From: Candidatus Velthaea versatilis
GTDB taxonomy: Bacteria; Vulcanimicrobiota; Vulcanimicrobiia; Vulcanimicrobiales; Vulcanimicrobiaceae
Reading direction: 5' to 3'
Length of the DNA: 37,451 bases
NCBI GenBank assembly: GCA_003134035.1
Contig: PLAE01000150.1
Location: 21,901 to 59,351 of the forward strand
Shown here: positions 1-37,451 of the stretch, piece after piece
Layout of the letters: every line of letters begins with the position of its first letter
How positions within the stretch are numbered: the stretch's first letter is position 1
Translations under genes and position numbers: made by a program
The notes under the pieces: model-generated
What the model was told of the DNA's origin: nothing
Seen by the model: only the letters and a program-made list of their open reading frames with translations
Databases searched by the model: none

Positions 1-1
1 G

Positions 2-241
2 GTCATGGATGGCATGGAAGCCACGCGTCGCATTCGCGGACTGGATACTTCGGTCCGAGACGTCCCGATCGTTGCACTGACCGCCAATGTGATGGCCGAG
101 GAAATCGCTAGTTGCCGCGAAGCCGGAATGAACGACCATCTTGCTAAACCGATCGATCGCGACCTATTGCGTCAGATCATCGCGACCTGGGCGCCCCGTG
201 CATACACAAGCCCTGCGAGCGATCCTAGGCCTAGGGATTAG
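2..241 (+). CDS. Receiver (REC) domain C-terminal fragment, 5' end outside window
   Basis: This is the last 79 or so residues of a CheY-like receiver domain. The visible part begins at the conserved M-D-G-M-E turn that follows the phospho-accepting aspartate, so the aspartate lies just upstream of the window. The conserved switch threonine is in ALTA and the conserved lysine is in AKPID, both normal for the family. The tail after the lysine is short, about 30 residues, with no output domain. This fits the C-terminal receiver of a hybrid sensor histidine kinase, or a single-domain response regulator. The [11 protein letters not shown] style is most typical of hybrid-kinase receivers. A terminator follows 30 bases after the stop. 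Confidence 0.85.
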
Positions 242-270
242 AAAAACCCATTTACTTGTACCACCAAATC

Positions 271-304
271 AAAAAGCCCGCCGAGCTACATCTGGCGGGC
301 TTTT
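271..304. terminator. Rho-independent terminator, probably bidirectional
   Basis: A perfect 7-bp GC stem (276-282 with 294-300) is flanked by five A on the left and four T on the right, with an 11-base loop. The A/T flanks extend the stem and can act as the U-tract in either direction. It lies between the receiver-domain gene (plus strand) and tRNA-Leu (minus strand), so it can end both transcripts. Confidence 0.85.
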
Positions 305-308
305 GAGA

Positions 309-395
309 TGGTGCGCAAGACTGGATTTGAACCAGCACGCCCTTGCGAGCGCTAGCACCTCAAGCTAGTGCGTCTACCAATTCCGCCACTCGCGC
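309..395 (-). tRNA. tRNA-Leu (anticodon GAG)
   Basis: Read on the minus strand this is an 87-base class II tRNA. The acceptor stem GCGCGAG pairs with CTTGCGC with one G-T pair. The discriminator is A and CCA is encoded (311-309). The D-arm resembles GGAATTGGTAGAC. The anticodon stem CTAGC/GCTAG encloses loop TTGAGGT, giving anticodon GAG. There is a long variable arm, and a T-arm with GGTTCAAATCC. The long variable arm and the D-arm are typical of leucine tRNAs. The terminator at 271-304 lies just past its 3' end. Confidence 0.96.
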
Positions 396-494
396 ATCAT
401 GAGGCAACCAACGTAGTGTATCCGAAGCTTCCTCGCAGCGCAAGAAGAATCCGGCCAGACCGGGCCGACGACGGCCTCCCGGTCAGTGTGCGGC

Positions 495-962
495 TTAAGC
501 GGCCGCTTCCTCGTCGCTAACCACGCGCGACAGCGCCGCTTCGATCCGGTCGTAGCCTTTATCGCCGGCTTGGAAGTGCCGCAGCTCGTGATTGCGGTTG
601 AACACATAATACGCGGGGACGAACCCGTTGGCGAACCGGCCGACGATGGTGTGCTCGTTGTCGATCGCCAGCGGCTGCGTGAGCCCCATCGCGCCCAGCG
701 CATCGGCCGTGACTTTCTCGACGTCGAGTTCTTCGGGACCGCGCGGTTGATGGACCGCGATGACCTTGAGTCCCTGCGGCCCGTAGGTGTCGCGCCACGC
801 GTTGACCCGCTCGACGACGTCGTGGCAGATGTAGCACGAAATCGACCAGAAGTGCACGAGGACCGGATGGCCCTCGAGGTCGGCCGCGGACGGCAGACCT
901 CCGTTGATCCACGTCGGCACGCCATCCAGCGAGGGCAGCGGGGTGCGCATCCGAAGCGGCAT
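495..962 (-). CDS. Thioredoxin-like redoxin with CxxC
   Basis: A 155-residue thioredoxin-fold protein of the TlpA/AhpC-TSA-like group. Residues 34-47 form the beta strand and active site: a hydrophobic VLVHFW strand, then C43-Y-I-C46. A cis-proline region is visible in FVPAYYVF. No signal peptide is seen, so it is predicted to be cytoplasmic. The ATG start at 962 overlaps the TAA stop of the peroxiredoxin gene (TAATG), which implies translational coupling. A longer open frame reaches position 1010 but would run into the peroxiredoxin gene, so the short start is preferred. It probably recycles the neighbouring peroxiredoxin or handles thiols under peroxide stress; the substrate is inferred. 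Confidence 0.85.
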   Translation of the reverse strand: MPLRMRTPLPSLDGVPTWINGGLPSAADLEGHPVLVHFWSISCYICHDVVERVNAWRDTYGPQGLKVIAVHQPRGPEELDVEKVTADALGAMGLTQPLAIDNEHTIVGRFANGFVPAYYVFNRNHELRHFQAGDKGYDRIEAALSRVVSDEEAAA

Positions 963-1516
963 TACGAAACCGTCAGCAGAGTCTTGCCGGGCGTCCACTC
1001 GGCCGGGCACAGCCCGCCCGTTTGCAGGGCCTGCAGCACGCGCAGCGTCTCCTCAACCGAACGACCGACGTTGTCGTCGGTAACGGTCGCATACTTGAGC
1101 ACGCCGTCGGGATCGATGATGAACAAGCCGCGCTGGGCCGCGCCGCTTTCTTCGTTGAGAACGCCGAACGCGCGCGCGGTTTCCTTGGTGAAGTCCGCCA
1201 CGAGTGGAAATTTCAGCCCAGCGATGCCATTCTTGTCGCGCGGGGTGCTGATCCAAGCAAAGTGGCTGAACACGGAGTCCGTCGAAGCGCCCAGCACCTC
1301 GGCGCCAAGGTCGGTGATCTCGTCATAACGATCGGAGAGCGCGAGAATTTCCGTCGGACAAACGAACGTGAAGTCGAGGGGATAGAAGAAGAAGATGAGC
1401 CACTTGCCCTTGTAGTCCGAGAGGCTGATCTGGGCCCCTAAATTCTTCGCGCTCGTCGCGCCCTTCGTGCTGGGAAGTTTGAATGCGGGGGCGACTTGTC
1501 CGACCTTAGCTGACAC
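962..1516 (-). CDS. 2-Cys peroxiredoxin (AhpC/TSA family)
   Basis: A 184-residue thiol peroxidase that reduces hydrogen peroxide and organic hydroperoxides in the cytoplasm. The peroxidatic cysteine is C53 in the FTFVCPTEI block. The resolving cysteine is C170 in GGLCPAEW near the C-terminus, the arrangement of typical 2-Cys peroxiredoxins. GTG at 1516 is chosen as start because a strong GGAGG lies nine bases upstream and the sequence that follows (SAKVGQVAPAF) is the normal family N-terminus; the open frame extends upstream to 1687 but through operator DNA. It is divergent from a Fur-family regulator and coupled to the downstream redoxin, so peroxide-responsive control is likely. Confidence 0.95.
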   Translation of the reverse strand: MSAKVGQVAPAFKLPSTKGATSAKNLGAQISLSDYKGKWLIFFFYPLDFTFVCPTEILALSDRYDEITDLGAEVLGASTDSVFSHFAWISTPRDKNGIAGLKFPLVADFTKETARAFGVLNEESGAAQRGLFIIDPDGVLKYATVTDDNVGRSVEETLRVLQALQTGGLCPAEWTPGKTLLTVS

Positions 1517-1525
1517 CCTGGGAAT

Positions 1526-1530
1526 CCTCC
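1526..1530 (-). promoter_or_regulatory. Ribosome binding site of the peroxiredoxin gene
   Basis: GGAGG on the minus strand, nine bases before GTG 1516. It decides the start of the peroxiredoxin in favour of this GTG over upstream in-frame codons. Confidence 0.75.
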
Positions 1531-1574
1531 AAAATTGATTGTTGATTTTCGCAATCTCGTGTATGGTATGAAAA

Positions 1575-1589
1575 TGAGATTCATTCTCA
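1575..1589. promoter_or_regulatory. Candidate Fur/PerR-type operator
   Basis: The dyad TGAGA-N5-TCTCA sits in an AT-rich stretch between the peroxiredoxin gene (start 1516, minus) and the Fur-family gene (start 1627, plus). The wider sequence resembles a degenerate Fur-superfamily box. The position allows control of both divergent genes. Binding by the adjacent regulator is inferred. Confidence 0.5.
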
Positions 1590-1626
1590 CTTTCAACTTC
1601 CTTCAAGTTATGCGATAACAAGTAGC

Positions 1627-2040
1627 ATGTCAAGCAACTTCGGTGGCAGTCCCGCACGCGAGCGGCTGCCGGCCAATTATTTGACAATTCTCGCGGCGAT
1701 TCGCGACATCGCGCCGGGCACGCACCTCACCGCTCAGGACGTTTTTGCTCGGGCCCGGCGGCAGCGGCCAAAGCTCGGATTCGCCACCGTTCACCGCGGC
1801 TTGGCCCGGCTGAGCGAGCTAGGCTACGTGATCAAAGTCGACGTCCCGGGCGCCGCCTGCGCCGTTTACGAGCAGACGGCCGAACCGCACGCGCATTTCC
1901 GCTGCTCTTCATGCGGCAGCATCCGCGACATCGCGTTCTCGCTGCCGCCCGAGCTCCTGGTCGGACTTGCCCGGCAGCACGACCTGCAGATCGAGGTTGA
2001 GTCGACGACCTTTACCGGGCGCTGCGCCTCCTGCCGCTGA
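1627..2040 (+). CDS. Fur-family metalloregulator (PerR-like)
   Basis: A 137-residue Fur-superfamily repressor. Residues 17-75 form the winged helix with the recognition segment around FATVHRGLARLSELGYV. Residues 76-137 form the dimerisation/metal domain. Metal ligands visible are H88 and H90 (HAHFRC), C93-x-x-C96, and a second C133-x-x-C136 at the very end, the structural zinc site of Fur/PerR proteins. The divergent peroxiredoxin-redoxin pair and the intervening dyad suggest a PerR-type peroxide sensor rather than an iron-uptake Fur, but which metal it uses cannot be read from the sequence. The N-terminus is slightly long, and no strong ribosome binding site precedes the ATG. Confidence 0.9.
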   Translation: MSSNFGGSPARERLPANYLTILAAIRDIAPGTHLTAQDVFARARRQRPKLGFATVHRGLARLSELGYVIKVDVPGAACAVYEQTAEPHAHFRCSSCGSIRDIAFSLPPELLVGLARQHDLQIEVESTTFTGRCASCR

Positions 2041-2080
2041 CCGCGTGAACCTTTGCTGCCCGCCGCCCGACCGACGCGTG

Positions 2081-2407
2081 ATGGCGGCACACGACACCGC
2101 GGCCGACGCCGAGGAACGCCGGCGCCCGACTCGGATCGGCGCCCGCGACCGTGCGACGTTCGAGCAGCTGTACGAGGCCTATGCCCGACGCGTCGCCGCT
2201 TTCGTGCGCGATGTCGTCGTCCCGAATGAACTCACGGATGAGGTCGTGTCGGATACGATGATCGCGGTGTGGTGCTCAGCGGCACGATTTCGCGGGCAGT
2301 CGCGCGTCGCCACGTGGCTGCTCGGGATCGCGCACCACAAGGCACTCGATGCACTGCGGCGCACGCCGGTGATGCGGCTGCCCTCGTCGAGCGACCCACC
2401 ACCGTGA
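2081..2407 (+). CDS. Truncated ECF sigma factor (region 2 only)
   Basis: A 108-residue protein matching only sigma-70 region 2. It has the FEQLYEAYARRV helix, the ELTDEVVSDTMIAVW core-binding/-10 recognition helix and the FRGQSRVATWLLGIAHHKALDALR segment. ECF factors normally have about 170-200 residues with a second helix-turn-helix domain (region 4) that reads the -35. Here the frame ends after a low-complexity LPSSSDPPP tail, and no region 4 is recognisable in the next 290 bases in any frame. It is either a decayed gene or a stand-alone region 2 protein. The ATG at 2081 is chosen (GTG 2078 is adjacent), 40 bases after the Fur-like gene. Confidence 0.65.
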   Translation: MAAHDTAADAEERRRPTRIGARDRATFEQLYEAYARRVAAFVRDVVVPNELTDEVVSDTMIAVWCSAARFRGQSRVATWLLGIAHHKALDALRRTPVMRLPSSSDPPP

Positions 2408-2698
2408 CGTCCTCCGAGATGCCTTGCTGCGCGGCGAGCGGCGGTGTTCGGCGCGACCGGTTCAAGCGTCGCGGCGGGGACGTTCGGCTGGGCGCACCGT
2501 TAGCCGCACACTGAGGTCGAGCGAGGTTTGGGCGCGCCAACGAGTGGTTCCGAGCGCGCTCAGTGCAGCGAGCGTCATCAGCTCGCCCAGCGCGCTGCTC
2601 GACGACGCGGCGTTGCGCGCTGACGGCGCGAGCACGTTTCTCACGGAGATCCGCGATTGCCGGCCGGTTGCGGCGGACTACGCGTTTTATCGTCGAAT
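2408..2698. other. Intergenic stretch, no recognisable gene
   Basis: This lies between the truncated sigma factor and the stop of the DUF4232 gene. Open frames exist on both strands but none looks like a known domain or has a convincing start. It could be the eroded 3' part of the sigma gene, but no region 4 helix-turn-helix was seen in translation. Confidence 0.5.
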
Positions 2699-3223
2699 TC
2701 ACCACGCGGTAACCGGCCGCGAGAGTTCGGCGACGGGGAAGATTTGCGAATAGTTGATCGTGCCGCCGCAGGTGCCGGTACTGATCGTGACGTCGATCGG
2801 CCCCCTATCGTCGGGCAGCGTGAGATCGACCTGCGTGATGCCGACGCAACTGCGGTCGAACTCGCCGCTGGGCGGATTGCCGTAGAACGCGAAGAATACC
2901 GCAGATCCCGGCGTTACGCTGTACGCATAGATGCGCGTATCGATGAATGGCCGGCGCTCGAAGCGAATCGGCGCGAGACGGCCCGACGCGGTGTAGGCAC
3001 GTAGGCGCGGATATCCCGCGACGTGGCAGGTCGAGAGCGTCATGTTGCGCAGCGCGATGCCGGGAATCTGTTTGCCGAAGGCCGGGTGCGTCCAGGGAAA
3101 ACCGGCCAGCGAGGCCGAGGTACACAGCGGATAACTCGTCGGCGGCTGCTGCAGTTGACCCGCAGCGAGGCGTCCTGCGGAAAGCAGAATTAGGCCGAGC
3201 GCGACCGCAATCGCGCGAAACAA
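2699..3223 (-). CDS. Secreted DUF4232-like protein
   Basis: A 174-residue exported protein. Residues 1-21 are a signal peptide (hydrophobic AIAVALGLILLSAG core, cleavage near LAAG). The rest resembles the DUF4232 fold: an early cysteine, the pattern of L-N-M-x-L-S-T-C-x-V-A-G-Y-P in the first half, and paired cysteines later (SCVG, GTCGG). Such proteins are small cell-surface beta-sandwiches of unknown function. The start is TTG at 3223, only eight codons after the TAG of the ABC permease upstream and in the same frame, so it may be made by reinitiation. Its placement suggests co-transcription with the peptide permeases; no functional link is known. Confidence 0.7.
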   Translation of the reverse strand: MFRAIAVALGLILLSAGRLAAGQLQQPPTSYPLCTSASLAGFPWTHPAFGKQIPGIALRNMTLSTCHVAGYPRLRAYTASGRLAPIRFERRPFIDTRIYAYSVTPGSAVFFAFYGNPPSGEFDRSCVGITQVDLTLPDDRGPIDVTISTGTCGGTINYSQIFPVAELSRPVTAW

Positions 3224-3244
3224 ACTGCGATCGACGGCGCGGCC

Positions 3245-4171
3245 CTAGCGCATGTTGGGATCGAGCGCGTCGCGCAGACCGTCGCCCAAATAGTTGATCG
3301 CTAGCACCGTGATCAAGATGCACAAGCCAGGGAAGATCGCGACCCACGGCGCGATGGTCATGTTCGAGCTGGCGTTCGCGAGCATGTTGCCCCACGAAGC
3401 CGTCGGCGGCTGGATGCCGAAGCCCAGGAACGACAGCGTCGATTCCAAGATGATGACGTTGGCGACCGCCAGCGTCGCCGTGACGATGATCGGCGCGACG
3501 GCATTGGGCAGCAGATGCCGGAAGATAATGCGGCCGTCACTGTTGCCCAGCGCGCGCGCCGCTTCAGCGAACTCGCGCTCGCGCAAACTCAAGAACGACG
3601 CGCGCACGATGCGCGCCACGCCGGGCCACGATAACAAACCGATGATGAGCACGATCGACAGAAAATTCAGCGACGCCTTATTGGACGTCGCGGCGACGAT
3701 CGCGGTCAGCACGAGCAGCAGCGGCAGCAGCGGAATCGAGAGCACCACGTCGGTGATGCGCATGATCGTGAAATCAACCCAGCCGCCGTAGTAGCCGGAA
3801 ATCGCGCCGAGCACGGTGCCGATCGCGATCTGCAGCATCACCGAGACCACCGCTACCGTCAGCGAGATCCGCGCGCCGAAAATAAGCCGCGCCAGCAAGT
3901 CGCGGCCGTTCTCGTCGGTGCCCAACAGATGTCCCGCGACGCCCGGCGCGAGCGGGTACCCGTTCCAATGCGCTTGGTCGATGTAGTTCGGATCGGCCGG
4001 CGTGATGACGTTGGCGAAGATCGCGACCAGGCACATCAGGATCAGAATCACGCCGCCGATCGGTGCGATCCGATGTTTGCGGAAGCGCCGCCAAATGCGG
4101 TTGCGACTCTCGTGAAAGTCGGCGTCGGGCGTCGCCGCGGGTTGGGTCTGCGCCGGCAGCGTCGTCGCCAT
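3245..4171 (-). CDS. Dipeptide/oligopeptide ABC transporter permease (DppC/OppC type)
   Basis: A 308-residue inner-membrane permease. An N-terminal OppC_N-type segment (residues about 25-55, first membrane helix after RRFRKHR) precedes the HLLGTDENGRDLLARLIFGAR block that marks this family. The BPD_transp_1 domain (about residues 100-300) carries the EAARALGNSDGRIIFRHLLPNA motif that docks the ATPase. It forms a heterodimer with the DppB-type permease just upstream (16 bases between genes). The binding protein and ATPases are not in the window. Substrate is peptide, nickel or a related small molecule by family; the neighbouring amino-acid genes favour peptides. Confidence 0.92.
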   Translation of the reverse strand: MATTLPAQTQPAATPDADFHESRNRIWRRFRKHRIAPIGGVILILMCLVAIFANVITPADPNYIDQAHWNGYPLAPGVAGHLLGTDENGRDLLARLIFGARISLTVAVVSVMLQIAIGTVLGAISGYYGGWVDFTIMRITDVVLSIPLLPLLLVLTAIVAATSNKASLNFLSIVLIIGLLSWPGVARIVRASFLSLREREFAEAARALGNSDGRIIFRHLLPNAVAPIIVTATLAVANVIILESTLSFLGFGIQPPTASWGNMLANASSNMTIAPWVAIFPGLCILITVLAINYLGDGLRDALDPNMR

Positions 4172-4187
4172 TAGCGAACCCCGTTCA

Positions 4188-5159
4188 TCATGAATACTTT
4201 ACCCGCGGATCCAGCCACGCGTACGCCACGTCCGCCAAGAGGTTAAAAAACACGACCAAAAGCGAGGTCAGCATCAAGTAACCCATGAGCAGCGCGAAGT
4301 CGAACTGCTGCAGGCCGTTGTAAAATAGCCGGCCCATGCCGGGCCAAGCGAAGATGCTCTCGGTGACGACCGCGCCGCCGACGAGATCGGGCAGCGCCAG
4401 CGCGATGACGGTCACGAGCGGAATGAGTGCGTTCTTGAGTGCGTGCTTGAGCACGATAACCCGCTGCGAAAGCCCTTTGGCCGAAGCCGTTCGCACGTAA
4501 TCGGTCTTGACGACTTCGAGCATCGAGGACCGCATGAAGCGGCTCCAGCCCGCGACGTAGAGCAAGCTCAGCACGACCGTCGGCAGCACCAGATGTTTGA
4601 GCCGATCGCCCAGATCGAAGCTGTCGTTGTCCGAAAGTCCGGCCGACGGCAGCGCGAAGTGATAACCGAACGCCGTGAACCCATTGACCGAAAACGCCAG
4701 CTGCAACATGAGCGCGAACCAGAACACCGGCATCGACTGGCCGAAAAAAGCCAGCGTCGTCACCGCATAGTCGGCGATCGAATACGGTTTGAGCGCCGAG
4801 TAGATTCCCAGCACGACCCCGACGGAGAGCGATACCAGCAAGGCCGACCCCATGAGCGTGAGCGTCGCCGGCATGCGGTCCAGGATCGCATCGGAAACCG
4901 ACATCGAATTCGAGGTCGAGTAACCGAAGTCGCCGGTGATCACGCGGCCCAGCCAGTGCAGATACTGCACGTACACCGGCTGATCGAGTCCCAAATTGTG
5001 CTTGAGACGAGCGATATCGGCCTCGGTGATGTGCGGGTTCTGCAGGTACGGGGTCAGCGGACCGCCGGGGGCCTGACTGAGAATCCCGAACAGGATGACC
5101 GAGATGAGCAGCAGGAGCGGGATGTTCTGCAGCGTGCGTCGGACGATGTACGTGAGCAG
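4188..5159 (-). CDS. Dipeptide/oligopeptide ABC transporter permease (DppB/OppB type), CTG start
   Basis: A 323-residue permease partner of the DppC-type gene. Residues 1-30 give the standard family beginning (LTYIVRRTLQNIPLLLLISV), followed by the APGGP loop, the GLDQPVYVQYLHWLG segment, the GDFGYS motif and a BPD_transp_1 domain with the RTASAKGL-x10-LKNALIPLVT ATPase-docking loop. No ATG, GTG or TTG exists in frame before this conserved N-terminus. The first in-frame alternative is TTG 4994, which would delete the first membrane helix and the PGGP loop. A perfect GGAGG lies seven bases before CTG 5159, so CTG is called as the start. A sequencing error is the alternative. Confidence 0.85.
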   Translation of the reverse strand: MLTYIVRRTLQNIPLLLLISVILFGILSQAPGGPLTPYLQNPHITEADIARLKHNLGLDQPVYVQYLHWLGRVITGDFGYSTSNSMSVSDAILDRMPATLTLMGSALLVSLSVGVVLGIYSALKPYSIADYAVTTLAFFGQSMPVFWFALMLQLAFSVNGFTAFGYHFALPSAGLSDNDSFDLGDRLKHLVLPTVVLSLLYVAGWSRFMRSSMLEVVKTDYVRTASAKGLSQRVIVLKHALKNALIPLVTVIALALPDLVGGAVVTESIFAWPGMGRLFYNGLQQFDFALLMGYLMLTSLLVVFFNLLADVAYAWLDPRVKYS

Positions 5160-5166
5160 GGGCGAA

Positions 5167-5171
5167 CCTCC
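5167..5171 (-). promoter_or_regulatory. Ribosome binding site that decides the CTG start of the DppB-type gene
   Basis: GGAGG on the minus strand with a seven-base spacer to CTG 5159. A second GGAGG lies nine bases further upstream. It supports initiation at the non-canonical codon. Confidence 0.65.
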
Positions 5172-5244
5172 GGGACCTCCATTGGAGAAGAGCCGACTCG
5201 ATTCCGGGGTACCCGGAGCCCTTCCTTTGGCATGTCGGCGTGTT

Positions 5245-6102
5245 TTATGCGCGCTTGGTCACGGCTCCGGCCGCGGACGGCGCCAGGGCGCGCACCGGCA
5301 GCCGCAGAATGCGTCGCGCCTCGTCCGGTGTGGCGACGGGCCGGCCGAGCTCACCCGCGATCCGGACCACCCGGCCAACGAGTTCCTCGTTGGTCGCCAA
5401 GCGGCCTCGACTATAATAAATGTTGTCTTCGAGCCCGACGCGCACGTGGCCGCCCATCGCGACGGCGACGGTCGCCAGCGGCAACTGCATGCGTCCGATC
5501 CCGGCGACCGACCACGTACAGCCGGAAGGCAGCGCGCGCACGCACTCGACGAGATTTTCGACGCTCGCGTCCAGGCCGCCGGGAACGCCGAGCACGAAAT
5601 CGACGTGCTGCGGCAATTGCAAGTGGCCGGTTTTCGCCAGCCGCACGGCATTGGAAAGATGCCCGCGGTCGAACACCTCGAGTTCGGGCCGGACGCCGAA
5701 GCGGTGCATCTCGGCCAGGATGCCGCGCATGATCGGAAACGAATTCTCGAAGATCTCATCGCCGAAGTTGACCGTCCCGCAGGAAAGGGGCGCCATCTCG
5801 GGTTGCAGCACCAGCGGCGCCGCCCGCTCGGCGGGCGTCATTCCGATCGCTCCGCCGGTCGAGAATTGCACGATGAGATCGCTTGCGGCCCGGATCGCGG
5901 CGTACGCGGCGGCGAAGCGGGCAACGTCGTGCGTGTTGCTCCCGTCGTCGTTGCGGCAGTGGACGTGAATCATCGCCGCCCCCGCGGCCCGGACCTTCGC
6001 GGCGACGGCGCCGAGTTGCGCCGGGGTGACCGCCAGATGCGGCGTCTGCTCGGGCGAAAGTTCAGCCCCCACCGGCGCGACGGTGACGATCAGCGGTTCC
6101 AT
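5245..6102 (-). CDS. kce: Beta-keto acid cleavage enzyme (BKACE/DUF849), likely 3-keto-5-aminohexanoate cleavage enzyme
   Basis: A 285-residue TIM-barrel enzyme of the BKACE family. In lysine fermentation Kce condenses 3-keto-5-aminohexanoate with acetyl-CoA to give acetoacetate and 3-aminobutyryl-CoA. The zinc-binding H46-x-H48 motif is seen in AAMIHVHCR. The family markers VQFSTGGAIGMTP, the PEMAPLSCGTVNFGD block and GGHVRVGLEDNIY near the C-terminus are intact. The gene starts nine bases after kamC with a GAGG-type ribosome site. BKACE enzymes act on several beta-keto acids, so the substrate call rests on the two kam genes directly upstream. Confidence 0.88.
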   Translation of the reverse strand: MEPLIVTVAPVGAELSPEQTPHLAVTPAQLGAVAAKVRAAGAAMIHVHCRNDDGSNTHDVARFAAAYAAIRAASDLIVQFSTGGAIGMTPAERAAPLVLQPEMAPLSCGTVNFGDEIFENSFPIMRGILAEMHRFGVRPELEVFDRGHLSNAVRLAKTGHLQLPQHVDFVLGVPGGLDASVENLVECVRALPSGCTWSVAGIGRMQLPLATVAVAMGGHVRVGLEDNIYYSRGRLATNEELVGRVVRIAGELGRPVATPDEARRILRLPVRALAPSAAGAVTKRA

Positions 6103-6111
6103 CGCGGCCCC

Positions 6112-7722
6112 TCATTCGGTGACCGACGCGGCCGGTCCGGCCGCCGCATCGAACAGGACGCCCGCGCGCTCGACGACCGCGGCGTCGAGTCCCAGTAAAC
6201 CCGCCAGCGCCAAGGCGTCGGACGGCGAGCGCGCGTCGCCGTCGGCGGCGACGATGCGGTAGTCCATGGCCTTGGCGAGCGCGTCGAGAGCCGCATGGAC
6301 GTCGGGCGCCGCGTGGGCGTCGAGCGCTCGCGGTCCCAGACCCGCGATCGAATAGTGCGGTACCCGCGCAGCGCGCGCGACGCCCTCGAAGTGGGTGGCC
6401 ACCAGCGCGAAGACGCCCCGGGCGGCGAGCGTTTCAACGAGTGCGACCAGCAGCGCACGGCCTTCATGCGGGCCGGTCGTGCGCGCGAACTCGTCGACGA
6501 GCACTAGGGCCGGGGGTGAGGCGGACAGCGCGTCGCGCGTTCGCACCACCTCCGCGCCGAACGCGGAGAGCAGCCGCTCGCGGGGCAGCGGCGGCTCGCC
6601 GCCGACCCAGGCGACGCTCGCGAAGAGCGGGAGGGCGGCGCGCTGCGCCGGCGGCGGCAGCCCGGCGGCGACGCAGGCGGACAGAAACCCGCAGGTTGCC
6701 AGCGCCGCGCTTTTGCCGCCCATGTTGGGGCCGGTCAGGACCGCGGCGCCGCCCAGATCGAGCGAGATCGGCGTGTACGGCAAGCCGGCATCGCTCAGCG
6801 CCGCCCGCAGCGGGACGAACGAAGCCGCGCTGAACGCGAAACGCCGCCCGCCGAGTTCAGGAACGCAGCCGCCCCAGCGCTGGGTGAAGGCGACGCGCGC
6901 CAAGGTGCAGTCGAGTTCGCCCAGCGCCCGGCCGGCGGCCAGCACCGCCGGACCGTACCGCGCAACCTCTTGGGCCAGGGCCCGACGAACAAGGTCCTCG
7001 GTTCGGCCCAGCTGCGCAAGGGCCGCTTCGCGGCGGTCGACCGCGGCCAAGGCGTCCGCATCGAGCTCAACGGTCAGCAGGCGGTAACCGGGCGCTTCTC
7101 GCACGACCCGCAGGCCCGCCGGAACCGTCGGCATGAGGTCGCGCATGACGATGAATTCTTCGGCGCCGGCGGGCGGTTGGAACGCCGGATCGAGCGACTC
7201 GGCCAGCTGCCGGCGGGCGCCGGCGACCTCGGCGTCCGCGGCCGCATAGGCGGCGCGCGCCGGAATGAGTGCCGGATCGAAGGCGTCCGCGAGGTAAAAC
7301 GCGCCGCCGGCTCGACCCGGCGCCAAGACGCCGGCCAACGGCGCGATCGTCGGTGGACGGCCCGCGGCGCCGCCGCCAGCGGCGTCCCATGCCGCGGCGG
7401 TCGCTTCCAGCGCGTCGGCCAACCGGCCCAGCTCGAAGAAATCGACGTCGCTCAAGGGGTCGCCGGCCGTCGCCCGCGAGACGATATCGGTCGGGTCGGG
7501 CGCCCGGCGCACCATCGACCGCACGTGCGCCACGCCGTCGGGATCCAGCCGTGCGGCAAGGTCCACGATCTGCGCGCAGCGCCGGCGGGCCACGGCCTCG
7601 TCGCCCGGGCCGAACGGCGGCGCGGCATCCTGGGCTCGCCGGCCGAAGTCCCCGGCCGGCGCGAGCGCGCCGTGGAGCCAAGCGGCCCCGATGCGCTCGG
7701 CGGTGAGCGCGTCGCACTTCAT
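6112..7722 (-). CDS. kamC: MutS-related ATPase, lysine 5,6-aminomutase reactivase subunit KamC-like
   Basis: A 536-residue protein with a MutS-type ABC ATPase at the C-terminus. The Walker A is GPNMGGKS (331-338), Walker B is LVLVDE (406-411) followed by FARTTGPHEG, and the switch histidine is in ATHFEG (442-446). The N-terminal half is helical and alanine-rich, with no mismatch-recognition domain. Its size and its coupling to a P-loop partner and kce match KamC, which with KamB exchanges damaged cobalamin from lysine 5,6-aminomutase. Its ATG overlaps the TGA of kamB (ATGA). Related reactivases serve ornithine 4,5-aminomutase, so the exact client enzyme is inferred. The aminomutase genes are not in the window. 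Confidence 0.8.
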   Translation of the reverse strand: MKCDALTAERIGAAWLHGALAPAGDFGRRAQDAAPPFGPGDEAVARRRCAQIVDLAARLDPDGVAHVRSMVRRAPDPTDIVSRATAGDPLSDVDFFELGRLADALEATAAAWDAAGGGAAGRPPTIAPLAGVLAPGRAGGAFYLADAFDPALIPARAAYAAADAEVAGARRQLAESLDPAFQPPAGAEEFIVMRDLMPTVPAGLRVVREAPGYRLLTVELDADALAAVDRREAALAQLGRTEDLVRRALAQEVARYGPAVLAAGRALGELDCTLARVAFTQRWGGCVPELGGRRFAFSAASFVPLRAALSDAGLPYTPISLDLGGAAVLTGPNMGGKSAALATCGFLSACVAAGLPPPAQRAALPLFASVAWVGGEPPLPRERLLSAFGAEVVRTRDALSASPPALVLVDEFARTTGPHEGRALLVALVETLAARGVFALVATHFEGVARAARVPHYSIAGLGPRALDAHAAPDVHAALDALAKAMDYRIVAADGDARSPSDALALAGLLGLDAAVVERAGVLFDAAAGPAASVTE

Positions 7723-8612
7723 CCGCGCAGACCCGCCAGCACGTCGAAGGTAGGCAACCCGGTCGCGGCGCCGACCGCCCGCGCCAGCGCCCGCGGGTCG
7801 AGGATCGCCGCCGGGCTGAACGCACAGGTCGTACAGGCGACGACCCGCAGCGGGCGCTCGCAGCGCAGGTCGAACGCCGACATGATCCGCTCGAGCAACT
7901 TGCCGCGCACAGCGACCCGGGTGGGGTCAGCGACGACCACGGTCGCACCGGGCTCGCCGGCCAGCAGTTCGAGGGCGTCGTGTGCGTCGAGGGCGCCCTC
8001 GACGATAATCCGGCGCGAGCGTTCGCGCAGACGATCCCGACCCGGCAGCGTCAAGCGCCGAATCGTCGACCGGGCCACAGCGGTGACCGCTTCGATGCTC
8101 GTGCCGCTGGCTGCTCCGGTGGCCAGCACGATCGCCTCGGCCGTCCCGCCGGACAGCGGCGCGACCCGGTCGATCGCCCCGTCAACGAAGGTCGGTTCGG
8201 CGGTCAGTTCGCAGAGCCGGTCGATCGTTGCCCGAACGCCGCGCGCCGTCGGCGGACCGCCGATCTCACAATCGGCCGCGACGTGGGCGCGCGCGAAGAC
8301 CATCGGGCCCAAGGCGCTAGGCCCGCCGAGATCCAGGATGCGCAGCGCCGGCGAGCGCGGGAGCAGATCGCGCGGCAGCGCCACGAACGTGCCCGCTTCG
8401 ACCCGCACGCGCGGCTTGCGTGCGCCGTCGAGCGCGTCGGCCGCTTCGCCGTCGCGCCCGATCGAGGTGATCGCACCGACGATGCCCCGCCGTAGCGCCA
8501 GCGCGCGCAGCGCGTTGAACGTCACCGTTTTGCCAACGTTTTTGGCGGTGCCGACCACGACGACCGTGCGCACGCCGTCGGCCAGGACGGTATCGAGCAG
8601 CGCATCCATCAT
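7719..8612 (-). CDS. kamB: P-loop protein, lysine 5,6-aminomutase reactivase subunit KamB-like
   Basis: A 297-residue protein with a clear P-loop GTAKNVGKT at residues 21-29 after a hydrophobic strand, typical of KamB-like proteins that pair with the MutS-like KamC. A later block has VVVADPTRVAV, and near the C-terminus a CTTC pair follows VVA. The start is ATG 8612, overlapping the TGA of mntP (ATGA). The frame is open further upstream but only through mntP. In known lysine fermenters kamB and kamC lie beside kamD/kamE. Here those mutase genes are absent and a Mn exporter is upstream instead. The assignment relies on the P-loop type and the tight linkage to kamC and kce. Confidence 0.72.
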   Translation of the reverse strand: MMDALLDTVLADGVRTVVVVGTAKNVGKTVTFNALRALALRRGIVGAITSIGRDGEAADALDGARKPRVRVEAGTFVALPRDLLPRSPALRILDLGGPSALGPMVFARAHVAADCEIGGPPTARGVRATIDRLCELTAEPTFVDGAIDRVAPLSGGTAEAIVLATGAASGTSIEAVTAVARSTIRRLTLPGRDRLRERSRRIIVEGALDAHDALELLAGEPGATVVVADPTRVAVRGKLLERIMSAFDLRCERPLRVVACTTCAFSPAAILDPRALARAVGAATGLPTFDVLAGLRG

Positions 8613-9184
8613 CCGCGACCGAAGAGTTTCAGCCCCGCGAACACGATTCCGGTTCCCATCAAGATCACACCGGCCCACAGACCGGCGTACTCTTCGATCC
8701 GCGCACCCAACGCCTTGCCCAGCGCCAAGCCCATGCTCGTCGAAAGGATCGAGGCCGCCGCGATGCACACGATCGAGACCCCCAGCGGAACGCCGATGAA
8801 CAGGATCGAGAACCCGATACCCAGCGAATCCAAACTGACCGACAGCGCGCCCAAAACCAGGCCCCAACCGCGCGACAGGTCGAACGGCGCCTCTTCCCCG
8901 CCGCGCAGCGCTTCCCACACCATGTAGCCGCCGACGAGCGTGATCGCGATGAAGCCCAGATAGCCGGCGACGTCACCGAGATACTTTCCCGCCGTCGCAC
9001 CTAGCAGCACACCGAAAAGCGTCATCGTGACCTCGGCGAACGCGAACGCCGCGCCGATGCGGAATTTCTGCCGCCAATCCAGCCCGCTCATCCCGACGCC
9101 GATGCAGACGGCGAACACGTCGAGGCCCAGCGAGATCGCAACGATCGCGATCTTGAGCGCCGCGGCGGCTACCAGCAACGGCAC
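8609..9184 (-). CDS. mntP: Manganese efflux pump MntP
   Basis: A 191-residue six-helix inner-membrane protein, close to the usual MntP length of about 188. The duplicated LysE-like halves are visible. The first has a conserved acidic motif in SLGLDVFAVCIGVG (helix 1), and the second has the equivalent SVSLDSLGIGFS (helix 4). These aspartates are essential in characterised MntP proteins. The start is GTG 9184, because the preceding open frame is hydrophilic and unlike the family. Its TGA overlaps kamB, so the pump is co-translated with the kam genes. Manganese export would fit the nearby peroxide-defence genes, but no manganese riboswitch is evident in the 128-base upstream region shared with the divergent proline dehydrogenase. 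Confidence 0.9.
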   Translation of the reverse strand: MPLLVAAAALKIAIVAISLGLDVFAVCIGVGMSGLDWRQKFRIGAAFAFAEVTMTLFGVLLGATAGKYLGDVAGYLGFIAITLVGGYMVWEALRGGEEAPFDLSRGWGLVLGALSVSLDSLGIGFSILFIGVPLGVSIVCIAAASILSTSMGLALGKALGARIEEYAGLWAGVILMGTGIVFAGLKLFGRG

Positions 9185-9312
9185 ACAGGTGCGCGGCGCG
9201 CCGTGTCGTGCATGTCCCACTGCTTGGCGCCGGCACTGTTGGGTTCCGCTCTCGCTCGCCGCCCGCGCGCAAGCGGAGCGAAGCACAAGCGACGCGAACG
9301 CGCAGCCCACCC

Positions 9313-10203
9313 ATGGCATCCGATCTCATTCCGGCGACGGACGCGACCTTCGGCCAGCGGTTCTTCTTCCTGGCGCGCCGCTTCGTCGCCGGCGAAACCG
9401 CCGCCGCGGCGATGGACGCCATCGAGCAACTCAACGCGCGCGGTTTGACCGCCACACTGGATTTTTTGGGCGAAGATTCACGGGGCCGGGATGAGGCGCT
9501 TCGCGCCCGCGACGAATACATCGGGCTCCTGCGCGCGATTCGCACGCGCGGCGTTCAGTCGAATGTTTCCGTGAAGCTGACCGCGATCGGCCTGCTGGTC
9601 AGCGAGGACTTCGCGGCCGAAAACGTCGGTGCGATCCTGGCCGCAGCCAAGCGGAACGCGGACCCCTTCGTGCGGATCGACATGGAAGGTTCGGCGGTCA
9701 CCGACGCCACGCTGCGCGTCTTCGAGCGGGTGCGGGCCGTTCACGCCAACGTCGGTCCCGTTCTGCAAGCGTACCTCAAACGCACGCCCGACGACCTGGA
9801 AGGCATGATCGCGACGGGCGCTCGCGTGCGCCTGTGCAAAGGCGCGTACGACGAACCCGCCGAGCTGGCGCTCAAAGAGATGCCGGCGATCCGCGGCGCC
9901 TACCTGCGCATGGCGGAGTCGCTGCTGTCGCGCGGGACGTATCCGGCAATCGCGACGCACGATGCGCGCATCATCGCCGCCGTCCAAGCGTACGTCGCCG
10001 AAAACCGCATCGCCCGCGACGCCTTCGAATTTCAGATGCTTTACGGGATCCGGCCCCTGCTGCAGCAGCGACTGGCGGCCGCGGGCTTTCGGGTCCGCGT
10101 GTACGTGCCGTACGGAACGCATTGGGCGGGTTATTTTTACCGCCGGATCATGGAGCGCCGCGAGAACGCGCTCTTCGTGCTCAGCTCGCTATTCAAAGCC
10201 TGA
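9313..10203 (+). CDS. Proline dehydrogenase (monofunctional)
   Basis: A 296-residue FAD-dependent TIM-barrel enzyme oxidising proline to pyrroline-5-carboxylate. Family blocks are present: the SVKLTAIGL strand, RIDMEGS, RVRLCKGAYDE, AIATHD, and the C-terminal YGTHWAGYFYRRIMERREN, which holds the substrate carboxylate-binding arginines. It lacks the aldehyde dehydrogenase half of PutA, so a separate P5C dehydrogenase must exist elsewhere. ATG 9313 is chosen since upstream codons are not conserved. It is divergent from mntP, and a hairpin follows the stop. It adds to the amino-acid catabolism theme of the kam/kce and peptide permease genes on the other strand. Confidence 0.95.
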   Translation: MASDLIPATDATFGQRFFFLARRFVAGETAAAAMDAIEQLNARGLTATLDFLGEDSRGRDEALRARDEYIGLLRAIRTRGVQSNVSVKLTAIGLLVSEDFAAENVGAILAAAKRNADPFVRIDMEGSAVTDATLRVFERVRAVHANVGPVLQAYLKRTPDDLEGMIATGARVRLCKGAYDEPAELALKEMPAIRGAYLRMAESLLSRGTYPAIATHDARIIAAVQAYVAENRIARDAFEFQMLYGIRPLLQQRLAAAGFRVRVYVPYGTHWAGYFYRRIMERRENALFVLSSLFKA

Positions 10204-10210
10204 CTCGGGC

Positions 10211-10229
10211 CGCCGGTGGCCCACCGGCG
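10211..10229. terminator. Hairpin after the proline dehydrogenase stop, weak terminator candidate
   Basis: A perfect 8-bp stem CGCCGGTG/CACCGGCG with a 3-base loop lies eight bases after the stop codon. There is no T-tract, so it may be a pause or RNA-stability hairpin rather than an intrinsic terminator. Confidence 0.4.
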
Positions 10230-10724
10230 CGATACCTGCGCGTCAGCCGGCCGCCCTCGCAATCGCCGGCAAAGCAGTTGCGCCGCGCACATGGGTGAAC
10301 AGGTCACTCCCAGCGAAAAGGTCATTCGTCCTATACCGAAGGTCGCATCACGCGAACGCCCGGATCCGTCCTTCGGTCGCATCGCGAACTCGGGGACGCA
10401 ACGCGCGTCGATCGTTGGTCCGACCGAAGACTCGTGCAGCACGCACACTGTCAGGTGATTGTAAATCGCAGACAATCTCGGAGGAAAAAGTGCGTGATAA
10501 TTCCAGTTCGGTACCATGACGTTTACCGGGAACGTCGTCGACGGTAATTTCGGCGGCTGCAGTCGTCGTCGGGGTCAGGCAAAGACCGGCCGCGGTGCAA
10601 CCCGATCTCAACGAACTTCATAGCCAAAGCTCATCGTGCGCTAGCGTTTTTGAGGCACATGAAAACCTATTCGGTGCCGTCGGTCCGGGCCGACGCTCCG
10701 GCACTTCTTAAGGACACAAGGCAA
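10230..10724. other. Intergenic region with no recognised gene
   Basis: About 495 bases less GC-rich than the neighbours. It holds a possible 55-codon frame from ATG 10291 with no recognisable domain. It also has a GGAGG followed by GTG 10490 and only nine codons before a stop, which could be a leader peptide or chance. The 5' leader of the KGG-repeat gene begins within it. No RNA family is recognised. Confidence 0.4.
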
Positions 10725-11072
10725 ATGTCGATCTCTTCTGAGGGTGAGAAAAAACCCGGCGGCGGAATGAGCGTCCGCGAAGCGGGCCAAAAAGGCGGCG
10801 AGACCGTCAAGAAAAAATATGGACCCGAGTTTTATGAGGCCATTGGCCGCAAAGGCGGTCAGGCCACAAAAGCTGCTCACGGCCATGCTTTCTACGAACA
10901 AATCGGGAAAAAGGGTGGCAAGAAAGGCGGCGAGGCAACTCGCGACCGCTACGGACCGGAGTTCTACGAGCAGATCGGTCAAAAGGGCGGGCAAAAAGTG
11001 AAAGCATTAATCGAACAGGGCAAACGCGCTGCGGCCGACGCCGCCGCAGCTTCCGACAAGAAAGCATCGTAG
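10725..11072 (+). CDS. KGG-repeat stress protein
   Basis: A 115-residue, lysine- and glycine-rich hydrophilic protein with three or more copies of the KGG module. Its repeat unit is roughly YGPEFYEQIGxKGG (around residues 30-45, 52-70 and 75-95). The KGG family (PF10685; YciG is one member) comprises stress-induced proteins with LEA-like behaviour, often induced in stationary phase or desiccation. No signal peptide or membrane helix is seen. The start is ATG 10725 with AAGG just upstream; in-frame ATGs at 10650 and 10659 would add 22-25 residues of less conserved type. The alanine-rich C-terminus ends three bases before a region that encodes the next secreted protein. Confidence 0.8.
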   Translation: MSISSEGEKKPGGGMSVREAGQKGGETVKKKYGPEFYEAIGRKGGQATKAAHGHAFYEQIGKKGGKKGGEATRDRYGPEFYEQIGQKGGQKVKALIEQGKRAAADAAAASDKKAS

Positions 11073-11116
11073 GAGTTCGAGCCGCCGTCATCGCGGTCTG
11101 CGCGGCGACTACCGTC

Positions 11117-11782
11117 GTGCACTCCGCCGCGTGGGCGCAATCCCCCGCGGCGGCGCCCGTGCTGCCGATCGGCTCGACGCTCACGATCGTTGCGGACGAA
11201 ACCGTGGATGCGCGGGTTCGTCCGGGCGCGGAATTTCGCGCGCATTTGCGCGACCCGCTCACGCTGGGAGAGACACTCGTCGCGACCGCCGGCACGCCGG
11301 CACGGCTGATCGTGACCAGCAAGGAAACGGCCAAAGACGGGTTGACCCAGTACCGCATCGCAATCGTCGGTCTCAACCTTGGACTTGCGGGAACGTTGCC
11401 GGTGCGCCCCAAAACCGCGACCGTCGACCGGATCAGCGCCGGTATGGCCATCCCCGCGACGACCCTGGCGCAAATCGACTACGAGTTCGGCAAGATCCGC
11501 GTCGCGATTCCGCTCCCGTTCAAGCTGTCGAACGAGCCGCCGAACACCGGCTATACGCCCGCCCCGCTGCGCACCGCGGCACCGATCATAAATAGCAACC
11601 GCAACAATCGCCGGCGTCCCGGCGCTTCCCCCGCGCCACCGGCGACGCCGTCCGCCGGGGCATCCGAAGCTCCATCCGCACCGTCCGGTCCGTCAGCGGT
11701 GCCGACCGGCCCGGTGTTCGCATCACCCACCCCGCCGCAAATTCCCGGGACGGCGATCACGCCGGCGCCCTTACCCACTTGA
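11117..11782 (+). CDS. Secreted protein with proline/serine-rich C-terminus
   Basis: A protein of about 221 residues if started at GTG 11117. A beta-rich region (residues 15-130) has a GSTLTIVADETVDARVRPGAEF beginning, and a disordered proline/alanine/serine-rich tail follows (150-221). The function is not recognised. The reading frame upstream of GTG encodes a typical signal-peptide core (RAAVIAVCAATTVVHSAAWA, from about 11078) ending near the AQA-type cleavage site, but there is no ATG, GTG or TTG there. The nearest GGAG-like site overlaps the stop of the KGG gene at 11070-11075. Either a non-canonical start (GTT 11075, GTC 11087 or ATC 11090) or a sequence error is possible. It is likely cotranscribed with the KGG gene. 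Confidence 0.65.
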   Translation: MHSAAWAQSPAAAPVLPIGSTLTIVADETVDARVRPGAEFRAHLRDPLTLGETLVATAGTPARLIVTSKETAKDGLTQYRIAIVGLNLGLAGTLPVRPKTATVDRISAGMAIPATTLAQIDYEFGKIRVAIPLPFKLSNEPPNTGYTPAPLRTAAPIINSNRNNRRRPGASPAPPATPSAGASEAPSAPSGPSAVPTGPVFASPTPPQIPGTAITPAPLPT

Positions 11783-11859
11783 GCTGCGCCGCCGGCGTTC
11801 GCGACGCGGAGGCTTGGCAGCCCGAAGGCGGCGCGGGGAATGCTGCGAAGCTCGCACGC

Positions 11860-12528
11860 ATGTATCGTCGCCTCGCGCTTTTTGCGCTGACAGCCGCGCT
11901 CTGGACACCTGCGCCATCGTTCGCGCAGAGTGCCGCACCGACGCCGCCCGCGCTGACGGCCACGGAAAAGACGTTCGTCCGCGCTATTCAAACGATCCTC
12001 ACCAAGCGGTATCCGACGCCCGCCGCCGCCAGAAAAGCCGGCTACGTGCGCTTTACCAATGAGGATGATACGGGCGCGATCAGCTACGCCGACAAACAGT
12101 GGAACTCGACGTCCGAGGCTCGGCCCTCACAACTATGGTATGACGTGAACGGCCGACTGCTGGGCGCGGACTATTCGCTGCTCGCGGACGGCCGCGCCTC
12201 GCCGCCGTCGCTGTTCGGCATCGATCCGTCGCGTTTCAGCGAGATCGGCGCGCACATTCACTTCGTGGTGCGCAATCCGGACGGCAGCCTGACCTACAGC
12301 CGCGAGGTCGGCATCAAGAAGTATGCCGCGGCGGGTCTAAATCCGGCGCATCCGACGGCCGCGGGGCTGGTGAAAGCCGGTGCGGTCGATTCGCCCGACC
12401 GGGTTGCGACCGTCTTTCTCTTTCCGCATATCTGGGACGCGACGGTCTGGGTGCTGCCGAATCCCAACGGCGCATTTGCCGACAAAAATCCCAACGTCAA
12501 ACCGTCGCACACGCCGGCCCGCTCTTAG
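11860..12528 (+). CDS. Secreted protein of unknown function
   Basis: A 222-residue exported protein. Residues 1-23 form a signal peptide (RRLALFALTAALWTPAPSFAQS) cleaved after an A-Q/S boundary. The mature part begins with a helical segment (ATEKTFVRAIQTILTKRYPTPAAARKAGYVRF), then a mixed region with YADKQWNSTSEARPSQLWYDVNG and a C-terminal half with several aromatic residues and the phrase FLFPHIWDATVWVLPNPNG. No known catalytic motif was seen. An upstream in-frame TTG at 11779 exists, but the signal peptide fixes ATG 11860. Its TAG overlaps the GTG of the SDR gene (TAGTG), implying a shared transcript. Confidence 0.75.
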   Translation: MYRRLALFALTAALWTPAPSFAQSAAPTPPALTATEKTFVRAIQTILTKRYPTPAAARKAGYVRFTNEDDTGAISYADKQWNSTSEARPSQLWYDVNGRLLGADYSLLADGRASPPSLFGIDPSRFSEIGAHIHFVVRNPDGSLTYSREVGIKKYAAAGLNPAHPTAAGLVKAGAVDSPDRVATVFLFPHIWDATVWVLPNPNGAFADKNPNVKPSHTPARS

Positions 12529-13274
12529 TGGCGGCATCGACGCACCCCGTCGCGCTCATCACCGGCGCCTCGTCGGGGATCGGCGCAGCGATCGCGCGCG
12601 ATTTGGGTTCGCGCGGGTATTATTTAGCGTTGGCCGCCCGCCGCAAAGACGCGCTCGAAACGGTGGCGCGCGACATTCGGACGAGCGGCGGCGGCGCGGT
12701 GCCGCTGGTTTGCGATGTCACGAAGCCCGAATCGATCGCCGCCTGCGTCGCGCACACGCGGGAGGAATTCGGCCGTATCGACGTGCTCGTCAACAACGCC
12801 GGCGTCATGCACAACGGCAAGATCGCCGGTGCCGACGTCAGCGAGTGGCGCGCGATGATCGACGTCAATTTGACGGGCCTCATGCTCATGACGCACGCGG
12901 TGCTGCCGCACATGCAGGCCGCGGGCAGCGGACACATCATCAACATCTCGTCGGTCGCGGGGAAGATCATCACGGTCGGCAACGGCGTGTACAACGTTAC
13001 GAAGTGGGGCGTCAACGTCTTCTCCGAGGCGCTGCGCAAAGAAGTCTACGTCGATAATATTAAAGTCACCGTCGTGTGCCCGGGTGTCGTCGACACCGAG
13101 TTGTTGGACAAGATCGCCAACCCGGAAGCCCGCGCGAACTTTAAAGCCTTCGCCGCCGGGCTCGACCCGCTCACGGCCGACGACGTCGCGGGCGCCGTCG
13201 CCTACGCGCTGACGGCTCCGTCGTACGTGTCGATTAACGAAGTCGTGCTGCGGCCGGCGAAGCAAGAGCGCTGA
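12528..13274 (+). CDS. Short-chain dehydrogenase/reductase (SDR)
   Basis: A 248-residue classical SDR oxidoreductase. It has the cofactor motif TGASSGIG (residues 12-19), the structural NNAG (89-92), and the catalytic residues S141/S142, Y155 and K159 in the YNVTK motif. The R-R-K after the second strand favours NADP. It is cytoplasmic with unknown substrate; the nearest named relatives in this clan are broad-specificity serine/3-hydroxy acid dehydrogenase-like proteins. The GTG start overlaps the stop of the secreted protein gene. It ends seven bases from the convergent hydrolase gene. Confidence 0.93.
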   Translation: MAASTHPVALITGASSGIGAAIARDLGSRGYYLALAARRKDALETVARDIRTSGGGAVPLVCDVTKPESIAACVAHTREEFGRIDVLVNNAGVMHNGKIAGADVSEWRAMIDVNLTGLMLMTHAVLPHMQAAGSGHIINISSVAGKIITVGNGVYNVTKWGVNVFSEALRKEVYVDNIKVTVVCPGVVDTELLDKIANPEARANFKAFAAGLDPLTADDVAGAVAYALTAPSYVSINEVVLRPAKQER

Positions 13275-13280
13275 ACATTC

Positions 13281-14366
13281 TCAGCGCTCACCGCCGCTGC
13301 GGTCGAGAAGTTCGCGCAAGTAGGATTGCCAGACTTCGGCATGCGTGTGCGTGCCGTGGCCGCGCGTTTGGGCGCTGATCGGGAGCAGCACAAAGCGTCC
13401 CTTTGCAACCCGCGTGATGTCGCGTTCGGCGATGCCCAGCTCAGGTGGGTTGATCTGATCGTCGGCCGAGTTTACCGCCAGCAGCGGTGCCACGATTGTG
13501 CCCAGCAGCGGCTCGGGATCGTAGTCGCGCGAGGCCTCGAAGGCATCGATGAGGTCGTTGGCATCCGTGCCGGCCGTCGAGCTGCTGATCTTGTCGCGAT
13601 AGAACGCGTCGGCCGCGTCCTGGGTCGGCAACTGCGTTTGATTGTAGAGCGGCGCGGAGCCGAAGATCCACAGCAGGTCGCCCGCCGCCCGCAAACCGTC
13701 GGCCGGCTCGGACGTGTAATCGCCGCCCGCGTACGTTGGATCGCTGCGCAGCGCGTCGACGATCATATCGCGCCAGATGCGATTGCGGCCGCTGATCTGC
13801 ACCGGCAAACTCGCCAGCGGCATAAGCGCATCCATCATCGTCGGATACATTTCGCCCCACAGCCAGGTGTGCATCCCGCCCATCGACGTCCCGATCACCA
13901 GCCGCAGGTGGCCGACGTGCAGCGCTTGCGTCACCACGAGGTGCTGCGCGGCCACCATGTCGCGATAGCGATAGCGCGGGAAGCGCGCCCGCAGCCCATC
14001 ACTGGGCTTGGACGACTTGCCGTGACCGATAGCATCCGTGATGATGATGAAATAGCGGCGCGCGTCGAGCAGCCCGCCCGGCACGAACAGCACGCCGGCG
14101 AAGCTCTCCTGCAGAAACTGATCGCTGCTGCCGCCGGTGCCGTGCAGCACGAGCACGGCGTTGTCGACCGACCCCGCCGCATTCCGATGCGGCGTTCCCA
14201 GCGTCACGTAGTGCAATCGCAGGTTCGCCAACGTTTCGCCGTCGGCGAAGCGAAACTGCGGCACCGTATGGGTGCCCTCGACCGGCTGCGGCCAAGCCGC
14301 CTGCGCACCGGCTCGCCCGGCAAGCGCAACCCACAACGCGAGCACGAGCCCGAAGCATCTCCACAT
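13281..14366 (-). CDS. Secreted alpha/beta hydrolase, homoserine acetyltransferase-like
   Basis: A 361-residue alpha/beta hydrolase with an N-terminal signal peptide (MWRCFGLVLALWVALAGRAGAQA). The nucleophile elbow is G-T-S161-M-G-G. The acid is in the NSADDQINPP loop and the histidine in GHGTHTHAEVW, as in MetX-type acyltransferases. The oxyanion region is LHGTGG. MetX enzymes of methionine synthesis are cytoplasmic, so an exported member is more likely a hydrolase or acyltransferase acting outside the membrane. The ATG at 14366 is chosen because the longer frame upstream would add an arginine-rich, low-hydrophobic stretch. It is convergent with the SDR gene. Confidence 0.85.
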   Translation of the reverse strand: MWRCFGLVLALWVALAGRAGAQAAWPQPVEGTHTVPQFRFADGETLANLRLHYVTLGTPHRNAAGSVDNAVLVLHGTGGSSDQFLQESFAGVLFVPGGLLDARRYFIIITDAIGHGKSSKPSDGLRARFPRYRYRDMVAAQHLVVTQALHVGHLRLVIGTSMGGMHTWLWGEMYPTMMDALMPLASLPVQISGRNRIWRDMIVDALRSDPTYAGGDYTSEPADGLRAAGDLLWIFGSAPLYNQTQLPTQDAADAFYRDKISSSTAGTDANDLIDAFEASRDYDPEPLLGTIVAPLLAVNSADDQINPPELGIAERDITRVAKGRFVLLPISAQTRGHGTHTHAEVWQSYLRELLDRSGGER

Positions 14367-14473
14367 GGCCCGACAAGTGCGCCTTCGAAGCGCACCTAAC
14401 CCGCCGTGCAACAGTCGGTTCCACAAACCGCGCCGGAAAAACCCAACCCCGCTCCCGGCCAAACCAGAGGCCC

Positions 14474-14581
14474 AAATTGGGGGTTCTTTTTCGTCGGATC
14501 GAGGAGCGGTGGGGGTGAAGTCGACTACGGTCGATGAACCCCCACCGCAACGAAGAGCCGGCTGAAAAGAACCCCCAATTT
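14474..14581. repeat. Nested inverted-repeat element of about 108 bp
   Basis: Outer arms are a perfect 17-bp inverted repeat (14474-14490 with 14565-14581). Nested inside is a second perfect 11-bp pair (14506-14516 with 14538-14548) around a short centre that also has a GTCGA/TCGAY-like dyad. The right outer arm ends exactly at the last base of the rpoD stop codon region. The size and architecture resemble a miniature inverted-repeat element or a REP-like intergenic repeat. It could also form a large hairpin in the rpoD 3' UTR. No target-site duplication is obvious. Confidence 0.7.
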
Positions 14582-15750
14582 TACTCGTTGGACCAGTAGT
14601 CTTTTAGTGCTTTGCCGCGGCTGGGATGACGCAGCTTGCGCAGCGCCTTGGCTTCGATTTGGCGGATGCGCTCGCGGGTCACGCCGAACTCTTGGCCGAC
14701 TTCCTCGAGCGTGCGCTGATGGCCGTCTTCGAGGCCGAAGCGCAGGACCAGTACCTTGCGCTCGCGCTCGGTGAGGTTTTTGAGCACATCCTGCATCTTC
14801 TCTTTGAGCAGCATGACCGACGCCGCCTCGGCCGGCGCCACGGCTTCCTGATCTTCGATGAAGTCGCCCAGATGCGAGTCTTCTTCTTCACCGATCGGCG
14901 TTTCGAGCGAGATCGGCTCCTGGGAAATCTTGATGACTTCGCGGACCTTCTCGGGCGTCAAGCCCATTTCGCCGGCGATCTCTTCGACCGTTGGATCGCG
15001 ACCTAATTCTTGCAAGAGCTGGCGCGAGATTTTGATGAGCCGGTTGATCGTTTCGACCATGTGCACGGGGATGCGGATCGTGCGCGCTTGGTCAGCCAAC
15101 GCGCGGGTGATCGCTTGGCGAATCCACCACGTCGCGTAGGTCGAGAATTTATAGCCCTTGCGGTAGTCGAACTTCTCGACGGCGCGAATGAGGCCCAAGT
15201 TGCCTTCTTGGATGAGGTCCAAGAACAACATGCCGCGGCCGACGTACTTCTTGGCGATCGAAACGACCAGCCGTAAGTTCGCCTCCGTCAGACGGCGCTT
15301 CGCATCCTCGCCGTGGTAGATGACGGCGTTGTCGGCGGTGCCGTTTTTGAGCGTCTCCTTTTCGCCCGCTTCGATCGCCATGGCAAGCCGCTTCTCATCG
15401 TCCATCGACAAGAGCGGCACACGGCCAATCTCCTTGAGATACATCCGGACCGGGTCGTCGAGGGCCATGCCGGCGGGGATCGCAGCTTCAACCTGCTCCT
15501 CGGGCTCGGCCTCGGCCTTCTCTTCTTTGGCTTGCTCTTCGACGATGTCGATGCCCATCGAAGCGATCTCTTCGAACAGGTCGTCGATGCGCTCGGGGCC
15601 GACGTCATCGACGTTGTCGAAGACGGCGTTGATCTCTTCGTACGTGAGCGAACCCCGTTTCTTCCCTCTTTCGACGAGCTTTTTGATCAGCTCTTCGACG
15701 GGAACTTGCGGCGTCTCGACGGTCGCGGTCGCGGATTTTTTACGGGCCAT
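14581..15750 (-). CDS. rpoD: RNA polymerase primary sigma factor (RpoD/SigA)
   Basis: A 389-residue sigma-70. It has a short region 1.1 (residues 15-70, [10 protein letters not shown] type), an acidic glutamate-rich linker, then region 1.2 ([17 protein letters not shown]), region 2 ([44 protein letters not shown]), region 3 and region 4 ([40 protein letters not shown]). All core-binding and promoter-reading helices are intact, so it is the housekeeping sigma. The ATG at 15750 is preferred over the in-frame GTG at 15762, because AGGGGG lies at a normal distance. It is downstream of dnaG with 123 bases between, the classic dnaG-rpoD pairing. The nested repeat touches its stop. Confidence 0.98.
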
Positions 15751-15873
15751 GCTGCTCTTCACCCCCTTTACTCATCGGTTCGATTTCGGCACATCCGATC
15801 GAAAATGTTACACTTCGTCCCACAGCGCCGCACGCTAGGCGAGAGGACTCATCTTCACTGTTCGACGCTGGGG

Positions 15874-17706
15874 CTATCCTTTCAGTTTTGTGAGCAGCGC
15901 GCGGTGTTCTTCACGCAACTCGGTTGGGATGCGTTCGCCGCTCTCGTGAAGCCGGTCCAACAGAGAATCCAGCTCCCGGTAGCGGCGTTGCAGATCGGCG
16001 GCACGGAAGCGTTCGACCACGCGGTCGAGATAGGCGCAGCGATCCGCGCTCTCGGCAAAACGCACGGTAACGGACCGTTCGGCACCCTGGATCGCGTCGA
16101 GCACCGCCGATGCCTCTTCGTCCTCGCTGAACAGCGCCCGGATATCGGATGGTTGCAGGAGCTCCTCTCGACGATCGACGAGCGTTGCGTACACTCGCCG
16201 CAGCACCCGATCCTCGAAACGCTCGGGCGGAATCCGCTTTGCATACGCAACGAGCAAAATCGGCTCCTCCAGCATGATCGCGAGCACCTCGCGTTCGAAC
16301 GACGGCGCGTCGACCGCGCCCGGCATCACGTGCCGTCCGGCGCGCGCGGGACCGCGCTCGCCGCCGTCGGGCCCGCGCGGCGCGAAGTGCAGCGGGTTCG
16401 TTAGCAAGCGGCTCTTGCGCAGGTCGTCAACGCTGAGGCCCAAGCGTCCCGCAACGTACACGCGCCAGCGGTCGCGCTCCTGCGCCGGGACGTGCGTGGC
16501 CAGCAGCGCTTCGCCGCGCCGCGCAATCTCCGCGGCGCCCGTGAAGCCCGAGGCGATCGCTTCGACCTCGCGATCGAGCGCGAAGGCAACCCAGGAGACG
16601 GCCGCGTCGAGCAGCGCGCGGAAGCGTTGCGCGCCGTGCGCGCGCAGGTACGAATCCGGATCGTCGCCGGCCGGCAGCGCGACGATGCGCGGATTGCAGC
16701 CGGCCGCGCGCAAAATGTCGACCGATTTCGCGGTCGCCGCGCGGCCCGCCGCGTCGGCGTCGAAACACACGAAGACGTTCGGCGTGACTTTGCGCAGCTC
16801 GTGCGCCTGGTCGGGAGTGAACGCCGTTCCCAGCGCCGCGACCGCGTTCGCGAAGCCCGCGCCATGCAGCGCGATGCAGTCGAGGTAGCCTTCGACGACG
16901 ATGATCGCATCGTCTTTGCCCGCTGCCCGGCGAGCCGCGTTGAGCGCGTAGAGATGGCGCCCCTTGGTGTAGACGGGAGTCGTCGCCGTGTTGAGGTACT
17001 TGGGCTCCTCACTGCCCAGCGCGCGGCCGCCGAACGCGATGACTTCGCCGGTGGCGGCGTACGTCGGGATCATGAGCCGGCCGCGGTAGACGTCGTAATA
17101 ACCGCCGTTTTGGCCGGCCTTGACCAGCCCGGCCGCGAGCGCGACCGGCAGATCGATTCCGCCGGCCCGCAGTTCACCGACGAGCCCGTCCCAGCGCTCG
17201 GGCGCATAGCCGAGTTTGAACGCCGCGATGGTCGCCCGGTCGAGACCGCGCCGCTCGCAGTACTGGCGGGCCGGCTCGCCGGCGGACTCGAGCGCCAGCA
17301 CGCGGTGAAAATAGCTCGCCGCCAAGTTATTGGCCGCGTAGATCGCTTCTTTCTCACCGCGTGCGCGCGCGGCCGCCGGGTTCTCCGCCTCGACTTCGAT
17401 CCCGGCGCGCTTGGCGAGCACGCGCAGCGCGTCGGGAAACGTGAGGTTCTCCGCCCGGCGCAGGTAGTTGATCACGTCGCCGTGCGCATCGCAGCCGAAG
17501 CACTTGAAAAAACCCTTGTCCGGGTGCACGTGGAACGAGGGCGTCTTTTCAGCGTGGAACGGGCACAGGCCGACAAGACTGTTGCCGCGCTTGCGCAAGG
17601 TGACGAACTGCCCGATGTACTCCGCGATGTCGGTTCGCGCCAGCACCTCGCGTTTGATCGAATCGTCGATGCGCACGCCGGCCGTCTTCGACGCCGCCGC
17701 CGCCAA
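15874..17706 (-). CDS. dnaG: DNA primase DnaG
   Basis: A 610-residue primase that makes RNA primers at the fork. The N-terminal zinc domain ligands are C48, H51, C69 and C72 (CPFHAEKTPSFHV, FKCFGCDAHGD). The catalytic TOPRIM region has E in VVEGYLD and the FDADAAGRAA motif. The C-terminal DnaB-interacting region (about 440-600) is present. The start is uncertain: TTG 17706 is the first start codon after the in-frame stop at 17739-17737, whereas GTG 17676 gives the more family-like VRIDDSIKREVLARTD beginning. Only 30 bases separate TTG from the ABC ATPase stop, so dnaG may share its transcript. Confidence 0.96.
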   Translation of the reverse strand: MAAAASKTAGVRIDDSIKREVLARTDIAEYIGQFVTLRKRGNSLVGLCPFHAEKTPSFHVHPDKGFFKCFGCDAHGDVINYLRRAENLTFPDALRVLAKRAGIEVEAENPAAARARGEKEAIYAANNLAASYFHRVLALESAGEPARQYCERRGLDRATIAAFKLGYAPERWDGLVGELRAGGIDLPVALAAGLVKAGQNGGYYDVYRGRLMIPTYAATGEVIAFGGRALGSEEPKYLNTATTPVYTKGRHLYALNAARRAAGKDDAIIVVEGYLDCIALHGAGFANAVAALGTAFTPDQAHELRKVTPNVFVCFDADAAGRAATAKSVDILRAAGCNPRIVALPAGDDPDSYLRAHGAQRFRALLDAAVSWVAFALDREVEAIASGFTGAAEIARRGEALLATHVPAQERDRWRVYVAGRLGLSVDDLRKSRLLTNPLHFAPRGPDGGERGPARAGRHVMPGAVDAPSFEREVLAIMLEEPILLVAYAKRIPPERFEDRVLRRVYATLVDRREELLQPSDIRALFSEDEEASAVLDAIQGAERSVTVRFAESADRCAYLDRVVERFRAADLQRRYRELDSLLDRLHESGERIPTELREEHRALLTKLKG

Positions 17707-17736
17707 GGACTTCGCGCGCGGCGCGGCCGGCGCACG

Positions 17737-19068
17737 TTAAGCGATGTAGAGCAGCTCCTCGTCGGCGTCGTACTCGAAGAGTTCGGCGTACCGAGCCCAC
17801 TCGACGGCGGTCGAAAATTGGCGCTTGGCCTCGTCCGCGGGATAGTACTCGTCGAGAATGTCCAGGAAGAAATCCGCCCGCATCGTCTTGTTCGCTTTTT
17901 CTCCGAGGGTGTTGACGATCGTCGCGATGATCGGGGCGTGCGCGAGCACCTGCTGCCGAAAGAGATCTTTACTGCGCAGGATCGTCGTCGTCGCGTAGTC
18001 GCGGCCGAGTTCGGTGATCGTCACGTCACCCTCGGCGATGGTGGCGAATTCGAGCAGCGCGGCGGCGTCGAGGATGCCCAGCAGATCGTCCATCGGCAGC
18101 GCGAGCCGCTCGGAAAGGCGCGCGATCTCCACCGTCGGTTCGCCGGTCTCGACGATCAGTTCGAGCAGACCGCTGATCGTCCCGACCCGCACGTGCGGCA
18201 GTTCGCGCGCGTACGCCGACACTTTGGCCGGCGCGGGCCGCTGGGCGGCGCCGGGCACCATGACCGACGGGCCGGCGGTCACGTCCATCGCCGGATTGGT
18301 CATCACCGTGTAGAGATACTCGACGAGCAGCTTGAAGCGGTCGTCGCCGCGGTGGTGCGGACGCGGCAGATCGATGAGCACCTCGCCGCGCACGCGGCCC
18401 GGATTCGCTCCAAGCACGACCACCCGGTCGGCCAGGAACACCGCCTCTTCGATGTTGTGGGTGACGATGAGGATGCTCTTGGCCGGGAAGGTTCCGGCGT
18501 TCCACAGGTCGTCGATTTCACCGCGCAGGTTTTCGGCGGTGAGGACGTCGAGCGCGCTGAACGGCTCGTCCAGGAACAGCACCTTGGGTTCGACGACGAG
18601 CGCGCGCGCGAAGCCGACCCGCTGCTTCATCCCGCCCGAGAGTTCCTTGGGGTACGCACTCTCGAACCCGTCGAGGCCGACCAGATCGATCGCCCGCAGC
18701 GCGCGCTTAGTGCGCTCCGTGCGCGCGACGCCGCGCGCTTCGAGGCCGAGTTCGACGTTCTCGATGACCGTCAGCCACGGCAGCAGCGCGAAGGATTGAA
18801 AGACCATCCCGACATCGGGATTCGGGCCCCGCAGCGGCACGCCGTTGCTCACGATCGTTCCACTCGAGGCCGGGATCAGACCCGCCATCATGCGCAAGAG
18901 CGTGCTCTTGCCGCTGCCGCTGCGGCCCAGCAACGCGACGACTTCGCCCCGCCCGACTTTGACGCTCACATCGCGCAGAACGGTGAATTCGCCCTTGCCG
19001 TCGGGCAGCGGGAAGGCTTTCGAGCACGTCTCGACTTCGATAAGCGTTTGCGCCGCTGCGGTGTTCAT
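17737..19068 (-). CDS. Nitrate/taurine-type ABC transporter ATPase with AAA-associated C-terminal domain
   Basis: A 443-residue protein. Residues 10-260 form an ABC ATPase of the nitrate/sulfonate/taurine class: Walker A GRSGSGKST (48-56), Q-loop in VFQSFALLPW, signature LSGGMKQRVGFARAL, Walker B VLFLDEPF and the H-loop VTHNIEEA. The remaining 180 residues match the AAA-associated C-terminal domain (PF09821), a winged-helix-like module seen attached to this ATPase class; its role is probably regulatory. ATG 19068 overlaps the stop of the permease gene (ATGA). No substrate-binding protein is in the window, so the transported solute is unknown. Confidence 0.92.
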   Translation of the reverse strand: MNTAAAQTLIEVETCSKAFPLPDGKGEFTVLRDVSVKVGRGEVVALLGRSGSGKSTLLRMMAGLIPASSGTIVSNGVPLRGPNPDVGMVFQSFALLPWLTVIENVELGLEARGVARTERTKRALRAIDLVGLDGFESAYPKELSGGMKQRVGFARALVVEPKVLFLDEPFSALDVLTAENLRGEIDDLWNAGTFPAKSILIVTHNIEEAVFLADRVVVLGANPGRVRGEVLIDLPRPHHRGDDRFKLLVEYLYTVMTNPAMDVTAGPSVMVPGAAQRPAPAKVSAYARELPHVRVGTISGLLELIVETGEPTVEIARLSERLALPMDDLLGILDAAALLEFATIAEGDVTITELGRDYATTTILRSKDLFRQQVLAHAPIIATIVNTLGEKANKTMRADFFLDILDEYYPADEAKRQFSTAVEWARYAELFEYDADEELLYIA

Positions 19069-20801
19069 AGGTGATACTTCTTCTCCGCCAGTGCATAGAG
19101 CGGACGCCAGACGAGCCGGTTCACGCCGACCACGTAGATGCTCATCATCCCGACGCCCAGGGTGATGCGCGGCCAGTCGCCCTTGGCCGTCGCGTCGGCG
19201 ATGTACGCGCCCAAGCCGGCCGCGGTGAGGGTCGAGCTGCCCCAGGTGACGACTTCGGACACGATGCTCGCGTTCCACGCGCCGCCGCTGGCGGTGATGC
19301 CGCCGGTGACCCACGACGAAAAAATCCCCGGGATGATCAGCCGGCGCCAGCGCTGCAGGCCGTGCAAACCGACGTCGTCGGCCATCTCGCGCAGGTCGGT
19401 CGGGATGCTTGACGCACCGGCGATCGAGTTGAACAAAATGTACCACTGTGAGCCGAGCGCCATGAGCAGCACGCTGCCGAAATTGATCGGAATGTGTAAG
19501 CGGATGAACCCCAGCGTCGCAAACGGAAAGATGAAGTTCGCCGGAAACGACGCGAAAAATTGCGCGACCGGCTGCAAGACGCGCGCCAGGCGCGGGCTGA
19601 ACCCGATCGTCACCCCGATCGGCGTCCAGATCAGCGAGGCAAAGACCAAGAGCACGACGACGCGCACCAGCGTGAGCGCCCCGAGCACCACGACGCGGCC
19701 GACTTCGGCCAGGCCCACGGTGCTCAAAATGAAGTGCACCGCGAGCCCGAGGAGCGCGACGACGACGACGGCCAGCAGCACGGTATATGCCCGGTCGATC
19801 GTCCGCGCGGCGCGCGGGCCCACGTCGCGGCGAATCCGGGTCGTCGGCGCTCGCGAGAGCAGCGCCGTGAGCGCATCGCGCGCGGGCCCCAGCAGACGTT
19901 CGACTTGCGGCAGCGCGCGCGACTGCCGGACGAGGTCATACACCCACGACTGCGGCGATTCGGCGGCGGCGCTCTGTTCGAGCCGAAATTTGTCGGCCCA
20001 CGCGAGGACGGGACGCCAAAACAGCTGATCGACCGCGAAGATCACCACGGCCATGGTCAGTACCGCATAGCCCAACGCGGGCATATTGCGCGCGCCCACG
20101 GCGGCGGCGACATACGAGCCGATGCCCGGCAGCGTGTACGATTGATTGAGCACGCTGATCGCCTCGCTCGCGGCGAGAAAAAACCAGCCGCCGCCGAAGC
20201 TCATCATCGCGTTCCAAATCAAGCCGATCATACCGGCCGGGACCTCGAGCCGAACGAACCGCTGCCACACCGGCAAGCCGTACGCCGCCGTCGCTTCGGA
20301 CAGGTCCGTCGGCAGCGTGCGCAGCGATTGATAGAACGAGAACGCCATGTTCCACGCTTGACTGGTGAAGATGGCGAAGATCGAGGCCGCCTCCAGACCC
20401 AGCAAGCTGCCCGGAAAGAGCGCGATGAATCCCGTTACCGTGATCGACAGAAAGCCCAGCACCGGCACCGACTGCAAAATGTCGAGCAGCGGGATGAGGA
20501 CGCGCTCGGCGTACCGGCTGCGCGCCGCGGCATAGCCGTAGGCGAAGGTGAAGACGAACGACGCCGCGAGCGCGATGAACATGCGCAGCGTCGAGCGCGC
20601 GGCATAGTACGGGAGATTGCGTGGATCGAGACTGATCGCCGGCACGTCGCGCGGCGGCAGAAAAGCGACGAACGCGCCGGCCCCGACGCGAGCGACGAGC
20701 GCGAGCAGCACGAGCGCGCCCAAAATGACGGCGGCATCCGCAAGACCGAAACCGGTCAGGCGCCGCAATGAACCGGGGGCGGGGATCATACGCTGCATCA
20801 T
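19065..20801 (-). CDS. Fused double-domain ABC transporter permease (nitrate/taurine type)
   Basis: A protein of about 578 residues with two BPD_transp_1 membrane domains in one chain. The first spans about 60-290, with the EATAAYGLPVWQRFVRLEVPAG ATPase-docking loop. A soluble linker (about 290-350) and the second domain follow, with the REMADDVGLHGLQRWRRLIIPG docking loop and a final helix pair. Such fusions form the whole membrane pore with one partner ATPase. ATG 20801 is chosen; ATGs at 20798 and 20789 are possible. The open frame continues upstream to 20873 without family similarity. Partner genes are directly downstream. Confidence 0.88.
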   Translation of the reverse strand: MMQRMIPAPGSLRRLTGFGLADAAVILGALVLLALVARVGAGAFVAFLPPRDVPAISLDPRNLPYYAARSTLRMFIALAASFVFTFAYGYAAARSRYAERVLIPLLDILQSVPVLGFLSITVTGFIALFPGSLLGLEAASIFAIFTSQAWNMAFSFYQSLRTLPTDLSEATAAYGLPVWQRFVRLEVPAGMIGLIWNAMMSFGGGWFFLAASEAISVLNQSYTLPGIGSYVAAAVGARNMPALGYAVLTMAVVIFAVDQLFWRPVLAWADKFRLEQSAAAESPQSWVYDLVRQSRALPQVERLLGPARDALTALLSRAPTTRIRRDVGPRAARTIDRAYTVLLAVVVVALLGLAVHFILSTVGLAEVGRVVVLGALTLVRVVVLLVFASLIWTPIGVTIGFSPRLARVLQPVAQFFASFPANFIFPFATLGFIRLHIPINFGSVLLMALGSQWYILFNSIAGASSIPTDLREMADDVGLHGLQRWRRLIIPGIFSSWVTGGITASGGAWNASIVSEVVTWGSSTLTAAGLGAYIADATAKGDWPRITLGVGMMSIYVVGVNRLVWRPLYALAEKKYHL

Positions 20802-20882
20802 GGCGTTCGTTGCGGCTCCGCTCCCGAGCTCAGACCAATCCGAGAAACCGCCTCCTTCTTGTACGACCGCCAAAGGCTCACC

Positions 20883-21133
20883 TTGACCGCGATTTCCGTG
20901 CGCGGCGGCGATTCGCGGCAGTTCGATGCGTGGGCGGCAATGCGCGGCGAGCAGCGGTCCGATCTTTCACATCACATGATCGCCGGGTTATCGCTTCGTC
21001 CGACGAAATGGGCGTCCTCAGCGAAACCTTCCCGCTCGAGACGAATGGGAAAGCTGCCGGCTACTATTTCGACGAACGGGCAGGTCTGCAAATCGGCTTC
21101 GCGCTAACGCCGGGTTACGAAACGGACGCGTAG
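20883..21133 (+). pseudogene. Small unknown gene, probably frameshifted
   Basis: Two adjacent reading frames look coding in sequence. The first half runs from TTG 20883 (AAAGG seven bases upstream) through LTAISVRGGDSRQFDAWAAMRGEQRSDLSHHMIAG to about 21000. The second half, in the next frame, reads MGVLSETFPLETNGKAAGYYFDERAGLQIGFALTPGYE to a stop at 21133. Joined, they would give an 80-85 residue protein with no recognised domain. The junction lies near 21000. It could be a frameshift mutation, a sequence error, or two unrelated frames. Confidence 0.4.
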
Positions 21134-21174
21134 CGGTCCCGGACTTCCCGCCGGACGCGCGAAATGGTCGCGGG

Positions 21175-22416
21175 ATGACCCGCGCAAAACGCATCTTCGA
21201 CCCGATCCACCGGTTCATCGAACTCGACGCCGGTGAAGTCGCGTTGCTCGAAACGCCGGTCATGCAGCGAATGCGCCGGCTGCGCCAACTGGGACTGGCG
21301 TATCTCGCGTATCCGTCGGCTGAACATTCGCGGTTCTCGCATGCGCTCGGTGCGCTCGCGATGGGCTCGCGTGCGCTCGACGCGCTGCGCGTCCATTCGC
21401 CCGAAGCCTTCGATTCGGACGCCCAGTTCAGAACGCTGCGCCGCTTGCTGCGCGCGAGCCTCCTTTTGCACGATCTCGGGCATGGACCGTTTAGCCACGC
21501 GTCGGAGGCCGCACTGGGAATCCGCCACGAGGCGCGAACGGCTCAAATCCTCGCTCTACCGCAGATCGGCTCGGCGCTCGACGCGCTCGAAGTCGACCGC
21601 GCCGACGTCTTGGCGCTCATCGTCGGGACGTCGACGAAGTATGGCGTGCTGCGCGAACTCGTGAGCGGGCCAAACCTCGATGCCGATCGCATGGACTACC
21701 TCTTGCGCGACGCGTATTTCACCGGCGTTGCTAGCGGCGGCTACGACAGCGCGCAGCTCATCTCGTCGCTGCGCATCCTCGAAGTCAACGGGCGCGCGGA
21801 GCTGGGCGTGGACGGCCGCGGCGTCGTCGCGCTTGAGTCGTTCGTGCTCGCGCGCTACATGATGTTCGCCAGCGTCTACTTCCACCACACGACGCGTTCG
21901 TTCGAGCGCGTCCTGGGCCACGTGCTCGCGCGCCTCTGGCCCGATCCGCGCGCCCTCGACGACATCGAGGAATATCTTGCTTGGGACGACTTCCGCGTGC
22001 TCGACGTGATTCGCGACGATCCCCATGAGATGGCGCGCGCCTTGCGTGACCGCGTGACCGTCTACGGCCTAGCGGCGGAATTCAACGCCGAACACGATCT
22101 GGCGACCTACGGCGCGTGCGAACGCGCGCTGCGCGCGGAATTCGGTCCTGCGGTCTGGAGCGATTCGCAAGAACAGTTGCTGCACCGCTTGCCGCTCGGC
22201 GGCGACGGCCGGCCGACGGTTCACGTTCGCATGATGGGCCGCGCCGTCGACGCCCGGAAAGCTTCGGATCTCATCGCGAAACTCTCGGGCAAAGCCTACT
22301 GGCGCAAGCTGTTCGTGCGCAAATCGGAGGCCGACGTCGAGCGCGCGCGCGCCGTTTGCCGCGACCTCATCGCAGCGCAGATCATGCCGTCGCTGTTCGA
22401 TCCGATCGAACCTTGA
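21175..22416 (+). CDS. HD-domain phosphohydrolase (SAMHD1/dGTPase-like)
   Basis: A 413-residue HD-superfamily protein related to dNTP triphosphohydrolases of the SAMHD1 type. Metal-binding residues are H56 in the RFSH motif, the H99-D100 pair in LLLHDLGHGPFSH, and an aspartate in DRMDYLLRD. The DxIHRFIEL N-terminus and the GGYD/YFHHTTRSFE motifs are also typical. It is cytoplasmic and is expected to remove triphosphate from dNTPs, or a related nucleotide substrate. No regulatory SAM domain is present. It stands alone between the possible small pseudogene and the hopanoid region. Confidence 0.92.
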   Translation: MTRAKRIFDPIHRFIELDAGEVALLETPVMQRMRRLRQLGLAYLAYPSAEHSRFSHALGALAMGSRALDALRVHSPEAFDSDAQFRTLRRLLRASLLLHDLGHGPFSHASEAALGIRHEARTAQILALPQIGSALDALEVDRADVLALIVGTSTKYGVLRELVSGPNLDADRMDYLLRDAYFTGVASGGYDSAQLISSLRILEVNGRAELGVDGRGVVALESFVLARYMMFASVYFHHTTRSFERVLGHVLARLWPDPRALDDIEEYLAWDDFRVLDVIRDDPHEMARALRDRVTVYGLAAEFNAEHDLATYGACERALRAEFGPAVWSDSQEQLLHRLPLGGDGRPTVHVRMMGRAVDARKASDLIAKLSGKAYWRKLFVRKSEADVERARAVCRDLIAAQIMPSLFDPIEP

Positions 22417-22455
22417 CACCGCGGCCGAACGCGGCGCGGCCTGATCGGAGCTGGG

Positions 22456-23457
22456 TTACACCCGCCGCCGAGACGTCGCGGCGAACAGATCGCGCAGCAG
22501 CCGGTCGCGGTCGAGATCGTAGCGCAAAGCAAGATCGTCGGCTTGTGCGATCGCGCGATCGCAGGCTTCGTCGGCGGCGGCCTGCGCGCCCAAACGGTCC
22601 AGCGCGGCGATGACGGCATCCGCGTCGGCCGCGCTCAACTCGCCGATCCGCTTGTACGCGCGTTCGATGATGAAGCGGTCGGCGGACGGTTTTCCATCGA
22701 GCGCCCAAACGACGGGAAACGACCACTTGCGGCGCCGGATGTCGGCCCCGCTGGGCTTGCCCGTTTCGGCCGTGGTACCCCAGGTACCTAAGACGTCGTC
22801 GCGGATTTGAAACGCCCGGCCGTACGCGCGGCCGAACGCCGCGTACGCCAGCGCCCGCTCGTCGCCGACGCCCGCCGAACGCGCCCCCAACTCGCAGGCG
22901 GCGGAAAATAACGCCGCGGTTTTGCCGGCGATCATGTGCAGGTAGTCGGCGAACGTGACGAACTGCGCGGTCTCGAACCCAATGTCGAGGCCCTGGCCTT
23001 CGCACATGTGGAAATTAGCCCGCTGCAGGCAGCGCTCCATCGCCACCCGGCGACCCGCCGGGATGTCGGCGGCGCCGGAAAACAGCGCGAGATAACTCAT
23101 CGCGCACATCGCGTTGCCGGCCACGATGGCGCTGGGCACGCCGAAGCGCACCCACAAGGTCGGCCGGCCATGCCGGATCTCGTCGCGGTCTTCGATGTCG
23201 TCGTGGATGAGCGAATAATTGTGCAGCAACTCGATCGCGATCGCTGAGCCGTCGGCGTCGCCCTGACGGGCGCCCTCGGTCTGCGCGACCATCAGCAGGA
23301 TGTGCGGGCGCAGCCGCTTGCCGCGGCGCCGTTCACCTTCGCCGTAGCCGAAATGCGCGCGCACCATCTGCGCGATGGGCGCGTCGCTTTCGCAGCGCAA
23401 GATCCACTCCTCGAGCCGATCCTCGAAGGCGGATAACGCGTCGGGCGCGAGCGTCAT
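22456..23457 (-). CDS. Isoprenyl diphosphate synthase (farnesyl/geranylgeranyl type)
   Basis: A 333-residue trans-isoprenyl diphosphate synthase that condenses IPP with an allylic diphosphate. The first aspartate-rich motif DDIED is at residues 86-90. The second begins DDVLG at 220, where the final D is G, a common variant. The substrate-binding KRLRP motif is at 47-51. It feeds the squalene synthase in this cluster, so FPP is the likely product; chain length cannot be fixed by eye. It is the last gene of the minus-strand run and starts directly against the hpnH stop with no spacer. Confidence 0.93.
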   Translation of the reverse strand: MTLAPDALSAFEDRLEEWILRCESDAPIAQMVRAHFGYGEGERRRGKRLRPHILLMVAQTEGARQGDADGSAIAIELLHNYSLIHDDIEDRDEIRHGRPTLWVRFGVPSAIVAGNAMCAMSYLALFSGAADIPAGRRVAMERCLQRANFHMCEGQGLDIGFETAQFVTFADYLHMIAGKTAALFSAACELGARSAGVGDERALAYAAFGRAYGRAFQIRDDVLGTWGTTAETGKPSGADIRRRKWSFPVVWALDGKPSADRFIIERAYKRIGELSAADADAVIAALDRLGAQAAADEACDRAIAQADDLALRYDLDRDRLLRDLFAATSRRRV

Positions 23458-24477
23458 CTACTTCGAAAGCACCGACTTGAACGAGTTGACGATGTTTTGC
23501 GGCCGCATCGAGTCGATGACGGCGGTCATCTCGTAACCGGAGTGCACCATGCAATCCGTACATTTCGGGTTGCCGCTCTTCTGACCATAGCTCGACCAAT
23601 CCGTGGTCTCGAGATACTCTTGCCACGTTTTGGCGTAGCCCTCACCGAGCAGATAGCACGGCTTCTGCCAGCCGAAGAGCGAGTAGGACGGCATGCCCCA
23701 CGGCGTGCAGTCGTAGTCTTTGTCGCCGATGAGAAACTCCATGAAGAGGGGGCTGGCGTTGAATTCCCACTTCGTCTTGCCGGCGTTGTACGGGAGCATG
23801 ATCTCGCGAAAGAGCGCCTTGGTTTGCTCGCGCTGCAGGAAGTGCTCCTGATCGGGCGCTTTTTCATACGGGTAGCCGGGCGAAATCATCATGCCGTCGA
23901 CTTTGAGTTCGTTCGTTGCGAAGTCGAAGAATTCTTGAACGCGCTTGGGGTCGGCGCCTTGGAAGATCGTCGTGTTGGTGGTGACCCGGAAGCCGCGCGC
24001 TTTGGCCGCTTTGATCGCCGACACGGCGATATCGAAAATGCCGCCGCGGTCGACCGCTTTGTCGTGCTCGTCTTTGAGACCGTCGAGATGAACGCTGAAC
24101 GAGAAATACGGCGAGGGCGTGAATTTGTCGAGACTGGCTTCCAACCGGATCGCGTTGGTGCACAGGTAGACGAATTTCTTGCGCTGCACCAGACCGCGCA
24201 CGATCTCATCGATCTGCGGATGCAGCAGCGGCTCGCCCCCGGGGATCGCCACGACTGGCGCCCCGCACTCTTCGGCGGCCCGGAAACATTCTTCGGGCGT
24301 GAGGTGCTTGCGCAGAATCTCGACCGGATGCTGGATTTTGCCGCAGCCGCCGCAAGCGAGATTGCACCGGAAGAGCGGCTCGAGCATGAGCACGAGCGGG
24401 AAGCGCTTTTTGCCGCGCACCCACTGGCCGATGAGATACGAGCCGACGCCGAATGCTTGCTGAAGAGAAATTGCCAT
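23458..24477 (-). CDS. hpnH: Adenosyl-hopene transferase HpnH
   Basis: A 339-residue radical SAM enzyme. The cluster ligands are C38, C42 and C45 ([10 protein letters not shown]), followed by HPVEIL and the SAM-binding [11 protein letters not shown]-terminal set of cysteines occurs in CTDCMVHSG. HpnH adds the 5'-deoxyadenosyl radical to diploptene to give adenosylhopane, the precursor of C35 hopanoids. The N-terminal [18 protein letters not shown] block is characteristic. ATG 24477 is used because the frame upstream lies in the hpnA 3' end. It sits between hpnA and the isoprenyl synthase on one transcript. Confidence 0.97.
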
Positions 24478-24484
24478 GCGTGGT

Positions 24485-25486
24485 TTACCGGTAGTCCTTT
24501 CGGGGCGCGTCGAGATAACCGTGTTCCAAAAACCAACCGACCGCATCGGATAAGGCGACGGTTACATCGCTCTGCGGCAGGCCCAGGTCACGAACCGCTT
24601 TTCGCGCGTCGTAATACATCCGCCCCTTGGCCATGCGCACGCTTTCGACTGCGACGTCGGGCGTGCGGCCCAGCGGTGCCAACACGTATTCCCCCAGCGC
24701 GGCGTAGGCCAGCGGAACAGCGACCGGCAGGCGCAAGCGAGGAACCGAGCGCTTCACGATCGGCGCCAACCGGGCGAAAATGTCGTGCAAACCCAAATTC
24801 TCATTCCCGAGAATGTAACGCTCGCCGGTTCGCCCGCGTTCGAAGGCGAGGCGATGGCCGGCCGCGCAATCGCGCACGTCGATGAGGTTGAGGCCCGTCT
24901 CGACGTACGCCGGCATCGCGCCGCGCGCGAAGCGCAGCACGATCTCGCCGGTCGGCGTCGGCTTGACGTCCCACGGACCGATCGGGGTGCTGGGGTTGAC
25001 GATCACGACGTCCTGGCCGGCGGCCGCCGCCTCGCGCGCAACCTGTTCGCCCAGAAACTTCGACTTTTTGTAGACCCCGACGAGCTTCTCGTACGGACTC
25101 TGGTAGCTCTCGTCGGCGCTCGCGCCGGCGCGCACGCCGATCGCGGCGACGGAACTGGTGTGAACGACGCGCGGCACCCCGGCCGTGCGCGCCGCATTGA
25201 GAACCGAACGGGTCCCATCGACGTTGGTCCGCAGCACCTCGGCGCGGTCGCGCCGCCACAGGCTGTACAGCGCCGCGACATGAAAGACGGCTTCGCAGCC
25301 GGCCATCGCCGCCGCCAGTTCGGGTTCAAAGAGATCGCCGGCAACTTCGTCGACCTCGAGGCCGGCCAAGGCCGGCGGCCGCGAGCGGCGCACCAGCGCG
25401 CGGACCCGCCAACCGTTGGCGAGCAGATCGCGCACCAGATTCGATCCGACGAAACCGGCCGCCCCGGTCACGAAGGCGGTTTTCAC
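24485..25486 (-). CDS. hpnA: Hopanoid-associated sugar epimerase-like protein HpnA
   Basis: A 333-residue extended SDR. The NAD(P) motif is TGAAGFVGS (7-15). The catalytic residues are S111/S112 and Y139-x3-K143 (YKKSK). HpnA is regularly found in hopanoid operons, but its reaction is not settled; it is named for similarity to nucleoside-sugar epimerases and dihydroflavonol reductases. The start is GTG 25486, which overlaps the stop of the RND gene (GTGA), and it is seven bases from hpnH. Confidence 0.93.
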
Positions 25487-27960
25487 GGCTTGCGATCAAC
25501 GAACGTGTAGGCGACCGGGATGACGACCAAGCTGAGGACGGTCGAGGAAATGAGGCCGCCGATGATCGCGATCGCCATCGGCGCGCGCAGTTCGGAGCCG
25601 GCCCCGAAGCCGACGGCGATCGGCAGCATGCCCAGGATGGTGGCCCCGGTGGTCATCACGATCGGCCGGAACCGGCGCGACCCGGCTTCGAGGATCGCCG
25701 TCGCGCGCTCCATCCCAGCGCGGCGCCGCTGCACGATCGCGTCGACGAGCAAAATTGCGTTCTTGTTGACGAGGCCGAACAAGAAGATCACGCCCATGAG
25801 CGAGATCAGCCCGAATTCGGCGTGAACCAAGAAGAGCGCAAACACCGCGCCGACGACCGAGAGCGGCAGGGCCACGACGATCACCAGCGGCGCGCGCCAG
25901 CCGCGGAAGAGCAGCCCGAGCACCGCGATGATGCTCAGCGTCGAGAGCCCCAGCGTCACCCCGAAGCTCCCGAAGGTCGTGATCGTGTCGCCCGCTTCCC
26001 CGGCGAACACGTACTGGGCGCTCTTGGGCAGGATCGCTCGCGCGATCGCGTTGACGCGCGCCGTCGCGTCGCCGATGTTCACGCCGACGAGATCCGCATC
26101 GACGTCGACGACCCGTTTACCGTCCTCGCGGGTGATGAGCGCCGGCCGGCCGCCGGCAAACTCCAGGCCGCCGGTGCTGACGTCGACGAACCCCTTCTGG
26201 CTGCTCATGCGCCGCGCCAGCAGCGCCGACGCCCGCGCCAGCACCGGGAGCTGCTGATCCGACACCGTGACACGCAGGGGTTTCGCCACGCCGTTCTCCA
26301 CGAACGGCACGTCCTCGACGCTGGTCGTCGCGTTCGCTAGCGTGGGCAGCGCGGCGCGCACCCGGTTCTCGACCACGATCGTCGGCGCGCGGCGGTTGTG
26401 GCGCAGCGTGACCGCCAGCGTGGCGAGCGCCGCATCGCCGCGGTCGCCGACGGCGGCCAGCACGGTGCTGACGTCGGGATCGCGCCGAATGACCGTCCAG
26501 AGCGTCTGCGCGTCGTCGATCGCATCGCGCACCGGCATCGACCCCGGGTTGTTGAGCCGGATCGTGATCTGGAACTGGCCGCGGTCGAGGTGCGGGATGA
26601 AGCCTTTGGGGATGAGCGGGATGATCGCTAGACCAACGAGGAAGCTCACGATGGCACCGCTGACGACGATCCCGCGGTGACCCAGCGACCAGCGCAGCGC
26701 GGCCGCGTAGAGCCGCGGCGCGGTCCACTGGCGGGCGTTCTTCGCGGCCGGCCGCAGCAGATAGGCGGCCAGCATCGGGGAGAGCGTGCGCGCGACCGCC
26801 AGCGACGTGAGCACCGCGACCGAGGCCGTCAAACCGAAGGGCCGGAAGAATTGCCCCAGCGTGCCGGTCATGAACGCGATCGGCAAAAAGACCGCGACCA
26901 CGGTGAACGACGCGCCGGTCACGGTCAACCCGATTTCGTCGGTCGCGCGCTCGGCGGCGACGCGCGGCGGCTCGCCGCTCTGGATGTGCCGCTCGATGTT
27001 CTCGACGTCGACGATCGCATCGTCGACGATCACGCCCGTCACCAGCGTGAGGGCCAAGAGCGTGATCGTCTCGAGGTTGAAACGAAACACCGCCATGGCG
27101 ATCGCGGTGCCGGCCAGCGAGACCGGGATCGCGATGGCCGAGATGAACGTCGCGCGCAGGTCGCGCAGAAACGGGAAAACCACCAGCACCGACAGCGCCA
27201 TCGCGATGCCCAGCGCATCGGTCGTGGCGTGCGAGGCTTCGCGGATGTACGGCGCCTGGGTGGCGGCGATCCGCAGCGGGACGCCCAGCAGCGCGCGCAC
27301 GCGTGCCGCCACGACGTCGACCGCGGCGGCGACCTCGAGCGTGTTGGCGCCGCCTTTTTTGACGATCCGGATCATGATCGCCCGCTGGCCGTTGAGGCGC
27401 ACCGCCGTGCTCTTGTCGGCCCCGATCAAGTCGGCGCGCAACACGCCGGGAACCGCCTCGAACGCCGGCACCGCCTCGCGAAACAGCACCCCGGCGTCGG
27501 CCAGAAGCTGCATTTCGTCATCGTTGGACTCGGCGTAGGTCGCGACCGGGTTCGCGTTGATATCGATCGAGGTGGCTTTGATCTTCGCGCCCGGCGGGAC
27601 GGGCCCGCGGGCCAGCAACGCGTCGACGGCGGCGCGCCGCGCTTCGAGCGTCCCGCCGACCGCGAACGAGAGCGCGATCGAGGTGGTTCCGGCTTTGGTC
27701 GTCGAGCGCGTCAAGGTCGATCCAGCCGGGGCTAGGAGCCGCTCGAGCGGGATCGTCAGCCGCGCCTCGGTGGTGGTCGTGTCGAGCTTGCCGCCGACGC
27801 TGGCATCGACGACGATGAGCGGAATCGAGAAGTCGGGCAGCAGCGTGTACTTGAGCGACGCGAACGCGAAGCCGCCGACCACGACGATGATCAGCCAAAC
27901 GGCCGCGGTAAGGAACGCGAATCGAATCGCAATTCGCGATATGTTGTAGCGCGATTGCAC
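25483..27960 (-). CDS. Shortened RND-family transporter lacking docking subdomains
   Basis: An 825-residue proton-driven RND pump of AcrB/HAE type with the usual twelve-helix order. TM1 is at 12-36, a porter region at 40-245 and TM2-TM6 at about 248-440. The proton-relay pair is D313-D314 in IVDDAIVDVENIER, and the TM10 lysine is K733 in VNKNAILLVD. AcrB has the same residues at 407/408 and 940 in 1049. The spacing shows that about 94 residues are missing before the DD pair and about 113 between it and the lysine. These losses match the size and place of the two docking subdomains that contact TolC. It lies in the hopanoid operon, GTG start, between squalene synthase and hpnA. Hopanoid export is inferred by place only. 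Confidence 0.88.
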   Translation of the reverse strand: MQSRYNISRIAIRFAFLTAAVWLIIVVVGGFAFASLKYTLLPDFSIPLIVVDASVGGKLDTTTTEARLTIPLERLLAPAGSTLTRSTTKAGTTSIALSFAVGGTLEARRAAVDALLARGPVPPGAKIKATSIDINANPVATYAESNDDEMQLLADAGVLFREAVPAFEAVPGVLRADLIGADKSTAVRLNGQRAIMIRIVKKGGANTLEVAAAVDVVAARVRALLGVPLRIAATQAPYIREASHATTDALGIAMALSVLVVFPFLRDLRATFISAIAIPVSLAGTAIAMAVFRFNLETITLLALTLVTGVIVDDAIVDVENIERHIQSGEPPRVAAERATDEIGLTVTGASFTVVAVFLPIAFMTGTLGQFFRPFGLTASVAVLTSLAVARTLSPMLAAYLLRPAAKNARQWTAPRLYAAALRWSLGHRGIVVSGAIVSFLVGLAIIPLIPKGFIPHLDRGQFQITIRLNNPGSMPVRDAIDDAQTLWTVIRRDPDVSTVLAAVGDRGDAALATLAVTLRHNRRAPTIVVENRVRAALPTLANATTSVEDVPFVENGVAKPLRVTVSDQQLPVLARASALLARRMSSQKGFVDVSTGGLEFAGGRPALITREDGKRVVDVDADLVGVNIGDATARVNAIARAILPKSAQYVFAGEAGDTITTFGSFGVTLGLSTLSIIAVLGLLFRGWRAPLVIVVALPLSVVGAVFALFLVHAEFGLISLMGVIFLFGLVNKNAILLVDAIVQRRRAGMERATAILEAGSRRFRPIVMTTGATILGMLPIAVGFGAGSELRAPMAIAIIGGLISSTVLSLVVIPVAYTFVDRKP

Positions 27961-28033
27961 CTAGCGTTGTGTCACACGAGACGTCGGTTGCCGCATCGCG
28001 CCCGATCGCCGGCGGCGACGGCGCGGACGCGGT

Positions 28034-29071
28034 TCACGACTGACCGACGAACACGAAGGGGCGGCTGCGAACGCGTTCCATCAGCCAGCGCAGCGTGGTA
28101 TTGCTCAACGTCGTCGTGGTGCCGGCCAGGATCAGCGCGTTCACCTCGCTGCGCGTGATCTTCACGCCGCCGCCGGGAACGAGCATTTGCTCGCTGTGCT
28201 TGAGTTCGCGCAGCGTCGCCGCCGCGAAGACCGTGGGCAGCACGCAAAACAGACGGATGCGCATTGCCGCCGGCGGAATTTCGCTCACGTATTCGAGCGC
28301 GCAGTCGAGGTCGGCTTCGGCCAGCGAAACGAGGGTTTGGAGTGCGGTTCGATTGTTGGGGCGCAGCGCCGGGTCGAGCAGCGCGGCCTGGCTGCTGCCG
28401 GCGGATTCGAGCAGGTCGCGCGGAATGAACACGGCGTTTTCGCGCTCGACGTCCCAGGGGATGTCTTTGAGGATGTTGACGGTCTGCAGCGCTTCGCCGA
28501 AATTTTCGCACGTCCCCAACAGCTTAGCGTACGTGCGCGAACGGATGAACGGTGAATGCGCGTGCCACAGATCGGTCAGCAGATGCCCGACGGTGCCGGC
28601 CACAAAATAGCAGTACCGCCGGAACTCCGCCAAGCTCTGGATGCGGATGCCGTCCGGATACATGCGCACGAACTCTTGCATTCCGGTGCTCATCTCGCTG
28701 ACCCATTCCCGGATGATGCCGCGCGACGCCGGATCGAGCGCGCGATACGCCCGAAACACGAGCGGACTGCCGTCGACGAGCTCGCGGTCGGCGGCGCTCA
28801 TTCCGGCGCCGCCGGCATCGTCGGCATACCGGTCCGCGGCCTCAACGCTCGTGAAACAGGCCGCGAACTGATTCAAAAGCGCCAGCTTGCGCTCGGGCGC
28901 CAAACTTCGGTCGTCCTCGATGGTATCGGCGATCCGGCACAGTAAATAGCCGATCGTTATGGGATCCTCGAGCGTCCGGGGCAAGAGCCGGATGCCCAAG
29001 GCGAAGGTCCGCGAGACGCGCGGCAACATCGCGGTACAAAACCGATTTTCGTTAACGACCGTTCCCACCAC
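28034..29071 (-). CDS. Squalene synthase (single-enzyme type, squalene/phytoene synthase family)
   Basis: A 345-residue trans head-to-head prenyl synthase. The first aspartate-rich motif is D49-T-I-E-D-D. The second region is the VNILKD203-IPWD207 stretch. The YCYFVAGTVGHLL segment (153-165) and the FALGIRLLP N-terminus are closer to eukaryote-like squalene synthase than to HpnC or HpnD. It would convert two FPP to squalene through presqualene diphosphate in one enzyme; a phytoene synthase role is the alternative. The start is GTG 29071; ATG 29029 would delete the conserved N-terminal part. It heads the minus-strand hopanoid run. Confidence 0.85.
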   Translation of the reverse strand: MVGTVVNENRFCTAMLPRVSRTFALGIRLLPRTLEDPITIGYLLCRIADTIEDDRSLAPERKLALLNQFAACFTSVEAADRYADDAGGAGMSAADRELVDGSPLVFRAYRALDPASRGIIREWVSEMSTGMQEFVRMYPDGIRIQSLAEFRRYCYFVAGTVGHLLTDLWHAHSPFIRSRTYAKLLGTCENFGEALQTVNILKDIPWDVERENAVFIPRDLLESAGSSQAALLDPALRPNNRTALQTLVSLAEADLDCALEYVSEIPPAAMRIRLFCVLPTVFAAATLRELKHSEQMLVPGGGVKITRSEVNALILAGTTTTLSNTTLRWLMERVRSRPFVFVGQS

Positions 29072-29161
29072 CCTACGGGTTTTGTCGGTTTATGCCCGCG
29101 ACCTGCCAAGCGGTATCATGGGCCGCAGGAGCACGGGGCCGCGAGCGCCGACTACCGCGGC

Positions 29162-30046
29162 ATGAAAGTCGGATCACCCGAACATCGCGATCTCTTTTGC
29201 AGCGCGTTCATCGCCGGATATCGCGCCTACGAACCCGAGCAGCTGGCTTGGCCGATTGTCGAGCCGAAGTATCTTGAGCGCTTGCGCGCGATCCCGTTCT
29301 GGGGCGTCGCAAAAGCAATGGAGCGCAAGGCTGGGATCATGGTTACCGCGTTTGGCAAGACGCTCGAAGACCCCGTCATTCGCGAAGCGGTCCTGCTGCA
29401 GGGCGCCGAGGAGACGCGGCATGCGCGGCTCATTACGTACTTCATCGACCGCTACGGCCTGCCGGCGCGACAGATCGACACGCCCGACCTGCTGCCGGCG
29501 CGCAAAGAGGATTTCGTGGTCTTCGGCTACGAGGAATGCGTCGATTTCTTCATGGGCGCGTGGCTCTTCCGGCTCGCGTCGCAACTCGACGTGTTCCCCG
29601 CCGATCTGGTGTCGATTTTCGAGCACATCATCTTCGAGGAAGCCCGCCACGTCACGTTCTTCATCAACTGGTTCCGTTACGAAGAAGCGCGCGCGGGCCG
29701 CGACGGTGTCGTTTCGCGCCATCTGGTCGCGCTCAAAAATTACGCGCGTTCGATCAAACAGCTGGTGCGTTCATTCGCCGGCGAGGAGACGACGGGGTTT
29801 GCCGCCGTCAATGCGAAGGACCTCATCGAGGGGATGACGCCGATGATGTTTTTAGAAGCGGCGCTGGCCGAGAACCGGCTGCTGTTGGGACGGCTCGATC
29901 GCCGGCTGCTCAAACCGTCGTTACTGCCCGGGCTCGCGCTGACGATGTTGACCGCCCTGCGCGCGCTACCGCCGCGCCCCGTCGCGACCGAACGTGCCGT
30001 GCCCGACAACTCCCGCAGGTCATTGGATTCCAGCATTGCCGCATAA
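29162..30046 (+). CDS. Di-iron ferritin-like protein in the hopanoid cluster
   Basis: A 294-residue helical protein. It has two E-x-x-H motifs spaced as in ferritin-like di-iron enzymes: E84-T-R-H87 (GAEETRHARL) and E160-A-R-H163 (FEEARHVTFFINW). Extra carboxylates lie in Y-E124-E125-C-V and F-E154-H-I-I. This is the four-helix ligand pattern of ferritin-like oxidases and oxygenases. No signal peptide or clear transmembrane helix is visible, though a hydrophobic patch lies around 268-285. It is divergent from squalene synthase (90 bases between) and followed by the HpnP-like gene. A role in hopanoid oxidation or desaturation is a guess based on place. Confidence 0.78.
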   Translation: MKVGSPEHRDLFCSAFIAGYRAYEPEQLAWPIVEPKYLERLRAIPFWGVAKAMERKAGIMVTAFGKTLEDPVIREAVLLQGAEETRHARLITYFIDRYGLPARQIDTPDLLPARKEDFVVFGYEECVDFFMGAWLFRLASQLDVFPADLVSIFEHIIFEEARHVTFFINWFRYEEARAGRDGVVSRHLVALKNYARSIKQLVRSFAGEETTGFAAVNAKDLIEGMTPMMFLEAALAENRLLLGRLDRRLLKPSLLPGLALTMLTALRALPPRPVATERAVPDNSRRSLDSSIAA

Positions 30047-30131
30047 CCTGTTTGCTCCGCATCCGCGCGGTTCGATCGGGCGTCGTTCTGTTGCCGGCGT
30101 TCCGGACACCGCAAGCCGTCGGTCGGACGAT

Positions 30132-30150
30132 GTCCGCCGGACGGGCGGAC
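30132..30150 (+). promoter_or_regulatory. Hairpin overlapping the HpnP-like gene's initiation region
   Basis: A perfect 7-bp stem GTCCGCC/GGCGGAC with a 5-base loop ends four bases before ATG 30155. The 3' arm contains the only GGCGG-like ribosome site. If formed in RNA it would mask translation initiation. No sensor domain is recognised. Confidence 0.4.
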
Positions 30151-30154
30151 GTTG

Positions 30155-31717
30155 ATGCCGCTCACGCCGCGCCGGGTCCTCTGCGTTTTCCCGCGCTACA
30201 GTCCGTCGTTCGGGACGTTCGAATATGCGTATCCGATCGCCGGGGTCAGCGGCTTCATGCCGCCCCAAGGCCTGCTCGTCATCGCCGCATCGATGCCCAA
30301 ATACTGGTCGGTCCGCTTCATCGACGAGAATATCCGCCCCGCGACGCGCGGCGACATGGCGTGGGCCGAATGCGTCTTCGTGAGCGGGATGCACATCCAG
30401 CGCGCGCAGATCGACGACATCACGCGGCGCGCGCACGCCGCGGGCAAAACCGTCGTGATCGGCGGCCCGTCGGTATCGGCCGCGCCCGAATATTATCCCA
30501 ACGTCGACATCCTGCACGTCGGCGAACTCGGTGACGCCACCTGGGCGCTGTACGCGCACCTCGAAAACGACGTCAGCCGGCCAGCCCGGCAATTGCGCTT
30601 CGAGACCGTCGAGAAGTTGCCGCTCGATCAGTTTCCGACGCCCGCGTATCAGCTCATCGATCTGCGCGACTATCTGCTGGGCAGCGTGCAGGCCACCAGC
30701 GGCTGTCCGTACCGCTGCGAATTCTGCGATATCCCCGAATTGTACGGTCAAAACCCGCGCCTGAAAACGCCCGACCAAATCGTGCGCGAACTCGACGCGA
30801 TGCTCGCGCGCGGCAACCCCGGCTCGATTTATTTCGTCGACGACAACTTCGTGGGAAATCGCAAGTTCGCCAAAGACCTGCTGCCCAAACTCGTCGCTTG
30901 GCAAAAAGAGCGCGGGTATCCCGTCGAATTCGCCTGCGAAGCGACGCTCAACATCGTCAAGAGCCCCGACTTGCTCGAGCTGATGCGCGAGGCGTACTTC
31001 ACGACGATCTTCTGCGGAATCGAAACGCCTGAGCTCGAGACGCTGCACGCGATCTCCAAAGATCAAAATCGCGGCATCGGACTTTTGGAGTCCGTGCGGA
31101 CGCTCAATTCCTATGGACTTGAAGTCGTCAGCGGGATGATCATCGGCTTCGATACCGATTCGCCCGCGACACCCGACCGCATGATCGACTTCATCGAGCA
31201 ATCGAAGATCCCGCTGCTAACGATCAACTTGCTGCAGGCGCTGCCGCGCACGCCGCTCTGGCGGCGGCTCGAAAAAGAAGGCCGGCTCTATCACGGCGAC
31301 GACCGCGAAACCAACATCGAATACGCGCTGCCGTATGACGACGTCATCGCGATGTGGCGCAAAACGATCGCCGCCGCCTACGAACCCGACGCGCTCTACG
31401 AACGCTTCCGGCATTTCGCCGACTACACGTTCCGCCGGCGCATCACGCCGCCCAACAGCGGCGCGCGCGTCAACCCGCGCAACATCCTGCGCGGTCTGTC
31501 GATCTTGTTCAAGGTCCTCACGCTGGTGGGGATCCAATCGAGTTACCGCCGAACATTTTGGAAGTTGTGCGGTCCGATGCTGCGCCAAGGCCGCATCGAG
31601 CCGTTGTTGCACATCGGCATCGTCGGCCACCATCTCATCACGTACGCGCGCGGCGCGCTCGCGGGCCAATTCAACGCCTCGCACTACGCCACGCGAACCC
31701 GCAAGCGGGCCGCCTAG
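30155..31717 (+). CDS. hpnP: B12-binding radical SAM protein, hopanoid C-2 methylase HpnP-like
   Basis: A 520-residue class B radical SAM methylase. The N-terminal 160 residues match a cobalamin-binding domain with the PRYSPSFGTFEYAYP and FIDENIRPA (55-63) blocks known in HpnP. The radical SAM cluster ligands are C184, C188 and C191 (SGCPYRCEFCDIP). The C-terminal 180 residues resemble the DUF4070-like end of HpnP. HpnP methylates hopanoids at C-2. Close paralogues with other roles exist, so phylogeny is needed to be sure. ATG 30155 is preferred to TTG 30152. It converges on the squalene-hopene cyclase gene with shared stop bases (CTAG). Confidence 0.82.
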   Translation: MPLTPRRVLCVFPRYSPSFGTFEYAYPIAGVSGFMPPQGLLVIAASMPKYWSVRFIDENIRPATRGDMAWAECVFVSGMHIQRAQIDDITRRAHAAGKTVVIGGPSVSAAPEYYPNVDILHVGELGDATWALYAHLENDVSRPARQLRFETVEKLPLDQFPTPAYQLIDLRDYLLGSVQATSGCPYRCEFCDIPELYGQNPRLKTPDQIVRELDAMLARGNPGSIYFVDDNFVGNRKFAKDLLPKLVAWQKERGYPVEFACEATLNIVKSPDLLELMREAYFTTIFCGIETPELETLHAISKDQNRGIGLLESVRTLNSYGLEVVSGMIIGFDTDSPATPDRMIDFIEQSKIPLLTINLLQALPRTPLWRRLEKEGRLYHGDDRETNIEYALPYDDVIAMWRKTIAAAYEPDALYERFRHFADYTFRRRITPPNSGARVNPRNILRGLSILFKVLTLVGIQSSYRRTFWKLCGPMLRQGRIEPLLHIGIVGHHLITYARGALAGQFNASHYATRTRKRAA

Positions 31718-33717
31718 TGGATTGGGCTTCGCCCAATCCTGGCGAGGTCCGCGTACCGGCCCAACGCCGTTAGCGGGAAATGCTGGCAATACAGGTGATA
31801 GCGGAGATAGAAGTGCTGGGGGAAGCCGGTCCCGGTGAATTCGGCTTCATCCCAGGTTCCGTCCGGCCGCTGCTCGGCGAGCAGAAACGCCACGCCGCGC
31901 TCGATCGAGCGCGCGAAGTCGGCGTGCAGACGCGGTAGGCGTTCGACCGCAGCCAGCAGGCCGATGAGCGCCCAGGCCGTTTGAGAGGGCGTGCTCGCGC
32001 CTTTGCCGCGCAGCACGGGGTGCTTGTAGCTGGCCGTCGTTTCGCCCCAGCCGCCGTCGGCGTTCTGCACGCTGCGCAGCCACACGACACCGCGCACGAT
32101 CGCCGCATCGACGGCGGCACCGCCCGGAGTCTGGGCCAGCGCGGCGAGTGCGCCGCTGGTGCCGTACACATAGTTTACGCCCCACCGGCCGAACCACGCG
32201 CCGTCGGGTTCCTGTTCGGCCAGCAGAAACGCCAGCGCGCGCGCAAAGCGTTCGGCGTCAAGGTGCAAACCGCAGCGGCCGAACATTTCAAGTACGCGCG
32301 CGGTCACGTCGGCGCTGGGCGGATCGATGCTGGCTTTGAGATCGCTATACGCGATCTGATTGATCCACGCTTTGTCGTTGTCGATGTCGAAGGCGCCCCA
32401 ACCGCCGCCGCGACACTGCATCGTCGTCACCCACTGCGCGGCGCGCTTGACAACCGCGCGAACGCGGGCCGGTCGCGGATGGCGGACGGCGTGTAGCGCC
32501 ATCGCGACGACCGCCGTATCGTCGACGTCGGGATACCAGCGATTGTCGAACTCGAAGGCCCAGCCACCCGGCGGTCCGGCCGGATTCTTGACCTTCCAAT
32601 CACCGTAATCGAGGATCTGCTTTTCGATCAGCCAGTCGGCGGCCCGAATCAGGCGCGGGTCATCCGCGCGGACGCCGGCATCGACGAGCGCCCGTACCGC
32701 CAGACCCGTGTCCCACACCGGCGAGATGCACGGCTGCACGCGATACGCGCCGTCGGCGGTTATCGTGAACTTGTCGATGGCCGCGAAACCGCGCACCACT
32801 TCGGGATCGTCGACCCCATACCCCAACGCGCGCAGCGCGAGCATCGAGTTGAGCATCGCGGGGATGATGCCGCCCCAGTCGCCCGTGGCCTCCTGGCGCT
32901 CGAGCACCCAGCGCTCCGCAAGCGCGATCCCGCGCGCGCGCCCGGGCACGAAGCCCCGCCGCTCGCCGGCTTTGAACACGCCGTCGAGACCGTTGAAGAA
33001 CGCTTCGACCGAGGTTTTCGCCGCCGGCAGCGCGCACGCCGCGTTGCCGGCGCCTTCAGCGTAGAGTTCGCCCAGATCGACCGTGGGACCGTATACAGGT
33101 TTGCGGTCGAACACGATGATGAGCGGCACCGTGCTGCCGCGCGCCCAACTCGACAGGTCGTAGATCGAAAACGGTCCGCGCTGGGGCAGCAGCATCAAGA
33201 ACGGCGGCAGCGCGGGCAAACCAGGCCAGCCGTACGCGCCGACGAGCGCGAGGTGCAGTTTCGTGAAGATCCGCGTCTTCGAGATACCGCCCCGCTCCAC
33301 GATGAACGTGCGCGCCCGCACGAGCGCGGGATCGTCGCGATCGACGCCCAAGAAGCGCAGCGCAAGATACGCCTCGACGCTAACGCTGAGTTCGCCGCCG
33401 TCGCCGTAGGCCAGTTCCCAACCGCCGTGATCGCGCTGCTCGCCGCGGAAATAGCGTTCAGCCGCGGCCCGCGGCACCCGCTCGAACGTGCCCCAAATAT
33501 GGTGCAGCAGGAGCACTTCGGCGGTGATGGTGACGTTGGATTGCAATTCCGCCCACCAATATCCGTCCGGATGCTGCGTAGCGAACAGGGCGTCGGCCGC
33601 GCGCGCGATCGCGTCGCCGAGCGCCGGCGCGGACGGCGCGGCGAGGGGTTGCGCCGACGGTAAATCCGAAGCGGGCGGAATGTCCTCGAAGCTAGTGCGG
33701 ATCGTTTCGCTGCTCAT
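31714..33717 (-). CDS. shc: Squalene-hopene cyclase
   Basis: A 667-residue cyclase, normal length for the family. The catalytic acid motif DVDDTA is at residues 397-402, with the SPVWDTG block before it (332-338). QW repeats are visible throughout, such as QHPDGYWWAE, QEATGDWGG, QNADGGWGE and QRPDGTWDE. It converts squalene to hopene or hopanol at the membrane surface. ATG 33717 is the only reasonable start. The stop shares bases with the convergent HpnP-like gene. At its 5' end it overlaps the likely start of divergent hpnB, so each promoter must lie within the other's coding region. Confidence 0.98.
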   Translation of the reverse strand: MSSETIRTSFEDIPPASDLPSAQPLAAPSAPALGDAIARAADALFATQHPDGYWWAELQSNVTITAEVLLLHHIWGTFERVPRAAAERYFRGEQRDHGGWELAYGDGGELSVSVEAYLALRFLGVDRDDPALVRARTFIVERGGISKTRIFTKLHLALVGAYGWPGLPALPPFLMLLPQRGPFSIYDLSSWARGSTVPLIIVFDRKPVYGPTVDLGELYAEGAGNAACALPAAKTSVEAFFNGLDGVFKAGERRGFVPGRARGIALAERWVLERQEATGDWGGIIPAMLNSMLALRALGYGVDDPEVVRGFAAIDKFTITADGAYRVQPCISPVWDTGLAVRALVDAGVRADDPRLIRAADWLIEKQILDYGDWKVKNPAGPPGGWAFEFDNRWYPDVDDTAVVAMALHAVRHPRPARVRAVVKRAAQWVTTMQCRGGGWGAFDIDNDKAWINQIAYSDLKASIDPPSADVTARVLEMFGRCGLHLDAERFARALAFLLAEQEPDGAWFGRWGVNYVYGTSGALAALAQTPGGAAVDAAIVRGVVWLRSVQNADGGWGETTASYKHPVLRGKGASTPSQTAWALIGLLAAVERLPRLHADFARSIERGVAFLLAEQRPDGTWDEAEFTGTGFPQHFYLRYHLYCQHFPLTALGRYADLARIGRSPIH

Positions 33718-34912
33718 GGTCGGCGGATGGACGGGATTACTCGTAGCACGCGGACGGTTTTGGGATCCGCCCGCCGACCGCCTTCGCGCGACGGGCGACG
33801 GCGCGGACGCACCCGAGGTTCACGTGATTGTGCCGGCGCGCAACGAGGCCGCCGTGCTGCCCGCAACCTTGCCCGCGCTGCTCGCACAACGCTATGCCGG
33901 CGCGCTGCGCGTCACGCTGGTCGACGACGATAGCGACGACGGAACGGCGGCCCGCGCACATTGGCTGGCAACGGAGTGCGGCGCTGCGAACATGTTCTGC
34001 GTGACGGCGGTGCCGCCGCGGCCGCCGGGTTGGGCCGGGAAGGTCTGGGCGATGGCCGCCGGCGTTGCCGCGGCCCGACGCTCCGGCGCGCGACCGGCCT
34101 ACTGGCTGTTCACCGACGCCGATATCGCCCACGATCCCGATGTCGTTGCGGCTCTCGTCGCAACCGCGCGCGCCGACCAGCGCGACGTCGTGTCGCTCAT
34201 GGTGCAGTTGCGCTGCGTCTCGGGCTGGGAACGGCTGCTGATCCCGGCCTTCGTCTTTTTCTTCGCCAAGCTCTATCCGTTCGGCTGGGTCGCCGACGAC
34301 CGCCGGGCGACGGCGGCCGCGGCCGGCGGATGCGTCCTGATCTCCGATCGCATGCTGCGCGCAATCGGCGGCTTCGAGCGCATCGCCGGCGCGCTCATCG
34401 ACGATTGCTCGCTCGCGGCCGCCGTCAAAGCCGACGGCGGCCGCTTGCGGCTCGAACTCACCAGCCGCGCGCGCAGCGTGCGGGCTTACGATTCGCTCGA
34501 CGCGATCTGGCAGATGGTCGCGCGCAGCGCCTACACCCAACTGCGCGAGTCGCCGCTGCTCCTGACGGGGACGGTTGCCGCCATGGTGCTGCTCTACATG
34601 CTGCCGCCGCTGGCCGCGGTCGCCGGGCTGCTGCGGCGCGACCGCTCGCTTACCGCCGGCGGGGCGGCGGCCTGGTCCGTGATGTCCGCCATGTACGTTC
34701 CGATGCTGCGCCGCTACGATCAGCCGATCGCGGCGGCACCGCTGCTGCCGCTTGCCGCGGCACTGTACACCGCGATGACGCTCGACTCCGCACGCCGGCA
34801 CTGGGCGGGTCGCGGCGGCGCTTGGAAAGGCCGCGTGCGGGATCGGCCGCCCGCAGTGTCGCAGCCGCACGGCGCGCTCAACGGACAGCCGCCCGTCAGT
34901 CACCCCCGCTGA
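33680..34912 (+). CDS. hpnB: Hopanoid-associated glycosyltransferase HpnB
   Basis: A membrane-bound family 2 glycosyltransferase of about 410 residues. A short hydrophobic N-terminus (VRIVSLLMVGGWTGLLVARG) is followed by VHVIVPARNEAAVLP, the metal and nucleotide motif VDDDSDDGT and the donor-binding LFTDADIAHDPD. A C-terminal membrane part has LLLTGTVAAMVLLYMLPPL. ATG 33680 or GTG 33695 gives a full membrane helix; ATG 33716 would cut it. The first overlaps the cyclase start on the other strand by 38 bases. It overlaps hpnG at its 3' end by 17 bases, convergent. The sugar and acceptor are not known from sequence. Confidence 0.9.
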   Translation: MSSKLVRIVSLLMVGGWTGLLVARGRFWDPPADRLRATGDGADAPEVHVIVPARNEAAVLPATLPALLAQRYAGALRVTLVDDDSDDGTAARAHWLATECGAANMFCVTAVPPRPPGWAGKVWAMAAGVAAARRSGARPAYWLFTDADIAHDPDVVAALVATARADQRDVVSLMVQLRCVSGWERLLIPAFVFFFAKLYPFGWVADDRRATAAAAGGCVLISDRMLRAIGGFERIAGALIDDCSLAAAVKADGGRLRLELTSRARSVRAYDSLDAIWQMVARSAYTQLRESPLLLTGTVAAMVLLYMLPPLAAVAGLLRRDRSLTAGGAAAWSVMSAMYVPMLRRYDQPIAAAPLLPLAAALYTAMTLDSARRHWAGRGGAWKGRVRDRPPAVSQPHGALNGQPPVSHPR

Positions 34913-35543
34913 GTGCGAGCCGCGCGGCCGTAACGCGCAACGCGCGCAGTGCTTGCAGTGCATGCGCGACGAAGCGCGCGCTGCGCCGGGGCGCACGCGC
35001 GAAAGCAAAGGCCAGGACCGCCGGCCGCAGCGCGCCGCGGGCGTCGTAGACATGGTTCAGATTGGGCAACTCGGTAGCGGCGTCGTCGCTCACGACGCGC
35101 ACCATCGCGACGCGCACGCCGCGCCGGGCCAGAGTGCCGGCGATCGCGGCACCCTCCATGTCGACGACCGCCGCGCCGGTCGCGGCCCGCAACGCGGCTT
35201 TGCCGGCGACCGCGCCGATGAAGCGCGCGACGTTCGCCGCGTTGCACGGCGCGCGATCGCACGCGACGGCACATGCCCCGGTCATTTCCGCATCGAGCTC
35301 GAAGCGATCGTCCCCGTCGATGACGCGGTCGTAGACGACCGTGTCACCCACCCGCAGCAGCGGATCGAGCGCTCCGCACAAACCCAGGACGAGCGCCGTC
35401 GGCGCGACCGGTCCGCGCTCGAGCACGTCGCCGGCGGCGCTGCCCGCCGGAACGCTCAGCACGAGCGGCCGGGGCGCAGGCCAACCAGCCTCGACCGCGC
35501 GCGTCTCCGCCCCGCGCGGCACGACGATTGCATCGAAGCGCAC
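34896..35543 (-). CDS. hpnG: Hopanoid-associated nucleoside phosphorylase HpnG
   Basis: A 215-residue protein of the MTA/SAH nucleosidase and purine phosphorylase fold. The glycine motif is VLGLCGALDPLLRVGDTV. The catalytic/base-binding part is GAAVVDMEGAAIAG (residues about 119-132) with VVSDDA after it. HpnG removes adenine from adenosylhopane to give ribosylhopane, following HpnH. The start is GTG 35543 with modest upstream purines. Tail-to-tail overlap with hpnB is 17 bases. It completes the core C35 side-chain steps seen here (HpnH, HpnG). Confidence 0.9.
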   Translation of the reverse strand: MRFDAIVVPRGAETRAVEAGWPAPRPLVLSVPAGSAAGDVLERGPVAPTALVLGLCGALDPLLRVGDTVVYDRVIDGDDRFELDAEMTGACAVACDRAPCNAANVARFIGAVAGKAALRAATGAAVVDMEGAAIAGTLARRGVRVAMVRVVSDDAATELPNLNHVYDARGALRPAVLAFAFARAPRRSARFVAHALQALRALRVTAARLALSGGD

Positions 35544-35564
35544 GGGCCGCCGTTCGCGGAGCGG

Positions 35565-35819
35565 TTAGGACATTCCGCGTTCGGGCGTGCCGGCTAAAAC
35601 CGCGCCGCGATTTTGAATGCAGGTCTGGTGGTGGCAGCCGCACTTCCCAACCTGGTCTTTGCCGCGCTCCAGATCCGCAAGTTCGGTCGTGTGTCCCGTA
35701 CACCACTCGCTGCACCCGCCCGCCGACACAAGGTCGTTGCAGCCGCAACTCGCGTTGATGCACTGGTGATCGGGCGCCGCCGGCGGCGTAACGTCGTTGT
35801 GGGTGATCTCCGTACTCAT
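35565..35819 (-). CDS. Small metallothionein-like protein (SmtA/BmtA type)
   Basis: An 84-residue cysteine-rich protein. Cysteines at 20, 25, 27, 36, 40, 60, 62 and 67, with histidines 43, 63 and 64, follow the bacterial metallothionein order: C-x4-C-x-C, then CSEWCTGH, then C-x-C-H-H-x2-C. The CS-x2-C-x2-H centre is like the zinc finger of SmtA. It should bind zinc, cadmium or copper in the cytoplasm. The N-terminal 18 residues and the tail after 70 add length over the usual 55-60. It lies between hpnG and a GNAT gene on the same strand. Confidence 0.8.
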   Translation of the reverse strand: MSTEITHNDVTPPAAPDHQCINASCGCNDLVSAGGCSEWCTGHTTELADLERGKDQVGKCGCHHQTCIQNRGAVLAGTPERGMS

Positions 35820-35837
35820 GCCCGCAAGCTTACCCGC

Positions 35838-36341
35838 TTAACGGCGCGCCAACGCAGCAAGGATGGGTCCGCTCTCTTGGGGCCGTTCACGTGCGCCGAC
35901 AAACGTCATCAAATCGGTGTCGCGGAATCCCAACCGCGAATATAACGCTTTGGCGCCCTGCGCGGGCCGCAGGAAGATCTTACGCGCGCCGGCTGCTTGC
36001 GCCGAGCCGACGACCTCGCCAACGAGCTCGCTCGCGTAGCCGCGGCGCCGGTACGCCGGGCGGACGTAGACACCGCACACTTCCGCGTGCCGCGAACCAT
36101 CCGGATACGGCAGCCGATCGTAGAACACCGCGCACGCCGAGGCGACGGCGCGTTCGTCGTCGCACGCGATCCACGCCGCGATCCGATCGCTGCGAAAGAG
36201 CCGGCCGAACGCGCGCGCCGCGCTGCCGACGAACGCATCGACGTCGCCCGCGGGCAGCAGCGCCAATTCGACGAGGCTGGCAGCACGTAGTTCAGCCACC
36301 GACAACGCATCGAATTCATCGCAAGCACGTAAAGAGATCAC
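35838..36341 (-). CDS. GNAT-family N-acetyltransferase
   Basis: A 167-residue GNAT protein. The acetyl-CoA pyrophosphate-binding motif A is seen in VCGVYVRPAYRRRGYASELVGEVV (about residues 95-118), with KALYSRLGFRDTD motif B after it. The substrate is unknown. GTG 36341 is preferred because GGAAAG lies six bases before it; the frame continues to TTG 36368 with no similarity. A strong terminator lies just upstream on the same strand, so this gene likely has its own promoter in 36342-36370 or receives readthrough. Confidence 0.87.
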   Translation of the reverse strand: MISLRACDEFDALSVAELRAASLVELALLPAGDVDAFVGSAARAFGRLFRSDRIAAWIACDDERAVASACAVFYDRLPYPDGSRHAEVCGVYVRPAYRRRGYASELVGEVVGSAQAAGARKIFLRPAQGAKALYSRLGFRDTDLMTFVGARERPQESGPILAALARR

Positions 36342-36370
36342 GGTGTTCTTTCCAAGCAAAATGAGCAAGC

Positions 36371-36401
36371 AAAATAAAAAAGCACGCCGTTTCCGGCGCG
36401 C
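36371..36401 (-). terminator. Rho-independent terminator of the MaoC-like gene
   Basis: Read on the minus strand: stem GCGCGCCG/CGGCGTGC (36401-36394 with 36389-36382, one mismatch) with a GAAA loop, followed at once by TTTTTTATTTT. This is a strong intrinsic terminator, placed about 200 bases after the MaoC-like stop and just before the GNAT gene. Confidence 0.85.
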
Positions 36402-36549
36402 CTATACGAGTCTTTTGTTCCGACCCTTACCGCATGACGGCATGGCCCGAAACGACTCGCGTAGGCGGCGTTTCAGGTCGACGGCTCGGTGCGCAAGCGG
36501 TAAACATTACCGCGTTTTTTATCACAGCGAGTGCATTCCGTCAAGCCCG

Positions 36550-36585
36550 CCGCCGTTGCCCCGAACGCCACCGCCGTTGCCCCGA
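36550..36585. repeat. Two-copy 21-base direct repeat
   Basis: A 15-base core CCGCCGTTGCCCCGA occurs at 36550-36564 and 36571-36585, period 21, in the 3' UTR of the MaoC-like gene. On the minus strand it would encode a GNGGG-type repeat if read through. Function unknown. Confidence 0.6.
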
Positions 36586-36600
36586 GCTACGCCGCCGGAA

Positions 36601-37062
36601 TTATGTCGCGTTCGCCGCGGCTCGACGCGGAATGAGGCTGACCAGACGCTGCGTTTGCACGACCTCGCCGGCCGCGTCGCGCGTCTCGATGGCGAGCGTA
36701 ACGAGACCGCGGTCGGGTTTGCTGCGTGACGGCCGCAATTCGGCGACTTCGATGACCAGGTGCAGCACGTCACCCGGAACGACCGGCCGAACCCAGCGCA
36801 GCGCATCGACGCCCGCGCCCATCGAACCGCGTTGCGGGAAGAACGCGCTGTCGACCAGCAGCCGCATCGTTATGGCCGCGGTGTGCCAACCACTCGCGAC
36901 GAGCCGGCCGAACGCGCTCGCGCGGGCCGACGCTTCGTCCGTGTGCGCCGGCTGCGGATCGTACTGACGCCCGAAGGCGACGATTTCCTCAGCCGTCACC
37001 GCGTAGGAGCCCGATCGGAAAACGTCGCCGACGGCGAGATCGTCGAAAAACTTCTGCGCCAT
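36601..37062 (-). CDS. MaoC-like hotdog dehydratase
   Basis: A 153-residue hotdog-fold protein of the MaoC/R-specific enoyl-CoA hydratase family. The active-site D and H lie in YDPQPAHTDEASARASAFGRLVASGWHT (about residues 34-61), and the RWVRPVVPGDVLHLVIEV strand follows. It probably hydrates or dehydrates a 3-hydroxyacyl-CoA or related thioester; the substrate is unknown. ATG 37062 fits family starts (AQKFFDDLAVGDVF). It is separated from the PPDK stop by 116 bases and ended by the terminator at 36371-36401. Confidence 0.93.
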   Translation of the reverse strand: MAQKFFDDLAVGDVFRSGSYAVTAEEIVAFGRQYDPQPAHTDEASARASAFGRLVASGWHTAAITMRLLVDSAFFPQRGSMGAGVDALRWVRPVVPGDVLHLVIEVAELRPSRSKPDRGLVTLAIETRDAAGEVVQTQRLVSLIPRRAAANAT

Positions 37063-37178
37063 GCAGCCGCATTTCGGCAGCCGCCGAATGCGTCATGCGG
37101 CGGCGGCCGCCGGGATTGCGGCACACGTGCCAAAAGCGCCGAGGGGCCGGCCCGCGGACGCCTCGGCGAAACGGACGT

Positions 37179-37451
37179 TTAGAGCTGCGCCTGGGCCGCC
37201 GCGAGCCGCGCGATGGGTACGCGGAACGGGGAGCACGACACGTAATCGAGTCCGAGTTCGTCGCAGAATTCGACCGACGACGGTTCGCCGCCATGCTCGC
37301 CGCAAATCCCGATCTTGAGCGCGGGCCGCGTCGTGCGGCCGCGCGCGACAGCCATCTTCATGAACTCGCCGACGCCGGCCCGGTCGAGGACTTGGAACGG
37401 ATCGTCCTTGAGGATCTTAAGCGTGAGGTAGCGCGGAATGAACGAGTTCTC
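37179..37451 (-). CDS. ppdK: Pyruvate, phosphate dikinase, C-terminal end (5' part outside window)
   Basis: The last 90 residues of PPDK, which interconverts pyruvate, ATP and phosphate with PEP, AMP and pyrophosphate. The PEP/pyruvate-domain catalytic motif [10 protein letters not shown] contains the conserved cysteine that acts as proton donor. [30 protein letters not shown] follows to the normal C-terminus. The gene continues beyond 37451. Confidence 0.96.

Follow-up and report, generated by a model that had tools for sequence, protein, structure and literature searches.

The window analysed here, a stretch of 37,451 nucleotides from Candidatus Velthaea versatilis, carries a cluster of hopanoid genes. 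Within this cluster lies an open reading frame of 294 amino acids that begins with ATG, fits positions 29162–30046 of the forward strand exactly, and is scored as coding by a gene caller based on codon position. Divergent from it is a gene of the squalene/phytoene synthase family (28034–29071, reverse strand; PF00494, 1.8e-55), a squalene synthase of the one-protein type (SQS) whose best NCBIfam match is TIGR01559, yet below the cut-off of that model. On the other side, 108 bp downstream and on the same strand, is a gene for a B12-binding radical SAM protein with a DUF4070 domain (30155–31717; Pfam), followed by squalene-hopene cyclase (SHC; 31714–33717, reverse strand; TIGR01507, 845 bits against a cut-off of 431), the glycosyltransferase HpnB (33680–34912, forward strand; TIGR03469, 492.6 bits against 379), and an HpnG-like phosphorylase (34896–35543, reverse strand; TIGR03468, 76.6 bits, below the cut-off of 187). 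Beyond the squalene synthase, all on the reverse strand, are an AcrB-type RND transporter (25483–27960; PF00873, 1.9e-142), HpnA (24485–25486; TIGR03466, 422 bits, above cut-off), the adenosylhopane synthase HpnH (23458–24546; TIGR03470, 520 bits, above cut-off), and a polyprenyl diphosphate synthase (22456–23457; PF00348, 2.1e-53). An earlier note on this DNA had placed the 294-residue protein between hopanoid genes, and the squalene synthase and SHC on its two sides, along with HpnB, HpnA, and HpnH, bear this out.

Some details of the cluster deserve mention. The label "HpnP-like" for the radical SAM gene is plausible, given its DUF4070 domain and its relatives. Relatives with 52–58% identity occur in five alphaproteobacterial genomes, and a further one, 58% identical, sits beside hpn genes in a cyanobacterium (locus L062). 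For the polyprenyl synthase, the best model is that of a family-2 encapsulin cargo polyprenyl transferase, at 238 bits and below the cut-off of 450. A further open reading frame at 33737–35053 (reverse strand) was rejected as a gene, being antisense to hpnB.

Judging from its sequence and predicted fold, the 294-residue protein belongs to the ferritin-like di-iron superfamily, with a four-helix core, two E-x-x-H motifs, and two additional carboxylates. The motifs read E84-T-R-H87 (29411–29422) and E160-A-R-H163 (29639–29650), and E54 in the first metal helix (codon 29321–29323) and E125 (codon 29534–29536) complete a four-Glu/two-His set; a full set of di-iron ligands had been proposed earlier from the motifs and extra carboxylates. 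In an alignment of 70 related proteins, C13, W30, W47, E54, E83, E84, H87, E125, D128, E160, and H163 are invariant, as is W170, which is far beyond what chance would produce. An AlphaFold2 model built on the family alignment, from which four plasmid rows were left out, is all-helical (pLDDT 90.8, pTM 0.87) and places one set of metal ligands on each of four long helices, at residues 47–65, 71–98, 115–141, and 147–177. The model also contains a hydrophobic C-terminal helix (residues 254–268, positions 29921–29965; mean Kyte-Doolittle +1.48) that could possibly serve as a membrane-docking element.

Known families resemble the protein only remotely. Against Pfam and NCBIfam, the window protein matched no model above cut-off; the best Pfam hints were Rubrerythrin, DUF455, and AurF, with E-values of 0.02–0.09 (15.4 bits against a gathering threshold of 22.8 for Rubrerythrin, PF02915, and 12.4 against 29.6 for AurF, PF11583). 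Sequence searches of the PDB, with the single window protein and with profiles, returned nothing significant. The best profile match among solved structures was MiaE, the tRNA ms2i6A hydroxylase (5ux1, residues 54–175, E 0.03, not significant). This di-iron enzyme hydroxylates an isoprenoid side chain, but its substrate and gene context are different. Weak profile similarity to AcsF, the Mg-protoporphyrin IX monomethyl ester oxidative cyclase, was seen in 29 of the 70 members (best 9.3e-6); AcsF, too, is a di-iron oxygenase whose target is a carbon of a side chain, but the window protein scores 11 bits against its cut-off of 391, and other genes surround AcsF. By structure, Foldseek placed R2lox and the R2 protein of class I ribonucleotide reductase nearest among solved folds, with TM values of up to 0.54 and a probability of ~1. 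Both also carry a di-iron site on a four-helix core, but the E-values are 0.007 or more and the identities 10–15%. No NCBIfam R2lox model scored above cut-off (matches in 2 of the 70 members, at best 0.037), and the spacing of the metal ligands in R2lox presumably differs as well. The weak profile similarities, to AcsF, MiaE, AurF, and COQ7, are mostly to di-iron oxygenases; like R2/R2lox, these are di-iron proteins that activate oxygen, and several of them hydroxylate carbon. Unactivated carbon is hydroxylated by known di-iron oxygenases, including methane monooxygenase and AlkB.

Relatives of the window protein were gathered from related genomes, plasmid records, and a scan of species genomes that yielded at least 568 confirmed places, of which the best 80 were kept; these best 80 come from cyanobacteria, Alphaproteobacteria, Burkholderiales, and Eremiobacterota (a name used here for Vulcanimicrobiota). 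A maximum-likelihood tree divides the family, here called FERR, into two subfamilies by a fully supported split, for which the names FERR1 and FERR2 were coined in this analysis. FERR1 includes the proteins of Burkholderia, Cupriavidus, and many Alphaproteobacteria, whereas FERR2 comprises alphaproteobacterial, cyanobacterial, and Eremiobacterota proteins, among them that of the window; the cyanobacterial genomes sampled contain only FERR2-type genes. At three loci, FERR1 and FERR2 are fused in one open reading frame of about 580 amino acids adjoining hpnL (L106:9098-10840, L112:4215-5954, and L119:9101-10840). The gene had been described as no standard hpn member, and indeed no hpn model in NCBIfam covers FERR and no named hpn gene is a ferritin-like di-iron protein, even though HpnA to HpnR have operons and genomes in common with it. 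As judged on the open-licence literature, the hopanoid pathway gains in FERR a di-iron family that is new and as yet without a name.

FERR genes sit in the hpn clusters of unrelated phyla, and in this broad sense they qualify as an hpn family. In Alphaproteobacteria the two FERR genes are either fused or stand in tandem within the hpn operon, and many loci there read hpnI-hpnJ-hpnK-FERR1-FERR2-hpnL-hpnA-hpnB-hpnC-hpnD-hpnE-shc-hpnG, with the neighbouring HpnI, HpnJ, HpnK, and HpnL confirmed above NCBIfam cut-offs. Cyanobacterial arrangements include hpnJ-FERR-hpnK, as well as hpnH-hpnA-RND facing FERR-hpnG; in Cupriavidus metallidurans, FERR precedes hpnB, with hpnA, ispH, and hpnH nearby. Eremiobacterota FERR genes face either SQS/SHC or an idi-hpnC-hpnD-hpnE-shc-hpnH cluster. 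Two routes to squalene seem to be present in this phylum, the one-protein squalene synthase in the clade of the window and HpnC/D/E in others, and FERR accompanies both (28034–29071 in the window; L045, L043, and L040). Hopanoid genes are present at 45 of the 52 named loci whose sequence spans at least 15 kb. This outcome favours the earlier note, which had named homologues scattered away from such genes as refuting its reading. Some FERR genes do lie far from hpn genes, and this counts against their product being a side-chain hydroxylase.

The association extends to whole genomes. HpnH or SHC was found in all 70 FERR-bearing genomes of the three lineages sampled, in two of them by SHC fragments. 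FERR occurs in 23 of 289 Alphaproteobacteria, and HpnH in all 23 (78 of 289 overall); in 27 of 145 cyanobacteria, with HpnH in all 27 (73 of 145 overall); and in 20 of 60 relatives from the Eremiobacterota phylum, where SHC is present in all 20, two as contig-end fragments (30 of 60 overall), and HpnH in 18. Fisher tests gave p-values of 5e-15, 8e-10, and 1e-8, respectively, values that kinship among the genomes makes too optimistic; the co-occurrence nonetheless repeats in three phyla. Gammaproteobacteria, with FERR in 3 of 232 genomes, offered too few to use. Membership of the window gene's family in the hopanoid pathway is almost certain, and the counts mark FERR as a tailoring function that hopanoid producers may have or lack.

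The same pattern bears on the suggestion, already raised as an alternative in the earlier note, that FERR might be an iron-storage, rubrerythrin-like, or oxygen-defence protein clustered by chance with hopanoid genes. Rubrerythrins and ferritins share an ExxH-type di-iron motif on helices with FERR, Pfam returns a weak Rubrerythrin resemblance (best 2.6e-4, in one member), and there are weak encapsulin-ferritin matches. FERR differs from these proteins in showing no rubredoxin domain and in being longer, with extra C-terminal helices. Moreover, a protein with a general role in iron handling or stress would not be expected to track hopanoid genes in every one of the 70 FERR-bearing genomes from three lineages, and tandem and fused paralogues within hpn operons, with an R2/R2lox-like fold, better fit an enzyme. 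Its strict tie to hopanoid genes, as well as the remote resemblance to oxygenases, speaks against both iron storage and oxygen defence, and a chance clustering of this kind is extremely unlikely.

Another conceivable role would be in the formation of the cyclitol-ether or glucosamine head group together with HpnI, HpnJ, and HpnK. FERR often adjoins hpnJ and hpnK, and HpnH-bearing Alphaproteobacteria show a mild association between FERR and HpnJ (p=0.03), 11 genomes having both, 12 FERR only, and 12 HpnJ only when HpnJ matches are taken at E<=1e-100. Co-occurrence is thus far from obligate, with 12 of 23 FERR-bearing Alphaproteobacteria devoid of HpnJ and 12 of 23 HpnJ-bearing ones devoid of FERR. 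Enhydrobacter aerosaccus, too, carries FERR while lacking HpnJ. Being dissociable from HpnJ, FERR is not a cyclitol-ether enzyme, and a role in head-group formation appears very unlikely.

Lipid phenotypes offer a further line of evidence. A 2025 survey of 54 alphaproteobacterial strains stated that the genes for bacteriohopanepentol (BHpentol), bacteriohopanehexol (BHhexol), and the ring double bonds were unknown, and recognised no candidate for BHpentol/BHhexol near hpn clusters (PMC12583986). About 18 of its strains produce pentol or hexol, among them Nitrospirillum, Sphingomonas mali, Komagataeibacter, and Acetobacter, whereas Methylobacterium, Rhodopseudomonas, Bradyrhizobium, Rhodospirillum rubrum, and Tistlia stand at 0%. 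In E. aerosaccus (L094/G060), the hpn island is bounded by FERR2 on one side and FERR1 on the other, and BHpentol and BHhexol amount to 77%, the second highest share in the survey's table (PMC12583986). Burkholderia cenocepacia carries FERR1, and strains of this species show BHpentol cyclitol ether (PMC8560942). FERR presence and BHpentol/BHhexol production agree in these two, the only named organisms that join genotype to phenotype, although for B. cenocepacia the genome and the lipids come from different strains. BHpentol is also among the most frequently reported BHPs of cyanobacteria, and the 30,32,33,34,35-pentol has been reported solely from cyanobacteria (PMC5642901). Rhizomicrobium palustre, with 1% pentol and hexol (PMC12583986), may be an exception to the link, as it perhaps belongs to the FERR-common order around genome G063.

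The earlier note had envisaged an oxygenase or desaturase acting on squalene or hopanoids. Its placement in hopanoid metabolism stands, while squalene and ring desaturation are not favoured over side-chain hydroxylation. A ring desaturase making the delta-6 or delta-11 double bonds would be in keeping with the occurrence of desaturases among di-iron enzymes, with ACP desaturase among the Foldseek matches of the model, and with the presence of both pentol and delta-6 lipids in the FERR1 carrier B. cenocepacia (PMC8560942). In E. aerosaccus, though, which has both FERR types, unsaturated BHPDs make up 1% against the far larger pentol and hexol share, and by lipid data alone Nitrospirillum and Sphingomonas spp. 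reach 44–90% pentol and hexol with 0–1% unsaturated (PMC12583986). Ring desaturation is accordingly quite unlikely.

Somewhat less remote, though still unlikely, is action on squalene or C30 hopene, or oxidation of ribosylhopane or BHT to an oxo intermediate. FERR adjoins SQS and SHC in the clade of the window, and a 32-oxo intermediate has been proposed as an alternative route to pentols by the survey authors, who doubted that direct hydroxylation is possible (PMC12583986). Against that doubt stands the hydroxylation of unactivated carbon by di-iron oxygenases mentioned above. Two Eremiobacterota loci have a pair of neighbouring short-chain dehydrogenase genes immediately after FERR (L036:1875-4362 and L042:10054-12512), an arrangement that would also suit such a route; it suggests further oxidation of the new hydroxyl. 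Against an early substrate stands the presence of HpnH in every FERR-bearing alphaproteobacterium and cyanobacterium, though a C30 substrate stays compatible with this pattern. Taken as a whole, the evidence points to a side-chain hydroxylation after HpnH rather than to a reaction on squalene or a desaturation of the rings.

The reading preferred here is that the window gene encodes a candidate di-iron monooxygenase that probably hydroxylates the BHP side chain, at C-30 or C-31. The conserved ligand set, the fold, the operon membership, the co-occurrence with HpnH/SHC, and the dissociation from HpnJ were all computed; for the oxygen chemistry, the substrate, and the position we infer the following. 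A diferrous site formed by E54, E84, H87, E125, E160, and H163 would activate O2 and insert a hydroxyl into a CH2 of the side chain that adjoins the tetrol. The substrate would be the C5-extended (bacteriohopanepolyol) side chain, and the products lipids of the bacteriohopanepentol or hexol type. On present evidence, FERR2, the type found in the window, would more likely act at C-30 and FERR1 at C-31, and both enzymes together would give the hexol.

In the order around G063, FERR is present in 41 of 64 genomes; FERR2 always occurs with FERR1 (19 of 19), and FERR1 is alone in about 20, as expected if FERR2 carries out a second, later hydroxylation. Two successive side-chain hydroxylations are the simplest reading of the phenotypes and of this nesting. 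That FERR1 and FERR2 are regiospecific C-31 and C-30 hydroxylases, jointly explaining BHpentol, BHhexol, and the cyanobacterial 30,32,33,34,35-pentol, is a more tentative proposal, with the chances somewhat against it.

Few bacterial biomarkers are used as much in geology as hopanoids and their fossils, and BHpentols, BHhexols, and some cyanobacteria-specific pentols serve as source markers although the genes behind them are not known. The enzyme that attaches additional hydroxyls to the hopanoid side chain has long been sought. FERR, widespread and located in the hopanoid clusters of several phyla, is a good candidate, and a di-iron family within hpn clusters opens the question of which genes make these lipids to a direct test. 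If the regiospecific proposal is true, the missing genes for these biomarkers would be supplied, and the Eremiobacterota of the window would be predicted C-30 hydroxylators. If O2 is the oxidant of FERR, as it is for di-iron oxygenases, polyhydroxylation of the side chain would also become a candidate oxygen marker.

A few observations from the genome comparison remain. The HpnP-like gene was tried as a proxy for Hyphomicrobiales and gave five strong matches, three of them in FERR-bearing genomes, which is too sparse to interpret. "Rhizobiales bacterium dw_265" was rejected as a Hyphomicrobiales anchor; its order has only 64 searchable genomes and is therefore not the true Rhizobiales. Partial FERR matches in three HpnH-bearing cyanobacteria (G366, G370, and G429) are possibly decaying genes or assembly breaks. 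Finally, in one Eremiobacterota clade (L030, L032, L037, and L038), FERR is located away from hpn genes, beside a hydantoinase-like pair and a membrane glycosyltransferase-like gene, and SHC is still present in these genomes (in G007 by fragments).
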